From positions 248,001-312,000 of the forward strand of contig JAKVOB010000001.1 of the NCBI GenBank assembly GCA_022483015.1: 64,000 nt of DNA. Reading direction: 5' to 3'. The DNA comes from Atopobiaceae bacterium (GTDB lineage: Bacteria; Actinomycetota; Coriobacteriia; Coriobacteriales; Atopobiaceae). Each line of letters begins with the position of its first letter. Position 1 is the stretch's first letter. Of this stretch, positions 1-64,000 are shown one piece after another. Made by a program: the position numbers and the translations under genes. The notes below the pieces were generated by a model. The model saw only the letters and a program-made list of their open reading frames with translations, was not told the origin of the DNA and made no database searches.

Positions 1-252
1 CAGCTGGGCGACCTCGGCCGCGAACGGGCTCATGAGCATGATGTTGACGCCGAAGGGCTTGTCCGTGCGACGGCGGCACTCATGGATCTGGTCACGCACC
101 CAGGCGGCGTCGGCGTTCATGGCCGAGATGATGCCCAGCCCACCCGCCTCCGAGACGGCAGAGGCCAGGCTCGCGTCAGCGATCCATGCCATGCCGCCCT
201 GGAAGACGGGCTTCTCTATGTCGAGCAGGTCACAGACGGGCGTGCGAATCAT
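1..252 (-). CDS. fabK: enoyl-ACP reductase II (FabK-like), N-terminal part
   Basis: Partial gene cut by the window start; 84 residues are visible from an ATG at 252. The protein opens with TPVCDLLDIEKPVFQGGMAW and continues with AGGLGIISAMN and KPFGVNIMLM. This is the start of the FMN-dependent TIM barrel shared by FabK and nitronate monooxygenases. FabK reduces trans-2-enoyl-ACP in the last step of each fatty acid elongation cycle, in the cytoplasm. It starts 2 bases after the acpP stop and is the fourth gene of a MarR-fabH-acpP-fabK operon, which argues for FabK over nitronate monooxygenase. The missing C-terminal part prevents a firmer distinction. Confidence 0.85.
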   Translation of the reverse strand, partial: MIRTPVCDLLDIEKPVFQGGMAWIADASLASAVSEAGGLGIISAMNADAAWVRDQIHECRRRTDKPFGVNIMLMSPFAAEVAQL

Positions 253-254
253 GG

Positions 255-491
255 CTACTTCTCCTGGAGCAGCTTGTCGACCATGTCGACGAACTCGCCG
301 ACGGTCTGGGGGTTGGACTCTGCGTCGATCTCGATGTCGAACTCGTCCTCACAGGCCATGACCGCCTCGACGGTGGCCAGCGAGTCAAGACCCACCTCGG
401 CGAGGTTGGTGTCGCGCGTGAGCTCGACGTCCTCGAGGCCGTCCTGGTCCTTGAGGATCTTCACGATGCGGTCGAACGTTGACTCTGCCAT
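255..491 (-). CDS. acpP: acyl carrier protein
   Basis: Small acidic protein of 78 residues with the phosphopantetheine attachment motif GLDSLATVEAVM; the serine of DSL near residue 37 carries the prosthetic group. The flanking acidic helix (EDEFDIEID) is typical of ACPs. The usual DSLD is DSLA here, a mild variation. It carries growing acyl chains between FabH, the elongation enzymes and FabK. It lies about 80 bases downstream of fabH and 2 bases upstream of fabK, in the same direction, and its start is preceded by GGAGAGCAC. Confidence 0.96.
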   Translation of the reverse strand: MAESTFDRIVKILKDQDGLEDVELTRDTNLAEVGLDSLATVEAVMACEDEFDIEIDAESNPQTVGEFVDMVDKLLQEK

Positions 492-570
492 GGTGCTCTC
501 CTTTTTCCGGCGCCCGCAGGCGCTGTTTACCAGCTGTTATATAAGCCCGCAGATGCGGGATGGTTCACTG

Positions 571-1563
571 TCAGGCACGCGCGGGCGCCGCTTCCCTCCC
601 GGGTGGTCCCCAGCGCAGGAGGCAGCTCCCGACGTCCAGGCCTGCCCCGAAGCCTACGAGGGCCACGAGGTCGCCGTCAGCAAGCTCCCCCGCCGAGCTC
701 AGCCGGTCGAGCGCGAGCGGGATGCAGGCGCTCGAGATGTTGCCCGTCTCGGCCAGGGTATGGGCCACACGCGCGCCATCGATGCCGAGGCGCGTCACGG
801 CCGCGTCGAGAATCCGACGATTGGCCTGGTGGAAGACGAAGTGGTCGATGTCATCGAGCCCGATGCCGGCCTCCTCGGCCAGACCGCGCGTCGCGTCGAC
901 GATCGCGTTCACGCCGAACTTGAAGACGCGCCTCCCTGCCATCGAGAGGAACGGGTCCGTCGCAGGACCCTCGTAGAAGGGGCTCGTGCCGGCGAGCCCT
1001 GGCACGTCGAGGGCCGCAGCGTCACCGGAGGTGGCAAGCTTGAGCGCAAGCGGGCTCTCGCCGCCGGCCCCGAGCACCGCGGCCGCCGCGCCGTCGCCGA
1101 AGAGGACGCAGGTCGCGCGGTCGGACCAGTCAAGGTAGCGCGAGCAGCGCTCGGCCGAGACCACGAGGATCCGCTCGGCGCGCCCGCGGCAGAAGGTGCC
1201 GTCGGCGACATCGAGCGCGAAGACGAACCCCGCACAGGCCGCCGAGATGTCATAGGCAGGGCAGGTGGCCCCGATGCGCTCCTGGATGACGCAGGCCTCG
1301 GCCGGCATCAGGTGGTCAGCGCTCGTGGTCGAGCAGATGAGGAGGTCGAGGTCGGACGCCTCGACGCCGGCGTCGGCCAGCGCGCGCTCGGCGGCACCCA
1401 CCGCGAGGTCGTCGAGGGTCTCTGTGGTGCAGACGCGACGCGCGTGGATGCCGGTGCGCTCGCGGATCCACTCGTCCGACGTGTCGAGGAAGGCCGAGAG
1501 CTCGTCGTTGGTGACGGAGCGCGCGGGAAGGTAGCTGCCGGTACCCATGATGTGGAACGACAT
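571..1563 (-). CDS. fabH: beta-ketoacyl-ACP synthase III
   Basis: 330-residue condensing enzyme that starts fatty acid synthesis by joining an acyl-CoA primer to malonyl-ACP. The thiolase-fold catalytic triad is visible: Cys near residue 110 in ISAACAGF, His in FVFHQANRR, and Asn in ETGNISSA. The ATG at 1563 is chosen because GGGAGG lies 9 bases upstream and it falls just after the MarR stop. A longer reading frame starting at 1590 would overlap the regulator and lacks a good ribosome site. The stop codon is TGA. It is the second gene of the fatty acid operon, 4 bases after the MarR gene. Confidence 0.96.
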   Translation of the reverse strand: MSFHIMGTGSYLPARSVTNDELSAFLDTSDEWIRERTGIHARRVCTTETLDDLAVGAAERALADAGVEASDLDLLICSTTSADHLMPAEACVIQERIGATCPAYDISAACAGFVFALDVADGTFCRGRAERILVVSAERCSRYLDWSDRATCVLFGDGAAAAVLGAGGESPLALKLATSGDAAALDVPGLAGTSPFYEGPATDPFLSMAGRRVFKFGVNAIVDATRGLAEEAGIGLDDIDHFVFHQANRRILDAAVTRLGIDGARVAHTLAETGNISSACIPLALDRLSSAGELADGDLVALVGFGAGLDVGSCLLRWGPPGREAAPARA

Positions 1564-1567
1564 CGCG

Positions 1568-2122
1568 CTATGCCTCCCTGGCTTCTGCATAGAAGTGCTC
1601 CAGGCGACGGATGCCCTCGAGCAGGATCTCGCGCTCCTCGGACGTCATGTCACCGGCCACGGCCTCGGCCATGTGCTGGTGGAAGATGGCGTGGAGCCTG
1701 AAGACCGCCTCGCCCGAGTGCGTGAGCGTGAGGTCGAAGCGACGCCCGTCATGGGCGCTGCGGTGCTTCTCGACCAGGCCCTTGGCGACCATGCGGTTGA
1801 CCGCCGCGGTGGCCGAGGGGACCCTGATGTCGGCGGCCTCGGCAAGCTGCGAGACCGAGATGGTGCCCGCACCGTGCAGGGTGGCATGGCCGATGGCGTC
1901 GAGCAGGTGGCTCTCGCTCACCGAGACGTCGAGGCCGTGGCCACGGTTCAGGAGCTGGCCCTCGAGCACGTCGATCGAGCCATAGGTCGCGGCCAGCAGG
2001 TCGTTGAGCTCGGCGGCGAACGAGGGGGTCAGGGGGACTCCGGAGCGGGCACGCTGGGCCATGGCGGCACCGAGCGTGGGCTCCGCCGCCTCGCGACGGC
2101 CCCTCTCCTGCTGTCCTGCCAT
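1568..2122 (-). CDS. MarR-family regulator, probable FabT-type fatty acid repressor
   Basis: 184-residue winged-helix protein. The MarR core is visible from about residue 35: a helical dimerisation part, the recognition region ISVSQLAEAADIRVPSATAA, and the wing region KHRSAHDGRRFDLTLT. It is the first gene of the operon with fabH, acpP and fabK. In Firmicutes that arrangement is found for FabT, which senses acyl-ACP and represses fatty acid genes; assigning that function here is inference. A strong ribosome site (AGGAGGGG) precedes the ATG. A perfect palindrome about 55 bases upstream (2176-2198) is the likely self-operator. Confidence 0.85.
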   Translation of the reverse strand: MAGQQERGRREAAEPTLGAAMAQRARSGVPLTPSFAAELNDLLAATYGSIDVLEGQLLNRGHGLDVSVSESHLLDAIGHATLHGAGTISVSQLAEAADIRVPSATAAVNRMVAKGLVEKHRSAHDGRRFDLTLTHSGEAVFRLHAIFHQHMAEAVAGDMTSEEREILLEGIRRLEHFYAEAREA

Positions 2123-2175
2123 CTGCCCCTCCCCTCCTCGGACGCACGCGACGCGACCGTGCCTCTCGGCATGAT

Positions 2176-2198
2176 TAGTTAGTTAGGCTAACTAACTA
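2176..2198. promoter_or_regulatory. palindromic operator upstream of the fab operon
   Basis: Perfect inverted repeat: the 10-base arm TAGTTAGTTA, a GGC spacer, then its exact complement TAACTAACTA. It lies upstream of the MarR gene that heads the fatty acid operon. Size and symmetry fit a MarR dimer site. The sequence resembles only loosely the FabT consensus known from streptococci, so binding by the neighbouring regulator is inferred from position. Confidence 0.7.
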
Positions 2199-2317
2199 TA
2201 TGGACCTAGAGGGGCTTTGGCAAGGGGGAGACCATGCTCCATGGAGCGTTCACAGGAGGCTGTGGGATGTAACGGACCGCCCGGCATCCACGACCCGTGA
2301 GCTGCGGTGATATGGAC

Positions 2318-5300
2318 CTATGCCCGGCGGCGACGCAGGCGAAGGGCCAGCACGACCGCCAGGACGAGCCCCACGCCCACGACGAAGCCCACCCAGGCCG
2401 CGTCGTTCGAATGGACCCCGGTGGCCACGACGGCGGTCCTGGTGTTGGTGAAGTCGACGCCGGTCATGCCGGCTTTGGTGAACGTCACGGTCGCCAACTT
2501 GGTACCCGGGGTCATCGAGACGTACCCGACGCTGCCGTCCCGTTGAGCCATGGAACAGACATAGGGCGTGCTCGAGCTGGACCCGCTCGCCTGCGCATCG
2601 GTCTCGATGACGACGCAGGTGGTCGAGAGCTCCAGATTGGTGGCGACGAGGTACTGCCCGTCCGCGAGCGTGAAGGACTTCTCGATGTCCCCGTCAAAGG
2701 CGATGTCGCTTCCCACCTGATTGCCGTCCGCGTCGTAGACCCTGCCCGTACAGGCATCAGAGAAGTTCGCCGTGAACGAGAAGGACCTGGTCTTGTCGCC
2801 ATAGTCGCCGGCCACGGTCTTGCCCACATAGAGGATGCCGGTCTCGGGCGTGTTGGGCAGCGTGTAGGTGGTCGTGCCGGTATCGGCATCGTAGGTGGTC
2901 GAGAAGACGTTCACCGTGGTCGTCGACTCGTCGATCTGCGTGAAGACGAACTTGTTGGGGTCGGCTGCCGCCGAGTTCACACAGACCTGCCATTCGCAGG
3001 TGGGCGCCGTGAAGCCGGTGGGGGTCGTCACCTCGACGATGCGACCATATCCGTCATCGAGGCCGCCACAGTCGACCAGGCCCGTGGACGTGCTGGTGTA
3101 GTCGTTGGTCTTGGTCGCGCTGTTCGGCACGATGGTCCAGTTCGAAGTGTCTGCCGCGAGCTCGGCATCAGTGAGATAGCCCGTCGGCGGCGTACCGCTC
3201 CCGATATAGCGGTACAGGTGGAAGGTCGCGCCCGCCAGTGGCAGCCCGTCGGTCGCGGACGTGGTCTTGTAGAACTGTAACTTGGTAGGCGGTTCGAAGT
3301 AGACGAACGTGTCGAGGTCGGCGTGGCCCGTCACGCTGTTGGCCCCGATGCCCAGGACGGGGTTGGTGTCATCGAAGAAGTAGCCGACCGAGGCGGCCGC
3401 CACCGTGGTGGACTCCGCGCCGCTCGCATACCCCTTGGCGATCGCGTGGTAGGCCACATGCTGGGCAGTAGGCACGGTGACCCCGATGGACGAGCCCGCC
3501 GTAAGCGAATCGATGACCTGGATGAGGCCACCGGACGAGAGGCTCACGTTGTTGTCGTCGGTCGTGTCCGCCGAGGCGGTGTTGCCATGGAGCAGGACGA
3601 GCCCGGTGACCTTGAGCGCGCCACCATCTGCCACACTCACCGCCCCGGCGCCGCTGGCGGTCCTGCAGTTCTGGACGGCGGCATCCTTGAGCGTGAGGGA
3701 GGCCCCGCTCGCGATCGTCACGGTCGAGGAGGCCGCGGTGCTCGCGCCGTCGATGACGAGGTTGTCCATCGTCTCGTAGGCACCAGCCACCGAGAGCATG
3801 GTGCCGGCATAGGAGGTGGCACGCGAGACCGCGGCCTCGTCCGACTCGCCGGTCGCCGGCTCGAAGACATGGGCCCCCGTCGCGGTCGCGGTGTCGGTGG
3901 GTGCCGTCGTGATGGTCACGCCGGTGACCGTGGAGGGCAGGGTCGCCGCCGAGGTGAGCGTATGGCTCTTGTAGACCTCGATGCGGTCATCGCTCTGGGC
4001 CGAGGCACAGGCGTCGGTCAGCGAGGCATAGATGCCGACCAGCTTGCCGTCGCGGATGATCTGGCAGGTCCCCTGTCCCCAGACGACCGCCGAAGCGGTC
4101 CCCGAGGCACCAATGAGCGTGATCCCACCCGTCGTGTTCTTGTCGTTGAAGAAGGTGTTCAGGCCAGAGGTGGTGTTGGCCGTCTCGGGCGAGGTGGTCG
4201 CGAACTGGACGCCCGACTTGAGCAGGTTGGCGTTTGGCGAGCAGATGCCCACCGAGGCGGCAGCACCCATGTCTCCCACCTTGAGGGACGTCGTGTCATA
4301 GACCGCGAGGTCGGCCTTCTCCTCGCTGGTGGTGCCGCCCTTGTAGGTGTTGCCGGTGATGGTGGGGGTCCCAGAGATGTAGAAGATGCCGTGGCTGCCG
4401 GCATTGAAGCCGCCGACGGCGCCCACGGTCGACCCTCCCGTGGTCTCGGTGCCGGTGCAGTTGTTCCCTGTGATGACCGGAGAGCCAGATATCGTGACCG
4501 TGCTGCTCGTCCGTGCGCTGATGGCCGCGCCGTTGCGCCCGGAGGAGTTCCCGGTGATCTGCGCCGTCCCGCCGACGGACACGGTCCCCACACTCGTGAA
4601 GATCGCGCCACCGTCAAACCATGCGCTGCATCCGGAGATGGTGCCACCGGTCATGCTGAAGCTGCCTGTGCTCGAGAAGACGCTCACCGCGCCACCATGT
4701 GACCCCTTGCAGTTCTCGATGGTGCCACCGGACATGTTCATCTTCCCGGTACCGGAGACGGAGAACGGGCCGCAGGAATACTCGGAGGAATTTCCGTTTC
4801 CGCAGCCGCTCACGGTGGTGCCGGTGAGGTTGATGGTGCCGCTGTCCACATACGCGACGGCACCGCCTCTTATGAAGTCCCTTGGCGCGCTGATGTTGCA
4901 GTTTGAGATGGTCCCGCCGGCCAGGTTCAGCGTGGCACCGCCGGTCACGTTGAAGACGGCCCCGGCAGTCTTATTGGCGGTGTCACCGATGCCGGTGATG
5001 GTGGTGGTGCCGCCGACGGTGGTGGTGCCGCCGGTGAGCGAGACGAGCGAGGTGGTCCGGTCCGTGGTGCCGGTGAGCGCGCAGTCGGTGAGCGTCGTGG
5101 TGCCGGAGGTGGTGATGGAGGCGGCCTTGGCCGTGTCGATGCTGCAGCCGGTGAAGGCGTCCGTGCCCGTGAGGGCGCAGGTGCCACCCGTGAGCTGGAT
5201 GTCGGTCGCCGACCCCTTGGACCCGGTGACGGTGCACCCGTCGAGGGAGAGGCTGCCGGCGCTCGTGATGTAGCTGGTGCCGTCGATGGTGATGGTGCAG

Positions 5301-6076
5301 TTCTTGAAGACGAGGCTGCCGCCGCTCGAGCAGTCGAGGTGACTGCCGTTGGTGAGGTTGATGGTCATGTTCTCGAACGTGGTGGTGCCCGTGCCCGAGG
5401 CGAACGAGGTCCCATCGAGCGCGAGCGCATAGCTCGTCGTCGGCGTGCCATCCAATGGCGTGCTGCACATGTACTTGCTATAGGTCCCCGCAGAGAAGGA
5501 CGCCCCCGAGATGCTGCCGTCCGCAAGCATCGCGAATCCGGCGATCGAAGTCCCGTATTCGGAGGATGCCCATTGCGACGCCGCGCCCTTTATGGCTGTC
5601 ATCGTGGTCTGCGAGCCCTCGACGAACTTGCTGTTGGTGGTGTCCCATGAGACCACGTCCACATCGTCCGTCGCCATGGTCATGAGCCCCTCGTCATCGC
5701 TCATGAGCCCCTCGTCATCGCTCATGAGCATGATGCCCGCGTCGGACGAGTCTGCCACCTCGGTGCCTGCTGCGGTGTCGGCGTCGCTGGATGCGCTGGC
5801 CTCGGTCGTCGCAGAGGACGCCGAGTCCGGCGAGGTCGCCTGCGCCGTGGTGGATTCGGTCGTGGCAGCCTCGGCAACGGCCGCGGATTCGGTCGCAGCC
5901 AGAGGGGTACCTGCCGCACGCGCGGCAGTGGCACGACCACCCGCCACGCCTGTGACGCAGACCAGCAGCACGACGACGAGGGCAAGGGGCAACAGCCCCG
6001 TCAGGACCTGCCGGCGGGCAAGGTGCCGAGGGCGATACGGACGTTGGGGCACATGGGTTCCCCGCTGCTTCCTCAT
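2318..6076 (-). CDS. large secreted beta-helix surface protein (adhesin-like)
   Basis: About 1,252 residues from an ATG at 6076, preceded by GAGGGGAGGGG; an in-frame upstream start at 6139 has no ribosome site. After a basic N-terminus comes a hydrophobic signal segment (LTGLLPLALVVVLLVCVTGV), then an Ala/Ser/Thr-rich stretch and a 7-residue repeat LMSDDEG. Residues roughly 170-650 are Thr/Ser/Gly-rich with recurring short strands such as NCKGSHGGAVSV and GCSAWFDGGAIF, the pattern of right-handed parallel beta-helix (Pmp/pectate-lyase-like) proteins. Two immunoglobulin-like modules follow: a SpaA/Cna-B type domain (PLAGATFHLYRY) and a second one (ILYVGKTVAGDYG). The end is a membrane helix plus RLRRRRA preceded by VVATGV. 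It probably sits on the cell surface; the ligand is unknown. Confidence 0.8.
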   Translation of the reverse strand: MRKQRGTHVPQRPYRPRHLARRQVLTGLLPLALVVVLLVCVTGVAGGRATAARAAGTPLAATESAAVAEAATTESTTAQATSPDSASSATTEASASSDADTAAGTEVADSSDAGIMLMSDDEGLMSDDEGLMTMATDDVDVVSWDTTNSKFVEGSQTTMTAIKGAASQWASSEYGTSIAGFAMLADGSISGASFSAGTYSKYMCSTPLDGTPTTSYALALDGTSFASGTGTTTFENMTINLTNGSHLDCSSGGSLVFKNCTITIDGTSYITSAGSLSLDGCTVTGSKGSATDIQLTGGTCALTGTDAFTGCSIDTAKAASITTSGTTTLTDCALTGTTDRTTSLVSLTGGTTTVGGTTTITGIGDTANKTAGAVFNVTGGATLNLAGGTISNCNISAPRDFIRGGAVAYVDSGTINLTGTTVSGCGNGNSSEYSCGPFSVSGTGKMNMSGGTIENCKGSHGGAVSVFSSTGSFSMTGGTISGCSAWFDGGAIFTSVGTVSVGGTAQITGNSSGRNGAAISARTSSTVTISGSPVITGNNCTGTETTGGSTVGAVGGFNAGSHGIFYISGTPTITGNTYKGGTTSEEKADLAVYDTTSLKVGDMGAAASVGICSPNANLLKSGVQFATTSPETANTTSGLNTFFNDKNTTGGITLIGASGTASAVVWGQGTCQIIRDGKLVGIYASLTDACASAQSDDRIEVYKSHTLTSAATLPSTVTGVTITTAPTDTATATGAHVFEPATGESDEAAVSRATSYAGTMLSVAGAYETMDNLVIDGASTAASSTVTIASGASLTLKDAAVQNCRTASGAGAVSVADGGALKVTGLVLLHGNTASADTTDDNNVSLSSGGLIQVIDSLTAGSSIGVTVPTAQHVAYHAIAKGYASGAESTTVAAASVGYFFDDTNPVLGIGANSVTGHADLDTFVYFEPPTKLQFYKTTSATDGLPLAGATFHLYRYIGSGTPPTGYLTDAELAADTSNWTIVPNSATKTNDYTSTSTGLVDCGGLDDGYGRIVEVTTPTGFTAPTCEWQVCVNSAAADPNKFVFTQIDESTTTVNVFSTTYDADTGTTTYTLPNTPETGILYVGKTVAGDYGDKTRSFSFTANFSDACTGRVYDADGNQVGSDIAFDGDIEKSFTLADGQYLVATNLELSTTCVVIETDAQASGSSSSTPYVCSMAQRDGSVGYVSMTPGTKLATVTFTKAGMTGVDFTNTRTAVVATGVHSNDAAWVGFVVGVGLVLAVVLALRLRRRRA
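5681..5729 (-). repeat. in-frame 21-bp tandem repeat in the surface protein gene
   Basis: Two identical 21-base units (5681-5701 and 5702-5722) and a partial third copy encode LMSDDEG repeated in the mature N-terminus. Because the unit is a multiple of three, copy-number changes would lengthen or shorten the acidic linker without breaking the frame. Confidence 0.9.
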
Positions 6077-6194
6077 GTGCCCCTCCCCTCGCGCTCGGCC
6101 CGGGCCCGACAGGCCGACCCGTCGCATCTGCATAATCAAAAGTATTTTACTCCCCTATCGCTTCATCCGTGCAGCTCAAGACAGCGGCACAGCA

Positions 6195-6229
6195 GAGCGG
6201 GCCACCCGCCAGAGGCAGGTGGCCCGCTC
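6195..6229 (-). terminator. hairpin after rubredoxin, possible terminator
   Basis: Perfect 12-base arms (GAGCGGGCCACC and GGTGGCCCGCTC) around an 11-base loop, starting about 26 bases beyond the rubredoxin stop. Only a weak T-rich stretch follows on the minus strand, so it may act as a terminator or as a 3' end stabiliser. Confidence 0.55.
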
Positions 6230-6255
6230 GATGGTCCAGACGCACGTTCGGGAAG

Positions 6256-6396
6256 CTAGTCCTCGACGAGCTCGAACTGGTCAGGACCGACGCCGCACAT
6301 CGGGCAGACGAAGTCCTCGGGAAGCTCGGGGGTGTCGACGGTGACCTCATAGCCGCAGACGGTGCAACGGAACGTGTACTTCTTCTCGTCAGCCAT
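6256..6396 (-). CDS. rubredoxin
   Basis: 46-residue protein, easily missed because of its size. It has the two iron-binding knuckles CTVCGYE and CPMCGVGP, and the conserved end GPDQFE. Rubredoxins carry single electrons through a Fe(Cys)4 centre in the cytoplasm. The ATG at 6396 has AGGAGG at a good distance. It sits next to a nitroreductase and a flavin reductase-rubredoxin fusion, so it probably feeds electrons to oxygen- or peroxide-detoxifying enzymes. Its sequence is close to the rubredoxin tail of the fusion protein at 7445-8116. Confidence 0.93.
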   Translation of the reverse strand: MADEKKYTFRCTVCGYEVTVDTPELPEDFVCPMCGVGPDQFELVED

Positions 6397-6521
6397 GCTT
6401 TCCTCCTGGGATGTCATGTGTGTTCAGAGGCGCACCCTTCGTGCGCTCACGGCTAGTCTACCCCACACGACGAGCTTCAGACGCTCATATGTTTGTCTGT
6501 TCATAGCATTTGCATCGCAGG

Positions 6522-7115
6522 TCAGTGCTTGACGACGAGCCGCTCATCGAGAGGCTTGTACTCGAGCGGGCCGGGCTCGGCCGTAGGCATGCCGACGACC
6601 ATCTGGCTGATCAGCCTCCAGCTTGACGGCACGTCGAACTCGGCGGCCACCTGCTCGTCGATGAGCGGGTTGTAGTGCTGGATGTTCGCGCCCAGCCCCT
6701 CGGCCTCGAGGGCGCACCAGACGGCATGCTGCACCATGCCGCTCGCCTGCTGCGACCAGAGCGGGAAGTTGTCGGCATAGGTGGGGAACTGCGCCTGCAG
6801 CGCCTCCACGGTCTCCTGCTCCTCGAAGAAGAGGAGCGTCGCGTGGCCCGCAGCGAATCCCTTGAGCTTGGCTTCCGTACTGCCGAACCTCTCAGGCGGC
6901 ACGCGGGCGCGCAAGGTGTCCTCCACGATCTTCCACAGGCGGGCATGGGACTCTCCGAAGAGGGCCACCACGCGGGCGGTCTCGCTGTGGAAGGCCGACG
7001 GGACATAGGTGAGGCAATGTCCGATGATCTTCTCGATCTGCCCATCCGAGATGGGAGACGTGTCATCCAACATGTAGTAGCTCCGACGATGCTGGATAGC
7101 GTCCAGGTATTCCAT
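6522..7115 (-). CDS. nitroreductase-family flavoprotein
   Basis: 197 residues from an ATG at 7115 with AAGGAGAG upstream; the reading frame is open further up, but without a start signal. The N-terminus AIQHRRSYYMLDDTSP holds the FMN-binding arginines of the nitroreductase fold, and the middle part EAEGLGANIQHYN is the usual cofactor/dimer region. The overall pattern resembles the Frm2/Hub-like branch of NAD(P)H oxidoreductases. The natural substrate cannot be read from sequence; quinones, nitro compounds or lipid peroxides are possible. It lies between rubredoxin and the flavin reductase fusion and may be part of the same stress response. Confidence 0.88.
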   Translation of the reverse strand: MEYLDAIQHRRSYYMLDDTSPISDGQIEKIIGHCLTYVPSAFHSETARVVALFGESHARLWKIVEDTLRARVPPERFGSTEAKLKGFAAGHATLLFFEEQETVEALQAQFPTYADNFPLWSQQASGMVQHAVWCALEAEGLGANIQHYNPLIDEQVAAEFDVPSSWRLISQMVVGMPTAEPGPLEYKPLDERLVVKH

Positions 7116-7211
7116 GGGTCTCTCCTTGTCTTGGCACCACAGGCGCCCCGTATATGTGACTTGTCTTGTCGTATATACCCACTCGGGCAGCGTCCACTCC
7201 CCCGCGCCGTT

Positions 7212-7286
7212 CGTCTGTCGATGCATTTCCTTGTGTTTCTCGCTATTTAGCGGATATTATTCCGCTAGGGAATGCATCGACAGACG
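7212..7286. repeat. 75-bp element with long inverted ends and a nested palindrome
   Basis: The outer arms are CGTCTGTCGATGCATT (7212-7227) and its exact complement (7271-7286); three further bases inward match with one mismatch. Inside is a second hairpin, TAGCGGA / TCCGCTA around a 6-base loop (7248-7267). It lies between the nitroreductase promoter region and the 3' end of the flavin reductase gene. It could be a miniature inverted-repeat element, a double operator, or a folded leader RNA; it has no T-run to act as a classical terminator. Confidence 0.7.
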
Positions 7287-7381
7287 CTGCGGGCAAGACA
7301 GATGGAGCAAACGAGACCGACGCCGAGAAGAACCCTCGGGCCGCCGTCCCAACCTCGCAGCAGTGGGCCTCTGGCCAAAAG

Positions 7382-7410
7382 GGCGGCGACGCCACCGAGG
7401 TGACGCCGCC
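7382..7410 (-). terminator. probable terminator of the flavin reductase gene
   Basis: Imperfect GC-rich hairpin (GGCGGCG / CGCCGCC with an inner ACC / GGT pairing) about 35 bases past the stop at 7445. On the minus strand it is followed directly by CCTTTTGG, a short T-run. Confidence 0.5.
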
Positions 7411-7444
7411 GCAGGCCGCACGTTATATCGGACGCATCGCCGAG

Positions 7445-8116
7445 CTAGTCGACCTTCTCGAACTTGTCGGGGCCGACGCCACAGAGCGGGCAGGTGAAGT
7501 CCGCAGGGAGCTCCTCGTCGGGAGTCTCGTAGACGTAGCCGCACACGGTGCAGCGGAAGTGGTGGAGCGCCCCGCCCGCGGTGGCTGCCGCCGGCTGCTC
7601 GGAGGCGTCGGCGCCTTCCACGTAGGCGCTGGCCTTGGGCGGGGTCTTGCCGCGCAGGACCGTGTGGTAGTAGTCGTACGTCATGGGCTTGTCGTTCGAG
7701 AGGACCTTGGCCTCGCAGACCTCGCCCACGAAGACGATGTGCGTGCCGACGTCCAACGTGTTCACCACGGCGCACGACATGACGGCGCAGGCGTTCTGCG
7801 GACAGTACGGGTCGAACAGGGTCGAGGTGTCGACCTCGAGGCCGTCGTACTTGTCCACCGTCTCGGACGACTTGAAGCCGAAGGTGCCCACATAGTCCAT
7901 CGTGGCCTTCTCGGACAAGACCGTGAGGGCGAAGTGGCCGGCGTTCTGGATGACGCTCGCCGTGAAGTTCTCCTTGTTGACGCAGACCATGACCTGGTAG
8001 GGGTCGCTCGTGAGCTGGCAGCCGGTGTTGACCAGGCATGCCCCCACATGCTCGCCGTCGTCCGCCGAGACGACGTAGACGCCGTAGCTGAACTTGAAGA
8101 ACGCGGTCTTGTCCAT
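7445..8116 (-). CDS. flavin reductase-rubredoxin fusion (high-molecular-weight rubredoxin type)
   Basis: 223 residues. Residues about 1-160 form an FMN-binding flavin reductase-like domain ([30 protein letters not shown]). A linker rich in Ala is followed by a rubredoxin domain with CTVCGYV and [12 protein letters not shown]. This order is that of Hrb, the NADH:flavorubredoxin oxidoreductase of anaerobes that supplies electrons to flavodiiron proteins reducing oxygen or nitric oxide. No flavodiiron gene lies next to it, so the partner must be elsewhere. The start has CAGGGAGG upstream. It ends 329 bases before the nitroreductase start and is read in the same direction. Confidence 0.88.
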
Positions 8117-8149
8117 GAGAACCTCCCTGTAAGGCCTGTGCCGCGCGGC

Positions 8150-8617
8150 TTACCGGTTGTGCTCCTTGAGGGCACGCGCGATGTCGCGCTGCGCGTCACG
8201 CTTGGCCATGTCATCGCGCTTGTCGTACAGCTTCTTACCCTTTGCGAGGCCGATGATGAGCTTCACTCGGTTGTGGTCGTCAAAGAACAGCTCGAGCGGC
8301 ACCAGCGCCATGCCCTTGGTGCGGAGCTTGCCGTCGAGGTAGTCGATCTGGTGGCGGTGCAGGAGCAGGCGCCGCTTGCGGTCGGGGTCGCCGTTGGCGA
8401 TGTTGCCATGGCTGAACGGCGGGATGTGGACCCCATGGAGCCAGCACTGGCCGCCGCGGACGAGGCAGAACGCGTCCGTGATCTGGCAGGCACGCTCGCG
8501 TAGGCTCCTGACCTCGGTCCCCGTGAGCTCGATGCCCGCCTCGAACGTCTCGTCGATGAAGTACTCGTGCCGGGCGGACCGGTTGCGCGCGATGGTCTTG
8601 CGCTCACGCCTGGGCAT
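8150..8617 (-). CDS. smpB: SsrA-binding protein SmpB
   Basis: 155 residues, the usual SmpB length. Conserved SmpB blocks are visible: NRSARHEYFIDETFEAGIEL, TEVRSLRE, the tmRNA-binding middle, and the basic tail KKLYDKRDDMAKRDAQRDI. It delivers tmRNA to stalled ribosomes. The start at 8617 is set by AGGAGG 7 bases upstream; it overlaps the end of the upstream gene by 14 bases. A longer open frame reaching 8923 is only a shadow of that gene. It follows RNase R in the operon, a common pairing because RNase R degrades the rescued mRNA. No tmRNA gene is recognisable in the window. Confidence 0.96.
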   Translation of the reverse strand: MPRRERKTIARNRSARHEYFIDETFEAGIELTGTEVRSLRERACQITDAFCLVRGGQCWLHGVHIPPFSHGNIANGDPDRKRRLLLHRHQIDYLDGKLRTKGMALVPLELFFDDHNRVKLIIGLAKGKKLYDKRDDMAKRDAQRDIARALKEHNR

Positions 8618-9509
8618 GGGGGTCGCCTCCTGCGGGGGACGTGCCGTCGTCCGCATCGCCATCGACAGCGAGGTCGGCGTCGCTCGCATGGATGAGCTGC
8701 ACCAACGCCTCGGCGGCAGGTGCCCCCACGAGGTCGCGTGCCCTGAGCGTGAGCGAGGTGGCCAGGTTGGTGTCACCGTCCTCCGCGGCATCGGTGGCAC
8801 ACATGAGCAGGCAGATGGCCACGTCGGCGTTGGCCCCCGACGCGATGCCCTCACCGCCGAGAAGCTCCTCCGCCTTCTCGTCGGTGATGCCTGCGGGATC
8901 GGCCTCTCCCCCACGCGCCGCATCGGCGAGCTGCGTCAGCTCGTCGTCCGACACCCCGAGCCTGAGCCCGCAGCGCAGGGCAGCCGCCTCGAGGTCATAC
9001 CGCTTGGTGTCGGCATACCACCGCGCGAAGTTGGCATAGGCGCGTGCGAGGTGACGCACGTCGCTCGCGCGCTCGAACACCGAGAAGGACAGCGCGAGCC
9101 ACTCCTGGACGTCATCCGTGGCGCGACACAGCTCCGCCAGGTCAAGACGATAGCCACACCCCATGGGGTTCCAGCGGATGGCGTGCTTCAGGGCCTCGAT
9201 GGCAGAATCGTAGTCGCCCTCGTGCACGTTGGCGAAGGCCAGGTCGGCATAGAGCCGGTCGAAGGGCTCGCCCACGTCCTTGAGCTCACGCGGGTCCTTC
9301 TCGACGCGTCGATAGCACAGGCGCTCGAAGATGGTGGGGAAGCTGAACCACTGGACGTCCTCGGAGGTGGGGCAGTTGCGGTCCACGTACTCCTCGGCAT
9401 CCTCGGCGAGGCGCGCGAGGTACGTCTGCGCCTCGGCGCTCTGTCCCGAGGCCATGAGGGCCTCCGCATGGACGAGCTGGTCGGTCAGCTGGGTCTGGTT
9501 CTCTTGCAT
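8604..9509 (-). CDS. uncharacterised TPR-like protein
   Basis: 301-residue acidic, helical, cytoplasmic protein with no signal peptide. The middle part shows degenerate tetratricopeptide-like segments (AFANVHEGDYDSAIEALKHA, LARAYANFARWYADTKRYDL), suggesting a protein-interaction scaffold. The start at 9509 has AAAGGAGC upstream. It sits between RNase R and smpB with a 14-base overlap into smpB, so it is co-translated with the trans-translation factor. A role in ribosome rescue or RNA turnover is a guess from context only; I do not recognise the family. Confidence 0.75.
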   Translation of the reverse strand: MQENQTQLTDQLVHAEALMASGQSAEAQTYLARLAEDAEEYVDRNCPTSEDVQWFSFPTIFERLCYRRVEKDPRELKDVGEPFDRLYADLAFANVHEGDYDSAIEALKHAIRWNPMGCGYRLDLAELCRATDDVQEWLALSFSVFERASDVRHLARAYANFARWYADTKRYDLEAAALRCGLRLGVSDDELTQLADAARGGEADPAGITDEKAEELLGGEGIASGANADVAICLLMCATDAAEDGDTNLATSLTLRARDLVGAPAAEALVQLIHASDADLAVDGDADDGTSPAGGDPHAQA

Positions 9510-9626
9510 GGTGCTCCTTTGCACAGGTCAGGTATGACGCGACGGAATCGGTACGGGCACGGTCGCGGGTGCCGCCTGCGACGTCCGTTCGCGGGATGGT
9601 TCGAGGTGGGCCCTAGTGTGCCACAC

Positions 9627-11672
9627 TCACGCCTTCTTGTACCCATGGGCGAGCGTGAAGTCGATCTGGCCGCGCACGGGCTTGCATCCGGCGACCGTCA
9701 CGCGGATGCGCTGGCCCACACGCCAGACGTCGCCGCTCGACTCGCCCGTGAGGCTCATCCTCTCCTCGTCGTACGAGAACCACTCCTCGCCGAGGCCGCG
9801 CACGGGGAGGAGCCCCTCGGCGCAGGTGTCGTCGAGGCGCACGAAGAGGCCGAAACGCTCGCAACCCACCACGAGGCCGTCCGCGTCCTCTCCCACGTGC
9901 TCGAGATAGAGCTCGGCCATCTTGACCTTCTGCGAGGCACGCTCGGCGGCGTCCGCGATGCGCTCGCGGTCCGAGCAGGTGCGGCAGAGCTGCGGGAGCA
10001 GCCCCTGGCAGCCGTCCTCACCCGGCGTCAAGGCCTTTCCGGCGAGAAGGGCCTTCAGGGCGCGGTGCACGATGACGTCCGGATAGCGCCTGATGGGCGA
10101 GGTGAAGTGGCAGTATGCGTCGGCGCCCAGGGCATAGTGGCCGTCGTTGTGTGGCAGGTAGATGGCACGTTTCATGGAGCGGAGCAGCAGGGTCGATGCC
10201 ACGTACTCGCCCGGCGTCCCCTTGGCGCGCGCGAGCACGCCCTGGATCGCCTGGGCATTGCCCGCATGCACGCGCTCCAGCTCGTCCCCGCTCGCGAGGT
10301 CGAGCTCCCGGAGCAGCGGGAGGATGGAGGCGAGGGCATCGGGGCTCGGCGCCTCGTGCACGCGGAACGCGGCCGGGTACTGGGCCTCGTCGAGCATCTC
10401 CGCCACCGCCTCGTTGGCCAGCAGCATCGCCTCCTCCACGAGGGAGGTCGCCCGCGTCTGGCTGCGGACCACGACGCCGGTGGGATGCCCGCCCTCGCCG
10501 AGCGTGACCTTGGCCTCCTGCGAGTCGAAGTCGATGGAGCCGCGCTCGTGACGGATCGCACGACGCTTGGCGGCCAGCTCGTCCGCCGCGGCAAGCTCCT
10601 CGGCAAGCGCATCTGCGAACCCCTCGTCGCACGGCAGGTCGGAAGGCGTCGCCTTGCCCTCGAGCAGCCGGTCGACGAGGTCATAGTCGAGACGGGCATG
10701 CGAGCGGATGACGGATGGGGTCGCATGCGCATAGGCGACCTCGCCGGCCTCGGTGAGGCGCAGCGTCACGCTCATCGCCAGGCGGTCCTCGCCTGGCACG
10801 AGCGAGCACAGGTCGCACGAGAGGCGCTCGGGAAGCATGGGAATCACGCGGTCTGCCAGGTAGACCGAGCAGGTACGGGCACGTGCCTCGTCGTCCATGG
10901 GGGTGTCCCATGCGAGGTAGTGGGTCACGTCCGCGATATGGACGCCCAGCTCGTAGCCGCCGTGCGCGAGGTGACGGCAAGATATGGCGTCATCGAAGTC
11001 GCGCGCCGTCGCCGGGTCGATGGTGACGCACGGCACGTCGCGCAGGTCTGCACGGCCCTTCTCCGCGAGCGCCGACCTCAGGTCCGACGTAAGCCCAGAG
11101 GCTTGCTCGAGCACGCGGTCGGGGAAGGCCGTGGGGAGGTCATATGAGGCGATGACGCCCTCGACGCCCATGTCGAGCTCGGTCGACGAACCCACCCGCC
11201 GCTCGACCGTGGCCACGCCTGCCTCGCGTCGCTTGGGATAGCACTCGATGCGGGCCACGACCACGTCGCCCTCGGCCACGTCATGGCGTGCCGGCGAGGT
11301 GTCCTCGGGCAGGACGAAGAAGTCGCGACGGATTCGCTCGTCAAGGGGCACGCAGACGCCGAGGGGGCCAGCCACGCCGAAGGTGGCCAGGAAGGTCGTG
11401 ACCGCCCGTTGCAGCACGGACTGCACGTAGGCCTGCGGTTCCTCTCCGCGCTGGCGCGTGATGCTCACACCCACCACGTCGCCGTTCATCCCCTCGCGAA
11501 GGCCGCCGCGCGCGATGCGGTAGGTGCCCTCGGGGGTCTCGACCGTGGCCGAGTCGGCACGTTGCACGTGGAGCGTGCCCGTGAGGGTCATGCTCCCGGT
11601 ACGCACCTTATGACCGGGTCCTCCGCCCTGGTGCGACCTGCCATGTCCCGTACCCCTGCGTCGATGTGACAT
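9627..11672 (-). CDS. rnr: ribonuclease R
   Basis: About 681 residues from the ATG at 11672 (GGAGGC upstream). Order: a basic Gly/Arg/His-rich N-terminus, cold-shock-like OB region, RNB catalytic domain with the aspartate cluster TIDPATARDFDDAIS near residue 245 and DVTHYLAWDTPMDDEA, and a C-terminal S1 RNA-binding domain (GLFVRLDDTCAEGLLPV). It degrades structured RNA 3' to 5', including non-stop mRNA released by trans-translation. It lies in an operon with ftsE-ftsX upstream and smpB downstream. It is somewhat shorter than E. coli RNase R and lacks a long lysine-rich tail. Confidence 0.95.
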   Translation of the reverse strand: MSHRRRGTGHGRSHQGGGPGHKVRTGSMTLTGTLHVQRADSATVETPEGTYRIARGGLREGMNGDVVGVSITRQRGEEPQAYVQSVLQRAVTTFLATFGVAGPLGVCVPLDERIRRDFFVLPEDTSPARHDVAEGDVVVARIECYPKRREAGVATVERRVGSSTELDMGVEGVIASYDLPTAFPDRVLEQASGLTSDLRSALAEKGRADLRDVPCVTIDPATARDFDDAISCRHLAHGGYELGVHIADVTHYLAWDTPMDDEARARTCSVYLADRVIPMLPERLSCDLCSLVPGEDRLAMSVTLRLTEAGEVAYAHATPSVIRSHARLDYDLVDRLLEGKATPSDLPCDEGFADALAEELAAADELAAKRRAIRHERGSIDFDSQEAKVTLGEGGHPTGVVVRSQTRATSLVEEAMLLANEAVAEMLDEAQYPAAFRVHEAPSPDALASILPLLRELDLASGDELERVHAGNAQAIQGVLARAKGTPGEYVASTLLLRSMKRAIYLPHNDGHYALGADAYCHFTSPIRRYPDVIVHRALKALLAGKALTPGEDGCQGLLPQLCRTCSDRERIADAAERASQKVKMAELYLEHVGEDADGLVVGCERFGLFVRLDDTCAEGLLPVRGLGEEWFSYDEERMSLTGESSGDVWRVGQRIRVTVAGCKPVRGQIDFTLAHGYKKA

Positions 11673-11692
11673 GGTCTGCCTCCAGACGAAGC

Positions 11693-11722
11693 GGGGCACC
11701 GCGGACGTAGCCGCGATGCCCC
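11693..11722 (-). terminator. GC-rich hairpin between ftsX and rnr
   Basis: Arms GGGGCACCGCGG and CCGCGATGCCCC (one G-U pair in RNA) around a 6-base loop. It lies between the ftsX stop and the rnr start and is not followed by a T-run. It may attenuate transcription or mark a processing site between cell-division and RNA-decay genes. Confidence 0.4.
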
Positions 11723-11750
11723 GATGGCGTTACCGTGTGCCTTGAGCCTA

Positions 11751-12677
11751 CTACACCTTGAGGTAGCGCCTCATGGCGATGGCGGAACCGAAGAAGCCGA
11801 TGACGAGGCCGATGACGATGAGCAGCCCGTAGGTGATGAGCATCGTCGAGGTCGAGAGCTCGAACGAGAGGAACTGCAGGCTGTTGGCGAGCCTCGGCAG
11901 CAGGAGCTGACGGATGAGCTCGATGCCCACGATGGCCAGGACCGCGCCGAAGAGGGCCTCGAGCACGCCCTCCATGATGAAGGGCCCGCGGATGAAGCTG
12001 TTGGACGCGCCGACCAGGCGCTCGATGGCGATCTCGCGACGACGTGCCGTGATGGCCAGGCGGATCGTGTTGTTGATGAACACGAAGGCCACGAAGGTGA
12101 GGAGAAGCACGAGCACGACCGCGATGATGCGGATGTAGTTGGTCACGCTGAAGAGCTTCTCGACGGTCTGCTGGCCGTACTGCACGGAGGAGCTGAGGTC
12201 GTTCGCGTCATCGGCGACCTTGGCGAAGCCGTCGTCGTCGATGAGCTTGTTGGCCACGGACTCGACCTGCTGGGGATCGTTGAGCTTGATGACGAGCGAA
12301 GCAGGAACGGGGTTCTGCCCGTCGAGCGCAGCGACGGCGTCGGACGCGTTCTTGTTCGACATCGTCTCCTTGTACTCCTCGAGGGCCTCGTCCTTGCTCT
12401 TGTAGGTGACGGACTCGACGTTGTTCCAGCCCTCGACCTCTGACTGGAGGTTGTCGACGTCGGACTGGGCCGCGTCGTCGGAGAGGAACGCCTGGATGGT
12501 GACCTGGTCCTCGACGCCGCTCACCATGCTGTTGATGAGGGCCGAGGCCATGATGAAGAGCCCGATGATGAACAGTGACAGGAAGATCGTGACCACCGCG
12601 CCGAAGAAGGTGCCGAAGTTGCGGTGGAAGTGATGCCCCGCCTCGCGGAGCGAGTAGCCGAAATTAGAGGGCGCCAT
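11751..12677 (-). CDS. ftsX: cell division protein FtsX
   Basis: 308-residue permease-like protein. One membrane helix follows the short N-terminus (GAVVTIFLSLFIIGLFIMAS), then a large external domain of about 120 residues, then three helices near the C-terminus (IRIIAVVLVLLLTFVAFVFI and two more), with the FtsX signature region TARRREIAIERLVGAS. With FtsE it forms an ABC-type complex that activates peptidoglycan hydrolases at the septum. The gene overlaps ftsE by 14 bases and has its own ribosome site inside the ftsE end (AGGGAGG), so the two are translationally coupled. Confidence 0.95.
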   Translation of the reverse strand: MAPSNFGYSLREAGHHFHRNFGTFFGAVVTIFLSLFIIGLFIMASALINSMVSGVEDQVTIQAFLSDDAAQSDVDNLQSEVEGWNNVESVTYKSKDEALEEYKETMSNKNASDAVAALDGQNPVPASLVIKLNDPQQVESVANKLIDDDGFAKVADDANDLSSSVQYGQQTVEKLFSVTNYIRIIAVVLVLLLTFVAFVFINNTIRLAITARRREIAIERLVGASNSFIRGPFIMEGVLEALFGAVLAIVGIELIRQLLLPRLANSLQFLSFELSTSTMLITYGLLIVIGLVIGFFGSAIAMRRYLKV

Positions 12678-13785
12678 AGTAGCCGTAGCCTCCCTTCTCC
12701 TGGTCGCGGACCACGTGACCGGCCTCGAGCGCGATGACGCGCTTGCGCATGGAGTCGACCATCTCGCGGTCGTGCGTGGCCATGATCACGGTGGTACCGG
12801 TACGGTTGATGCGCTCGAGCAGCTTCATGATGCCGAGCGAGATGGCAGGGTCGAGGTTGCCCGTGGGCTCGTCGCAGACGAGCAGCGGCGGACGGTTCAC
12901 CATGGCACGGGCCACGGAGACACGCTGCTGCTCGCCGCCAGAGAGCTGGTCGGGGAACACGTCGAGCTTGTCACCCAGTCCGACGAGGCGGAGCGCCTCG
13001 GGGACCTGGGCCTTGATGACCGAGCGAGGCTTGCCGATGCACTCGAGGGCGAAGGCGACGTTCTCGTAGATGGTCTTGTCCTGGAGGAGCTTGAAGTCCT
13101 GGAAGACGGAGCCGATCTGGCGACGCAGGAACGGGACCTTGCTGTTGCGCATCTTGGTGAGGTCCTTGCCAGCGACGATGACCTCGCCCTTGGTGGCCTT
13201 GACCTCACGGGTGAGGAGCTTCAGGAAGGTCGACTTGCCCGAGCCCGAGTGGCCCACGAGGAACACGAACTCGCCGGCATAGATGTCGACGGCGACGTCC
13301 TGGAGGGCGGGCTTGTTGGGCTGCGCGGGATAGACCATGGTGACGTCGCGCAGCGAGATGGTGGGCCGACCGTCACGGGCGACCGGCTGAGAGTCGTCGG
13401 AGAGGGGTGCGAAGACGCTCGTGTACCCGGGCTGGGTCGTAGGGTCAGCCGGGACGGAGGCGGTCGTGGGCACGACGGCCTGGGCACCTGCGAACGGGTC
13501 CGCGTCAGGCGTGGGGGCGGCGGGTGCCATGGGATCGGGGATGGACGAGGTGCGTGCCGGCTGGGAGGTCATCGTCTGCTCGACGGGAGCCTCGGGGACG
13601 GCAGGTACGTCCTGGGCAGGGGTGGGGTCATCTGCGACCGGTGCCTCGGCCATGATCTGGTCAACGAGGGAATCTGGGACGGAGGATGCCTGTGCCTCAT
13701 CTGATGTCGATGACGGCTGCTCCTCCTGGGGCGGCATGTCGGCCGTCTCGTCCTGTCGCTCGCTGCTGCGGAAGTGGTTGGCCAC
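12664..13785 (-). CDS. ftsE: cell division ATPase FtsE with a long N-terminal extension
   Basis: 373 residues, well over the usual 220-230. The C-terminal part is a standard ABC ATPase: Walker A GHSGSGKST, Q-loop FQDFKLL, signature LSGGEQQRV, Walker B LLVCDEPTG and the switch histidine in ATHD. It drives FtsX. Residues 1 to about 140 form an acidic Pro/Thr/Ala-rich region that looks disordered and is not part of canonical FtsE. The start is a GTG at 13785 with AAAAAGGAG upstream; no internal start between the extension and the ATPase core has a comparable site, so the extension appears genuinely translated. Confidence 0.93.
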   Translation of the reverse strand: MANHFRSSERQDETADMPPQEEQPSSTSDEAQASSVPDSLVDQIMAEAPVADDPTPAQDVPAVPEAPVEQTMTSQPARTSSIPDPMAPAAPTPDADPFAGAQAVVPTTASVPADPTTQPGYTSVFAPLSDDSQPVARDGRPTISLRDVTMVYPAQPNKPALQDVAVDIYAGEFVFLVGHSGSGKSTFLKLLTREVKATKGEVIVAGKDLTKMRNSKVPFLRRQIGSVFQDFKLLQDKTIYENVAFALECIGKPRSVIKAQVPEALRLVGLGDKLDVFPDQLSGGEQQRVSVARAMVNRPPLLVCDEPTGNLDPAISLGIMKLLERINRTGTTVIMATHDREMVDSMRKRVIALEAGHVVRDQEKGGYGYYGAL

Positions 13786-13924
13786 TTAATGCTCCTTTTT
13801 TTCGCGCGATAGGCGGACAGTTCGCCCGATATCATACCAAACGAGCTGCGGCATCATATGAATCCCACGTTATAGCAGGCCTATGCCGCATCGCATGGCC
13901 GCGCCCGGGCAGGAGGCGACAGGA

Positions 13925-13961
13925 TGGGGGCCGCCGCGCAACGACCGCGCGACGACCCCCA
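13925..13961 (-). terminator. strong hairpin after the transketolase genes
   Basis: Fifteen-base arms beginning TGGGGG and ending CCCCCA, with two G-U pairs in the RNA, and a 7-base loop. It begins 25 bases beyond the stop at 13986. There is no T-run after it. The position at the end of the operon suggests a terminator or 3' end stabiliser. Confidence 0.5.
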
Positions 13962-13985
13962 TCGAAGACGTCCAGGTCCCAGCCT

Positions 13986-14912
13986 CTATGCCAGGAAGTC
14001 CTTGACCTGCTTGGCGATGCCGGCACCGTCGAGGCCGAAGTGCTCGAGAAGCACGTCTGCCGGCGCGGAGGTACCGAAGGTCCGCATGCCCACCATGCGC
14101 ATCGGCAGCGGGGCCTTGGTCGAGAGGAGCTCGGCCACCGCGGCCCCCATGCCCGTAGCCACGGAGTGCTCCTCGCAGGTGACGACATGCCCGGTCTTGG
14201 CCGCGCTCGCGAGGATGACGTCCTCGTCCAGCGGCTCGACGGAGAACACGTCGACGACCTCGGCGGAGATGCCCTCGGCCGCGAGCAGCTCGGCAGCGTC
14301 CATCGCGCAGGCGACCTCCACGCCACAGGCGGCGAGCGTGACGTCGGTGCCTTCGCGGAGCACGCCCGCATAGGGCAGGCCGCCCTTGAAGTCGGAGCCA
14401 TAGACCTCGGGCACCTTATGGCGCCCCATGCGCACGTAGACCGGTCCCGGCGTGGTCGCGGCCAGGCGGATCGCGGCCTTGGCGGCGTTGAAGTCGGCGG
14501 GCACGAGCACCCTCATGCCGGGGAGCCCGCGCATGAGCCCGATGTCCTCGAGCATCTCGTGGGTGGCACCGTCCTCGCCCACCGTGATGCCGGCATGCGT
14601 GGGGCATACCTTCACGTTGAGGCCGGAGTCGACCACGGTGTTCCTGATCTGGTCATAGTTGCGGCCGGTGCCGAAGACGGCGAAGCTGCCGGTGAACGCG
14701 ATGCGTCCCGTGAGGGACAGGCCCGCGGCCACGTCCATCATGTCCTGCTCGGCGATGCCGACGTCGACGAGACGGTCGGGATAGGCCTTGCCGAGCACTG
14801 CCGTCTTGGTGGAGCCGGCAAGGTCGGCGTCGACCGCCACCACGTCCAGGCCCTCCTCGACGAGCTCGACGAGCGTCTCGCCATAGGCCTCACGCGTAGC
14901 CCTCTTAGCCAT
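13986..14912 (-). CDS. transketolase, C-terminal subunit
   Basis: 308 residues covering the pyrimidine-binding and C-terminal domains of transketolase (VGIAEQDMMDVAAGLSLTG with the glutamate that activates thiamine; GATHEMLEDIGLMR). It needs the partner subunit at 14905-15792, which holds the diphosphate-binding domain. Together they move two-carbon units in the non-oxidative pentose phosphate pathway. The start overlaps the end of the partner by 8 bases and has GAAGGAGG upstream, so translation is coupled. Two-gene transketolases are common in anaerobic Gram-positives and archaea. A second, diverged pair lies at 34407-36306. Confidence 0.94.
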   Translation of the reverse strand: MAKRATREAYGETLVELVEEGLDVVAVDADLAGSTKTAVLGKAYPDRLVDVGIAEQDMMDVAAGLSLTGRIAFTGSFAVFGTGRNYDQIRNTVVDSGLNVKVCPTHAGITVGEDGATHEMLEDIGLMRGLPGMRVLVPADFNAAKAAIRLAATTPGPVYVRMGRHKVPEVYGSDFKGGLPYAGVLREGTDVTLAACGVEVACAMDAAELLAAEGISAEVVDVFSVEPLDEDVILASAAKTGHVVTCEEHSVATGMGAAVAELLSTKAPLPMRMVGMRTFGTSAPADVLLEHFGLDGAGIAKQVKDFLA

Positions 14913-15792
14913 TGTCGACCTCCTTCTCGAGCTCTTCCAACTGGGCGTCGAGCTCGGCTATCGCTGCGGCGGCCTGGTCGTGGTCGGGGGCCACGCCGTG
15001 CCAGCCCTGCTGGTCCTCCATGAACGAGACGCCCTTGCCCTTGATGGTGTCGCACACCACGATGGAGGGGTTGCCCGTATGGGCGAGCGCCGCCGACGTG
15101 GCCGCCTCGATGGCGTCGACGTCGTGGCCGTCGATGTGCTGGACGCTCCAGCCGAAGGCGGTGAGCTTGGCATCGACGTCGCCCAGGGTGCAGACGTCGG
15201 TGACATGACCGTCGATCTGCAGGTTGTTGAGGTCGAGGAAGGCCACGATGTTGTCGAGCCCGCGCGACGCCGCGAACATGAGGGCCTCCCAGTTGGAGCC
15301 CTCCTGCATCTCGCCGTCACCGAGGACGCAGAACACGTGGTGGGGGTCGGTGCCATCGCGCTTGGCATCCATCTTGAGCCCGAGGGCGATGCCGGTCGAG
15401 ACCGAGAGCCCCTGGCCGAGGCTGCCCGAGCAGACCTCGACGCCGGGGCAGGCGTGGGCGTCCGGATGGCCCTGCAGCTTGGAGCCGAGCTGGCGCAGGG
15501 TCAGCATGTCGTCGTCCGTGAGCCAGCCGAGCTGGTGAAACGCGGCATAGAGGACCGGTGCCGCGTGGCCCTTCGAGAGGATGAAGTGGTCCTGCGAGTG
15601 GTCGTCAGGCTGCTTGGGGTCGTACTTCATGAGTCCCGAGAAGAACAGCGTGGCCACGATGTCGGCGGCAGAGAGGCTTCCACCGGGATGCCCCGACTTG
15701 GAGGCCTCGAGCTCGGTGATGACGTCGTGCCGCATCGCGTTGGCGATGAGCCTGATCTGCCCAGGCGAGCACGGTGGTTGGGTAGTGTTCAT
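14905..15792 (-). CDS. transketolase, N-terminal subunit
   Basis: 295 residues with the thiamine diphosphate-binding motif GDGEMQEGSNWEALMFA ending in LDLNN, and the conserved HPGGSLSAADI and SKGHAAPVLYA segments. It pairs with the downstream subunit at 13986-14912. The ATG at 15792 is supported by GGGAGA upstream; the frame is open to 15858 without a better signal. A well-formed promoter lies at 15868-15896, so the pair can be transcribed separately from the transaldolase gene 160 bases upstream. Confidence 0.94.
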   Translation of the reverse strand: MNTTQPPCSPGQIRLIANAMRHDVITELEASKSGHPGGSLSAADIVATLFFSGLMKYDPKQPDDHSQDHFILSKGHAAPVLYAAFHQLGWLTDDDMLTLRQLGSKLQGHPDAHACPGVEVCSGSLGQGLSVSTGIALGLKMDAKRDGTDPHHVFCVLGDGEMQEGSNWEALMFAASRGLDNIVAFLDLNNLQIDGHVTDVCTLGDVDAKLTAFGWSVQHIDGHDVDAIEAATSAALAHTGNPSIVVCDTIKGKGVSFMEDQQGWHGVAPDHDQAAAAIAELDAQLEELEKEVDNG

Positions 15793-15867
15793 GTGTCTCC
15801 CGTCTATGGTGAGAGGTACGCGTCGAGAAGGACGGCGCAAGGCGCAGGTGCGCGACAAGCGCCGTCC

Positions 15868-15896
15868 ATGATATCCCAGCTAGATGGCATTGTCAG
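15868..15896 (-). promoter_or_regulatory. sigma-70-type promoter of the transketolase pair
   Basis: On the minus strand: -35 CTGACA, a 17-base spacer, then -10 TATCAT. It lies about 75 bases upstream of the transketolase N-subunit start. Confidence 0.65.
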
Positions 15897-15952
15897 CAAG
15901 CAAAATGGCACACCTGCGACGCCGGTCGGGAACCTGCGAGGAGCAAGACGTT

Positions 15953-16618
15953 TTACCCCTCGACGACCTTCTTCCAGTCGGCGTCGAACCTCTCGAGACC
16001 CTGGTCGGTGAGCGGGTGCTTGATGCACTTGCCGAGGGCGCCGAACGGGACGGTGGCGATGTCGGCACCCATGAGGGCGGCCTGCGTGACATGGTTGGGG
16101 GTGCGCACGGAGGCGGTGATGATCTCGACCTCGTGCCCGAAGTCATAGTTGTGGATGCACTGCACGATGGTGGCGAGCTCCTCGATGCCGTCCTCGCCGA
16201 TGTCATCGAAGCGGCCGACGAACGGGCTCACGTAGCGGGCACCGGCACGAGCCGCGAGCAGGGCCTGGGGTGCCGAGAAGACCAGCGTCATGTTGACGGG
16301 GATGCCCTCCTGGGCGAGCGCGTGCGTGGCAGCGAGGCCATCGGTGCAGACCGGCAGCTTGACGACGATGTTGGGGGCGATCTCGTGCAGGTGCTCGCCC
16401 TCGGCGATCATGGCCTTGGCGGTCTTGGCGGTGGACTCGGCCGAGACGGGAAGTCCCTCGCAGATCTTGCAGATCTTGCCCATGTGAGCCTCGAAGTCGG
16501 CCAGCTTGCCGCCCGTCTTGCAGTACAGGCTCGGGTTGGTGGTGACGCCTGAGAGGACACCCCAGCTCATGGCCTCCGAGATCTCATCAAGGTCTGCCGT
16601 GTCAATGAAGAACTTCAT
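15953..16618 (-). CDS. transaldolase-like / fructose-6-phosphate aldolase-like protein
   Basis: 221 residues, the size of the compact TalC/MipB/FSA family rather than the 320-residue classical transaldolase. Motifs: MKFFIDTADLDEI, SGVTTNPSL, the Schiff-base lysine in NIVVKLPVCTDGL, and ARYVSPFVGRFDDIG. Members act either as transaldolase in the pentose phosphate pathway or as fructose-6-phosphate aldolase; the deciding active-site residue (Gln versus Glu) cannot be placed safely by eye. Next to transketolase, a transaldolase role is more likely. The ATG at 16618 follows GAGGAGC. Its promoter carries a LacI-type operator. Confidence 0.9.
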   Translation of the reverse strand: MKFFIDTADLDEISEAMSWGVLSGVTTNPSLYCKTGGKLADFEAHMGKICKICEGLPVSAESTAKTAKAMIAEGEHLHEIAPNIVVKLPVCTDGLAATHALAQEGIPVNMTLVFSAPQALLAARAGARYVSPFVGRFDDIGEDGIEELATIVQCIHNYDFGHEVEIITASVRTPNHVTQAALMGADIATVPFGALGKCIKHPLTDQGLERFDADWKKVVEG

Positions 16619-16682
16619 GACGTGCTCCTCTCGGCCGCGGGATGCACCCACGGCATCGACGTGCTTCTGGCGTACCTTCTGC

Positions 16683-16712
16683 ATCTTACCAAGCTAAAAC
16701 GTTTTAGCTCAA
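16683..16712 (-). promoter_or_regulatory. promoter with embedded LacI-type operator
   Basis: On the minus strand: -35 TTGAGC, an 18-base spacer and -10 TAAGAT, upstream of the transaldolase-like gene. A perfect 16-base palindrome with a central CG, GCTAAAACGTTTTAGC (16693-16708), fills the spacer and touches the -35. Central-CG palindromes of this length are typical LacI/GalR-family operators. The regulator could be the LacI protein at 24175-25182 or one elsewhere. Confidence 0.72.
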
Positions 16713-16847
16713 TGGCTTCACAGAAATCACCTGTGAGCGGTCGGGCTTTCCTGGCAGACGGGAACAGGCCGAGGGAACTCCATAGTCGCACGACGGCACC
16801 AGAGTTACCGGTTTGCCGTGGCCTTCACGGACCACGCGACACGCTCC

Positions 16848-17726
16848 CTAGGCAACACACGTTGCAGATGCCAGTACCTCGTCAAATGCGGCGTCGATCC
16901 GACGCCTTACGAAGGTAGATGCGAAGCCCGCGTCATCACGCCAGGCCTCACTCCCCGTATACCAGAACTCTGCGACATAACGACGGACCCCCATACGAGC
17001 AAGCTCCAGGAGAGAGCCCTCGTAATCAGTGGTCCCCGTCCCATAGGGGACCTCTCGATAGCGTCCTTCGCTCGTCTCCTTGCAGTGAGCCGCAAAGATG
17101 TGACCAGCGCCCTTTCGGATGTCCTTGGCAACAGACTCCCCCGTAGCCAAGCAGGCGTTCGAGACGTTGCCGAGATCGGGGTAGACCCCCAGATATGGAC
17201 TGTCGACAAGGTCCACGTAGTGCATGGCCTTACCTACCGTGTCCATGAAGGGCGTCTCCATGGTCTCGAAACCAAGCGACACGCCTGCGTAGGCCGCCAT
17301 GTCCACTGCCCGCGAGAGCGTCTGCAGGAAGCGAACGCGCGTCTCGTCGCTCGCCTTCTCGTAATACACGTCATAGCCGGGAATCATGATGATCCTGATA
17401 CCAAGGTCAGAAGCCAGGTTGATGGTGTCCCCCATGACCTTGAGGCTTCGGTACCTCACGTCCTTGTCCGGGTGCCCAAAGGGGAAGCGCCGGAGGCCAG
17501 ACAGGCAGATCGAGCCGACGGGCACCCCCGTCTCGTCCATCATATGGGTAAGGTCACGCCTCTGCGTAATGCTCCAGTCAAGACGCGTCAGCCGTTCATC
17601 GGTCTCGTCGATGCTCATCTCGACATAGTCAAACCCGGCCTTACGAGCTTCCGAAAGACGCTCCGACCACCCAAGCTCGGCTGGGAGCGCCTTCTCATAC
17701 ATGCCGAGAAGATACTGTTCGCTCAT
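16848..17726 (-). CDS. ulaE: L-ribulose-5-phosphate 3-epimerase (UlaE type)
   Basis: 292-residue TIM-barrel protein of the xylose isomerase-like superfamily. Visible blocks include LGMYEKALP, GFDYVEMSIDETDERLTRLDW, IMIPGYDVYYE, and LGFETMETPFMDTV with metal-binding acids. It converts L-xylulose-5-phosphate (or L-hexulose phosphate) to L-ribulose-5-phosphate in ascorbate breakdown. It is the last gene of the ula operon, 28 bases after ulaF. The start at 17726 has GGGAGGAGC upstream. Its base composition is slightly lower in GC than ulaF. Confidence 0.9.
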   Translation of the reverse strand: MSEQYLLGMYEKALPAELGWSERLSEARKAGFDYVEMSIDETDERLTRLDWSITQRRDLTHMMDETGVPVGSICLSGLRRFPFGHPDKDVRYRSLKVMGDTINLASDLGIRIIMIPGYDVYYEKASDETRVRFLQTLSRAVDMAAYAGVSLGFETMETPFMDTVGKAMHYVDLVDSPYLGVYPDLGNVSNACLATGESVAKDIRKGAGHIFAAHCKETSEGRYREVPYGTGTTDYEGSLLELARMGVRRYVAEFWYTGSEAWRDDAGFASTFVRRRIDAAFDEVLASATCVA

Positions 17727-17754
17727 GCACGCTCCTCCCATGGATTCGCCTTCC

Positions 17755-18450
17755 CTACCTCTGGCCGTAGTACGCATCAGGCCCGTGCTTGCGCAGGTAG
17801 TGCTTGTCCTGGAGCTCCTGCGGCGCCGGCTTCACGCGGGGGTTGATGGTCTCGGTCTTGCAGGCCATCTCGGCCACGCGCTCGAGGACCACGGCGTGGT
17901 AGACGGCCTCGGCGGGGTCGGCGCCCCAGGCGAAGGGGCCGTGGTTCTTGCAGAGCACGGCCGGCACCGCCACGTGGTCGTAGCCGCCCTCGCCGAACAG
18001 CTCGGCGATCAGCACGCCCGTGTTCCTCTCGTAGGCCTCGTCGATCTCGGCCTTGGTGAGGTTGCGGGCGCAGGGGATGTCACCGTAGAAGTAGTCGGCG
18101 TGCGTGGTGCCGTAGCACGGGATGGCGCGCCCCGCCTGCGCCCAGGACGTGGCCCAGGGCGAGTGCGTGTGGACGATGCCGCCCACGTCGCCGAACGCCT
18201 GGTAGAGCACGGCATGGGTCGCCGTGTCCGAGCTCGGGTTGAGGTCCCCCTCCACGCGGTTGCCGTCGAGGTCGCACACCACCATCATGTCGGGCGTCAG
18301 CTCGTCGTAGGCGACGCCGGAGGGCTTGATCACGAAGAGGCCCCGCTCGCGGTCGACGCCGGACACGTTGCCCCACGTGAACGTGACCAGCCCGTGGGCC
18401 GGCAGGTCCATGTTCGCCTCGTAGACGGCCTGCTTGAGTTCCTCCAGCAT
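17755..18450 (-). CDS. ulaF: L-ribulose-5-phosphate 4-epimerase
   Basis: 231 residues of the class II aldolase/AraD family. Metal-binding histidines are visible in VHTHSPWA and in TTHADYFYG, with the catalytic region around CKNHGPFAWG. It converts L-ribulose-5-phosphate to D-xylulose-5-phosphate, which then enters the pentose phosphate pathway handled by the transketolase and transaldolase genes nearby. It lies 9 bases downstream of ulaG, with AGGAGGC before its ATG. AraD and UlaF cannot be told apart by sequence alone; operon context decides for UlaF. Confidence 0.92.
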   Translation of the reverse strand: MLEELKQAVYEANMDLPAHGLVTFTWGNVSGVDRERGLFVIKPSGVAYDELTPDMMVVCDLDGNRVEGDLNPSSDTATHAVLYQAFGDVGGIVHTHSPWATSWAQAGRAIPCYGTTHADYFYGDIPCARNLTKAEIDEAYERNTGVLIAELFGEGGYDHVAVPAVLCKNHGPFAWGADPAEAVYHAVVLERVAEMACKTETINPRVKPAPQELQDKHYLRKHGPDAYYGQR

Positions 18451-18459
18451 GAGTGCCTC

Positions 18460-19578
18460 CTAGAGGACCGAGCGGAACGGCACGTTGGGCTCGTAGTCGA
18501 AGCAGTCATGGAAGCCACGGTCATGGTGATAGGCCATCCTGTCCTTGTCGGCAGGATAGGTGTAGTGACCACCCGGCTCCCAGAAGAAGGGATGGAACTG
18601 GTAGTCGAGCCGATCCTTGCGCATCTCCCAGAGCACCTTGATCTCGTTCACGTCGGCCTGGAAGTTGGTCCAGACGTCATAGTGGATGGGGATGACGACC
18701 TTGGCCTGGAGCGCCTCGGCCATACGCAGGATGTCGGTGGCCTCCATCTTGTCCTGGAGCCCGACGGGGTTGCAGCCATACGAGCCAAAGCACACGTCGA
18801 CGCCGCCGTACTTCTTGGCGATGTCCTTGCCGTGCTTGGCGAAGTAGATCGAATAGTGCGAGTCGCCGCTGTGGTAGATGTTGCCGCCAGGGGTGCGGAT
18901 GAGGTAGTTCACGGCCTTCTCGTCCATGTCCATCGGGCACTTGCCCCAGAGGTCCTCACGGTCGGGACCGGTGGAGTCGGTCGTGGTGATGCAGGTGCGG
19001 TCGAACGAGTCCATCGCGATGATCTCGAGGTCCTTGATCTTGATGGTGTCGCCCGGCTTCACGACGATGCAGCGGTCCTCGGGCACGCCCCACTTGACCC
19101 AGAAGTCGACGGACTTCTGGGGGCCGATGAACGGCACGGGGATCTCGTGGCCGTCCTTGTCGGTGGTGGTCATGCCGGACTGGATCACGTGGGCTGCGAA
19201 CTCCTTGCTCATATGGTCCTGGTGATAGTGGGTCGCGAGCACCGCATCGACATGCTTGACCTCGAACGGGTCGATGAGGAAGGGGATGTTGCGCAGGTTG
19301 GGCTGCATGGCGCGGACGCCGGCCATGTTGGCCATCTGGTGGCCGACCTTCATCTTGCCGTCCCCGTGGGTGCGCTTACCGTTGCCGGCCCAGAGGTCGA
19401 TGGTGATGTTGGCATCGCCTGGGGTCTTGATCCACATCCCCGTGCAGCCCAACCACCACATCTCGACGGACCCTGGCTCCACCTTGGTGTTCTCGATCTC
19501 CTCGTTGAGCCATGTGCCCCACTCGGGGAACGTGCTCTTGATCCACTTGTCCTTGGTCATCTCCGAAATCTCGGACAT
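18460..19578 (-). CDS. ulaG: L-ascorbate-6-phosphate lactonase
   Basis: 372 residues of the metallo-beta-lactamase fold. The metal motif is ATHYHQDHMS near residue 117, with further ligands in HSGDSHYSIYF and IPIHYDVWTNF. The N-terminal block WWLGCTGMWIKTPG and the overall length match UlaG. It opens the lactone ring of L-ascorbate-6-phosphate produced by the PTS, giving 3-keto-L-gulonate-6-phosphate. It precedes ulaF and follows the propeller-like gene within the operon. The ribosome site is GAAGGAGG. Confidence 0.95.
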   Translation of the reverse strand: MSEISEMTKDKWIKSTFPEWGTWLNEEIENTKVEPGSVEMWWLGCTGMWIKTPGDANITIDLWAGNGKRTHGDGKMKVGHQMANMAGVRAMQPNLRNIPFLIDPFEVKHVDAVLATHYHQDHMSKEFAAHVIQSGMTTTDKDGHEIPVPFIGPQKSVDFWVKWGVPEDRCIVVKPGDTIKIKDLEIIAMDSFDRTCITTTDSTGPDREDLWGKCPMDMDEKAVNYLIRTPGGNIYHSGDSHYSIYFAKHGKDIAKKYGGVDVCFGSYGCNPVGLQDKMEATDILRMAEALQAKVVIPIHYDVWTNFQADVNEIKVLWEMRKDRLDYQFHPFFWEPGGHYTYPADKDRMAYHHDRGFHDCFDYEPNVPFRSVL

Positions 19579-19605
19579 GGTGACCTCCTTCTGTGTTGTG
19601 TTGGG

Positions 19606-20655
19606 TTAGTCCTGGACGGCCTCGTAGAGCGCGACCTCGTCGGTCTCACGGTTGGCCGCAACGATGGTGTCGTGGTCGCCGTTGCCATAGACCCAGACGT
19701 TCGTGGGGCCGAAGTCGTGGTCTATGACCTCGACGTGATAGGTGCCCTGCTCTAACCAGATACGGAGCAGGTCACGGTCACCCTTGCGATGACCTACAAT
19801 CGCGCAGGGATTCCCGTTGAGCGAGCCGCCCCAGATGGCATGCATGAAGGGACGCTTCTCTGGATCCGTCCAGACACACCGATAGGTCCCGGCGTCATCG
19901 AGATGCCAGACGCTGATCGTGTCGCCATGGAAGGGAGAGAGGCATAGCAGCTCGTCCTTCCCATCTCCGTCGAGGTCGACGAGCGTGATGTCACTCGTGG
20001 GCTCGGTGGTGATGTGGTCGATCTGCCACTCACCGTCCGGGGTCATGGGCGGGGTGTAGCGAAAGACCCCGTCATCGGTCGAGACGAGCGCGAAAGTGCG
20101 GTCGGGTGCGGTATAGAACCCGTGGTTCTTGAGCTGGGTCTCACGAAGCGTCGTGAGGGCAAGCTGGCTCTGCTTGCCATAGCGCTCGAGGTCTCCCGTG
20201 AGCGGTGCCGCGAAGACCTTACCAGGGAAGCGCCAGTCCTCCTTGTAGGCACAGGCACTCTTGATGGTGCAGGCCAGAAGCCAGAGAGTCTTGTCCTCAC
20301 CCTTGAGGATGCCGAAGCGATGGACGTAGGGCAGATCGCAGAGGGTCGCACTCGACCAGGCGCCATCGTCCGCCTTGGTATAGGTGGAGATGTGCGCATC
20401 GTCACCGCCGCAGTTAGGCGAGAAGAACTCGGTGGTGGAGAGGAACTGGTCCGCACGCCCCGGAACCTGCACCATGGTCATGACGCCACCAGGACCCGCC
20501 GTGACCGTCTCCAGAGGGGTGCCGTCGAGGGCAAAGCGCCTCGTGGGACCTTCCTTCTCGACCCCAATGAGGAAGCTCTTGGCATCCGTACCATCGAACA
20601 TCGCGATTGCATAGCATTTGGGCATGGAGGCGATGCTGCGCTTCTCGAACTTCAT
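19606..20655 (-). CDS. uncharacterised beta-propeller-like protein in the ascorbate operon
   Basis: 349 residues without signal peptide or membrane segment, so cytoplasmic. The sequence is beta-rich with repeated blade-like stretches and one FG-GAP/VCBS-type calcium loop, DITLVDLDGDGKDELLCLSP, near residue 220, followed by similar but weaker repeats (HAIWGGSLNGNPCAIVGHR, NVWVYGNGDHDTIVAANRE). Its place between ulaB and ulaG (gaps of 27 bases on both sides) ties it to ascorbate use. A lactonase or sugar-phosphate enzyme of propeller fold is possible, but no catalytic residues can be assigned. Confidence 0.75.
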   Translation of the reverse strand: MKFEKRSIASMPKCYAIAMFDGTDAKSFLIGVEKEGPTRRFALDGTPLETVTAGPGGVMTMVQVPGRADQFLSTTEFFSPNCGGDDAHISTYTKADDGAWSSATLCDLPYVHRFGILKGEDKTLWLLACTIKSACAYKEDWRFPGKVFAAPLTGDLERYGKQSQLALTTLRETQLKNHGFYTAPDRTFALVSTDDGVFRYTPPMTPDGEWQIDHITTEPTSDITLVDLDGDGKDELLCLSPFHGDTISVWHLDDAGTYRCVWTDPEKRPFMHAIWGGSLNGNPCAIVGHRKGDRDLLRIWLEQGTYHVEVIDHDFGPTNVWVYGNGDHDTIVAANRETDEVALYEAVQD

Positions 20656-20682
20656 GGTTGACCTTCCGTTCCAGGCTCTTCG

Positions 20683-20997
20683 CTAGTTGCTGAACTTCTC
20701 TGCGGCGCCGGTCGCCTTGAGCTTCTCCTCGACCTCGGCGTCAGAGAGAACGTTGCGCAGGCCGATGACGTTTACACCCGCCTTCACGGCGTCGTCGTAC
20801 ATGTTCAGGAAGTTGAGCGGTGCGAAGACGATGTCATACTGGCGAGCGCTTGAGACACCCTCCGAGAGGGCACAGTGATGGATGTCAGAGACGTTCATCC
20901 CGAGCTTCTGGGCGACGCGCTCGACCGTCATCTTCATCATGAGCGAGGTGCCGGCACCGTTCGCGCATGCGACCAGGATCTTTGCTGATGCTGCCAT
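20683..20997 (-). CDS. ulaB: PTS ascorbate transporter subunit IIB
   Basis: 104 residues from the ATG at 20997 with AAAGGAGT upstream. The P-loop-like phosphocysteine motif is ILVACANGAGTSLMM near residue 10. The phosphate moves from IIA to this cysteine and then to the sugar as it passes through IIC. It lies between ulaA and the propeller-like gene. The open frame continues upstream to 21207 in unrelated sequence without a start signal. Confidence 0.93.
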   Translation of the reverse strand: MAASAKILVACANGAGTSLMMKMTVERVAQKLGMNVSDIHHCALSEGVSSARQYDIVFAPLNFLNMYDDAVKAGVNVIGLRNVLSDAEVEEKLKATGAAEKFSN

Positions 20998-21091
20998 TGA
21001 GACCACTCCTTTGGTTGGGGGCAGATTCGTCCATTCCTTGGTGCGCCGCCCGATCTGCCCGACCGAGCGGCGCACCAGAGTCCGATCGAAG

Positions 21092-22621
21092 CTAGGCCGC
21101 CTTTTCCTTACCTGCAGCCGCTGCCGCTTCCGCCGCCTGCTTGGCACGGATGTCCTTGCACTTCTGGTAGTCCTCGGTCTCCATGAAGTAGGTGTCCTTA
21201 TGGGCACGGTACTGGAGCTGCGGGATGATCAGCAGCGCGGCGACGACGATGGCGAATCCGGCGTAGCTCAGGTACTTCATGACCACCGTGAAGATCGGCC
21301 ACACGACGGCCCAGTCCCACATACCGAGGTAGCCGCCATAGGCCGCCATACCGACCCAGCTGGCGATGAACGCGGAGCCGAAGACCTGGAGCAGGCCCGA
21401 GATGAACGGGAAGAGCATGCAGGCCTTGATGCCACCCTTGTTGTTGGCATAGACGCCGATGGTGGCATTGTCGAAGAACAGCGGCACGAAGCCAGCGACC
21501 ACGATGACGGGGCTCTGGAGCACAAGCAGGGTGCCGATGGCGAGGAACTGTCCGGCAGCGCCGAAGAGGAAGCCGATGGTCACGGCGTTGGGGGAACCGA
21601 AGCCATAGGTGACGGCGCAGTCGACACCAGGGACGGAGCCGTGGAGCAGCTTGCTCGAGATGCCCTGGAAGGAGTTGGTGAGCTCGGTCACGAACGTACG
21701 GACGCCGAGCTGCAGGATCGAGAGGTAGACGGCGAACGAGAAGCAGGTCGTGAGGATGTAGAAGAAGAAGTCCTGGCTCTCCGTGAGGAAGCCTTGCTCG
21801 ACCAGGAAGTCCTTACCAAGGATGACAAGGATGACGCCAAAGAACGCGGTCATGAGGATGGCCGTGGCCACGAGGTTCTCGTTGAAGATCTTGAGGAAAC
21901 CGGGGAGCTTGATGTCCTCGATACGCTTGGATGCCTTCTTGGCATGCTTGTTCATGCGCTCAGCAAGCTTGGATGTGACATAGATGCCAAACATCTGCTG
22001 GTGAGCGACGGAGAAGCCGGCACCATCCGTGAGGTCCTGCGTGGGACCTACGCAGAGGTTGGTACCAACAGCCCAGTACAGTCCCAGAAGTATCGTCATC
22101 ACGATGAGGACCGCCGTGTTGTCGAGCTGGGGGAAGCAGAACAGGATGAGCCAGAATGCGGTGGCTGCCTGCTGGACCTGGACATGGCCGGTCGTGAAGA
22201 TCGAGCGGCACTTGGTGTACTTCTTCAGGGCCACGAGCACGATGTTCAGAATGAAGGCGAACAGGAGCAGGAGCATGACCTGCGAGAAGGACCGCCCAAG
22301 GATGAACGAGGGAGCGTTGGCATCCTCGAGGCCAGCCTGCACGGCGTTCTGGCCGAAGTAGGGATCGATGACCATGGCCGAGAGGTTGAAGCGGGTCTTG
22401 AGGCCCACGAGGACGGGACGGAACGCGGAGACCAGGCCACTCGAGCCCACGAGCAGGATCTGGTAGCCGACGACGGCCTTGATGAAGCCTGCGAGGACAT
22501 CGTACCAGGGCTTCTTGAGCAGTGCATAACCTATGACGACGATGACGCCGATAAAGTAGGCTGGCTGCGTCAGGATGTTGGCTGCGAAATAGTCCCAGAC
22601 CGCCATGATTGCATCGAGCAT
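21092..22621 (-). CDS. ulaA: PTS ascorbate transporter subunit IIC
   Basis: 509-residue integral membrane protein with about ten to twelve hydrophobic segments, starting IMAVWDYFAANILTQPAYFI. Blocks typical of the SgaT/UlaA family are visible: KAVVGYQILLVGSSGLV, GVDCAVTYGFGSPNAVTIGF and VPLFFDNATIGVYANNKGG. It imports L-ascorbate while it is phosphorylated through UlaB. The C-terminus has a charged, Ala-rich cytoplasmic tail. It is the second gene of the operon, 47 bases after ulaC. Confidence 0.95.
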   Translation of the reverse strand: MLDAIMAVWDYFAANILTQPAYFIGVIVVIGYALLKKPWYDVLAGFIKAVVGYQILLVGSSGLVSAFRPVLVGLKTRFNLSAMVIDPYFGQNAVQAGLEDANAPSFILGRSFSQVMLLLLFAFILNIVLVALKKYTKCRSIFTTGHVQVQQAATAFWLILFCFPQLDNTAVLIVMTILLGLYWAVGTNLCVGPTQDLTDGAGFSVAHQQMFGIYVTSKLAERMNKHAKKASKRIEDIKLPGFLKIFNENLVATAILMTAFFGVILVILGKDFLVEQGFLTESQDFFFYILTTCFSFAVYLSILQLGVRTFVTELTNSFQGISSKLLHGSVPGVDCAVTYGFGSPNAVTIGFLFGAAGQFLAIGTLLVLQSPVIVVAGFVPLFFDNATIGVYANNKGGIKACMLFPFISGLLQVFGSAFIASWVGMAAYGGYLGMWDWAVVWPIFTVVMKYLSYAGFAIVVAALLIIPQLQYRAHKDTYFMETEDYQKCKDIRAKQAAEAAAAAGKEKAA

Positions 22622-22668
22622 CTTCTACCTCCTTGTGGGCCTCTCAGGCCCAATCGCTTGTTGCCGTG

Positions 22669-23130
22669 CTAGCCGTCGTTGACGATCTTGTCGATCTCAA
22701 GCAGGTCCTCGGGAGCCTGTACGGCCTTGAGCCTCTCGATGGCCTCGTCGTTGGAGAGGACCGCATAGAGCTTGGTCATGTTTGCCAGGTGCGCATCGGG
22801 ATCCGTGTCGCAGAGGGTGAAGAAGACCTGCGCGTCCTTCTCAGGGTTGCCTTCTTCGAAGTGAACCGGGGTGGCGCACCGCATGAATCCGATGGCCGTC
22901 TTGTTGCAGCCCTTCGCGTTCTCGGTGGAGTGCGGCATGGCCACACCCGGTATCAGGACGATGTACGGACCATGCTTCTCGACACAGGCAATGATCTCGT
23001 CAGCGTAGACGGGGTCGACGGTACCGTCGGCCTCGAGCGGCTTGCAACACTCGCGAATGGCATCCTGCCATGAGAACGGACCATCCGTGAGGGTGTAGTG
23101 CTTGCTCTCGTAGATCTCCCTAAGCAGCAT
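22669..23130 (-). CDS. ulaC: PTS ascorbate transporter subunit IIA
   Basis: 153 residues of the mannitol/fructose-type EIIA fold. The phosphorylated histidine is in GVAMPHSTENA near residue 67. The ATG at 23130 is preceded by AAGGAGAGG at a normal distance. Upstream in-frame ATGs up to 23268 lie within the operator region and lack ribosome sites, so the shorter protein is preferred. It receives phosphate from HPr and passes it to UlaB. It is the first gene of the ula operon; a promoter and repressor sites lie directly upstream. Confidence 0.92.
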   Translation of the reverse strand: MLLREIYESKHYTLTDGPFSWQDAIRECCKPLEADGTVDPVYADEIIACVEKHGPYIVLIPGVAMPHSTENAKGCNKTAIGFMRCATPVHFEEGNPEKDAQVFFTLCDTDPDAHLANMTKLYAVLSNDEAIERLKAVQAPEDLLEIDKIVNDG

Positions 23131-23167
23131 TTCTGCTTCCTCTCCTTTCCCTATCCCCATCTTGTTC

Positions 23168-23217
23168 ATACCGTTCATAACGTTCGTATTTAATGAATGG
23201 TATGTACTTTCTAGCAA
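23168..23217 (-). promoter_or_regulatory. ula operon promoter with repressor sites
   Basis: On the minus strand: -35 TTGCTA (23212-23217), 17-base spacer, -10 ATTAAA (23189-23194). Overlapping it are inverted arms ATACCGTTCAT (23168-23178) and ATGAATGGTAT (23193-23203). The same half-site recurs upstream of the divergent regulator. This fits a DeoR-type repressor with several half-sites spread over a divergent region. Confidence 0.65.
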
Positions 23218-23282
23218 CGGTTTAACATAGATCCCTGGAATTCGTTGGAGGAATAGCATATTGACCACTCGCGGTCGAATTG

Positions 23283-23346
23283 ATACCGTTCATATTCATT
23301 AACTATCGTTCATATCGTTCATATCGCATCGTCGGTAGTCTATACT
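23283..23346 (+). promoter_or_regulatory. promoter and GTTCAT repeats of the DeoR-family regulator
   Basis: Plus-strand -35 TTCATA (23318-23323), 17-base spacer, -10 TATACT (23341-23346). Half-sites: ATACCGTTCAT (23283-23293) and two head-to-tail copies of ATCGTTCAT (23305-23322) that run into the -35. This suggests autoregulation by the product of the downstream gene. Confidence 0.62.
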
Positions 23347-23396
23347 CAATGTCCAGTCGCCCAAACAGGGTTGGCCACGACGGAAGGGAGCGGCCC

Positions 23397-24170
23397 ATGC
23401 GCAACAGTAGAGCCTTCGTCGCACAACGCCGCGAGGCGATTGCCTCGTTCCTTGAATCGCACGGAAGTGCCGAGGTGAACGACCTGGCTGAGCGGTTCCA
23501 GGTATCCCCTCTCACCATCAGGCGAGACCTTGACTCCCTAGCCGAACAGGGCATCCTCGAACGTGGTTACGGCACCGCCACCTTGAAGGATCCCCTCGGC
23601 AACGAGCTCGCCTCGAACCAGGTACGTGCAAAGCAGGCCATCGCACGGGAGGCCGCCAGGCTCGTGAGCGACGGTGACACCATCTTCATAAACACGAGCT
23701 CGACCGCGCTACGTATGATCGAGTTCATCACCGCGGAGAACGTCACCGTCATCACCAACAATGGCAAGGCCCTCGAGACCCCGCTCTCACCCACCATGAC
23801 GGTGCTGCTCACAGGAGGGGAGATCAGGGTTCCCAAGTGGTCCATGTCGGGACCGTTCGCGCTCTCCAACATAGGGAGGGTCACGGCCGTGAGGTGCTTC
23901 ATGGGTTGCAACGGTATCTCCGCAGAAGGTGGCATCGCCACGATGTCATCGCAGGAAGCGCCCGTCAACTCCCTCATGGTCGAGCGAGCTGACCAGTGCG
24001 TCATGCTGGCGGACCACACCAAGATCGGTGTGACGGCGAGCTTCTGCTATGGAACATGTGACCAGACGGACCTGCTCATAACCGATGAGGCCGCAGACGA
24101 TGAGGCCCTCGCGGTGTTGAGGCAGTGCGGCATCCATGCGATCAAGAAGGTGCCGCTCACAAAGTCGTGA
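23397..24170 (+). CDS. DeoR-family regulator of ascorbate use (UlaR-like)
   Basis: 257 residues from the ATG at 23397 (GAAGGGAG upstream). The N-terminal helix-turn-helix is RREAIASFLESHGSAEVNDL followed by VSPLTIRRDLDSLAEQGILE, a clear DeoR signature. The C-terminal sugar-phosphate sensor domain shows GDTIFINTSSTALRMIE and VTVITNNGKAL. It is transcribed divergently from the ula operon, and repeated GTTCAT half-sites lie between them. It most likely represses ula genes until L-ascorbate-6-phosphate is present, as UlaR does in E. coli. It ends 4 bases from the convergent LacI gene. Confidence 0.87.
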   Translation: MRNSRAFVAQRREAIASFLESHGSAEVNDLAERFQVSPLTIRRDLDSLAEQGILERGYGTATLKDPLGNELASNQVRAKQAIAREAARLVSDGDTIFINTSSTALRMIEFITAENVTVITNNGKALETPLSPTMTVLLTGGEIRVPKWSMSGPFALSNIGRVTAVRCFMGCNGISAEGGIATMSSQEAPVNSLMVERADQCVMLADHTKIGVTASFCYGTCDQTDLLITDEAADDEALAVLRQCGIHAIKKVPLTKS

Positions 24171-24174
24171 CCGC

Positions 24175-25182
24175 CTACCGCACGCTGCCGCCCTGGACGA
24201 GCCTCGGGGCCAGAAGCTCCTGCCGCGGCTCGGTCCGGCCGTCGACCAGCCGCTCGCGCAGCATCGAGACCGCATGCTCGGCCAGCATCACCACGTCCTG
24301 GTCCACGGCCGCGAGCGTAGGCTCGAAGAGCGTGTCGGCCACCGAGTTGTCGTAGCTCACGATGGAGTAGTCCTCGGGGACCCGCATCCCCTGTTCGTGC
24401 AGGTACTTGAGGAGTCCCAGCGCGATGTTGTCGCTCGAGGCGAAGACGGCCGTGGCGTCCGTGCCCATGAGGGTCGCCCCCGCCGCATACCCGCTGGGGA
24501 TGTGATAGTCGGCCTCGATCACGTACTCGGGCGCCACGGGGAGGTCGGCCTCGCGCATGGCGCGCCGGTATCCCGCCAGGCGCTCGCGACCGCTCCGGGA
24601 GCCCGTCGCGTTCACCACGGCAGCCACCCGCTTGTGGCCGCATTCGATGAGGTAGTGGCAGGCGAGGTAGGCCCCCAGCTCGTTGTCGAACTGCACACGG
24701 TCGCATGGGACGCCGTCGAGCACGCGGTCCACCAGCACGGCGGGCACCGAGAGCTCCGAGATGGCCCGGACCAGCTCGTCGTTCTCGCCGACCTCGCTCG
24801 AGACCACGAGGAACAGGCCGTCCACGCCACGCTCCACGAGCATGCGTATGAGCTCGAGGTCGCTCTCGGAGCGGTCGTTGGAGTTGGTGATGAAGAGGGC
24901 GTAGCCGTCCTGGCGGCACCGCTCCTCCAGGCTCTTGGCCAGGCTCGCGAAGAAGCGGCTCTCGATGTTGGGGACCACGAGGCCCAGGGTGTGGGTCTGC
25001 CGCATGACGAGGCTGCGCGCGATCTGGTTGGGCACATAGTGCAGGCGCGTGGCGCACTCGCGGATGCGGTCCTTGCTCGCCGGCGAGAGACGGCAGGGCT
25101 TGTCGTTCAGCACGAGCGAGACGGACGTGATGGACAGCCCCACCTCGTCGGCGATGTCCCGCAGCGTGACCTTGTCTGACAC
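24175..25182 (-). CDS. LacI-family transcriptional regulator
   Basis: About 335 residues. The N-terminal helix-turn-helix VTLRDIADEVGLSITSVSLV and hinge RLHYVPNQIARSLVMRQTHT are LacI-type; the rest is a periplasmic-binding-protein-like sensor domain (LGLVVPNIESRFFASLAKSL, VFASSDNIALGLLKYLHE). The GTG at 25182 is preferred because GGGAGG lies at a good distance; the ATG at 25191 touches that site directly. The effector is unknown. It lies 6 bases behind yitT, as if co-transcribed, and converges on the DeoR regulator. It is one candidate for the operator in the transaldolase promoter. Confidence 0.88.
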   Translation of the reverse strand: MSDKVTLRDIADEVGLSITSVSLVLNDKPCRLSPASKDRIRECATRLHYVPNQIARSLVMRQTHTLGLVVPNIESRFFASLAKSLEERCRQDGYALFITNSNDRSESDLELIRMLVERGVDGLFLVVSSEVGENDELVRAISELSVPAVLVDRVLDGVPCDRVQFDNELGAYLACHYLIECGHKRVAAVVNATGSRSGRERLAGYRRAMREADLPVAPEYVIEADYHIPSGYAAGATLMGTDATAVFASSDNIALGLLKYLHEQGMRVPEDYSIVSYDNSVADTLFEPTLAAVDQDVVMLAEHAVSMLRERLVDGRTEPRQELLAPRLVQGGSVR

Positions 25183-25197
25183 CGTGGTCATCCTCCC

Positions 25198-26073
25198 TCA
25201 GGAACCTATCTGCCGGAACCCCTCGCCGAATGCCTCGTGGACCTCGGATATCACCACGACGGCATCGGGATCTATGTCGGAGACGATCGTCTTCAGCATC
25301 CCGATCTCTCCCCTGCTGAGAATAACGTACAACATCGGGCGGTCATTGCCCGACCAGACGCCGCGCGCCTGGATCTCGGTGCAGCCACGGCCCATCTCGT
25401 ACATGACGTCGTTGGCGATGCGCTCGTGCTCGTTCGAGATGACCCAGGCTGCCCGCTCCGTGCGGGGGCCGTCGATGACCATGTCGATGAGCCGGCCCGT
25501 GATGAACATGCACACGGCAGCGTACAGGGCGTTGTCCAGCGAGAAGACGGGGATCGAGATGACCACGATCACCACGTCGCACACCATGGAGAGCGTGCCC
25601 ACCGGAGCCGACGTCCGCTTGGAGAGGAGCTGGGCGATGATGTCGGTCCCGCCGGTGTTGCCACCGGAGCGGAAGACGAGCCCCAGTCCGAATCCCGAGA
25701 CGAGGCCGCCGTAGAGGGCGCACAGCAGCAGGTCGCCGCCACCGAGCACGGGAAGCACCGGTGCCAGGGCATCGGTGAAGACGGCCGAGGCGATGATCCC
25801 TGCCAGCGTCCGTGTGGCGTAGCGCAGGCCGCCCGAGCGGATCACGGGAATCATGAGCAGGGCGTTCATGGCAAGGGTCTGGAGGCCGATGGGGAGGTCG
25901 ATGCCCGAGGGCGCCACGGCGGCGCGGATCACGGTCGCAAGGCCTGTGACCCCGCCGGCAGCGAGCCCATTGGGCACCTGGAAGCAGTCGATGCCCACTG
26001 CGAAGACGAACGACCCCACGCAGATGAGGATCGCATCGCGCAGGACGCCCCTTCTGGACCTCCCCTGTTCCAT
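25198..26073 (-). CDS. YitT-family membrane protein
   Basis: 291 residues. Five hydrophobic segments follow a short basic N-terminus (AILICVGSFVFAVGIDCFQV, then GLAAGGVTGLATVI), with the family pattern FRSGGNTGGTDIIAQLL. The C-terminal cytoplasmic domain (LYVILSRGEIGMLKTIVSDI) is the DUF2179 fold. Family members are widespread; their transport substrate is not established. The start at 26073 is supported by GGAGGG. The gene is followed after 6 bases by the LacI regulator. Confidence 0.88.
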   Translation of the reverse strand: MEQGRSRRGVLRDAILICVGSFVFAVGIDCFQVPNGLAAGGVTGLATVIRAAVAPSGIDLPIGLQTLAMNALLMIPVIRSGGLRYATRTLAGIIASAVFTDALAPVLPVLGGGDLLLCALYGGLVSGFGLGLVFRSGGNTGGTDIIAQLLSKRTSAPVGTLSMVCDVVIVVISIPVFSLDNALYAAVCMFITGRLIDMVIDGPRTERAAWVISNEHERIANDVMYEMGRGCTEIQARGVWSGNDRPMLYVILSRGEIGMLKTIVSDIDPDAVVVISEVHEAFGEGFRQIGS

Positions 26074-26112
26074 GACCACCCTCCGCCCGACTCCAGACCG
26101 ACGCCCCCCAAG

Positions 26113-26130
26113 GGTCACCCGACGGTGACC
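26113..26130 (-). terminator. small hairpin after prfB
   Basis: Perfect 7-base arms GGTCACC / GGTGACC with a 4-base loop, 21 bases beyond the prfB stop. No T-run follows, so terminator activity is uncertain. Confidence 0.35.
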
Positions 26131-26150
26131 TCACAACAAGCGCGAAGCCG

Positions 26151-27277
26151 TCACTCGGCGTTCGCGGCAGGCCTCTGACCACCCACGACCCAGCGATGAT
26201 ATCCCACGATGAAGTCGTCGAGGTCGCCGTCCTTGAGCACGGCGTCGACGTTGCCCGTCTCGATGCCGGTGCGCGGGTCCTTGACGAGCTGGAAGGGATA
26301 GAGCACGTAGTTCCTGATCTGGTTGCCGAAGCTGATTTCGTGCTTGGGACCACGGAGCTCGTCAATCTCGGCCTCGCGCTTGGCCTTCTCCTGCTCGTAC
26401 AGGCGCGCCCGGAGGATCTTCATGGCCGAGGCCTTGTTCTGGATCTGGCTGCGCTCGTTCTGACAGGTGACCACCGTGTTGGTGGGGATGTGCGTGATGC
26501 GCACCGCGGAGTCCGTGGTGTTCACGCCCTGGCCACCGGGGCCGCTCGAGTGGTAGACGTCGACGCGCAGGTCGGAGGGGTCGATGTCGACCTCGACGTC
26601 GTCGGGCAGCACGGGCAGCACCTCCACGCCGGCAAAGGTGGTCTGACGCCGCTTCTTGGCATCGGTGGGGCTGATGCGCACGAGGCGGTGGACGCCCTGC
26701 TCGGCCCGGAGCATGCCGTAGGCGTTCTTGCCGCCCACGGTGAAGGTGGCGCGGTCGATGCCGATGACGTCAGCCACCGGGGCGTCGTTCACCTCGACCT
26801 TCCAGCCGCGACGTTCGCAGTAGCGCAGGTACATGTGGAAGAGCATGTCGCACCAGTCCTGGGCCTCCAAGCCGCCCTGGCCAGGTGTGATGGTGACGAT
26901 GGCGTCGCCGTGGTCCATGTCGTCGGTGAACCAGCTCGAGAGCTCGAGCTCGGAGAGGTCATGCGTGAGCGAGGCTGCCATCGCCTCGGCCTCGTCGAGA
27001 AGGGACTCGTCACCGGTCTCCTCGCCGAGCTCGAAGGCCGCCTCGGCGTCGTCGAACTTGGAGCGGGCGGCCTCGATGTCGGCCACGTCGCCCCGCGCCC
27101 GCGCGAGCCGCTCCATGGTGGCGCTTGCCGCGTCGGCATCGTCCCAGAAGCCCGGGGCGGCGCTTGTCGCCTCGAGCTCGGAGACGAGCGCACGCCTGTC
27201 ATCGACGTGCAGGTATCCCTCCACCTCGTCAAGGCGGGCAGCGAGGGTGTCAAGGTCCGCCTTGGTGATCTCTGCCA

Positions 27278-27278
<1 letters not shown>
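26151..27278 (-). CDS. prfB: peptide chain release factor 2
   Basis: 375 residues. The GGQ catalytic loop is SSGPGGQGVNTTDSAVR near residue 250, and the start is a GTG whose first base overlaps the last base of the secA stop (TAGTG). It releases proteins at UGA and UAA. The reading frame is continuous, without the programmed frameshift found in many prfB genes. The codon-reading tripeptide that is SPF in well-studied RF2 proteins reads SPT here (VRISPTDAKKRRQTTF). UGA is used as a stop in this window, for example by fabH and rnr, so the factor must still act on it. Confidence 0.94.
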
Positions 27279-30103
<2,825 letters not shown>

Positions 30104-30296
30104 ACGTGTACCTCTGTATTCTTCAGGCGCGCCTCAGGTGCGCCAAGCGGTTGCCCTTCCACTCTAGCAACCAGCCGCGATGCGCTTGCCCGTCCTTGGC
30201 CCCCATCACAATATGCGCAACCCAGGGAGACGAGAGGAACGGGCGGGCCGGGGCCGTGTCTCGCCACGTGCGGCAGCCGCCGCCCCAGCACCTCCC

Positions 30297-33200
30297 TCAG
30301 GACTGTGGGACGAGGCCTCCCAGCGCGAGGTCGACGGTATAGCCGCCGGCGTCCTCCGGCCTCTGGCCCTTGCTGAGCAGCTGCGCGACGAACGAGCGCA
30401 TCCGCGGGGAGGGAGGTCTCCCCACGTCGGTGATGACCCTCAGGGAGTGCTGCTCGTAGACCGTGCCCACCTCGCAGGCGCGTCCCGTGGCAGCGAGCGC
30501 CCTCATGTAGCTCATGGCCATGTCCTCGCGCCCCTCCGACCCGGGCCACGCCTCGTCGGCGAACCAGAGCGCCTCCGCATGGCGTCCGAGCCTCTCGGCT
30601 GCCTCGACGCCCAGCACCATCGCGTCGACGTAGCGCTTCCTCAGCTCGTTCCTCCTGCTCGTGAAGAAGCCCGACCCGACGCCTGGCGGCACGTAGAGGT
30701 CGCCACGGTAGAGCGACTGGACCTCGTGGCAGCGCTCCACGACCTCGACGTCCGACGGCCCCGACGAGGCGAGGGACCGGACGAGCTCCTCGAAGGCGTC
30801 GACGTCGCACGACACGCGCTCGGGGTTCAGGGACAGGCTGCCCTGGAGCGACTCGATGAAGCGGCACCCCTTGCCTCCCAGGGCCGTGCGCGCCGAGGCG
30901 GCAGCCGTGTACAGGCGGTCCTTCCCCACCATGAGGTCGATGCCGGGCCAGATGATCGAGATGATGCGATGGCGGGGCATGATGTGCCCCCGTTCCGTGG
31001 CGAGCAGCGCCACGAGCAGGCCCGCCGACCTCCTCTGCCACGATCCCGACAGGAGCGTCCTGGGCCCTGCCTGGACGACGTAGTCTCCCAGCAGCCGTAT
31101 CCGCGCCTCCTCGACCACCCTGGACGGGCCGTCTGACGGCACGCGCGGGACGGGACCGGGCTCCCTGGCAGCCCCCATGCTCACGTCCGGCTGTCCGACG
31201 GCCTCGGGGACACGCGTGCTTCGCGCCTGCTCGAGCGCCTTCGCCCAGGGGATCCCCAGCGTGGCCGCGACGCCCCTGGACACCTTGTCGTCCCCTCCCG
31301 CCACGAGGAGCAGGAGCGGCCGCAGCACGGCGGTGCAGGGCTGGCTGCCGAGGCGCGCCGAGACGCGCTCGGCCTCGGATTCCCGCCCGGCGCCGACCGC
31401 GCGGACGAGCCGTGCGAGAAGGTCGACCGCCCGGGCCGACCCGACCCTCTCGAAGGCAGGCGAGAGGTCCTGGGCGGCAGCCCACTCGCCGAGGTTCCCC
31501 TGCGAGAGGGCGTCGACCAGGCTCGCGACGGACCAGAGGTACCCGGCCCCCGCACGCAGGGCGCACCTCTGCGCACGCATCACATAGACATGTGCGTTGG
31601 CCCAGAGGCCCTCGCAGGCTGCGGCATACCCCTGGACCACGAGGATGCAGGCCTGGATGACCGTGTCCTTGCGACGTGATGCCCGCGAGAGCCCCCGCTG
31701 CGCCCCCTCGACGTCGAGGGCCCTGCCGGAGAGGAGCGAGCAGGCGTCCCTCACGAGGCCACGGTATGCCCTGAGGTCGCACAGGCCCCTCCGCTCGAGG
31801 AGCCGGGCACATCGCACGGAGGACGACAGGTCCAGGGGACTCGCCGCACGCCCCATGAGCGCGGAGGCAAGCTCGTAGTCGCAGCACAGGAGCATCGCCG
31901 TGAGGGTGGACCCATCACGTGACTCCCAGGAGCCCGCCAGCTCGGCATAGGCGTCAGCGGGGTTGCCGTCCATGAGCTCGCGCGCGACGCGCAGGTGGAG
32001 CGCGAGGCCCCTCACGATCCCGTCCTCGGACGCCCTCGCCCTCTCGAGCACGAGGTCGAGGGCAGGGCACCCCGCACCTCTCGCATCGGCCCTATGCCCG
32101 ATCCTCCGGACCGCCCCCATGAGCTCGGCCTGGAGCGCCATCGTCGCCTCACGGGACGACCCCTCGCGCACGATGGGACCGGAGGCCTGCGCGCCGTCCG
32201 CGTCCGTGCCCCCGAAGGCCGCGTGCACGCATGACCAGGAACGGGAGCAGTCCCGACGCTCGCTGACGAGCGCGTCACAGGCGACCTGCGCGACGGCAAG
32301 GCCGAGGTCACCTTCCGCCCCGTCTTGGGCACCCTTCCGGACGAGGGTCACGAAGCCGGCATCCACGAGCTCCATGGGCCACTCGGCCACGAGGCCCGGA
32401 AGCTCCTCGCTCGGGAGGCAGCTGCTCGCGATGCCCGCCCCTTGGCAGAAGCGCCCGTCCTGCATGAGGAGGTCGACCTCGGCCCGCAGCACCTTCGGAT
32501 GGTCGGTGGCGAACGGCCTCACGATCCGCCCCGTCTCCTCCGCGGGGAGCGTGACGCACGAGAAGGTCCCCCGCTCGACGTCGATGCCGAACAGCGGGGC
32601 ATCGCGCGCGATGCCGCACACGACGTCCGCCTCGACACGGAGCCCGAGTCCCGATACCTGCTCGAACGTCCCGCTCCCCAGCACCAGCATGGCGGCACGC
32701 AGCGAGCGCTCCTCCTCCATGAGGCCGGGACGGAGGGCGTCCTCGGTGAGCCGACGGAGCGCGGTGCGCCACGGCTCCCCCTCGAGCGGGGCCCCTGGCC
32801 CCAACGGCTCGTCGGAGTCACGCAACGCCGCGACGAGCGAGGCGATCCCATGCGAGGCCTGGAGCAGCCACCTGTGCGGCACGTCCACGAACCGTGGGCC
32901 CCAGGAGCGCAGCTCGTGCCTGCCCACCACGAGGTCCTCGGCATGCAGGGAGACGCATCCGGGGAGCTCCTCCACGAGGGTCTCCCCCTCGGGATGCATC
33001 GTCACCATGATGCTGACGCCGCACCTCTCGAGCCTCCTGAGGACGCTCGCCACCGTCTCGAGCGGCGGACCCTCGAGGAAGGGCATCTCCATGAGGCCGA
33101 GCGTGACCGCGGACCCCTGCGCGACGCCGTCCTCGCAACCAGGGACCAGGCCGGCCACGATCGTGGCCGCCTCATCGGCGGACAGCCCTCCGAGGTCGGC

Positions 33201-33440
33201 CCTGAGGGCAATCCCCCCATGGTCCGAACGGCTCGAGAGCTCCGCCTCGACGAGCCCGCGCCTTCCGACGCCCATCTCGCCCACGAGTGCCACGAGCTGG
33301 GACTCCTCGAGCGCGTCATGCAGGAGCGCCATGGCCGCCACCCTCGTGACGCGCACGCCGTCCGGGGTGCTCTCACCGCCCATGCGGAGGCTCCTCGACA
33401 CCCTACCGAGACGACCGGACACCTCGCGTGCTTCGACCAT
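30297..33440 (-). CDS. very large BTAD-type transcriptional regulator
   Basis: 1,047 residues from the ATG at 33440 (GGAAGGGAG upstream). The N-terminal third resembles an ATPase fold, but its P-loop reads ALVGEMGVGRRGLVEAE, with arginine where lysine and threonine are expected. A helical repeat region follows (about 400-750). From about residue 790 there is a winged helix (IRLLGDYVVQAGPRTLLSGS, LLVALLATERGHIMPRHRII) and then a bacterial transcriptional activation domain (CDVDAFEELVRSLASSG, YRGDLYVPPG). That is the SARP-type DNA-binding pair, placed at the C-terminus. The target genes are unknown. It is read toward secA and has an AT-rich upstream region. Confidence 0.82.
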   Translation of the reverse strand: MVEAREVSGRLGRVSRSLRMGGESTPDGVRVTRVAAMALLHDALEESQLVALVGEMGVGRRGLVEAELSSRSDHGGIALRADLGGLSADEAATIVAGLVPGCEDGVAQGSAVTLGLMEMPFLEGPPLETVASVLRRLERCGVSIMVTMHPEGETLVEELPGCVSLHAEDLVVGRHELRSWGPRFVDVPHRWLLQASHGIASLVAALRDSDEPLGPGAPLEGEPWRTALRRLTEDALRPGLMEEERSLRAAMLVLGSGTFEQVSGLGLRVEADVVCGIARDAPLFGIDVERGTFSCVTLPAEETGRIVRPFATDHPKVLRAEVDLLMQDGRFCQGAGIASSCLPSEELPGLVAEWPMELVDAGFVTLVRKGAQDGAEGDLGLAVAQVACDALVSERRDCSRSWSCVHAAFGGTDADGAQASGPIVREGSSREATMALQAELMGAVRRIGHRADARGAGCPALDLVLERARASEDGIVRGLALHLRVARELMDGNPADAYAELAGSWESRDGSTLTAMLLCCDYELASALMGRAASPLDLSSSVRCARLLERRGLCDLRAYRGLVRDACSLLSGRALDVEGAQRGLSRASRRKDTVIQACILVVQGYAAACEGLWANAHVYVMRAQRCALRAGAGYLWSVASLVDALSQGNLGEWAAAQDLSPAFERVGSARAVDLLARLVRAVGAGRESEAERVSARLGSQPCTAVLRPLLLLVAGGDDKVSRGVAATLGIPWAKALEQARSTRVPEAVGQPDVSMGAAREPGPVPRVPSDGPSRVVEEARIRLLGDYVVQAGPRTLLSGSWQRRSAGLLVALLATERGHIMPRHRIISIIWPGIDLMVGKDRLYTAAASARTALGGKGCRFIESLQGSLSLNPERVSCDVDAFEELVRSLASSGPSDVEVVERCHEVQSLYRGDLYVPPGVGSGFFTSRRNELRKRYVDAMVLGVEAAERLGRHAEALWFADEAWPGSEGREDMAMSYMRALAATGRACEVGTVYEQHSLRVITDVGRPPSPRMRSFVAQLLSKGQRPEDAGGYTVDLALGGLVPQS

Positions 33441-33902
33441 CCTGGCTCCCTTCCTGCGCTCAGGGACGACGCCACGCCGTCTCGCGCGGCGGAGCCGAAT
33501 CGTATCACGCACGGGGCCCTTGTTACTGGCTCTTTTCAAGTGCTCTTCAGTAACCTCGCCATGACCTCAAGCTATGTTATATTTAAATATTTATTCTCGA
33601 TGACATATCAGGCACGGGAGCGTCGAACTGCCTGGTCCGCATATGTACGTTAATAGCATCGGGCGGCAGTCGTCCCACCGGCTTCATCACCCGCCCACAA
33701 CGGTCGCCGCACGTGACGCCATTCGCAGGCCATGGCGTCCCGTTCGCCTTTGGCGAGAATCCCGCCCTGCTGATACCAGTCGGACAACGTGCTGCTCAGA
33801 TTGGACGTCAGGGAAACTTGCGAGGGATGCGCATCGGCAGGCGGCGGGCGGCAGGCAGCTGCGTCCCGGGAGGCCATCGAGGACCCCTGGCCGTGCCTTT
33901 GC
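33441..33902. other. intergenic region upstream of the BTAD regulator
   Basis: About 460 bases without a credible gene. Positions 33570-33610 are strikingly AT-rich (ATATTTAAATATTTATTC), in contrast to the GC-rich surroundings, and probably hold the promoter of the regulator. The rest, up to the tRNA, shows no convincing coding frame, hairpin or repeat. Confidence 0.5.
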
Positions 33903-33908
33903 TATACT
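33903..33908 (+). promoter_or_regulatory. -10 element of tRNA-Glu
   Basis: TATACT ends 9 bases before the tRNA 5' end, a normal distance for a stable RNA promoter. No good -35 match is visible at 17 bases. Confidence 0.5.
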
Positions 33909-33917
33909 CAGGCCCGC

Positions 33918-33992
33918 GTCCCCATCGTCTAGCGGTTAGGACATCGCCCTTTCAAGGCGACGACACGAGTTCGAATCTCGTTGGGGGCACCA
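33918..33992 (+). tRNA. tRNA-Glu (anticodon TTC)
   Basis: 75 bases including an encoded CCA end. The acceptor stem GTCCCCA pairs with TGGGGGC (one G-U pair). The anticodon stem-loop is TCGCC-CTTTCAA-GGCGA with TTC in the loop. The T-arm is CGAGTTCGAATCTCG. It converges on the PTS IIB gene, ending 22 bases from its stop codon. Confidence 0.96.
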
Positions 33993-34014
33993 TCTTGCGT
34001 CCATGGCCGCGGCC

Positions 34015-34332
34015 TCACGCCTCTGGCGAGGGACCCTTGCGGCCGTCAGGCCCTCCCATGACACCGAGTATGTGCGCGCGGGCCTCCGCGCGGCCCTCCC
34101 CCGTGAGGAGCGGGACGCCACAGACGTAGTCACAGCTCACGTCATCAGGACGCACGACCGTGGCCACCAGCAGGTCGGCATCGGCACACTCGGCAGGGGC
34201 CTTGTTGACGGGGCACTGGACCAGCTGGTAGTCGCCGGCATACCCCGCCTCGTCGAGCAGGTCGCTGATGCGAGCCGCGATGGCCGTCGAGCAGGCGATG
34301 CCCGTTCCGCACGCGACGACGATCTTCCTCAT
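34015..34332 (-). CDS. orphan PTS subunit IIB (galactitol-type)
   Basis: 105 residues. The N-terminal phosphocysteine loop is KIVVACGTGIACSTAIAARI, similar in layout to GatB-type IIB proteins, and QCPVNKAPAE matches the second strand of that family. No IIA or IIC gene is adjacent. It follows the second split transketolase after 74 bases in the same direction. It may work with membrane subunits elsewhere, or act as a sensor linked to the transketolase. The start has AAGGGGAG upstream. Confidence 0.82.
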   Translation of the reverse strand: MRKIVVACGTGIACSTAIAARISDLLDEAGYAGDYQLVQCPVNKAPAECADADLLVATVVRPDDVSCDYVCGVPLLTGEGRAEARAHILGVMGGPDGRKGPSPEA

Positions 34333-34406
34333 GAGCTCCCCTTTATGACCCGCCCCGCAAGGGACGACCCCGCCTGCAGGCGAAGCCGAGATGACAAGGG
34401 GCGAGC

Positions 34407-35420
34407 TTAGCCCTTGGATGCCACCCGGTCAAGCACCGAGCGGGCGATGGACTCCGCATCGAGCCCGGCACGGCGGCGCAGCGCAGGGGGATAGTCGGCC
34501 TCGGGATAGGCATCAGGGCAGCCCAGACGGAGCAGGGGCACAGGCGCCGACGGGGCGTCCGGACCCAGGCCGAAGGACGAGGCCCACTCCGCCATGGCAC
34601 CACCGAGACCACCGAGCACGCTGTGCTCCTCGACCGTCACGAGGAGCGACGAGGCCTTGGCGACCTCCCGCATCGTCTGAGCGTCGAGGGGCTTGATGCG
34701 TTGGGCCTCCACCACGCGAGCCGACACCCCCCGGTCGCGCAGGATGGCGGCTGCGGCAAGCACCTCTCGCGTGATGGTGCCACAGGTGACGAGGGTCACG
34801 TCCGCGGGCTCGCCGGCATCGGGGCCATCGAGCACGTAGGCATCCCCATGGGCAGGGAGCGGGCCCTCGGGATGTGCCAGGAACCCCGCCTCCCCGCAGG
34901 TGATTCTCACATAGGCCGGGCGGGGGGACGCGGCGAGCTCGGCCAGCGTCTGCGCAAGCTCGACGTTGTCGGCAGGGCAGAAGACGCTCACGCCGGGGAT
35001 CGTCCGCATGATGGCGATGTCCTCGAGGGCCATGTGCGTGGCACCGAGGTGCCCGCCACCGTAGCCGGCCGAGAGGCCCACGATGACCGCAGGCGCGCCC
35101 ATGAGGCCGAGGTGCACCCGTACCTGGTCGAGCGCCCGTCCGGTCACGAAGGGGGCGTAGCCGGGCACGAAGACATGGAAGCCCTCGTTGGCCAGCGCGG
35201 ATGCGACCTCGATCTGGTTCTGCTCGGCAATGCCCACCTGCACGAACTTGTCGGGTGACGTCTGGCGCAGATGGTCGAGCGAGAGGCGCCGACCGTAGTC
35301 GGACACCACCACGGTGAGCAGGTCATCCGTGGCCGCGAGGCCATCCATGACCTCACCGAAGGCCTGCTTCACGTCGAGGGCGGCGAGGTGTGCGCGTGCC
35401 TCGCTAGACGGCTGCTGCAT
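34407..35420 (-). CDS. second transketolase, C-terminal subunit
   Basis: 337 residues with the thiamine-activating segment KFVQVGIAEQNQIEVASALA and the C-terminal transketolase domain (VARVVEAQ-like VSARVVEAQRIKPLD). The ATG at 35420 is supported by GAGGAGGCG and overlaps the N-terminal subunit gene by 17 bases. It is clearly diverged from the pair at 13986-15792, so it is not a recent duplicate. Followed by a PTS IIB gene, it may serve a special sugar pathway rather than central metabolism. Confidence 0.9.
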   Translation of the reverse strand: MQQPSSEARAHLAALDVKQAFGEVMDGLAATDDLLTVVVSDYGRRLSLDHLRQTSPDKFVQVGIAEQNQIEVASALANEGFHVFVPGYAPFVTGRALDQVRVHLGLMGAPAVIVGLSAGYGGGHLGATHMALEDIAIMRTIPGVSVFCPADNVELAQTLAELAASPRPAYVRITCGEAGFLAHPEGPLPAHGDAYVLDGPDAGEPADVTLVTCGTITREVLAAAAILRDRGVSARVVEAQRIKPLDAQTMREVAKASSLLVTVEEHSVLGGLGGAMAEWASSFGLGPDAPSAPVPLLRLGCPDAYPEADYPPALRRRAGLDAESIARSVLDRVASKG

Positions 35421-36306
35421 CCCTGATCGCCTCCTCGGCATCGTCGAGCTCGGCACATGCCACGCGATACTGCTCGTCGGTCAGGGCATGGTCGTGCCAC
35501 TCGACGCGGTTCTCGACGAAGGACAGGCCGCGTCCCTTGACGGTATGGCAGATGACGGCGCGCGGCCGTGACGTGCGGGGAAGGAGCGCGTCCCGCACGG
35601 CCATGACGTCGTGGCCGTCCACGTCGGACGTCTCGAACCCGAAGGCCGAGAGGCGGTCCGCGAGCGTCCCCGTGTCGAGGATCTCGGCACAGGGCCCGTC
35701 AAGCTGCAGGCCGTTGGCATCCACGATGAGCGTGAGCCCATCGAGGGCGTTATGGCCGACGAAGGCGGCGGACTCCCAGATGGAGCCCTCGTTGCACTCG
35801 CCGTCGCCCACCATGCAGAAGACGCGACCGGGAAGGTGGCGGCGCCGGTTCGCGAGCGCCAGGCCGGCGGCATAGCCGAGCCCCATCCCGAGGCTGCCGC
35901 CCGAGGTCTCGATCCCCCGGTCGACGTCGCGGCGGGGATGCCTGAAGAGCACGGCATCGGGACCGGTGAGCCCGGCCGACAGGTCGTCCTCGGAGAGGAG
36001 TCCCACCTGGGAGAGGGCGATGTAGAGGGCGAGGGCCGCGTGGGCCTTCGAGAGGACGAAGCGGTCGCGGTCGCGCCAGGCGGTGCCGTCCACGCCCGTG
36101 TGCATGACGCTCCCGTACAGGGCCGCGAGGACGTCAGCCGCCGAGAGGCTCCCTCCCACATGGAAGGGATGCGCCGGATCGGAGTGGGCGAACCCCACCA
36201 CTCCCCGCCTGATCCCGAGCGCACGCAGCTCGAGGTCACGCCTCACGGCTGCGTCGCCGCGGGATGCCGAGGCAGAGAGGTCGGGCATGGTAGGCGCGCT
36301 TGGCAT
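35404..36306 (-). CDS. second transketolase, N-terminal subunit
   Basis: 300 residues with the thiamine diphosphate motif MVGDGECNEGSIWESAAFVG and the conserved HVGGSLSAADVL and SKAHAALALYIAL segments. It is the partner of the overlapping downstream subunit. The ATG at 36306 has AAGGGG about 12 bases upstream; a second ATG at 36288 has no such site. The tRNA-Leu gene lies upstream in the same direction. Confidence 0.9.
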   Translation of the reverse strand: MPSAPTMPDLSASASRGDAAVRRDLELRALGIRRGVVGFAHSDPAHPFHVGGSLSAADVLAALYGSVMHTGVDGTAWRDRDRFVLSKAHAALALYIALSQVGLLSEDDLSAGLTGPDAVLFRHPRRDVDRGIETSGGSLGMGLGYAAGLALANRRRHLPGRVFCMVGDGECNEGSIWESAAFVGHNALDGLTLIVDANGLQLDGPCAEILDTGTLADRLSAFGFETSDVDGHDVMAVRDALLPRTSRPRAVICHTVKGRGLSFVENRVEWHDHALTDEQYRVACAELDDAEEAIRDAAAV

Positions 36307-36434
36307 GACGGCTCGATCCCCTTCGGGCGCCTCGGCCCGGCTCGCGGTTCATCAGACACTAGCCAGTATAGAGACTCACGCGCCCGCCGACGCAGAAGCC
36401 CAGAGCAACGCCATAGATGGCGATGCGAACGAGT

Positions 36435-36519
36435 TGGTAGGGGCGGTGGGACTCGAACCCACAAGCCTTGCGGCCAGGGTTTTTAAGACCCCTGCGTCTG
36501 CCAGTTCCGCCACGCCCCC
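36435..36519 (-). tRNA. tRNA-Leu (anticodon TAA)
   Basis: 85 bases with an encoded CCA. The acceptor stem GGGGGCG pairs with CGCCCCT (first pair G-U). The anticodon stem GGGGT / ACCCT encloses CTTAAAA with TAA. A long variable arm (GGCCGCAAGGC region) marks it as class II. The T-arm is GTGGGTTCGAGTCCCAC. Confidence 0.95.
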
Positions 36520-36553
36520 GTTGCGCGCCCCGACACCCGGCGCGCGGACATGC

Positions 36554-37564
36554 CTAGCCTAACGCAACGAGCTCCGGGGCCCACCCCACAGGTGACGCAT
36601 CCCCGTCAGCGGTCGCCGCGGCCACGAGCGCGAGCCCCACGAGAAGGTCCGACTCGCTCACGGTGAGGCCGTCCATGGACGTCGCGTCCATGAGCGCCTG
36701 GATCACGACGGACCCCCCGAGGATGACGGGCGCCCGTTTGGCCTCGAGGCCCACGAGGCAGGCACGCTCCTCGAGCGTGAGATGGGCGAGCTCGGACGTG
36801 AGGCGGTCGAGCGTGGGACGGCCCAGCTCATGGAGGTGCACGTAGGTGGAGTCGTAGGGGTCGAGCGCCGCATCGATGGCCACGAGCGAGGTCACCGTGC
36901 CCCCCACGCAGACGAGGGCCTCGGGCGCAGGCCCGGACGGGGCGGACGAGAGGTCGGCCGCGAGGGCCGAGCGGGCGAAGTCGCGGGCGGCCGCCACGTC
37001 GGAGGACGACGGCGGGTCGTCGTTCGAGAGGTAGAGCTCGCTCACGCGCCGGCATCCCACGTCGACCGAGCGGACCCACTCGAGCGCGAGGCTGCCGGGG
37101 CCGGACTCCGTGCGGGGACCCAGGGTGCCGATGGCGAGCTCGGTCGAGCCGCCGCCCGAGTCGGCAACGAGGATCCGCCGTCCGGGGAAGTCCTGGGCCA
37201 CGCCGAGGAACGTGAGCGACCCCTCGACGGCGCCCGGGATGACCTGGGGGTCGATCCCGAGGTCAGAGAGCGGGCCGAGAAGGGCCTGCGCGTTGGAGGC
37301 ATCCCTGGCCGCGCTCGTGAGTGTGCAGCAGGCCGAGGTGGCCCCTGCGGCACGGGCGCCGTCGAGGTAGCCGGACACGCATGAGAGGACACGCCCGCAG
37401 GCCGCGTCGCAGAGGCGACCGGTCCTGGCCACGTCCTCGCCGAGGTTGCAGATCGTGGACGTCTTGGTCCGGCGGAGGACCTTGCCGCAGGAGACGTCGG
37501 CGACCCCCAGCCGGGCCGTCACGGTGCCGATGTCGATCACGGCGACGCGCCGGGAGTCGGACAT
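36554..37564 (-). CDS. exopolyphosphatase / pppGpp phosphatase family protein
   Basis: 336 residues of the ASKHA-fold Ppx/GppA family. The N-terminal phosphate motif is VAVIDIGTVTARLGVADV and the second is ILVADSGGGSTELAIG. A third ATP/phosphate region is CVGGTVTSLVAIDAAL. It hydrolyses polyphosphate and/or pppGpp; the two activities cannot be separated by sequence. The length fits the short two-domain form. It lies 1 base after the DivIC-like gene, so the two are co-transcribed. Confidence 0.9.
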   Translation of the reverse strand: MSDSRRVAVIDIGTVTARLGVADVSCGKVLRRTKTSTICNLGEDVARTGRLCDAACGRVLSCVSGYLDGARAAGATSACCTLTSAARDASNAQALLGPLSDLGIDPQVIPGAVEGSLTFLGVAQDFPGRRILVADSGGGSTELAIGTLGPRTESGPGSLALEWVRSVDVGCRRVSELYLSNDDPPSSSDVAAARDFARSALAADLSSAPSGPAPEALVCVGGTVTSLVAIDAALDPYDSTYVHLHELGRPTLDRLTSELAHLTLEERACLVGLEAKRAPVILGGSVVIQALMDATSMDGLTVSESDLLVGLALVAAATADGDASPVGWAPELVALG

Positions 37565-37565
37565 C

Positions 37566-38408
37566 CTAGGAGACCCCCTGGTACTGGAAGAGCACGTCGA
37601 GCGCCGAGACGTACCACGGCAGGTCGCGTGAGGATGCGGTCGCGAGGTCGTCGCTGGTCACCGCCGCGGAGGTGTCCGTGCCGGTGTCCTCGGCGCCGTC
37701 CATCGTGACGGCCGTCTCGCCGCTCGAGACGTAGCCGCGCCGGCGCGCCTCGTCCTCGATGCCCTCGCGGGTCTCGAGCGACGACACGTCGTCGGACAGC
37801 TGCTCGTTGTTGGCATTCACGGTCACGAGCTGGGCATTGAGGTCCTGGTTGGTACGACGGGCGACGTAGTAGCTCCTGGCAGGCGAGTAGAGCATGGCCC
37901 CTGCGACGAGGAGCACGCCGACCACCATGAGGAAGCGCACGAGATGGGGCGAGACCGAGCGGGACTCCCCCCGCGCCGCCTTGGCCTTGGCCTTGGCTGT
38001 GGCCGTGACGGCGCGCGCCGAGCGGGCCCTGTCATGACGGGATGCGAGCGGCAGGGGCTCGGGGGTGTCCTCGGACGCCTCGGACGTATGGGTGCGCCGG
38101 CGGGAGGGACGGCCCTGTGCCCTGCGGGAGTCGGCCTGAGCCTGGCCGGTAGCCTCGCGGGACCCCGGGACGGTCCGCAGCGGCACCGTCGCCGTCCTCG
38201 TCACGGGGCGTGCCTGGACACGCGGCATCTCGGCGGTCGAGGCGGCGCCCATGGGGACACGTGCGGCCTGGGAGGCCTTGGCCTTCTCGTTGGTGAGGCT
38301 CGTGCGAGGGGTCGGACGGTTGGCACGATGGCGTTGGACGGACGTGGTCGAGTGCGACGCCTGCTGGGGCGTTCTTAGAGCTATGGCGTTGTTGCTGCTC
38401 GCACTCAT
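37566..38408 (-). CDS. septum formation initiator (DivIC/FtsB-like) protein
   Basis: 280 residues. The first 155 or so are a basic, low-complexity cytoplasmic region rich in Arg, Ala, Thr and Pro, including an AKAKAKAARG run. One membrane helix follows (LVRFLMVVGVLLVAGAMLY), then a coiled coil (NQDLNAQLVTVNANNEQLSD) and the typical REGIEDEARRRGYVSSGE end of DivIC/FtsB proteins. It probably acts in the FtsL-FtsB-FtsQ divisome subcomplex outside the membrane. The extended cytoplasmic tail is common in actinobacterial members. The ribosome site before its ATG is weak. Confidence 0.85.
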   Translation of the reverse strand: MSASSNNAIALRTPQQASHSTTSVQRHRANRPTPRTSLTNEKAKASQAARVPMGAASTAEMPRVQARPVTRTATVPLRTVPGSREATGQAQADSRRAQGRPSRRRTHTSEASEDTPEPLPLASRHDRARSARAVTATAKAKAKAARGESRSVSPHLVRFLMVVGVLLVAGAMLYSPARSYYVARRTNQDLNAQLVTVNANNEQLSDDVSSLETREGIEDEARRRGYVSSGETAVTMDGAEDTGTDTSAAVTSDDLATASSRDLPWYVSALDVLFQYQGVS

Positions 38409-38463
38409 ACCGGGGTTCGTTTCTCGTGTGTGTGGTTGAGGTGCCGCGTCCTGCGATTGGCTG

Positions 38464-40527
38464 CTAGCTTACACCAGTTTGGGGGTCACGCACCTCCAGC
38501 GCCTTGGCCCTCTGCCAAAGTTCCTCCAACTTGTCGCGATCGAGGTCGGAGATGTCCCTCTCGTCCGCGGCAGCCATGTGCTCCATGGCAGACCATCTGT
38601 TCCTGAACTTCGTGTTGCTCGAGCGTAGGGCCGCCTCCGCGTCGATGCCCTCCTTGCGGGCGACGTTGACGAGCGCGAAGAGGATGTCACCGAACTCCTC
38701 CGCCGCCGGCGTGCTCCCCGAGGCCTCCGCCTCGAACTCGCCACGCTCCTCGGCGACCTTGTCCCAGACGCCTGCCGTCGAGTCCCAGTCGAAGCCGCAG
38801 GCCGCCGCCTTCTTGGAGACCTTCTGCGCCTCCATGAGGGCCGGGAGCGCCCGTGGCACGTCATCGAGGAGGCCCACCGACCGCTCGGTGTCGTCGCGAC
38901 GCTCCTCGAGCTTGACGTCGCTCCAGATGCCGGCGACCTCGTCGGCGGAGGTGGCCTCGGCGTGGTCGCCGAAGACATGGGGATGCCTCCGCACGAGCTT
39001 CTCGTCGAGCTGCCGGGCGATGTCGTCGATGGAGAACTCGCCGTCGTCGTCGGCTATCTGGGCATGGAGAAGGACCTGCATGAGGACGTCGCCCAGCTCC
39101 TCCGAGAGGTGCGCAGGCGCCCCCTCCTCGATGGCGTCGACGGCCTCGTAGGCCTCCTCGACCATGTTCTTCGAGATGGACGCATGCGTCTGGACCTTGT
39201 CCCAGGGGCAGCCGTCAGGCTGGCGGAGGCGCCAGATGGTGCGGATGACGGCATCGAGGTCGGGGTGCGTGGTCGGGGCGTCCGCCCGTGCCGCCGTCTC
39301 CTGGTCGACCCGAGCGAGCGGGTCCACCTCGTCGGGCTCGGGAGGCTCGTCGACGACGTCGTCCGAGGACGGGTCGGTCGACTCCGAGACGCAGGGACGC
39401 GAGGTGGCGGCGCCCACGGGGGCCGCGTACCTGATGCTCCTCTCGAGCACCTTGTCGTCCTGCGACAGGAGCGCGTCGAGGATGTTGTCGGCCAGGATCT
39501 CGGTGCCGATCGAGTTGGGGTGCAGGCGCTGGTCGGCCATGAGCCTCTCGTCGTGCGGGAGCGCGGCCCAGCCGTCGATGACCTTGAAGCCCTTGCGCCC
39601 CTTGCACTGGCGGCGCAGCATCTTGGCGACCCACGTGAGGCGCTTGCCCGAGGGCATGGCCTCGTCGACGTCGCCCCTCCACAGGGGCGTGAGCATATAG
39701 ACCGGGATGCCGGGGAAGAGCTTGGCGAGGCGGTCGAAGTACGCCTTGGCGTCGGCCTCGATGCGCTTGGATGAGCCCTTGTGCGCCCAGTCGTTGGTGC
39801 CGTACGCCACGAGGATGAGCGTGGGCCTGTGGCGGCGCATGCGGAACATGCCCACGAGGGTGCGCACGTCGAAGTAGTAGCCCGCGATCGCCTGGTTGAC
39901 CATGTCGAGCCCGAGGCCGCGCGCCACGCGGGCGGGCCAGGACTGCGAGGGGCATCCCACCACGAAGCCCTGCGTGATGGAGTCGCCCAGGGCGAGGAGG
40001 TAGTCCCGCTGCGGGGCGGGACGGATCTGGCCTGTCGAGGCGAGGTCGCCCACCGCCAGCGACATGATGCAGGGCAGGTAGATGACGACCTCGAGGTCGT
40101 CATGCGAGGGGTTGTCGATCTCGAGGCGGTGCGTGCCGGTCTGTGCCGGGAGGGTGAACACATGCCCGCCGACCATGACGTCGATGCCGTCGAGGACGCC
40201 GTTCTCGGCCTCGCCTATCTGGCCCAGCGACCGCACGACGTTGTCATAGGTGGGGTTGTCCTGGTCGAGCGGGCGCGTGACCTTGCATTCGAACGAGATG
40301 GCGTCGCCGTCGGTCACGAAGTCTATGGTGATGCCCGCCGTGGCGACCGAGCGCTTGGCGCGGCCGAGCTCGTCCAGGGTCTCCATCTGCGCCGCCGAGA
40401 AGCGATACGGCTGCACGAGGCCGTCGTCGCGCCGCTCCAGGCGCATGGCGCCCCGCACGTAGCGCCCCACGGGCACATGGGTCCAGGTGACGTCCTCGTC
40501 GGGGTCCCGCCTCTTGCCGAAAGCCAT
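38464..40527 (-). CDS. SGNH/GDSL hydrolase fused to MazG pyrophosphohydrolase
   Basis: 687 residues. The first part is a carbohydrate-esterase-like SGNH hydrolase: an N-terminal beta-sandwich, the catalytic serine in LLALGDSITQGFVVG near residue 180, the GTND block in VAYGTNDWAHKG, and the DxxH block in ADQRLHPNSIG. An acidic linker of about 50 residues (EPPEPDEVDPLARVDQE) leads to a complete MazG domain from about residue 425 (CPWDKVQTHASISKNMVEEA, EELGDVLMQVLLHAQIA) and a second MazG half (EEFGDILFALVNVARKEGID). MazG removes pyrophosphate from NTPs or ppGpp. The fusion is in one uninterrupted frame. It overlaps neither neighbour and lies 1 base after the oxidoreductase gene. Confidence 0.9.
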   Translation of the reverse strand: MAFGKRRDPDEDVTWTHVPVGRYVRGAMRLERRDDGLVQPYRFSAAQMETLDELGRAKRSVATAGITIDFVTDGDAISFECKVTRPLDQDNPTYDNVVRSLGQIGEAENGVLDGIDVMVGGHVFTLPAQTGTHRLEIDNPSHDDLEVVIYLPCIMSLAVGDLASTGQIRPAPQRDYLLALGDSITQGFVVGCPSQSWPARVARGLGLDMVNQAIAGYYFDVRTLVGMFRMRRHRPTLILVAYGTNDWAHKGSSKRIEADAKAYFDRLAKLFPGIPVYMLTPLWRGDVDEAMPSGKRLTWVAKMLRRQCKGRKGFKVIDGWAALPHDERLMADQRLHPNSIGTEILADNILDALLSQDDKVLERSIRYAAPVGAATSRPCVSESTDPSSDDVVDEPPEPDEVDPLARVDQETAARADAPTTHPDLDAVIRTIWRLRQPDGCPWDKVQTHASISKNMVEEAYEAVDAIEEGAPAHLSEELGDVLMQVLLHAQIADDDGEFSIDDIARQLDEKLVRRHPHVFGDHAEATSADEVAGIWSDVKLEERRDDTERSVGLLDDVPRALPALMEAQKVSKKAAACGFDWDSTAGVWDKVAEERGEFEAEASGSTPAAEEFGDILFALVNVARKEGIDAEAALRSSNTKFRNRWSAMEHMAAADERDISDLDRDKLEELWQRAKALEVRDPQTGVS

Positions 40528-40528
40528 G

Positions 40529-41542
40529 CTATGCGCGCTCCTCGGGATAGGTGACGCCCCAGTCCGAGCGGAGCTGGGTCATGAGGGCCATGACGTCCGA
40601 CGAGACGCCCAGGTTGTCGAGCTCCTGCGGACGTCCCGCCACGGCAGCCTCGAGGTCGGCGATCACGTAGGTGAGCGCCTGGTCGGCGGAGCCGGCGCGC
40701 ACCGTCTCGCGCTCGCCGGTCCCGGTCCAGACGATGTCGGCCGCGTCGGCACGCGGGTACTCCATGACCTCGAGGTAGGCCTTGTCGCACGACACCATGG
40801 CGCGCTTGGGCTGCTTGGAGTGGAGCGTGAGCGAGAGGACCACGAGCTGGCCCTCGGCGTTGCGCATCACGATGCCGCTCGACTCGTCCACGCCCGTGGG
40901 CGCGGGGTTCTCGAGCGAGACCACCTCGGTGGGCTGGGAGGCCAGGAAGAGGCGGGCCAGCGTGATGGAGTAGACGCCGATGTCGAGCATGGCGCCCCCG
41001 GCGAGCGCCGGGTTGAAGAAGCGGTTGGACATGTCGTAGGCCTTGTAGGAGCCGAAGTTCTCCTGCACGAGGTTGACGCGGCCGAAGTCGCCCGCGGCGG
41101 CACGGCGCGCGAGCTCCTTGTAGAGGGGCATGTGCAGCACCGTGCAGGCATCCATGAGGACCACGTGGTTGGCCTCGGCAAGTGCGCGCGCCTCGGCGAG
41201 CTCGGCGGAGTTCAGCGTGATGGCCTTCTCGCACATGACGTGCTTGCCGGCCGAGAGGGCGGCGCGGAGGTAGGTGATGTGCGTGTTGTGCGGCGTCGTG
41301 ATGTAGACGGCATCGATGTCGGGGTCGGCGAACAGGCCGTCGATCGTGTCATAGACCTTGGGCACGCCGTGGCGCTCGGCGAAGGATACGGCCTTCTCGT
41401 GCGTGCGGTTGGCGACACCCGAGAGCGTACGGCCCTGCGCGGCCAGGGCCTCGGCCATCTGGTTGGCGATGACGCCGCAGCCGAGCACGCCCCAGCGCAG
41501 GCAGGGCACGTCGCCCATGGGGTCGACGGGATCTGATGACAT
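40529..41542 (-). CDS. Gfo/Idh/MocA-family oxidoreductase
   Basis: 337 residues. The Rossmann motif is RWGVLGCGVIANQMAEAL, followed by the family lysine in HVMCEKAITLN and the typical DAVYITTPHNTHI segment. Members oxidise or reduce sugars or cyclitols with NAD(P). The ATG at 41542 is used, with GGAGGC upstream; an earlier TTG is part of that ribosome site. The gene stands between mfd and the hydrolase-MazG fusion and is tightly linked to the latter. The substrate is unknown. Confidence 0.87.
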   Translation of the reverse strand: MSSDPVDPMGDVPCLRWGVLGCGVIANQMAEALAAQGRTLSGVANRTHEKAVSFAERHGVPKVYDTIDGLFADPDIDAVYITTPHNTHITYLRAALSAGKHVMCEKAITLNSAELAEARALAEANHVVLMDACTVLHMPLYKELARRAAAGDFGRVNLVQENFGSYKAYDMSNRFFNPALAGGAMLDIGVYSITLARLFLASQPTEVVSLENPAPTGVDESSGIVMRNAEGQLVVLSLTLHSKQPKRAMVSCDKAYLEVMEYPRADAADIVWTGTGERETVRAGSADQALTYVIADLEAAVAGRPQELDNLGVSSDVMALMTQLRSDWGVTYPEERA

Positions 41543-41645
41543 GGGAGCCTCCAAGCCGGCGGACGGGATTCATATTGTGCTAGATACCCACCAAGCTGCA
41601 AGGATAGCGCTTCGCGTGGGGTTTCACATGCCGTGCGGCCGGGTG

Positions 41646-44600
41646 CTACTCGTCGTCGCCCCCGGCCTCCTCGAGCACGCCCAGCGCCGCGGCGAGAAGG
41701 TCCTCCTCGCCCTTGCGGAAGGGATAGGTGAGCTTGCCCGACTTCGGGAACACCAGGGCCCCGCGCGCCTTGAGCTTGAGCTGCGCCTCGCGGGAGACCT
41801 TGAGCCCTAGGTAGACGAGGCGACCGCCGGTGAGCGAGACGGACGTGACGCCCAGCCGGCCCGCACGGATCCGGATGCGCGTGCGGTCGAGCAGGTTCCG
41901 CGCGGCGGCAGGGAGCGCGCCGCACCTCTCGGAGAGCTCCTTCTCCAGGACGTCCACCTCGGCGAGCTCGGTCGCGCTCGCCAGGCGGCGGTAGGCCAGC
42001 ACCCGACGGTCCACGTCGGGCACGTACTCCTCGGCCAGGAAGAAGTCGGCCGGCAGGTTGATGGTGACCTCGCTGACCTCGGCGTCGGCCACCTCGCCAC
42101 GGGCCTCGGCCACGGCCTCGCCCAGCATCTGGGTGTAGAGGTCGAAGCCCACGCTGGACAGGTTGCCGTGCTGCTCGGCGCCCATGAGCGAGCCGGCCCC
42201 GCGGATCTCGAGGTCGCGCATGGCCACGCGCATGCCGCTTCCCAGCTCCTGGTACTCGTTGATGGCGGTGAGGCGGTCGGTCGCCTCCTGGGTGAGCGGC
42301 ATCTCGCCGGGGAACATGAAGTAGGCGTAGGCCTGCACGCGACCGCGGCCGACGCGGCCCTTGAGCTGGTAGAGCTGCGCCAGGCCCAGGCGCTGCGAGT
42401 CCTCGATGATGAGGGTGTTGGTGTGGGGGTTGTCGATGCCGCTCTCGATGATGGTCGTGGCCACGAGGACGTCGATCTCATGCTCCTCGAAGCGCATCAT
42501 CACGTCCTCGACCTCGGCGGCGCTCATCTTGCCGTGCGCCACGCCCACGCGGGCCTCGGGCGCGGCCTCCATCACCCGCGCGACGGCGTCGTCGATGGTG
42601 GTCACGCGGTTGCTCACGTAGTAGACCTGGCCCTTGCGGGCGAGCTCCTCGCGTATGGCCGAGGAGACCACGTCGGGGTCGTACTCCCCCACCGCGACCT
42701 TCACGGCGAGGCGTCCCGGCGGCGGCGTCATGATGAGGCTCATGTCGCGCACGCCCGAGAGCGCCATCTGCATGGTGCGCGGGATGGGCGTCGCGGAGAG
42801 CGTGAGCACGTCGACCTGCTCGCGCATGTTCTTGAGCTGCTCCTTGTGGGCGACGCCGAAGCGCTGCTCCTCGTCGATCACCACGAGGCCCAGGTCGTGC
42901 GGGTTGACGTCGGCCGAGAGGAGCCGGTGCGTGCCGATGAGGACGTCCACCGTGCCGTCGGCGAAGCCCTCCAGGCTCTTGCGCTGTTGCGCCGAGGTGC
43001 GGAAGCGGCTGAGCACGGCGACCTTCACGCCGAACGGCGAGAAGCGCCCGAAGAAGGTCTCGTAGTGCTGTTGGGCCAGGATCGTGGTGGGGCAGAGCAC
43101 CATGACCTGCCGGCCGTCCATGACGCACTTGAAGGCCGCGCGCAGGGCCACCTCGGTCTTGCCGAAGCCCACGTCCCCGCAGAGCAGGCGGTCCATGGGC
43201 TTCGCCGTCTCCATGTCGGCCTTGATGTCGGCGATGGCGCTGGCCTGGTCGCCCGTGAGCTCGTAGGGGAAGTTGGCCTCCATGTCGGCCTGCTCGGGCG
43301 CGTCGGGCGCGAAGGCATGGCCCGCCACCGCGGCGCGGCGCGTGTAGAGGTCGACGAGGTCGAAGGCCAGGCGCTTGGCGTTCTTGCGCGCCTTGCCGGT
43401 GGCACGCGACCAGTCCGCGGTGTTCAAGCGGGTGAGGCGCGGGGTGGCGCCGTCGGGGCCGACGTAGCGCGTGATGCGGTCCACCTGCTCAAGCGGCACG
43501 AAGAGCTTGTCGCCGTCGGCGTACTCGAGCAGGAAGTAGTCACGCTCGCGGCCGGCGACCTCCTGGCGCACGATGTCGGCGAACAGGGCGATGCCGTGCG
43601 TGGCATGGACCACGTAGTCGCCCGGCTTGAAGGGGAAGGTCACCGTGGTGGGGTCCACGCGGCGATGGGCCTTGTGCTTGGCCATGCGCGCCGTGAGGTC
43701 AGAGACCGACAGCACCGCGAGGTGTGCCGAGGGAACGATGATGCCGGCGGGCACCGGAGCGTCGAAGAAGGTCACCTGGGCGCGGTCGAGCAGGTGGGCC
43801 TTCCCCTGGGCCGAGGGGTCCAGGACGGAGACGTCGTTCTCGGGGGCGGAGGCGAGCGACTCCGAGAAGGGCACGCCCTCGTCGGTGAAGGTGAGCTCCA
43901 GGTGGGCGCGGGCCTGGCGGTCGGGCACGGCGAAGGCCACCGAGAAGTCGTCGGCCACGAACTGGCGGACCCGTCCCAGGAGCTTGGTGTCGGCACCGGC
44001 GATGGCAGGCTGGCGCACGGGGAGCTCGGCGGTGACCGAGCCGGCGCCGGCCCGCAGGATCGAGGCGAACGAGAGGCGCTGCTGGTGGCCGAAGTCGAGG
44101 TCCTTGGGCGCGGTGTAGAGGCCGTCCAGCGAGACATGGGCCGAACCTGCCATGGCCGAGACCTCGTCGTTGGCACGCTGGCAGTCGTCGAAGAGGGCCC
44201 GGGGCTCGGCCAGGACCACGAGCGCGTCGTCCGAGACGTGCTCGATCGGCGTGGCCGAGCCGCCATAGAGCAGGGGCAGGTAGCGGTCGAGCGACGGCGC
44301 CGGCATGCGGCTCTCGATGAGCTCGAGGTCGGCGGCCACGTCGGCATCGTCCTGGGCGGGCCGGAAGAGGACCTTCTCGGCACGGGCCACCACGTCGTCG
44401 GTCAAAGCGATCTCGCGGCAGGGGCTTATGGTCACGGAGTCGAGCTCGCCGATGGTCTGGCCGGTGGACGAGACCATGCGGCGCACGCGGTCGATCTCGT
44501 CACCGAAGAACTCGATGCGCACGGGGGCCGTGGCCTGCGCGGGGAACACGTCCACCGCGTCGCCATGGATATGGAAGCCACCCGGTGCGTCCGCCTCGCC

Positions 44601-45095
44601 CGTGTCGGCATAGCCCAGGCCCACGAGCAGCGGGCCCACGTCCTCGAAGGGGCACTCGTCGCCCACGGCGAAGGTGCTGCTGGCAAAGTAGCCGGAGCCC
44701 ACGGGGGGCACGCGGCGCAGGAGGGCGCGGGCGCTCGCGACGACCACGCAGGGCTCGCCAGCCGCCAGTCGCGAGACGGCCCGGCAGCGGGCCCCGATGA
44801 CGGCACCGTCGGGGGCGACGTCGGCCCAGGGGTAGTCCTTGCGCTCGGGGTAGCGGCACACCACGTCCATGCCCAGCCAGGACGCGAGCGTACGGGCGGC
44901 TCGGTCGGCCGCCTCCTCGCCCGAGACCACGAACAGGCACGGACGGGGGCGCTCGGCCCAGACCGAGGCGAGCGCGAGCGGACGGGCGCTCTGCGAGATG
45001 GCGAGCGTGGCATCGTTGCCGGCATGGAGCTCCTGCATGAGGGGCACAAGCTCAGGGGCCGAGAGGAACTGACGGGCGACACGGTTTACGAACAT
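41646..45095 (-). CDS. mfd: transcription-repair coupling factor Mfd
   Basis: 1,149 residues, full length. Order: UvrB-like N-terminal domains, RNA polymerase-interacting domain (PFKPGDYVVHATHGIALFAD, RDYFLLEYADGDKLFVPLEQ), SF2 motor with Walker A CGDVGFGKTEVALRAA and VIDEEQRFGVAHKE, TRG motif region, and a C-terminal TRCF domain. It removes stalled RNA polymerase at DNA damage and recruits UvrA. The start has GAGAGGTC upstream. The 540-base region before it is otherwise free of minus-strand genes. Confidence 0.97.
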   Translation of the reverse strand: MFVNRVARQFLSAPELVPLMQELHAGNDATLAISQSARPLALASVWAERPRPCLFVVSGEEAADRAARTLASWLGMDVVCRYPERKDYPWADVAPDGAVIGARCRAVSRLAAGEPCVVVASARALLRRVPPVGSGYFASSTFAVGDECPFEDVGPLLVGLGYADTGEADAPGGFHIHGDAVDVFPAQATAPVRIEFFGDEIDRVRRMVSSTGQTIGELDSVTISPCREIALTDDVVARAEKVLFRPAQDDADVAADLELIESRMPAPSLDRYLPLLYGGSATPIEHVSDDALVVLAEPRALFDDCQRANDEVSAMAGSAHVSLDGLYTAPKDLDFGHQQRLSFASILRAGAGSVTAELPVRQPAIAGADTKLLGRVRQFVADDFSVAFAVPDRQARAHLELTFTDEGVPFSESLASAPENDVSVLDPSAQGKAHLLDRAQVTFFDAPVPAGIIVPSAHLAVLSVSDLTARMAKHKAHRRVDPTTVTFPFKPGDYVVHATHGIALFADIVRQEVAGRERDYFLLEYADGDKLFVPLEQVDRITRYVGPDGATPRLTRLNTADWSRATGKARKNAKRLAFDLVDLYTRRAAVAGHAFAPDAPEQADMEANFPYELTGDQASAIADIKADMETAKPMDRLLCGDVGFGKTEVALRAAFKCVMDGRQVMVLCPTTILAQQHYETFFGRFSPFGVKVAVLSRFRTSAQQRKSLEGFADGTVDVLIGTHRLLSADVNPHDLGLVVIDEEQRFGVAHKEQLKNMREQVDVLTLSATPIPRTMQMALSGVRDMSLIMTPPPGRLAVKVAVGEYDPDVVSSAIREELARKGQVYYVSNRVTTIDDAVARVMEAAPEARVGVAHGKMSAAEVEDVMMRFEEHEIDVLVATTIIESGIDNPHTNTLIIEDSQRLGLAQLYQLKGRVGRGRVQAYAYFMFPGEMPLTQEATDRLTAINEYQELGSGMRVAMRDLEIRGAGSLMGAEQHGNLSSVGFDLYTQMLGEAVAEARGEVADAEVSEVTINLPADFFLAEEYVPDVDRRVLAYRRLASATELAEVDVLEKELSERCGALPAAARNLLDRTRIRIRAGRLGVTSVSLTGGRLVYLGLKVSREAQLKLKARGALVFPKSGKLTYPFRKGEEDLLAAALGVLEEAGGDDE

Positions 45096-45350
45096 GGGGA
45101 CCTCTCGATGGCGGAGAAGCCCACGGCCGAGTCGACGGCGCGCGGGCGGATGGGTGCCGGTTCATTCTAGCGGGTATGGGCGAGGCCGATGGCTGCCGTC
45201 GGGCCGGCGCTCGACACGCGCGACGGCACGGGGCGCAGGGCGTCGCGGGATGCTGCGGACACCGCGGGTACGCGCACATCTCGGGTGGAGGGACTTCTCG
45301 GCACGCACGGAATTCTCGCCGCACGGGGCCTCTTCTCCCTTGCACATCTC

Positions 45351-45438
45351 TCAAGTAATGGACGACCGAGTCCAAGTCGCGATGGTCGACGCGCCTCTCG
45401 ACTCCCCTGCATCCAGCACTCGGTCGTCCATTACTTGA
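45351..45438. repeat. 88-bp inverted-repeat element
   Basis: Perfect 21-base arms (45351-45371, starting TCAAGTAATGG, and 45418-45438, ending CCATTACTTGA) around a 46-base centre. The right arm is followed by ATTTTTC on the plus strand. It lies in the otherwise empty 540-base gap between mfd and the subtilase gene (45096-45637), where I see no gene. Possibilities: a miniature inverted-repeat element, a structured leader or small RNA, or a bidirectional transcription block. No target-site duplication is evident. Confidence 0.75.
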
Positions 45439-45637
45439 ATTTTTCTGCCGTCGGGCCGAGGTCAGCACGGACGCCCCGGCACGCATCTGACGCCTTTTGC
45501 CGATGGGCTCACCATGGCGTATGTCAGGTCTCTTACAATGAGCTGTCAGGTTCACGTCGGGAACCGAGGCCGACCCACCGGCCACCATCGCAGCCGACCA
45601 GAACGCACAAGAGACGCCCGTCAGATGGAGGCCCCAC

Positions 45638-48600
45638 ATGTCGCCCAGACGCAGGCTCGCAACCCTCACTCTGGTGGTCGCCGCCATCCTCGCGGCCACG
45701 ATCGCAGCCCCCTCCACCGCACTCGCCGAGGGACGCTCAATCGCCTGCATGGGACGTGACACCGCAGCGGCGACCGTCGCGGACCAGCCCGACGACCTCG
45801 TGTGGGAGAGCCTGATGGACCTCCCGACCGGCACGGTCGATGACTCCTACACCACCAAGACGGACGCCCTCGAGGCGACCTCCGACGAGGGTGGCACCAC
45901 GCTCGTGCTCGTGACGTCGGAGACGCTCTCCTCCGAGGACCTCACCTGCCAACTCGAGCAACGCGATGACGTCCTCTTTGCCGACGAGGACGAGGCGACG
46001 GACGCCGAGACGGACGACGACCAGGTCACGACCCAGGGCGACACGACCTCCCAGGATGACTCCGACGTCGTCTCACCAAGCCGCACCTACCTTTCCTACC
46101 AGTGGTTCCTCAAGAACACGGGACTCATGGCATCAGGCGTGGCCGGCGCGGACATCGACCTGCCGAGCACCACCACCCGCGGCTCGGGCACCGTGGTCGC
46201 CGTGATCGACGGCGGCGTCGACGGCACCAACCCCAACCTTGCGGCCAACATGGTCGACCTCACCACCTACCCCGGGCTCCAGTCCGAGACGGGTTGCGGC
46301 ACCTGGGGCTACGACGCCACCACCTCGGGGAGCGACCACTCCCAGATCGTCGCCAGCGACCATGCCACCCATATCGCCGGCATCATGGCCGCCTGTGGGA
46401 CTGGCGGGGTGGAGGGCATTGCCTCCAACGCGAAGATCGTGTCCGTGCAGGCCAGCCCGATGCCGGCCTCCCTCATCAGGGGTTACAACTGGCTGATCGA
46501 GGCGAAGGAGGCGGGCCTCAACGTCTGCGCGGCCAACCAGTCGATAGGCATGACCATGACGCGCGCGGTAGGGGCGGCGTACCACGCCCTCTCAGATGCG
46601 GACATAGTTCTGACCTGCTCCTCGATGAACGAAGGTACGGACGTCGACGGCATGGGCACCTTCTATGGTCCCACCACCGCGACCAACGTCCTCGTGGTGA
46701 ATGCGCTGCAGTCCGATGCCATGGCTGCTCCCTACTCCTGCTACGGCCAATATTCCACATGCCTCTTTGCCCCCGGCAGCGCCCTCCTCTCGACCTCCAC
46801 CGTCGCGGGGTCGACCTTCAACGCGTTCACGGCCGCCGGCAACACGCGCTCCGGCTCCACGGGTACCCAGGCGCTCGTCTACGAGGGGTTCGAGGCGGAC
46901 TCCTCCTCCCAGGTGGACGGCGACATCGATGGGGGCCTCACCTTCACGCGCGTGACGCTCGACGAGAACGGCGCGCCCGCAGGCACCTCTGCCGAGGCCG
47001 CACCTGAGACGTCGTCGGACCAGTGGTTCCTCGGCTCTGGCTCGCTCAAGGTCGAGCAGGACGGTGACGCCTCGGCCGCGCTCCTCTCCGACCCCGTCGA
47101 CCTCTCGGGCAAGGTCGCGAGCGGCACCACGCTCTACGTCGGCCTCTCCGCCCTCACCGACAAGGGCAGCTCCGGCCTGGCCACGGTGAGCTTCAAGCTC
47201 ATGGATGGCACGTACTCGAGCCCCCAGAAGGTCTGCCAGGCCCAGTACCAGTGCTGGCGATCGACCACGTCCCTCTCGAGCGTGGACCTGACGCAGGCCC
47301 TCCCCGATGACGTGGACCTGGAGCACTTCCAGATGCTCGTGAGCATCGACTTTGACGGGAACACCACCGATGCCACGGCCTGGCTCGACTGCGTGGGCGT
47401 GGGATACGGGCGAGAGGCCATGGTCACCGCAACCGGCACCTCCATGGCCGCCCCCACGGTGGCAGGTGCGGTCGCCGTGGTGGCGGCCCAGTACCCCAGC
47501 GAGTCCGCGGAGGAGTGGTCCGCCCGCATCAAGGGAGGCACCACCAAGGAGGACCGCCTCGACGACCTCTGCCAGACGGGCGGCACCCTCGACGTGGCGA
47601 AGGCCCTCGAGGACCCCGACCCCGTACCCATAGCCATGAGCGTGAGCGGACGCACCGCCACGATGAGCGGCTGGTTCTTCTCGGAGGGGGACACCATCCT
47701 GGTCAACGGGACGGACGTGGGTCACGTCTCATGGTCGACCGATGGCGAGGGCCGGACCGTCGCGACCTTCACCCTTCCCGCCGACACCACCGACGGCTAC
47801 AACAGGTTCGCCGTCACCACCACCTCCGGCAACCAGGGACATGCCTTCCTCGACGTGGGCACGCTCGAGCGCTCGTCGGGCTACGAGGACCTCACCGTCC
47901 CGGACGAGACGGATTACTCCGACGCGTCAGGCTCATCATCGCTCGTGGCGACAGACGGCGCGATCTATCTCCTGCAGGTGTCATCGGCGTACACGGGGGC
48001 CACACTCCAGCGCTATGACATCGCATCGGACACATGGGGCGATGGCGTCGACGTCCCCGCCATCCCATCCGGCATCACAAGCTATGTGTCATACAACCTG
48101 ACAGCCATCGGTTCGAAGATCTACCTCATGGAGCAGGTCATGGGTTTCCCGACCCAGTCCTGGCTCTGCACCTACGATTGTGAGAGCGGGACGTGGGCCC
48201 AATCGGAGGTCAAGGGGTCAGACCTCTCCACCTTGACGTTGCTCTCGTGGGACGGCAAGCTCTGCCTGGCCAGTCAACACGCGTCAACGGATACCATCAC
48301 CATCTACGAGGTCGACAGCTCGACCGGCTCCCTCACGGCCCTTTTCGACGTTCCCATGGAGACGGGCGTGTATACGCAGACCAGCATCACCTCACTCGAT
48401 GACGAGCTGGTACTCTTCGACTCCTATAGCTCCTCCCTGATGGTCTACAAGAACGGGACGGCCACCTCCTACAGCCTCCCCGCGGACGTCGACAAGACGC
48501 TCGGGCAGAGCTGCGCCATCATCCCGACAAAGGACGGCATCATGTGCGTGGGGCTGGCCAGGAGGGACGGCACCGTCCAGACCGACACGGCGCTGCTCGA

Positions 48601-49009
48601 CACCGAGACGGGCACGTGGAGCTGGACAGGCAGGCTCTGCTCGTCCCAGCCCCTGGTCAACCCCATATCCGTCATGTATGACGGCAAGGTATACGTGATG
48701 GCCCTCACGGGAGACGCGGACGGCATCCTCGTCTTCCGTTCGACGGACGTCAGCACGCCCGAGCCGGACTCACCCACGACCGCGACATCACCTGACTCCC
48801 CCGCCGCGACGTCCGTCACGAGCGCAGTGACGCAGGTAGGAGAGGACGTCACGGACGACCAGCAGGCAACGCCCGCGGCCATCCCCCGCACCGCGGACAC
48901 GACCCTGCCATGGGTCCCCCGTGCGCTCGCCCTGGCAGGGGTGGGGCTCATGGGCATCGCCCTGGCTCGGCGGCGGCCAGCACGAACACGAGGGACACGG
49001 CCCCGCTGA
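45638..49009 (+). CDS. secreted subtilisin-like serine protease with beta-rich C-terminal region
   Basis: 1,123 residues with a signal peptide (LATLTLVVAAILAATIAAPS ending at ALAEG), an acidic propeptide-like stretch, and an S8 catalytic domain: Asp in VVAVIDGGVDGTN, His in SDHATHIAGIMAAC, Ser in ATGTSMAAPTVAGAVAVVA. A long insertion of about 230 residues, rich in Thr/Ser, separates the His and Ser blocks. The region after residue 770 has Kelch-like repeats. The C-terminus has AAIPRTADT, a membrane helix and a basic tail, so it is probably anchored at the surface. GGAGG precedes the ATG. It may process host or bacterial surface proteins; the substrate is unknown. Confidence 0.87.
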   Translation: MSPRRRLATLTLVVAAILAATIAAPSTALAEGRSIACMGRDTAAATVADQPDDLVWESLMDLPTGTVDDSYTTKTDALEATSDEGGTTLVLVTSETLSSEDLTCQLEQRDDVLFADEDEATDAETDDDQVTTQGDTTSQDDSDVVSPSRTYLSYQWFLKNTGLMASGVAGADIDLPSTTTRGSGTVVAVIDGGVDGTNPNLAANMVDLTTYPGLQSETGCGTWGYDATTSGSDHSQIVASDHATHIAGIMAACGTGGVEGIASNAKIVSVQASPMPASLIRGYNWLIEAKEAGLNVCAANQSIGMTMTRAVGAAYHALSDADIVLTCSSMNEGTDVDGMGTFYGPTTATNVLVVNALQSDAMAAPYSCYGQYSTCLFAPGSALLSTSTVAGSTFNAFTAAGNTRSGSTGTQALVYEGFEADSSSQVDGDIDGGLTFTRVTLDENGAPAGTSAEAAPETSSDQWFLGSGSLKVEQDGDASAALLSDPVDLSGKVASGTTLYVGLSALTDKGSSGLATVSFKLMDGTYSSPQKVCQAQYQCWRSTTSLSSVDLTQALPDDVDLEHFQMLVSIDFDGNTTDATAWLDCVGVGYGREAMVTATGTSMAAPTVAGAVAVVAAQYPSESAEEWSARIKGGTTKEDRLDDLCQTGGTLDVAKALEDPDPVPIAMSVSGRTATMSGWFFSEGDTILVNGTDVGHVSWSTDGEGRTVATFTLPADTTDGYNRFAVTTTSGNQGHAFLDVGTLERSSGYEDLTVPDETDYSDASGSSSLVATDGAIYLLQVSSAYTGATLQRYDIASDTWGDGVDVPAIPSGITSYVSYNLTAIGSKIYLMEQVMGFPTQSWLCTYDCESGTWAQSEVKGSDLSTLTLLSWDGKLCLASQHASTDTITIYEVDSSTGSLTALFDVPMETGVYTQTSITSLDDELVLFDSYSSSLMVYKNGTATSYSLPADVDKTLGQSCAIIPTKDGIMCVGLARRDGTVQTDTALLDTETGTWSWTGRLCSSQPLVNPISVMYDGKVYVMALTGDADGILVFRSTDVSTPEPDSPTTATSPDSPAATSVTSAVTQVGEDVTDDQQATPAAIPRTADTTLPWVPRALALAGVGLMGIALARRRPARTRGTRPR

Positions 49010-49069
49010 CGACAAGGGTGACGAACGAGACGATCATGGCTGCACCGGACCGTGTAGCGGCCAGCCTCG

Positions 49070-50233
49070 TCAGCGAGAGCCAAGCAGCTCGCTGCGCGCG
49101 CTCCTCACCGTGACACCGTCAGCCGTATAGTCGTCGCCGACGCGAGCGACGACGGCCCTTCTCTCTGGCGGGACACCGAGCGTCTCCCCCACGGTCCCAA
49201 GATGCCGCGCGAACCTCGGACGATACGTCTCGGATGATTTGATCTCCATGAGCTCAGGCGAGGCTGCGTCGGTGAGATCGAGCAGGTCGACCTCGACCTT
49301 GCTGTCATCGCGATAGAAACAGAGCTCGGGTTCATCGCCACCGTTGAGATGACGTTTCATGCGCTCTGCGATGACGAGGTTCTCGAACACCGCCCCGAGC
49401 ATGGGATGAACCAGCAGCTGCTCCAAGGTCTTGATCCCCAGCAGGTAGCAGAGCAGCCCCGTGTCATAGAAGTAGAGCTTGGGCGTCTTGGTGAGCCGCT
49501 TTCCCAGGTTTGCGTGGTAGGGCCTGAGCATGAACGTGACATAGCTCGACTCGAGCATCGAGAGCCATGCGCGAGCCGTGTCATGCGAGATCTGCGCCCC
49601 CTGCTCGAGCGTCACGTATCTCAGCAGTCTCCCACAGTTGCGCGCGCAGAGCCCCAGAAAGGTCCTGAACGCCGCAAGGTTCCGCACGTCGAGATAGCCG
49701 GAGACGTCACGCTCGAGGTAGGTGCTCACGTAGTTCTCGAAGAACGTCCCAAGCGGGAGACCGACGTCATAGATACGGGGGTAGCCGCCCGCGAGCATGA
49801 ACGCATCACCCGAGAGGGAAGGGTCAGCACGCAGAGCCTCATGATATGAGAGCGGGAGGAGCTTGAGCATGCCCACGCGTCCCGCAAGCGATTGCGTTAT
49901 CGCCTTGAGCATGAGGAAGTTCTGGGATCCGGAGAGGATGTATTGACCCATGCTCCCACGCTCGTCTGATGCCACCTGCACCATCGAGAAGAGCTCTGGG
50001 GCATACTGTGCCTCGTCGATGATGAGGTGATCGGGACGATTCTTGATGAAGCCCACCGGGTCGTCGAGCGCAGCGCCCCTCACCTGAGGATCCTCGAGAT
50101 TGACGTAGTCATAGCCGTCAAAGACGCTACGCACGAGCGTCGACTTGCCGCTCTGCCGGGGACCCGTCACCGACACGACGGGGAACCAGGTGGCGAGCCC
50201 CCGTGCCTGCTCCGCTATGTCCCTCTCGATCAT
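49070..50233 (-). CDS. AAA-type ATPase with DUF4143 C-terminal domain
   Basis: 387 residues. Walker A is TGPRQSGKSTLVRSVF near residue 25 and Walker B is HLIIDEAQYAPEL. Sensor-like GQYILSGSQNFLM and the C-terminal DUF4143 region (KLYFYDTGLLCYLLGIK, CFYRDDSKVEVDLLDL) follow. The end resembles a PD-(D/E)xK-like fold that often lacks full activity. Proteins of this family are abundant in gut anaerobes and have no firm function. The gene ends 60 bases from the convergent subtilase gene and is preceded by four tandem repeats at 50250-50337. Confidence 0.88.
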   Translation of the reverse strand: MIERDIAEQARGLATWFPVVSVTGPRQSGKSTLVRSVFDGYDYVNLEDPQVRGAALDDPVGFIKNRPDHLIIDEAQYAPELFSMVQVASDERGSMGQYILSGSQNFLMLKAITQSLAGRVGMLKLLPLSYHEALRADPSLSGDAFMLAGGYPRIYDVGLPLGTFFENYVSTYLERDVSGYLDVRNLAAFRTFLGLCARNCGRLLRYVTLEQGAQISHDTARAWLSMLESSYVTFMLRPYHANLGKRLTKTPKLYFYDTGLLCYLLGIKTLEQLLVHPMLGAVFENLVIAERMKRHLNGGDEPELCFYRDDSKVEVDLLDLTDAASPELMEIKSSETYRPRFARHLGTVGETLGVPPERRAVVARVGDDYTADGVTVRSARSELLGSR

Positions 50234-50249
50234 CTGGCATCGCCCCAGT

Positions 50250-50337
50250 TACCACGAATCACTAGTAGTGACTACCACAATTCACGAGTAGAATATACCA
50301 CGAATCGCTAGTAGCATAGACCACCATTCACGATTAG
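50250..50337. repeat. four tandem 23-bp-spaced repeats upstream of the AAA ATPase gene
   Basis: Related 19-base units start at 50250, 50273, 50296 and 50319, exactly 23 bases apart: core TACCACGAATCACTAGTAG with variations and a 4-base variable gap. They end 16 bases before the ATPase start and cover its likely promoter (TATATT on the minus strand between units). The regular helical spacing indicates cooperative protein binding, probably autoregulation. Four units of this length and divergence do not form a CRISPR array. Confidence 0.85.
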
Positions 50338-50514
50338 CGCAGCTTAATAAGGCTTAAGCAAAAGTATGAGACAAGACGTGCTGTCTCGTACGCTGCTCGG
50401 TACGCCGAGCTATATGCGTTCATCCCCAGCGCCGCATACACAGGTCGGTTGCCCGCAAAACATAAAACGGTTCTTCCGCATTCCCTAAAGCGCAATGGGA
50501 CAGCTAGTAGGTAC

Positions 50515-50808
50515 CTACCGGTACGTGATGAGCGTGTCGTACCTGTCCCCGCCCATGACACCCTGGTTGGGCACGGGGACGGTCTGGACGTTGAGGATGG
50601 CGAGGCCCGCCTGCTGGAGCTCAACGAGCACCTGGTTCACCTGGTCGTTGTACTTGGTGTCCGCACCACCCACCGACCCATGGAACGCCTGGCCAAACGA
50701 GCGGAACAGCATCACGTGGGTGAGACCGTCGGATGCGGGGACACGGTCGAGCGCCTTCCTTGCGTCCTGCGATGCGACGTTCTCACGGGTCTGCTTACCG
50801 AATGCCAT
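50515..50808 (-). CDS. small conserved-looking hypothetical protein
   Basis: 97 residues from the ATG at 50808 (GGTGG upstream). The sequence starts AFGKQTRENVASQDARKALD and has a mixed alpha/beta pattern (HVMLFRSFGQAFHGS, VLVELQQAGLAILNVQTVPV) like a small ferredoxin-fold or DUF4177-like protein. No catalytic motif is seen. It is downstream of the hidden small hydrophobic peptide gene and may be co-transcribed with it. It marks the left edge of the low-GC island, although its own composition is still GC-rich. Confidence 0.6.
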   Translation of the reverse strand: MAFGKQTRENVASQDARKALDRVPASDGLTHVMLFRSFGQAFHGSVGGADTKYNDQVNQVLVELQQAGLAILNVQTVPVPNQGVMGGDRYDTLITYR

Positions 50809-50877
50809 CAGAACCACCATCCAATCAAGAGTCGTCTTCCATGTCTACAAGCCAAGGGCCGCAGCCCTCCTAGAAAC

Positions 50878-50958
50878 CTAGCTCTTAAAGGCGAGCGAGA
50901 GGATCCCCGCCACGACGGCGAGCGGTGCGATCAGGATATACGCGAGCACCTTCAACAT
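50878..50958 (-). CDS. 26-residue hydrophobic peptide (toxin-like small membrane protein)
   Basis: Very short gene, ATG at 50958, TAG at 50878-50880. The peptide begins MLKVLAYILIAPLAVVAG and ends LAFKS: one membrane-spanning helix with lysines near both ends. GGAGG lies 8 bases upstream of the ATG, a near-ideal ribosome site, but it is buried in a hairpin (50959-51019). A -10 hexamer TATACT lies at 51038-51043. Short hydrophobic peptides with a blocked ribosome site are typical of type I toxin mRNAs; the function here is inference. It lies 69 bases upstream of the 97-residue gene. Confidence 0.55.
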   Translation of the reverse strand: MLKVLAYILIAPLAVVAGILSLAFKS

Positions 50959-51019
50959 GTCTGCCACCTCCAGCGGTTGAGGTCGTTGTTGCAACCGCAT
51001 GGTAGATGAGGTGGCGGAC
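50959..51019 (-). promoter_or_regulatory. leader hairpin that sequesters a ribosome binding site
   Basis: Outer arms GTCTGCCACCTC (50959-50970) and GAGGTGGCGGAC (51008-51019) match in 11 of 12 positions; an inner stem GCGGTTG / CAACCGC (50973-50979, 50992-50998) stacks on top. In the minus-strand RNA the arm next to the ATG contains GAGGUGG, most of the ribosome site of the 26-residue peptide gene. The RNA would start about 10 bases before this hairpin if the TATACT at 51038-51043 is the -10. Confidence 0.65.
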
Positions 51020-51044
51020 ATAAACTCAGGGTTGGAAAGTATAG

Positions 51045-52535
51045 TTAAGCGATGTATCCAACTCTGGACACGCTGATAAGCCCTCGCTTTACCACAGTCA
51101 TCTGAATTGTGCTGGGCGTAAAGACATCAAATGAGAACTCGTCGAAAGCAGAATCTTCCTTCTCGCCACCATCGAGATTGAGTTCGTCAAACTCGAAGAC
51201 GTCCAAACCAGCCTCCTTGAGCATGGCCGCAGGAAGCTCATAGTCTTGATCGACCAGTCCAAACACGACTAGCCCCTGCTCGACGCAGAGTGATACAAAC
51301 AGCCTCTCACCAGCACTATAAAGAAGACCAGCAAAGGTCGATCCTACAAAGCTCCCGATTAGATAACCGAAGATCGGCAGCTCGATAAGCATGGCTTGTC
51401 CCACAAAACCTGCAACCAGTGAACAAGTGCTCACGAACAGATCACGCATGAGCCTATCAACCAGCTCGGCACTCTCCATCTGACCCGATGCGACCTTGAT
51501 GCTGTTCTCAAGCATATCGATGGCAATGACGGACACAGCACCGATAACGCTGGAATCAAGAGCCTTAACCGCTCCACCAAGCAGACCGATTCGAGCGGTC
51601 TCGGTAACTGCCGCTGCTACTGAGCCGATGAGAAACCCGTGAGCTCCGCCCGCAACCGCATCAGAGCTGCCCGACTTCAATAGCTCGAGGTCAATCTCCC
51701 CAGTGCGAATCAGATGCTCTATTGTCTCGAGCACCGCAGGGGCTGCAGAAAGAGCGGCAGAAATCATCGCAGCAGTCATGCCAGCCTTAACGGAGCTTTG
51801 GAGTGTCTCCTTGATGCTGGTAAACTGCGCTGGAGTTAGGCCGTACTTCGCAGGATCGAACCTACCGTTTTTGGTATCAAGAGCCAGCTGCTTTGACTCC
51901 ATACGCGTCAGCGGCTTCGAGGAATTGCCTTGGTCATCGCGAAGAACGGTGTCAAGGTGATCAAGAGCATCCTTGTAGCGCTTAACTTGCTCGGGACGAG
52001 TAGCTTGTTCTTTAGCTATCTTTCTCTCAAGGCTGTCGCGAGCCTCATCAAACTGGCCATCCGCAATAAGCCTAACCATTTTCTTATAAATCGGATCGTT
52101 CGGATCGATACCAGCTTGGTCCAAAGCACATTGGGCCGCAGGTTGATGTCTGGCCGCCTGATCGAAGGAGACAGCCTGGGCCTTCGCCGCAGCCTCTCCG
52201 TTGCGATAGTACTTCACCTGTGCCTTGGCACCATAGTTCGTTTCAATGTCAGGAGAAGCGAAGTCATGCGAGCGAGGAGCCCATGCCTCATGCGAGGAGC
52301 CGTTTCTCAAAGAGTCCATGTTGAAGGTGCGTACGTGCCAGCACTCAGCCAGGTCGCCACTAAGGGTGTCGATTGTCTTTCCGCTCGTCTCGAAGTTTGC
52401 CAAGTCCGATTCAAGAGCTGCAATCTCCGTCTCAACCTTTGGGACCCATTCCATATCCTCGGAAGCTTGCTGCGCCGCAGCGGCCGCGTCACAGTTCTTT
52501 ACGAAGTACTCGTAGCCCTCCCTGAAATCGTCCAT
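51045..52535 (-). CDS. membrane protein with a possible nuclease-like N-terminus (two-gene cassette)
   Basis: 496 residues, AT-rich codons unlike the flanks. The N-terminal 120 residues contain ECWHVRTFNMDS, a second histidine in PRSHDFASPDIETN, and AKAQVKYYRNGEAAAKAQ; D96 and the pair Q106-x-K108 would fit a QxK version of the PD-(D/E)xK nuclease core. A helical linker (120-245) is followed by glycine-zipper-like hydrophobic segments (251-270, 293-325, 329-345, 367-415) that look membrane-inserting. The C-terminus is acidic. The partner gene ends 3 bases upstream. The pair recalls a widespread cassette of unknown function; a membrane-damaging or DNA-damaging effector is a hypothesis. Confidence 0.7.
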   Translation of the reverse strand: MDDFREGYEYFVKNCDAAAAAQQASEDMEWVPKVETEIAALESDLANFETSGKTIDTLSGDLAECWHVRTFNMDSLRNGSSHEAWAPRSHDFASPDIETNYGAKAQVKYYRNGEAAAKAQAVSFDQAARHQPAAQCALDQAGIDPNDPIYKKMVRLIADGQFDEARDSLERKIAKEQATRPEQVKRYKDALDHLDTVLRDDQGNSSKPLTRMESKQLALDTKNGRFDPAKYGLTPAQFTSIKETLQSSVKAGMTAAMISAALSAAPAVLETIEHLIRTGEIDLELLKSGSSDAVAGGAHGFLIGSVAAAVTETARIGLLGGAVKALDSSVIGAVSVIAIDMLENSIKVASGQMESAELVDRLMRDLFVSTCSLVAGFVGQAMLIELPIFGYLIGSFVGSTFAGLLYSAGERLFVSLCVEQGLVVFGLVDQDYELPAAMLKEAGLDVFEFDELNLDGGEKEDSAFDEFSFDVFTPSTIQMTVVKRGLISVSRVGYIA

Positions 52536-52538
52536 GTC

Positions 52539-53186
52539 CTAGACCTTAAAGAACTTAGGCAATACATCCATGTAGACGATAAGAGTCAGTAGATTGTATT
52601 GCTGGTCTTTCGCTAAGTCAGCTTTGAACATATCACCCGCGAAGTCCACGACCTGCTTACCACGTTGGAATGCGCCGCCTGCTAGATTTGCAGCAGCATC
52701 TGCCACGGGAGAGAGAGCTTCTAGACCAACCCTTGAAAGTTCACTCCCTACGTCAGGAATGCTCGTTTTCTCAGAGGGGCTGTAGCGAAGGTCAAGCTTC
52801 TTCTCAAATCGCTTGCCATACTTCTCGCAGAGCGCGCAGAAGTCCTTGTAGTTGTCCTTATTCATGCTGTTGTTCTCAACATACATGTAGCTCTGAGTCC
52901 CAAGCATCCCGCAATGCATACCAGGCTCATAGCAGACGTCCTTGACGTTCGCTCTGACCGTCTTACCAAGATTGGTATCGCCAATGAAAAGCACATGATT
53001 CAAGGAAGTCAGCTTGACCAGATTGTCCTGGTATTGCTTACCGTTCCAGATGACAGCCTCAACACCGCCATCCTTTGTGCCCACTTGCTTGTTCTCTTCG
53101 TCATCCCGCGCGCTCACAAGTTGCCGAAGATAGGTTGCATACTTCTTCTCCCCGTCTTCGCAGACGATGATGAGCTTGTCCGTCAT
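52539..53186 (-). CDS. cytosolic partner protein of the two-gene cassette
   Basis: 215 residues from the ATG at 53186 (GAAGGAGC upstream). The N-terminus has alternating strands and helices (DKLIIVCEDGEKKYATYLRQ, GGVEAVIWNGKQYQDN, LNHVLFIGDTNLGKTV), like a small Rossmann or TIR/receiver-type fold. Around residues 145-200 is an amphipathic Ala/Gly-rich helix region. It ends 3 bases before the membrane gene, so the two are made together. It could sense a signal or hold the membrane partner in check. I do not recognise a named family. Confidence 0.68.
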   Translation of the reverse strand: MTDKLIIVCEDGEKKYATYLRQLVSARDDEENKQVGTKDGGVEAVIWNGKQYQDNLVKLTSLNHVLFIGDTNLGKTVRANVKDVCYEPGMHCGMLGTQSYMYVENNSMNKDNYKDFCALCEKYGKRFEKKLDLRYSPSEKTSIPDVGSELSRVGLEALSPVADAAANLAGGAFQRGKQVVDFAGDMFKADLAKDQQYNLLTLIVYMDVLPKFFKV

Positions 53187-53246
53187 GCGTCGCTCCTTCA
53201 CACGATAGATTGATACCTTGCTCGCTACCTTGACATTGATTGTAGG

Positions 53247-53603
53247 TCACGGCGTGGACCAAAAGCCCCAGGCCTGCTTGATGACGATGCCACTCTCAGC
53301 GGAGCGACCATCTAGCTCGACAAGCGCGCAAACGTCGCCATGTATACCCGGATTCGCCATGTCAGAACAACGTCACGAACAAGCTTGGTGCGCGTACCGG
53401 GGCATTTGGTGTGGAACCAGGGAGGGGGATGCATTACTCCAACTTTTGCATACGGAGGATCTCGACCGTGTCAGGAGACAGAGACCATACTCGAACTCAT
53501 CAACAAAGACATCATCATGGCCAATGGCTCTAATAGAAACCGCACCCATCCGCGACGGAGGATCCACGACGGCTGCTACATGAAGGTGTAGTCTGGGCAG
53601 CAC
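53247..53603 (-). pseudogene. remnants of a decayed gene between island genes
   Basis: The 450 bases between the cassette and the helicase gene hold protein-like fragments on the minus strand in several frames: a stretch with VAAVVDPPSRMGAVSIRAI then a frame change into VWSLSPDTVEILRMQKLE and a stop, and a 37-residue frame (53247-53360) containing GDVCALVELDGRSAESG. None has a good ribosome site. Together they look like one or two genes broken by frameshifts. The original function is not recognisable. Confidence 0.4.
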
Positions 53604-53640
53604 CGCGACACCGTATATGTACTAAAGGTTGGAGCATGCC

Positions 53641-55590
53641 ATGCCCGACTATGCATATGGAAAGACCAACGACAAAACAAGGCGAGTCAGAGTCCTAATT
53701 GAACAAGTCTCGTCTCTGGGAGAATTAACGACGATCAATTTGCCTGCAGCAAGGGCATTGCTCGATGAGATTCAAACCGACTATTCCTCCGTCGATGATG
53801 TGTTTGTCTCTTCGGCCAGGAAGATGCTCAGCGACATCGTTTCCGATGGCACGATAGACAATGAGGAGCGAGCCCTGCTCAGGAACCTAGCAGCCACCCT
53901 TTCAAATCCCATATCCGATGAGCCCGTTTCATCATTTGACAACCAAGCATTTGTACTAACTGGTGACTTCGAAATGGAAGGCGGCAAAGAAACCGCGAAG
54001 GAAATGATTGTTGCCGCCGGAGGGATCATCAAGTCATCTGTGTCGAGAAAGACGCAGTATGTTGTGGTTGGTGCCAAGGGATCGGACGCATGGGGATACG
54101 GCAACTTTGGCAATAAGACCAAGGATGCGCTCGATCTCCAGCTTACCGGTAAATCAAACATCAAAATCGTGTCTGAGAAGGCGTTAACAGAGGCGCTAAA
54201 GTCCGCCAGTCCGGAGGCCACCAAAGTCCTTCAGGATAAGGCCGAGCTTTTCAAGAAGCAGTGGGAGTCTGCCAAGGTCGTCACGAATGACTTCACTGGG
54301 CTTACCGCAGGCCAACAGAGAGCTTTTGACCTTGTAAAAGACGGTCGAAATGTCTACCTTACTGGGCTTGGAGGCACTGGTAAATCATACGTTCTGAATC
54401 AGATAATTGACTGGGCACATTCAATAGAAAAGAACGTCATCGTCTGTGCCCCCACTGGCATAGCGGCCCTCAACGTCGGAGGCTCAACCATTCACAGAGC
54501 GCTAGGCATCGGGCCAGAGAAGCCTCTAGGAATCAATCCAAATCCCTACATTCCAAAGAACTCGCCCCTAATTGCATGCGACCTTATGATTATCGATGAG
54601 ATTTCGATGTGTCGTATGGACCTATTCGATTATCTGTCTTTAGCATTGAAGAAAGCAGCAGCCTTGAGACACTCCAGCGGCAGGGAATGCTGCCAGCTTG
54701 TCGTAGTCGGCGACTTCTGCCAATTGCCACCGGTAATCCCGAAGCCAGAACAGAAGATTCTCGATGAGAAATATGGCTTTCACGTCAGAGGTGGCTATCC
54801 CTTTATGGGCACCGAATGGAGCAGCTGGGACTTTGAAAAAGTTGAGCTGCAAGAAGCCATCAGACAACGCAACGCGAGTTTTGTCGCCGCCCTAAATGCT
54901 TGCCGTATGGGAGACCTATCTGGGGTAAGGTGGATTGACGAGCATTCTGCAAGCTCTCCACAGGATGATTCGATTGTCCTTTGTGGGCGGAATGATCAGG
55001 CGAACAGAGAGAACGAGCAGCGACTTGAGTTGCTCCCTGAAGAGACCACCCAATACGGGTCAAGAATCACTGGTGAAGTGACAATAAAAGACATGCCCAC
55101 CTCGCAGACCGTTTCTCTCAAACCGGGCGCGAGAGTAATGGCGTTGGTAAACAACTCTGATGACACCTACATGAACGGAGAACTCGGTACTGTCATCAAT
55201 TGTTCCAAGAGCGGAGCAACCGTGGATTTCGACGGTACTGGCAAGACGTTCGTCGGCATGCATACCTGGGAGATTACCGAACCATACCTCATCAATGGAA
55301 AAACGCGCACCAAGACGATAGGAACCTTCGAGCAAATCCCCCTAAAACTTGCCTGGGCTATTACAATCCACAAGTCGCAGGGACAAACGTTCGATCATGC
55401 GATTATCTATCCGGAATGCTGGGATTATGGGCAGCTCTACACGGCGCTTTCGAGACTATCGAGCGTTGATGGATTGTATTTAGTTCATGAGATGAGCGAC
55501 TCATTCCTGAAGACATCGCCAGATGTGCTCGGCCTTTCTAAACGACTGTTACAGCAGACCGGTAACCGCTGCTCCTGTTCCAACCGCTGA
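53641..55590 (+). CDS. PIF1-family DNA helicase with a BRCT domain
   Basis: 649 residues from the ATG at 53641 (GGTTGGAG upstream); the frame opens at a TTG 12 bases earlier inside that site. Residues 1-90 are helical with SDGTIDNEERALLRNLA, a small TerB-like module. Residues about 100-190 form a BRCT domain (FVLTGDFEMEGGKETAKEMI, TQYVVVGAKGSD). The helicase follows: Walker A TGLGGTGKSYVLNQ, Walker B DLMIIDEISM, VVVGDFCQLPPV, IHKSQGQTFDHAII and YTALSRLSS. PIF1 helicases unwind DNA 5' to 3'. The frame stops abruptly after SKRLLQQTGN; a further domain continues in another frame (next entry), pointing to a frameshift. Confidence 0.88.
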   Translation: MPDYAYGKTNDKTRRVRVLIEQVSSLGELTTINLPAARALLDEIQTDYSSVDDVFVSSARKMLSDIVSDGTIDNEERALLRNLAATLSNPISDEPVSSFDNQAFVLTGDFEMEGGKETAKEMIVAAGGIIKSSVSRKTQYVVVGAKGSDAWGYGNFGNKTKDALDLQLTGKSNIKIVSEKALTEALKSASPEATKVLQDKAELFKKQWESAKVVTNDFTGLTAGQQRAFDLVKDGRNVYLTGLGGTGKSYVLNQIIDWAHSIEKNVIVCAPTGIAALNVGGSTIHRALGIGPEKPLGINPNPYIPKNSPLIACDLMIIDEISMCRMDLFDYLSLALKKAAALRHSSGRECCQLVVVGDFCQLPPVIPKPEQKILDEKYGFHVRGGYPFMGTEWSSWDFEKVELQEAIRQRNASFVAALNACRMGDLSGVRWIDEHSASSPQDDSIVLCGRNDQANRENEQRLELLPEETTQYGSRITGEVTIKDMPTSQTVSLKPGARVMALVNNSDDTYMNGELGTVINCSKSGATVDFDGTGKTFVGMHTWEITEPYLINGKTRTKTIGTFEQIPLKLAWAITIHKSQGQTFDHAIIYPECWDYGQLYTALSRLSSVDGLYLVHEMSDSFLKTSPDVLGLSKRLLQQTGNRCSCSNR

Positions 55591-55936
55591 GACCGTTGAG
55601 AAGAAGCGCGCCGAATCGATTCGCGCAACGGGCAGGAAAGCATCAATCGATCGGACTAATCCAGCAGAGCAAAGGGACCAGGACAATCTGTTGTCTCTTG
55701 GTATGCCTGTTAATGCAGGCCTCAATATCCTGAGCAGGGAGGGGGTTGGCTCTCTGCACGAACTTATTGGGCTAGACGAGAGTGATTTGCTCTCGATGAG
55801 GGGGATGGGCCTATCAAAGGTCAAGAACCTTGAGCTGTTCCTCATAGGCAAACAAATCAAAAGACCCAGCTCGACACTCCCGTTGACCAAAGAAGAATAC
55901 GAAGAATGGTACCGAGAACAAGCTGCCGTAGAATAA
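55523..55936 (+). pseudogene. C-terminal helix-hairpin-helix domain, probably split from the helicase by a frameshift
   Basis: Open frame in +1 relation to the helicase gene, overlapping its last 68 bases. From about 55555 it reads naturally (TAAPVPTAETVEKKRAESI) into LSREGVGSLHELIGLDESDL and LLSMRGMGLSKVKNLELFL, a helix-hairpin-helix domain like that of the RNA polymerase alpha C-terminus. There is no ribosome site before the ATG at 55523. The simplest reading is that helicase and this domain form one 780-residue protein and that one base was lost or gained near 55550, either in nature or in sequencing. A separately translated small protein is less likely. Confidence 0.6.
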
Positions 55937-55986
55937 CAACATCTCAGCTCCTCGCTCCTTGATAGCCGCAACGATTGGAATCTGAC

Positions 55987-56928
55987 ATGTCAATCAGCGA
56001 AATCGAAGGCAAGTCCTTCTGCTTCTCAAAGAGCATCCTCTCGATTGACCCATTCGAAGGTTATCAACTCGTCGTCAACCATCACGGAGTTCCCTGCAAG
56101 TCAGTAACAAGCTCCACCGATTACCTTGTAGTCTCCGATGACATAGTCACAGGGTCGATATCAAAGAAGTATGTCGAAGAGGCAAAGGCTAAGGGCGCTT
56201 CCATTCTTGCGGAGTCACAGTTCTTAGACATGGCGGACTTCCATCAATCTCCAGCAGGAACTGCAGACCACTGGATAGTTATCGATGACTACCTGGAGGA
56301 CGGCAAGGCAGACGTTTCGAATGCCCCCGCGTGGGACAACACGGTTGCCCCCTATAAGCTGTTCATCCAGCACGGAAGCGTCAAAACCACCGACGATGGC
56401 GGCTGGAACATCGTGGACTGTGGATTGATTGACCCCATTGGGTATTCTGCGCCGAGCGTTATCAGCAACGAGAACATTACAGGAATGGTCCCTTGGTCAA
56501 AGTGGAGTAACGACATTGGTTCGGTCATAGTCAAAGATGCTTATGCGCCCAAATCGTGCGCATTCCTTTTCGATGGCTTATCTCGCTGCTCAAGCATTGA
56601 CCTATCTGGCATGGACACATCCAATGCCACGAGCATGGTTGCCATGTTCCGCGGATGTGCTTCTATTGGCTACTTCATGACTACTGATCGGTTCAAGACG
56701 AGCAACGTCACGGATATGAGTAGCATGTTCTTTGGTTGTATTAGCGCTCGCGTTATTAACTGCATAGGGTGGAGTCTGGCAAAAGTCACAAGTATGACAT
56801 CGATGTTCGAGAACTCTCCTGCAGCCGTCTTATTTGACGAATCAAACGTCCCAATCCCGCAGCATGTTAAGCAGGATGGTATGTTTGACTCTACTCCCAT
56901 AGGCGGGCGCTGGATGCGGCGTGCCTAG
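55987..56928 (+). CDS. BRCT domain protein with C-terminal DUF285 repeats
   Basis: 313 residues from an ATG at 55987; the ribosome site is weak. Residues 1-80 form a BRCT-type domain (GKSFCFSKSILSIDPFEGYQ, STDYLVVSDDIVTGS, ASILAESQFLD). Residues about 175-285 are DUF285/BspA-type repeats, usually seen in secreted lipoproteins: LFDGLSRCSSIDLSGMDTSN, SMVAMFRGCASI, VTDMSSMFFGC, VTSMTSMFENS. There is no signal peptide, so this copy should be cytoplasmic. It follows the helicase fragment by 50 bases and converges on the exonuclease gene. The combination suggests a DNA-associated recognition protein; function unknown. Confidence 0.78.
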   Translation: MSISEIEGKSFCFSKSILSIDPFEGYQLVVNHHGVPCKSVTSSTDYLVVSDDIVTGSISKKYVEEAKAKGASILAESQFLDMADFHQSPAGTADHWIVIDDYLEDGKADVSNAPAWDNTVAPYKLFIQHGSVKTTDDGGWNIVDCGLIDPIGYSAPSVISNENITGMVPWSKWSNDIGSVIVKDAYAPKSCAFLFDGLSRCSSIDLSGMDTSNATSMVAMFRGCASIGYFMTTDRFKTSNVTDMSSMFFGCISARVINCIGWSLAKVTSMTSMFENSPAAVLFDESNVPIPQHVKQDGMFDSTPIGGRWMRRA

Positions 56929-56945
56929 CTATCACGCCATAATGC

Positions 56946-57869
56946 TCATAGGGCCCTCTCGTCAATGACCGAGAGCAGCTCTCCGACCGTGATGACCTTA
57001 GTCCCATACTCTTTCGCATGCTCTAATTTCGAGGGTCCAGCATTATCGGCAATCGCAAGATATTCAGTAAATTTCCCAACGTTATTCTGGGGATGGGCAC
57101 CTTTCGCCTTGAGATACTCCTCGATGGAATTGCCAACGTAGCCAGGCACGGCACCTGTAACGACCAACTTCATGCCAATCAAACTGTCAATATCAGCCGG
57201 GTTCCCTCTTAGGCCCATAGAGGCGAGTTCGGTTAGCACTTCTTCAATGGTGACATCAGTGCCATGTACATGACCTAGCCCGCTTGGACAAGCTGGTTGA
57301 TGGCCATAACCCTTCTTCGAAGTCGCCGGAGTTTGCTCGCTCCCCCATTCACATCCAGCTGGCACTCCATACTCAAAACTCATCTTCTCGAAGAGTTCCT
57401 TACAGGCCGTTGCATCGCACATGGCATCATGATGATTATCGATTTTGATGCCGTAATGGTCACAGGCAGCCCGAAGCGACCCAACACGCAGGTGCTCTAC
57501 AGCCATAGGCATCGTGTCAATAAAGGAAACGGAGGGCATAGCAATGCCATATGCTCTAAGGCTCTTCTCAATGTGATGCAAATCGGCCCCAGCAGCATTA
57601 TGGGCAACGAATGTATACCTCTCTAAACTAATGAGAAAGCTAGAGGTATCGCAGAAGGTCTTCATGTTAGGCTTACCAACGACATCAGCTTTTCTTACTC
57701 GATGACAGCGAATGGTCATCGGTTCAAATGCACTTTCTGGATCGATTAGCTGTGTAACGGGCTTGGCAATTCTGTTGAAGTCATTGTCCGTTATTTCATA
57801 GGCAAGCTGGCAGATTCTCTGCCCCGAATTAGCTGTCTCATCGTCAAAGAACATGTAACCGTTTGGCAT
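56946..57869 (-). CDS. DnaQ-like 3'-5' exonuclease with C-terminal BRCT domain
   Basis: 307 residues. DEDDh exonuclease motifs: Exo I FFDDETANSGQRI, Exo II TFVAHNAAGADLHHI, Exo III NHHDAMCDATACKELF with the HD pair. The C-terminal 85 residues are a BRCT domain (DSLIGMKLVVTGAVPGYVGN, NVGKFTEYLAIADNAGPSKL). This layout is found in stand-alone exonucleases related to the DNA polymerase III epsilon chain. It lies tail to tail with the BRCT-DUF285 gene (17 bases apart). Codon use is AT-rich like its neighbours. Confidence 0.88.
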   Translation of the reverse strand: MPNGYMFFDDETANSGQRICQLAYEITDNDFNRIAKPVTQLIDPESAFEPMTIRCHRVRKADVVGKPNMKTFCDTSSFLISLERYTFVAHNAAGADLHHIEKSLRAYGIAMPSVSFIDTMPMAVEHLRVGSLRAACDHYGIKIDNHHDAMCDATACKELFEKMSFEYGVPAGCEWGSEQTPATSKKGYGHQPACPSGLGHVHGTDVTIEEVLTELASMGLRGNPADIDSLIGMKLVVTGAVPGYVGNSIEEYLKAKGAHPQNNVGKFTEYLAIADNAGPSKLEHAKEYGTKVITVGELLSVIDERAL

Positions 57870-57979
57870 GCTCGTCCTCCAATGGTCTTGTAGCCTCCAA
57901 ACATTCCCCCACAGGGCTGGTGCACCATGTGAGAGCGAATTGCTTCACATGCCAGAGAACAAGCTTGTGCCTCCCCTAG

Positions 57980-59671
57980 TCAAACCGTAGGAAAGTACTT
58001 AGCAAAGTAAGCTCTCAATGTTGGGTCCTCAACATAGACGTGAGTCCCCAGTATCCCTCGGGTCAACAAGACGTAATAGATGTTCTTGATGTAGCGGTCG
58101 AGATCCTTATCCGACGCCGTGGCATAGCCATTCCGATCGTAATAGCTAGCTCGGTTGGATATCGGGATACCGCTCTTTGCATCAATCATCAGGTCGTTCC
58201 CGATGATCACGTACGCATAGCTAAGGTCATATCCTTGAATGGAGTGAATACATCCGACCTCATGCGCCACCTGCGGATCATTGATACCACGACCTACCCA
58301 GTTGTCATAGGTGCAGTTCCATCGCAGCCCGATGTCATCGATGACGATATCAAGGGCATCTCGGTCTTTCTTCGAGACCCATTTCCACGCATATCCAGCA
58401 ACCATCCTGCTGAGGTCGTGCACCTCATAATCCTTCTCGAAGCTATCAACAAAGCTACCGAAGTCTTCATGGAGTAGAAGGTCATATCCCTCGAAGTGTC
58501 GATGACTAGAGCACTCGCCATCGAGTATCTCCTGGATGTACTCGAGATAGACCTTCCCGCCCTTCACGCGCATCTGGCTCTCGAGCTCAATTGGGCTCTC
58601 AACGGCTTTGCCCAACGTGCTCTTCACGGCATCGCTTCCGAGACATGAGGGGCCAATGCTCTGCAGAGGATCGTAGAAGAAAATCGGGAGTTTCGCTTGA
58701 TCAATGATCCAGTCCATTTGTGTCGCCTGCTTGGGTAGCCCAAGCTCCCTGTTGACATCATCATAGTTTCCAAACTGGGTGCCCAGGTTCGTGCGACGTT
58801 TCAGCTTGTGAGCTTCGTCAACCAGCAGAATATCGAAGCTCTTCTCACCATCTGCCTTATAACCCATACTTGGTTTCACGAGATCCATCGGCCCGATAAT
58901 ATCTGACGAGTTAAGGCCACTCACGTTAGCCAAAGACTTCTGCAACGTCTTTTTAAGCGATGTCACTGGTTCAACGACGCGGACGTTCATGCCCGCATAA
59001 CGAGGATTATCGCGTAGCGTCTTCAGGAGATACGTGGCCAGTACTGTCTTGCCCGTACCCGGCATCCCCTCGACCACAATGGGTTCCGCATTCTCAAGCC
59101 CGGTGTCTATGGCACAAAGTATCTTGTCTAGTGCTGACCGCTGATCAATGGTCAGACCTTTGAACGGAGAGTACTTGAACACCTCGGACTCCTCAATCTC
59201 CGAGATGCTGTGCTCAGCAAGATCCAGCCCGCGCAAGTCCTCCCATAGCTCTCCGAACATATCCTCGTACTCAGCCTTACTGAAGTAATTTGTGTCTGTC
59301 ATCCCATCATTTTTGTTAGTGAGCGTGTACCTACCATCCGCATGCATGTAGCCGATGAGACGATGCTCATAGTCGGTAATGACAGACGCATTGAACTCAT
59401 CGTTGTAGATGATGTTCACGGTCTCGAAGTCGCGCTTCTCCTCATTCGCACCGTGTTGGCCCATTCTAGTCACCACGCTCGTGGTCTGACCAACATATGC
59501 GGTGTCCTCATTGGCAAGGATATAGACCATTGGCCAGTTGAAGACCTTGTCCTCTGCCAGGTCGAGGGTTGCATAACTAATCTGCTCACCGTAGTGGAAC
59601 GGGCATCTATCAATAAGGAACGGCGAGCCTTTGGGACGTTCGGCCGTCTCGCTTGTAGGTATGGTTATCAC
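57980..59671 (-). CDS. GIY-YIG nuclease fused to DUF2075 helicase-like ATPase
   Basis: 563 residues from a GTG at 59671; a GTG at 59683 directly abuts the only ribosome site (GAGGA) and is less likely. The N-terminal 125 residues hold a GIY-YIG endonuclease core: MVYILANEDTAYVGQTTSVV, arginine in TRMGQHG, glutamate in DYEHRLIGYM. Then a P-loop ATPase of the DUF2075 superfamily: Walker A VVEGMPGTGKTVLATYLLKT, Walker B DILLVDEAHKLKRR, and a C-terminal helicase part (EVGCIHSIQGYDLSYAYVII, YVLLTRGILGTHVYV). Nuclease-helicase fusions of this kind often serve in phage defence. Low-GC like the island. Confidence 0.85.
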   Translation of the reverse strand: MITIPTSETAERPKGSPFLIDRCPFHYGEQISYATLDLAEDKVFNWPMVYILANEDTAYVGQTTSVVTRMGQHGANEEKRDFETVNIIYNDEFNASVITDYEHRLIGYMHADGRYTLTNKNDGMTDTNYFSKAEYEDMFGELWEDLRGLDLAEHSISEIEESEVFKYSPFKGLTIDQRSALDKILCAIDTGLENAEPIVVEGMPGTGKTVLATYLLKTLRDNPRYAGMNVRVVEPVTSLKKTLQKSLANVSGLNSSDIIGPMDLVKPSMGYKADGEKSFDILLVDEAHKLKRRTNLGTQFGNYDDVNRELGLPKQATQMDWIIDQAKLPIFFYDPLQSIGPSCLGSDAVKSTLGKAVESPIELESQMRVKGGKVYLEYIQEILDGECSSHRHFEGYDLLLHEDFGSFVDSFEKDYEVHDLSRMVAGYAWKWVSKKDRDALDIVIDDIGLRWNCTYDNWVGRGINDPQVAHEVGCIHSIQGYDLSYAYVIIGNDLMIDAKSGIPISNRASYYDRNGYATASDKDLDRYIKNIYYVLLTRGILGTHVYVEDPTLRAYFAKYFPTV

Positions 59672-59812
59672 AGCTCGTCGCACTTCCTCGAATTGTCTTG
59701 CTGCTCTCAGAGGAACGCTTCCCGTTGCCCGTCATCATCTTATCGCAGAGATCGCTTACCTCGCAGGCCAAGAACGCATGCTTGGTCACTGTCCTTGCCG
59801 TCGCACCAACCA

Positions 59813-59861
59813 TTAAGCAATCCTTAACAGTTGCCCTTCTCAGCTATTGAGCAATCCTCAA
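59813..59861. repeat. pair of 15-bp palindromes upstream of the GIY-YIG gene
   Basis: TTAAGCAATCCTTAA (59813-59827) and TTGAGCAATCCTCAA (59847-59861), 34 bases apart. Close relatives occur as a second pair at 60561-60618. They lie 140-190 bases upstream of the GIY-YIG start and just after the hydrolase pseudogene. Confidence 0.65.
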
Positions 59862-59871
59862 CAACTACCCC

Positions 59872-60533
59872 TCACAGCCTGTCGCCGAGCCGCCACCTGA
59901 AGTACTCCAGCTCAGCCTCCGTGTGGAACCAGTGCTCCCCGCCTGCCTGCTGGGTGAGCTCGCAGCCGAACCTCTCGGCGAAGGCATGCACCACGTCGTA
60001 CTCGCACATCGTGTCACCCTCGCCGCGCAGGATGTGGGTCTCGTGCCCCCACGCGGTGACGGGATGGTCCCTCACGTACTCGTAGTACGGCCAGTACAGG
60101 GGCTCGATGTCGTTGTCCACCGAGACCTGCTGCCTGAAGTCCTTCTCGGTGATGTGGCAGTAGCCCATGATGTTGTGGATGATGCGCTCCATGTTGGTGA
60201 CCGGCGAGAGGAACCACACCCGGGCGATATCCGCCTTGGCAAACGCGAGCAGCTCGAAGTGCGCCCCCATGCTGCAGCCGAACAGCGAGACCTCGCTCGC
60301 GCACGCACTCGTTAGGCATGAGGGGGGTCCGTCTCGTACACGCGCTCGCCATGGCACGGCAGGTCGAAGCTCAGGACCTGGTAGCCCCTGATCGTCGCCT
60401 CCTGCGCAAGCACCGAGATGCAGTCGTCGATCTAGGAGGAGTGGCTGCCGTGCGCCGCGATGATCATGCGCCCGCCCGGCTCGCCCCAGAGTATCGAGGG
60501 GATGCCGTCGATCTTCAGCTTGTCCAGGTTCAT
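59872..60533 (-). pseudogene. alpha/beta hydrolase pseudogene
   Basis: The ATG at 60533 with GAGAGGAGC upstream starts a normal hydrolase N-terminus (SILWGEPGGRMIIAAHGSHS), but codon 34 is TAG (60432-60434) and the frame hits another stop at 60312-60314. The rest continues in a different frame: VSLFGCSMGAHFELLAF with the nucleophile serine, and the final histidine region GGEHWFHTEAELEYFRW. So one nonsense mutation and one frameshift (with a short deletion) have destroyed the gene. Composition is GC-rich like the chromosome, so it is a decayed resident gene. Confidence 0.85.
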
Positions 60534-60560
60534 GGTGCTCCTCTCTCGCGCGGTCAGGTA

Positions 60561-60618
60561 TCAAGGATTCCTTGACAACTGGGTTGGCCTGTCTCGGCAA
60601 CCTTTGAGGATTCCTCAA
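60561..60618. repeat. second pair of 15-bp palindromes, in the hydrolase promoter region
   Basis: TCAAGGATTCCTTGA (60561-60575) and TTGAGGATTCCTCAA (60604-60618), both perfectly symmetrical. They match the pair at 59813-59861 in 11 to 13 of 15 positions, suggesting one shared regulator. Confidence 0.65.
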
Positions 60619-60665
60619 TGGTTGCGCGTGAGCTGTCGCCCATGTGACCTCACGCGTGGGCTCAG

Positions 60666-60691
60666 GCTAACCTACTCACGAGTAGGTTAGC
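60666..60691. promoter_or_regulatory. perfect 26-bp palindromic operator
   Basis: Arms GCTAACCTACTC and GAGTAGGTTAGC separated by AC. Length and symmetry resemble TetR-family operators. No TetR gene is adjacent. Confidence 0.6.
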
Positions 60692-60758
60692 GAGGGAACG
60701 ACCACCTGAGAGTGGGCCAGCTAACACTGCGGGTCGAGCCGTCTTCGGTTTCTTCCAA

Positions 60759-60813
60759 TAGTGTGATTCTCCTCACACTATCCCTATGGATTAGTGTGAC
60801 TGCCATCACATAA
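60759..60813. promoter_or_regulatory. two CRP/FNR-type sites
   Basis: TAGTGTGA-TTCTCC-TCACACTA (60759-60780) and TAGTGTGA-CTGCCA-TCACATAA (60792-60813). Both fit TGTGA-N6-TCACA exactly, and their centres are 33 bases apart, about three helical turns. Confidence 0.65.
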
Positions 60814-60911
60814 TTGGAAGGAATGACAACTCGCTCGAATGTATGGACATGGGCGCTTCCCGGCGGCGGGAGTGACAGAAACCACTCACTTGGCAGCCTC
60901 GCAACACGCTT

Positions 60912-60958
60912 TTTCGTTTCCGCGCCGGTATAGACTGTTTGGGGGTGCGGAAACGAAA
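60912..60958. promoter_or_regulatory. inverted repeat around a promoter-like segment
   Basis: Perfect 12-base arms TTTCGTTTCCGC (60912-60923) and GCGGAAACGAAA (60947-60958) with a 23-base centre that contains TATAGA. It may be a double operator or the hairpin of a lost gene. Apart from this and the sites above, the 60619-61012 gap contains no convincing gene. Confidence 0.5.
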
Positions 60959-61012
60959 TCTTGTGCGTTGCTACGGACATGCATTGGCTGGTAACGGTCG
61001 GCAGCTGCCGCG

Positions 61013-61420
61013 CTACCACTGCGCGCCCTCGAAGTAGGCGTCCATCTGCGACTCGAAGCCTGTGGTGACGCTGGCTGGCACGGCGGCCTCCACCGCCTGC
61101 TCCACTATCTGGAAGCGGTCGCTCGCAAGCTGCGCGTTGGTGCCGCTCGCCTGATGCGTGCCGTCCGCATAGTGGGCCTCGATGGCCTCGACGGTGCCGC
61201 CCATGACGCCGGCCTGCGAGAGGTCCTGGGGAAGCGCCGCAAAGTCCGCGCGCGTGATGGTACCCTCGATGGATTCCACGGCGACCTCGATGCGAGTGCC
61301 GTAGTTGGTGAGCGGGGTGCCGCTGGGCGTGCTCGTGAGCGTCACCAGCGTGCCCGAGCTTGGGTAGGCGGGCGTCGCCTGCGCCCACGGCCACGAGCAG
61401 GCACAGCAGCCCCCTCCCCT
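61013..61420 (-). pseudogene. degenerate hypothetical protein behind nrdG
   Basis: The frame ending at 61013 reads like real protein for about 120 residues (SSGTLVTLTSTPSGTPLTNY, GTITRADFAALPQDLSQAG, VPASVTTGFESQMDAYFEG) but has no start codon with a ribosome site between the nrdG stop and that segment. In another frame just after nrdG lies GGGGAGGGGG followed by codons for LLCLLVAVGAG, a signal-like stretch. A frameshift joining these two would give a short exported protein. I treat it as a decayed gene of unknown function. Confidence 0.45.
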
Positions 61421-62141
61421 ACGCCCGCCTGAACTCCATCGCCGGGTACGCCTCGCGAGCCTCTGCCGGTACGTCGGACGGGTAGGCCGTCGCATCCGAG
61501 AGGGTCCCCGGTGTGCCCGTGGACCTCGCCGCCTGGATGGCCCAGTGCGGTACCTTCAGACGTGCCAGCTCCCGCGCGATGGTGGTGATGTCCTCAGGCG
61601 CGAGCACGTCCGGGTGCCAGGTCGTGCGCGCTTCCATGTCCACGTGCGCCGCCAGGACCAGCCCGAGCGACTCGCGCGCTGCCTCGCCTGACCCTGCCTT
61701 TCCCGTGACCTGCGGGTACTTGTCCCATGGCGCCTTCACGTCGAAGCCGACCCAGTCCACCAGCGGCAGCACCTGCGCCAGCCTCTCCGGCCAGGCACCT
61801 CCGGTGTGGAGCCCCACCTGGAACCCGCGGTCGCGCGCGAGGCGCATCGCGTCGGCGAGCCGTGGCGCCGCGAGCGGCTCCCCGCCCGAGAACACCACGC
61901 CGTCGAGCAGCCCTTGCCTGTGGTCGAGCAGGTCGACCAGGTCAGCCGTGGAATACGCCACCGACGACAGGTCCCAGAGCTCGTGGTTCTGGCAGTAGGG
62001 GCACCGCCACGGGCACCCTGCCAGGAAGCAGACACAGGCGAGCTTGCCCGGCCAGTCCACCGTCGAGAACGACGTGATCCCCGCGATCGGGAGCTGTGGC
62101 AGCGCCGCCGCGTCCGGGGTCCCCTCAGCTGTCTGATCCAT
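61419..62141 (-). CDS. nrdG: anaerobic ribonucleoside-triphosphate reductase activating protein
   Basis: 240 residues. The radical-SAM cluster motif is in CFLAGCPWRCPYCQNHE (C-x3-C-x2-C), preceded by ITSFSTVDWPGKLACV, and SGGEPL follows as the SAM-binding GGE. It generates the glycyl radical on NrdD using S-adenosylmethionine, under anaerobic conditions. The start has AAGGGGAG upstream. It follows the small glycyl-radical gene, with a GC-rich hairpin between them. Confidence 0.93.
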   Translation of the reverse strand: MDQTAEGTPDAAALPQLPIAGITSFSTVDWPGKLACVCFLAGCPWRCPYCQNHELWDLSSVAYSTADLVDLLDHRQGLLDGVVFSGGEPLAAPRLADAMRLARDRGFQVGLHTGGAWPERLAQVLPLVDWVGFDVKAPWDKYPQVTGKAGSGEAARESLGLVLAAHVDMEARTTWHPDVLAPEDITTIARELARLKVPHWAIQAARSTGTPGTLSDATAYPSDVPAEAREAYPAMEFRRA

Positions 62142-62160
62142 TCGACCACTCCCCTTATGA

Positions 62161-62196
62161 CGACGCGGCCGGCAGGTCTCCCCGCCGGCCGCGTCG
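62161..62196 (-). terminator. 13-bp perfect hairpin between the glycyl-radical gene and nrdG
   Basis: Arms CGACGCGGCCGGC and GCCGGCCGCGTCG around a 10-base loop. There is no T-run on the minus strand. Inside an operon it may lower nrdG expression relative to nrdD or protect the upstream message. Confidence 0.5.
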
Positions 62197-62213
62197 TCGA
62201 TGATGCCCTATGC

Positions 62214-62414
62214 CTACCTGCCGCAGCAGCAACCCGGCTCGACGAACTCCACGCGCTCGTGGAACTCGCCCTTCTTGCCGGTGTTGAAGAACGACACCGG
62301 GCGGTAGTATCCCATCACGCGCGTCCAGACCTCGCAGGGCTGGCGCTCGTCGTTCTCGATGCGGACGCCGTCCACCACCGTGCCCGTGCTCTGAAGCTCT
62401 TCCTTGTTGACCAT
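62214..62414 (-). CDS. separate glycyl-radical domain of anaerobic ribonucleotide reductase
   Basis: 66 residues from the ATG at 62414 (GAGAGGAGC upstream). The segment VWTRVMGYYRPVSFFNTGKK, followed by GEFHERVEF, matches the NrdD C-terminus; the glycine in NTGK is the radical site. A CCCGR end supplies cysteines. The large NrdD gene 88 bases upstream ends without this domain, so the reductase is made as two chains. Small stand-alone proteins of this type are known next to nrdD in other anaerobes. Confidence 0.85.
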   Translation of the reverse strand: MVNKEELQSTGTVVDGVRIENDERQPCEVWTRVMGYYRPVSFFNTGKKGEFHERVEFVEPGCCCGR

Positions 62415-62502
62415 GATGGCTCCTCTCAACTGCTATCTATTATATCCCATTTATGCCACGCCCGCGCGTCGCCCAGGTCCCCCACCGCAGCGCGCCTTGT
62501 CC

Positions 62503-64000
62503 CTACGACCCGACGACCGTGCCCTTCTCGGCCTCCTCGGCCTGCTCGAGCTTCTTCTGCTGGGCGAGCTCCTCGTCGCAGATCGGGCAGTACTTGTGCT
62601 CGCCCGCGATGTAGCCGTGCTTGGGGCAGATGGAGAACGTGGGCGTGATCGTGATGTAGGGCAGGCGGAACTGCTCGAGCGAGCGCTTGACCAGCTGGGC
62701 GCAAGCCTCCTCCGAGCTCACGCGCTCGCCCATGTAGAGGTGGAGCACCGTGCCGCCGGTGTACTTCTTCTGCAGCTCCTCCTGCTCGGAGAGGGCCTTG
62801 AAGGGGTCGGTGGTGTAGCCCACGGGCAACTGGCTCGAGTTGGTGTAGTAGGGCTCGGCGGGCGTGCCTGCCTGGAGGATGTCGGGGTAGCGCTTCTTGT
62901 CCTCGCGGGCGAAGCGGTACGTGGTGCCCTCGGCGGGCGTGGCCTCGAGGTTGTAGAGGTGGCCCGTCTCCTCCTGGAAGTCGACCATGCGGGCGCGCAC
63001 GTAGTCGAGGATGTCGATGGCGAGCTGGCGGCCCTCGGCGTCGGTGATGTCATGGGCGTCGTGGGTGTAGTTGCGGACCATCTCGTTGATGCCGTTGACG
63101 CCGATGGTCGAGAAGTGGTTGCGGAGCGTCCCCAGGTAGCGGCGCGTGTAGGGGAACAGGCCCGTGTCGATGAGGCGCTGGACCTCCTTCCGCTTGAGCT
63201 CGAGCGAGACCTTGGCCAGCACCAGGAGGTCGTTGAGCTCGCCCGTGAGGCCGTCCCAGTCGCCGGCGTGCTTGTAGCCCAGGCGCGCCATGTTCATGGT
63301 GACCACGCCGATGGATCCCGTCTGCTCGGCCGAGCCGAACAGGCCGTTGCCGCGCTTGAGCAGCTCGCGCAGGTCGAGCTGGAGCCGGCAGCACATGGAG
63401 CGGACCATGTTGGGCTCGAGGTCGGAGTTCACGAAGTTCTGGAAGTAGGGCAGGCCGTACTTGGCCGTCATCTCGAACAGGCGCTTGGAGTTCTCGGACT
63501 CCCAGGGGAAGTCCTTGGTGATGTTGTAGGTGGGGATCGGGAAGGTGAAGACGCGGCCCTTGGCGTCGCCCTCGGTCATGACCTCGATGAAGGCGCGGTT
63601 GATCATGTCCATCTCGGGCTGGAGGTCGCCATAGGTGAAGTCCACCGGCTCGCCGCCCACCAGGGGCACGTCGCCCGCGATGTCGTCAGGGCAGGTCCAG
63701 TCGAAGGTGAGGTTGGAGAACGGCGTCTGGGTGCCCCAGCGCGAGGGCACGTTCATGTTGTAGACGAAGGCCTGCATCTCCTGCTTGACCTCCTCGTAGC
63801 CGAGGTGGTCGACGCGGACGAACGGTGCGAGGTAGGTGTCGGTGGACGAGAAGGCCTGCGCGCCCGCCCACTCGTTCTGGAGCGTGCCCAGGAAGTTCAC
63901 CATCTGGCCCATGGCCGCGCCCAGGTGCTTGGGCGGGGCGGACTCGACCTTGTTGGGGACGCCGTTGAAGCCCTCGTTCAGCAGCGTGCGCAGGCTCCAG
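62503..64000 (-). CDS. nrdD: anaerobic ribonucleoside-triphosphate reductase, large chain (partial)
   Basis: C-terminal 498 or so residues; the gene continues beyond the window end, since the frame reads on upstream as WSLRTLLNEGFNGVPNKVES. Visible NrdD blocks: VNFLGTLQNEWAGAQAFSST, NLTFDWTCPDDIAG, FPIPTYNITKDFPWES and the substrate-site region MCCRLQLDLRELLKRGNGLF. The zinc-binding end has CPKHG and CPICDEELAQQKK. It reduces ribonucleoside triphosphates to deoxy forms without oxygen. It ends with GTVVGS and lacks the glycyl-radical domain, which is encoded by the next gene. Confidence 0.94.
   Translation of the reverse strand, partial: WSLRTLLNEGFNGVPNKVESAPPKHLGAAMGQMVNFLGTLQNEWAGAQAFSSTDTYLAPFVRVDHLGYEEVKQEMQAFVYNMNVPSRWGTQTPFSNLTFDWTCPDDIAGDVPLVGGEPVDFTYGDLQPEMDMINRAFIEVMTEGDAKGRVFTFPIPTYNITKDFPWESENSKRLFEMTAKYGLPYFQNFVNSDLEPNMVRSMCCRLQLDLRELLKRGNGLFGSAEQTGSIGVVTMNMARLGYKHAGDWDGLTGELNDLLVLAKVSLELKRKEVQRLIDTGLFPYTRRYLGTLRNHFSTIGVNGINEMVRNYTHDAHDITDAEGRQLAIDILDYVRARMVDFQEETGHLYNLEATPAEGTTYRFAREDKKRYPDILQAGTPAEPYYTNSSQLPVGYTTDPFKALSEQEELQKKYTGGTVLHLYMGERVSSEEACAQLVKRSLEQFRLPYITITPTFSICPKHGYIAGEHKYCPICDEELAQQKKLEQAEEAEKGTVVGS

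What the first reader, a model, noticed from the sequence alone, without database searches (positions are those of the whole stretch)
53641..57869. Three neighbouring genes each carry a BRCT domain: PIF1 helicase, BRCT-DUF285 protein, DnaQ-like exonuclease
Seen: BRCT-like segments at the N-terminal third of the helicase, the N-terminus of the BRCT-DUF285 protein and the C-terminus of the exonuclease, within 4.2 kb of low-GC DNA. Known: bacterial BRCT domains are mostly limited to NAD-dependent DNA ligase and some exonucleases. Inference: a shared BRCT may bring helicase, nuclease and recognition protein together at DNA ends, which would be a new DNA-processing or defence module.
Basis: partly seen in the sequence, partly recalled or inferred. 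Interest (0 to 1): 0.8.

Follow-up and report, generated by a model that had tools for sequence, protein, structure and literature searches.

The report
BRCT-linked helicase–exonuclease gene trio
Three neighbouring genes in a gut-type bacterium encode a DNA-unwinding motor, a DNA-chewing enzyme and a repeat protein that share a rare docking domain; the set recurs on mobile DNA and in a defence island of related bacteria, so it is probably a small, undescribed machine for processing DNA ends, perhaps against phages.

Summary
All three genes carry a BRCT domain. Two pass Pfam's cut-off; the third passes in a whole-genome search and matches solved RFC1 and LigA BRCTs. Profile comparison links all three to LigA or to each other, with controls near zero. 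In this genome every BRCT gene found, other than ligA, lies in this 4.2 kb. The association is not chance: among 140 family genomes the BRCT-Pif1 helicase occurs in four and the BRCT-DUF285 protein in five, adjacent in all four shared genomes. Two relatives (G052, G175) have the full same-strand operon on integrase-bearing elements. In a fifth genome BRCT-DUF285 is fused to an exonuclease-BRCT, beside a Gabija GajB gene and a TOTE primase-helicase. The most likely reading is a 5'→3' helicase and a 3'→5' DEDDh exonuclease held together through BRCTs at DNA ends to degrade foreign DNA. Assembly and defence are inferred, not shown. The parts are known (PDC-S48-type exonuclease, Pif1); the combination and a cytosolic BRCT-DUF285 adaptor are undescribed in the literature searched. 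Caveats: very narrow distribution, weak structure models, a frameshifted helicase tail, and an exonuclease of another lineage in this window.

The parts
53641..55590 (+). BRCT-Pif1 helicase gene (649 aa from ATG): N-terminal four-helix TerB-like segment, BRCT, SF1B Pif1 core with Walker A (GGTGKS), Walker B (DEIS), GDFCQLPP and KSQGQTF motifs
   Evidence: Pfam PIF1 92.5 bits, UvrD_C_2 27.6, BRCT 25.1; PDB Pif1 structures E=1e-74; 61% identical full-length relatives
53671..53901 (+). helical N-terminal segment of the helicase, TerB-like by pattern (not called by Pfam)
   Evidence: AF2 helices 11-27, 34-47, 54-67, 74-87; with the BRCT it matches PHROG 3989, which also matches the C-terminal part of an exonuclease-TerB-BRCT protein
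53935..54189 (+). BRCT domain of the helicase
   Evidence: Pfam 25.1 bits; hhalign to LigA BRCT 96.8%; LigA/RFC1 BRCT in PDB; its profile recovers LigA-sized ORFs across the phylum
55523..55936 (+). C-terminal helix-hairpin-helix tail of the helicase, here in another frame; continuous with the helicase in G175 and in the C-terminal ORF of G052
   Evidence: tblastn of the G175 helicase: frame 2 up to residue 630, then frame 3 from 632 to 764; weak HhH hit
55987..56928 (+). BRCT - conserved middle region - DUF285 (PARCEL-type repeat) protein, 313 aa, no signal peptide or lipobox seen
   Evidence: Pfam DUF285 46.6 bits, BRCT 22.1 bits; four relatives in the order; NCBIfam PARCEL repeat models
56005..56232 (+). 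BRCT domain of the BRCT-DUF285 protein
   Evidence: Pfam 22.1 bits; hhalign 92% to the relatives' exonuclease BRCT, 40% to LigA, controls at most 1.3%
56560..56820 (+). DUF285 repeats
   Evidence: Pfam PF03382 E=3.5e-12
56946..57869 (-). DEDDh 3'-5' exonuclease with C-terminal BRCT (307 aa); DxE, D and HxxxxD catalytic residues present
   Evidence: RNase_T 55 bits; PADLOC PDC-S48 E=1.2e-25; invariant catalytic columns in alignment
56967..57170 (-). BRCT domain of the exonuclease
   Evidence: RFC1 and LigA BRCT in PDB E about 5e-5; hhalign to LigA 95.8%; 38% identity to a plasmid LigA C-terminus
57980..59683 (-). neighbour: GIY-YIG + Schlafen group 3 helicase gene; possible but unproven partner
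   Evidence: Pfam SLFN-g3_helicase 178.7 bits; a 24% identical protein lies just upstream of a helicase N-terminus in G042, whose contig then ends

Best explanation
A small, horizontally moving DNA-end processing system whose most likely role is defence against phages or other incoming DNA. Proposed mechanism: BRCT domains, of the LigA/RFC1 type that bind 5'-phosphate DNA ends and other BRCTs, bring the three proteins together at a free DNA end. The Pif1 motor runs 5'->3' on one strand and peels off the other from its 3' end; the DEDDh exonuclease digests that 3' end as it is exposed. The BRCT-DUF285 protein is the adaptor: its BRCT docks on the nuclease or helicase, and its repeat surface selects or regulates the target. 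Shown here: domain content, intact catalytic motifs, conserved neighbourhood, gene fusion, purifying selection, mobile and defence-island setting. Inferred: polarity and coupling of the enzymes (from family knowledge), physical assembly through BRCTs, the role of DUF285, and defence as the benefit.
For: BRCT in all three. Conserved linkage: BRCT-DUF285 in 5 of 397 genomes of the order, five different genera; full-length BRCT-Pif1 in 4 of 140 family genomes, always adjacent to BRCT-DUF285 (co-occurrence p about 3e-7). Same-strand operon with gaps of 2 and 43 nt in G175. Fusions: exonuclease-BRCT-BRCT-DUF285 in G114; exonuclease fused to a relative of the helicase's N-terminal module in G025, G038, G143, G188, G288. 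Mobile: G052 element between 66-bp perfect repeats at tRNA-Pro with tyrosine integrase and MobC; G175 with integrase and relaxase. Defence context: G114 fusion between GajB (E=1.6e-141) and a TOTE primase-helicase; exonuclease-TerB-BRCT of G143 next to ShosA; the exonuclease matches the PADLOC candidate PDC-S48; a related exonuclease on a S. aureus plasmid lies between an XRE regulator and a DpnII endonuclease beside an integrase, another beside restriction-type helicase and methyltransferase genes. Purifying selection: dN/dS 0.06-0.16 between G052 and G175. Analogy: a 5'-3' helicase joined to a 3'-5' exonuclease works as one machine in S. aureus DinG (PMC12345164); BRCTs bind DNA-end phosphates and each other (PMC10386641).
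Against: No phage or binding data exist. Only five loci are known; G052 and G175 share a related integrase (69%), so they are not fully independent. G051 has an exonuclease-BRCT only elsewhere in the genome, and G114 has no Pif1 nearby. The window exonuclease is convergent with the other two genes and belongs to another exonuclease lineage. The helicase tail is frameshifted here, and the G052 helicase is frameshifted too. The AF2 model of the DUF285 protein is uninformative. The same enzyme pairing also serves DNA repair (DinG, MrfAB).
Confidence: 0.5

Rival explanations
1. A DNA repair module: helicase and DEDDh exonuclease process crosslinked or broken DNA, as in S. aureus DinG or B. subtilis MrfAB, with BRCTs recruiting them to nicks and ends. 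It protects the host or element rather than fighting phages.
For: Same enzyme polarity in DinG (PMC12345164); helicase plus DEDDh exonuclease in MrfAB (PMC11194089); BRCT kinship with LigA; a chromosomal exonuclease-BRCT exists in G051 and G030.
Against: Patchy presence in 5 of 397 genomes, integrative elements and a Gabija/TOTE neighbourhood fit accessory defence better than core repair.
Confidence: 0.22
2. A function of the mobile element itself: processing of the element's DNA during excision, transfer or replication, for example clearing ends after relaxase nicking.
For: On integrase plus relaxase or MobC elements in G052 and G175; Pif1-like helicases with up to 38% core identity sit on many plasmids.
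Against: G114 sits among defence genes, and no integrase was recognised close to the genes in the window or in G051.
Confidence: 0.15
3. Two things side by side: a helicase plus BRCT-DUF285 pair that forms the real unit, and an unrelated DEDDh-BRCT exonuclease that happens to be next to it in the window.
For: In the window the exonuclease is convergent and from a different lineage; G051 has only the pair.
Against: Exonuclease-BRCT is in the operon in G052 and G175 and fused to BRCT-DUF285 in G114; in the window another exonuclease-BRCT occupies that place.
Confidence: 0.13

Closest known systems
PADLOC candidate PDC-S48 (exonuclease with C-terminal BRCT) and NCBIfam NF004844 (PRK06195, 'DNA polymerase III subunit epsilon')
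   Same: DEDDh core plus BRCT; the window exonuclease matches PDC-S48 at E=1.2e-25, and the helicase BRCT matches the C-terminal end of both models
   Different: those models describe single proteins; here it is one of three BRCT proteins, and the window protein is far below the NF004844 cut-off (46.9 against 373 bits)
S. aureus DinG (exonuclease-helicase fusion, PMC12345164)
   Same: 3'-5' exonuclease working with a 5'-3' helicase
   Different: SF2 helicase in one chain with the exonuclease, no BRCT described, shown to act in crosslink repair
MrfAB of B. subtilis (PMC11194089)
   Same: separate helicase and DEDDh exonuclease acting together
   Different: different helicase; mitomycin C repair; no BRCT or DUF285 partner is described in the abstract read
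Gabija (GajA + GajB)
   Same: helicase plus nuclease defence logic; a GajB homologue is a neighbour in G114
   Different: UvrD helicase and OLD nuclease; neither is in the trio
Bacterial Pif1-like helicases on plasmids
   Same: same helicase core, 36-38% identity to Lactobacillus plasmid proteins
   Different: the two checked have no BRCT call in Pfam and no BRCT-DUF285 or exonuclease-BRCT annotated beside them
DUF285/PARCEL surface lipoproteins (Mycoplasma, Listeria)
   Same: same repeat family
   Different: here there is an N-terminal BRCT and no visible export signal, so the protein is presumably cytosolic

Membership tests
BRCT (PF00533) | profile match in the helicase | tested here: met
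   25.1 bits against cut-off 21.3; hhalign 96.8% to LigA
BRCT (PF00533) | profile match in the DUF285 protein | tested here: met
   22.1 bits; G051 homologue 21.4 bits, G175 homologue not reported; hhalign 92% to the exonuclease BRCTs
BRCT (PF00533) | profile match in the exonuclease | tested here: met
   18.9 bits in hmmscan (below cut-off), 21.9 in the genome search (above); PDB RFC1/LigA E about 5e-5
BRCT (PF00533) | predicted fold | tested here: inconclusive
   helicase BRCT element order at pLDDT about 65-80; DUF285 protein mean pLDDT 36; exonuclease not folded
Pif1-like SF1B helicase | Pif1 core and motifs | tested here: met
   PF05970 92.5 bits; PDB Pif1 E=1e-74
DEDDh exonuclease | catalytic DxE / D / HxxxxD residues | tested here: met
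   invariant D9, E11, D96, H147, D152 across five proteins
NF004844 / PRK06195 | score over the curated cut-off of 373 | tested here: not met
   46.9 bits
PDC-S48 (PADLOC candidate) | match to the profile | tested here: met
   E=1.2e-25 in two stretches; relatives 1e-22 to 1e-34; antiphage activity of the family itself is not established
Gabija | GajA OLD nuclease plus GajB UvrD helicase | tested here: not met
   no such families in the trio
RecD / RecBCD | score over RecD or RecD2 cut-offs | tested here: not met
   RecD2 106 against 500; RecD 58 against 310
DUF285/PARCEL surface proteins | export signal or lipobox | tested here: not met
   N-terminus MSISEIEGKSFCFSKS runs straight into the BRCT (by inspection; no signal-peptide program was available)
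TerB | TerB profile in the helicase N-terminus | tested here: not met
   no Pfam TerB call; only helical content and sequence pattern suggest it
Antiphage defence system | protects cells from phage | not testable with these tools
   context only

The most novel reading that the evidence does not exclude
A new class of bacterial immune complex in which BRCT-BRCT contacts, as in eukaryotic DNA-damage assemblies, join a Pif1 helicase and a DEDDh exonuclease, and a cytosolic DUF285 repeat protein senses an invader's protein or DNA end and licenses DNA degradation.
Probability: 0.2. Interest if true: 0.82.

Novelty: new variant of a known kind. Interest (0 to 1): 0.62.

Why it matters
Bacterial BRCT domains are known mainly from DNA ligase. 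A mobile three-gene unit in which every member carries one would be a simple bacterial model of BRCT-based assembly at DNA ends, and could explain why PDC-S48-type exonucleases carry a BRCT. It also gives DUF285 (PARCEL) repeats, known from surface proteins, an apparent role inside the cell as an adaptor in DNA processing or defence. The fusion and operon data make the physical-link idea directly testable.

Tried and rejected
Chance adjacency of unrelated BRCT genes: rejected by the operons, the fusion and the co-occurrence. Phage origin: no relative of the DUF285 protein's N-terminal half or of the helicase N-terminus in viral contigs; the viral hits were to the DUF285 repeats only. Plasmid Pif1 helicases as carriers of the same BRCT: two Lactobacillus examples have none in Pfam. 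AF2 with four sequences failed for the DUF285 protein, so no fold search was run on it; Foldseek on the weak helicase model mainly returned Pif1, with RFC and a LigA-containing chain further down. Empty-site comparison with the other genome of the genus failed, because the flanks lie about 400 kb apart there. Short direct repeats around the window island are no better than chance would give. One exonuclease tree included a wrong-frame row (G047) and was redone without it. No paper joins BRCT and DUF285 or mentions PDC-S48.
Full report
Observation. Pfam gives PIF1 (92.5 bits), DUF285 (46.6) and RNase_T (55), and BRCT at 25.1, 22.1 and 18.9 bits, cut-off 21.3. The exonuclease BRCT passes the cut-off in the genome-wide search (21.9), matches solved RFC1 and LigA BRCTs at E about 5e-5, and is 38% identical to the end of a plasmid LigA. 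The helicase BRCT matches LigA and RFC1 structures, and its profile recovers LigA-sized ORFs across the phylum. In profile comparison, LigA against helicase, exonuclease and DUF285-protein segments gives 96.8%, 95.8% and 39.8% (E=3e-4); the DUF285-protein BRCT against the exonuclease BRCTs of the relatives gives 92.2%; control segments stay at or below 1.3%. The BRCT genes detected by search in this 2.28-Mb genome are ligA, the helicase and the exonuclease; adding the weaker DUF285 one, all except ligA sit in this 4.2 kb.

Anatomy. The helicase has an N-terminal four-helix segment, then a BRCT with the expected alternation of strands and helices in the AF2 model (pLDDT about 65-80 there, low elsewhere), then a complete Pif1 core (best PDB match E=1e-74). 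In G175, and in the C-terminal ORF of G052, a helix-hairpin-helix tail follows in frame; in the window the tail is in another frame (55523-55936). The ligA gene of this genome is also interrupted by a frame change relative to G001, so an assembly error is a fair explanation; the G052 helicase has a frameshift too. The exonuclease keeps the DEDDh residues. The DUF285 protein has a BRCT, a conserved middle region without a known relative in the PDB, and DUF285 repeats, which NCBIfam relates to PARCEL repeats of surface lipoproteins. It has no visible export signal, so it is probably cytosolic (by inspection).

Conservation of the set. With a profile of the BRCT and middle region, relatives were found in 5 of 397 genomes of the order, each in a different genus of one family; a sixth genome gives only a weak hit to the BRCT part. 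Named copies are Atopobiaceae/Coriobacteriaceae metagenome assemblies. Full-length BRCT-Pif1 was found in four of 140 family genomes, and all four have BRCT-DUF285 next to it (hypergeometric p about 3e-7). G175 has exonuclease, BRCT-DUF285 and BRCT-Pif1-HhH on one strand with gaps of 2 and 43 nt. G052 has the same order. G051 has BRCT-DUF285 followed after 9 nt by BRCT-Pif1, and its exonuclease-BRCT is elsewhere. G114 has an exonuclease-BRCT followed by a 641-aa fusion exonuclease-BRCT-BRCT-middle-DUF285. In G025, G038, G143, G188 and G288 the exonuclease is fused to a relative of the helicase's own N-terminal helical-BRCT module, and PHROG 3989 covers that module in the window helicase and in the G143 protein. 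Fusions therefore link the exonuclease with each of the other two. Between G052 and G175 the genes are under purifying selection (dN/dS 0.064, 0.12, 0.16).

Setting. The G052 set lies between two perfect 66-bp repeats 9.2 kb apart, one overlapping tRNA-Pro(GGG), with a tyrosine integrase, a MobC-like protein and DUF3800. G175 has a 69% identical integrase and a MobA-type relaxase. These two are therefore related elements, not fully independent evidence. G114 has a GajB helicase on one side and an AEP-TOTE primase-helicase on the other. The exonuclease-TerB-BRCT of G143 adjoins ShosA near a serine recombinase. Related exonucleases lie beside an XRE regulator, a DpnII endonuclease and an integrase on a S. 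aureus plasmid and beside restriction-type genes in Priestia. The exonucleases tested match PDC-S48 of PADLOC; the PDC entries are described as unpublished candidate systems (PMC11811056). The window island itself has no recognisable integrase or repeats, and its flanks are far apart in the other genome of the genus.

The window copy differs from its relatives. Its exonuclease is convergent, lacks the C-terminal extension of the G052/G175 proteins, and in the tree sides with the exonuclease-TerB-BRCT group (100/100) rather than with the operon exonucleases (unrooted, drawn at the midpoint). Either one DEDDh-BRCT exonuclease replaced another, which would mean that the module needs such a partner, or the window exonuclease is only a neighbour.

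Mechanism. From family knowledge Pif1 moves 5'->3' and DEDDh enzymes digest 3'->5'. A helicase peeling a strand from its 3' end gives a matching substrate, and S. aureus DinG shows such a pair working together (PMC12345164). BRCTs bind DNA-end phosphates (TopBP1, RFC), and BRCTs also pair with each other (PMC10386641). The proposal is therefore a BRCT-held helicase-exonuclease on DNA ends, with the DUF285 protein as adaptor. Of the residues known to me (from memory, not tested) for 5'-phosphate binding in RFC1, the TG pair is kept in the exonuclease and helicase BRCTs and is missing in the DUF285 one; this would fit DNA binding for the first two and protein contact for the third, but it is only a hint. 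Defence is preferred over repair or element upkeep because of patchiness, mobility and neighbours; it is not shown.

Novelty. The parts are known; the threefold BRCT arrangement and BRCT-DUF285 have no description in the library searched, and no defence profile in PADLOC covers the DUF285 protein. I rate it a new variant of a known kind, the helicase-nuclease systems.

Noticed in passing
window 57980-59683 (-): GIY-YIG plus Schlafen group 3 helicase gene directly beyond the exonuclease; a 24% identical protein lies upstream of a cut-off BRCT-Pif1-type N-terminus in G042 (L023 5058-7190), with a MazG-like gene before it. Possible fourth component.
   Followed up: partly
window 51045-53201 (-): Two genes of unknown family divergent from the helicase; the 496-aa one has a partial match to PADLOC candidate PDC-M09B (E=2.9e-10).
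   Followed up: partly
window 49070-50233 (-): AAA/DUF4143 protein strongly matching PADLOC candidate PDC-S01 (E=4.6e-89) at the edge of the low-GC island.
   Followed up: no
L027 about 1998-2006 (own genome C1 near 61 kb): The ligA gene changes frame relative to the other genome of the genus, suggesting indel errors in this assembly.
   Followed up: partly
L147 3649-8646: Exonuclease-TerB-BRCT gene next to an XRE regulator, a ShosA/DprA-like gene and a serine recombinase.
   Followed up: partly
L062 4627-6978 and 13072-15021: TOTE primase-helicase and GajB genes flank the exonuclease-BRCT-BRCT-DUF285 fusion; any gajA would lie at or beyond the contig end.
   Followed up: partly
window 45638-49009 (+): Large subtilisin-like protease gene (1123 aa, GTSMAAP motif) just left of the island; the left flank maps to a different part of the chromosome from the right flank in G001.
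   Followed up: no
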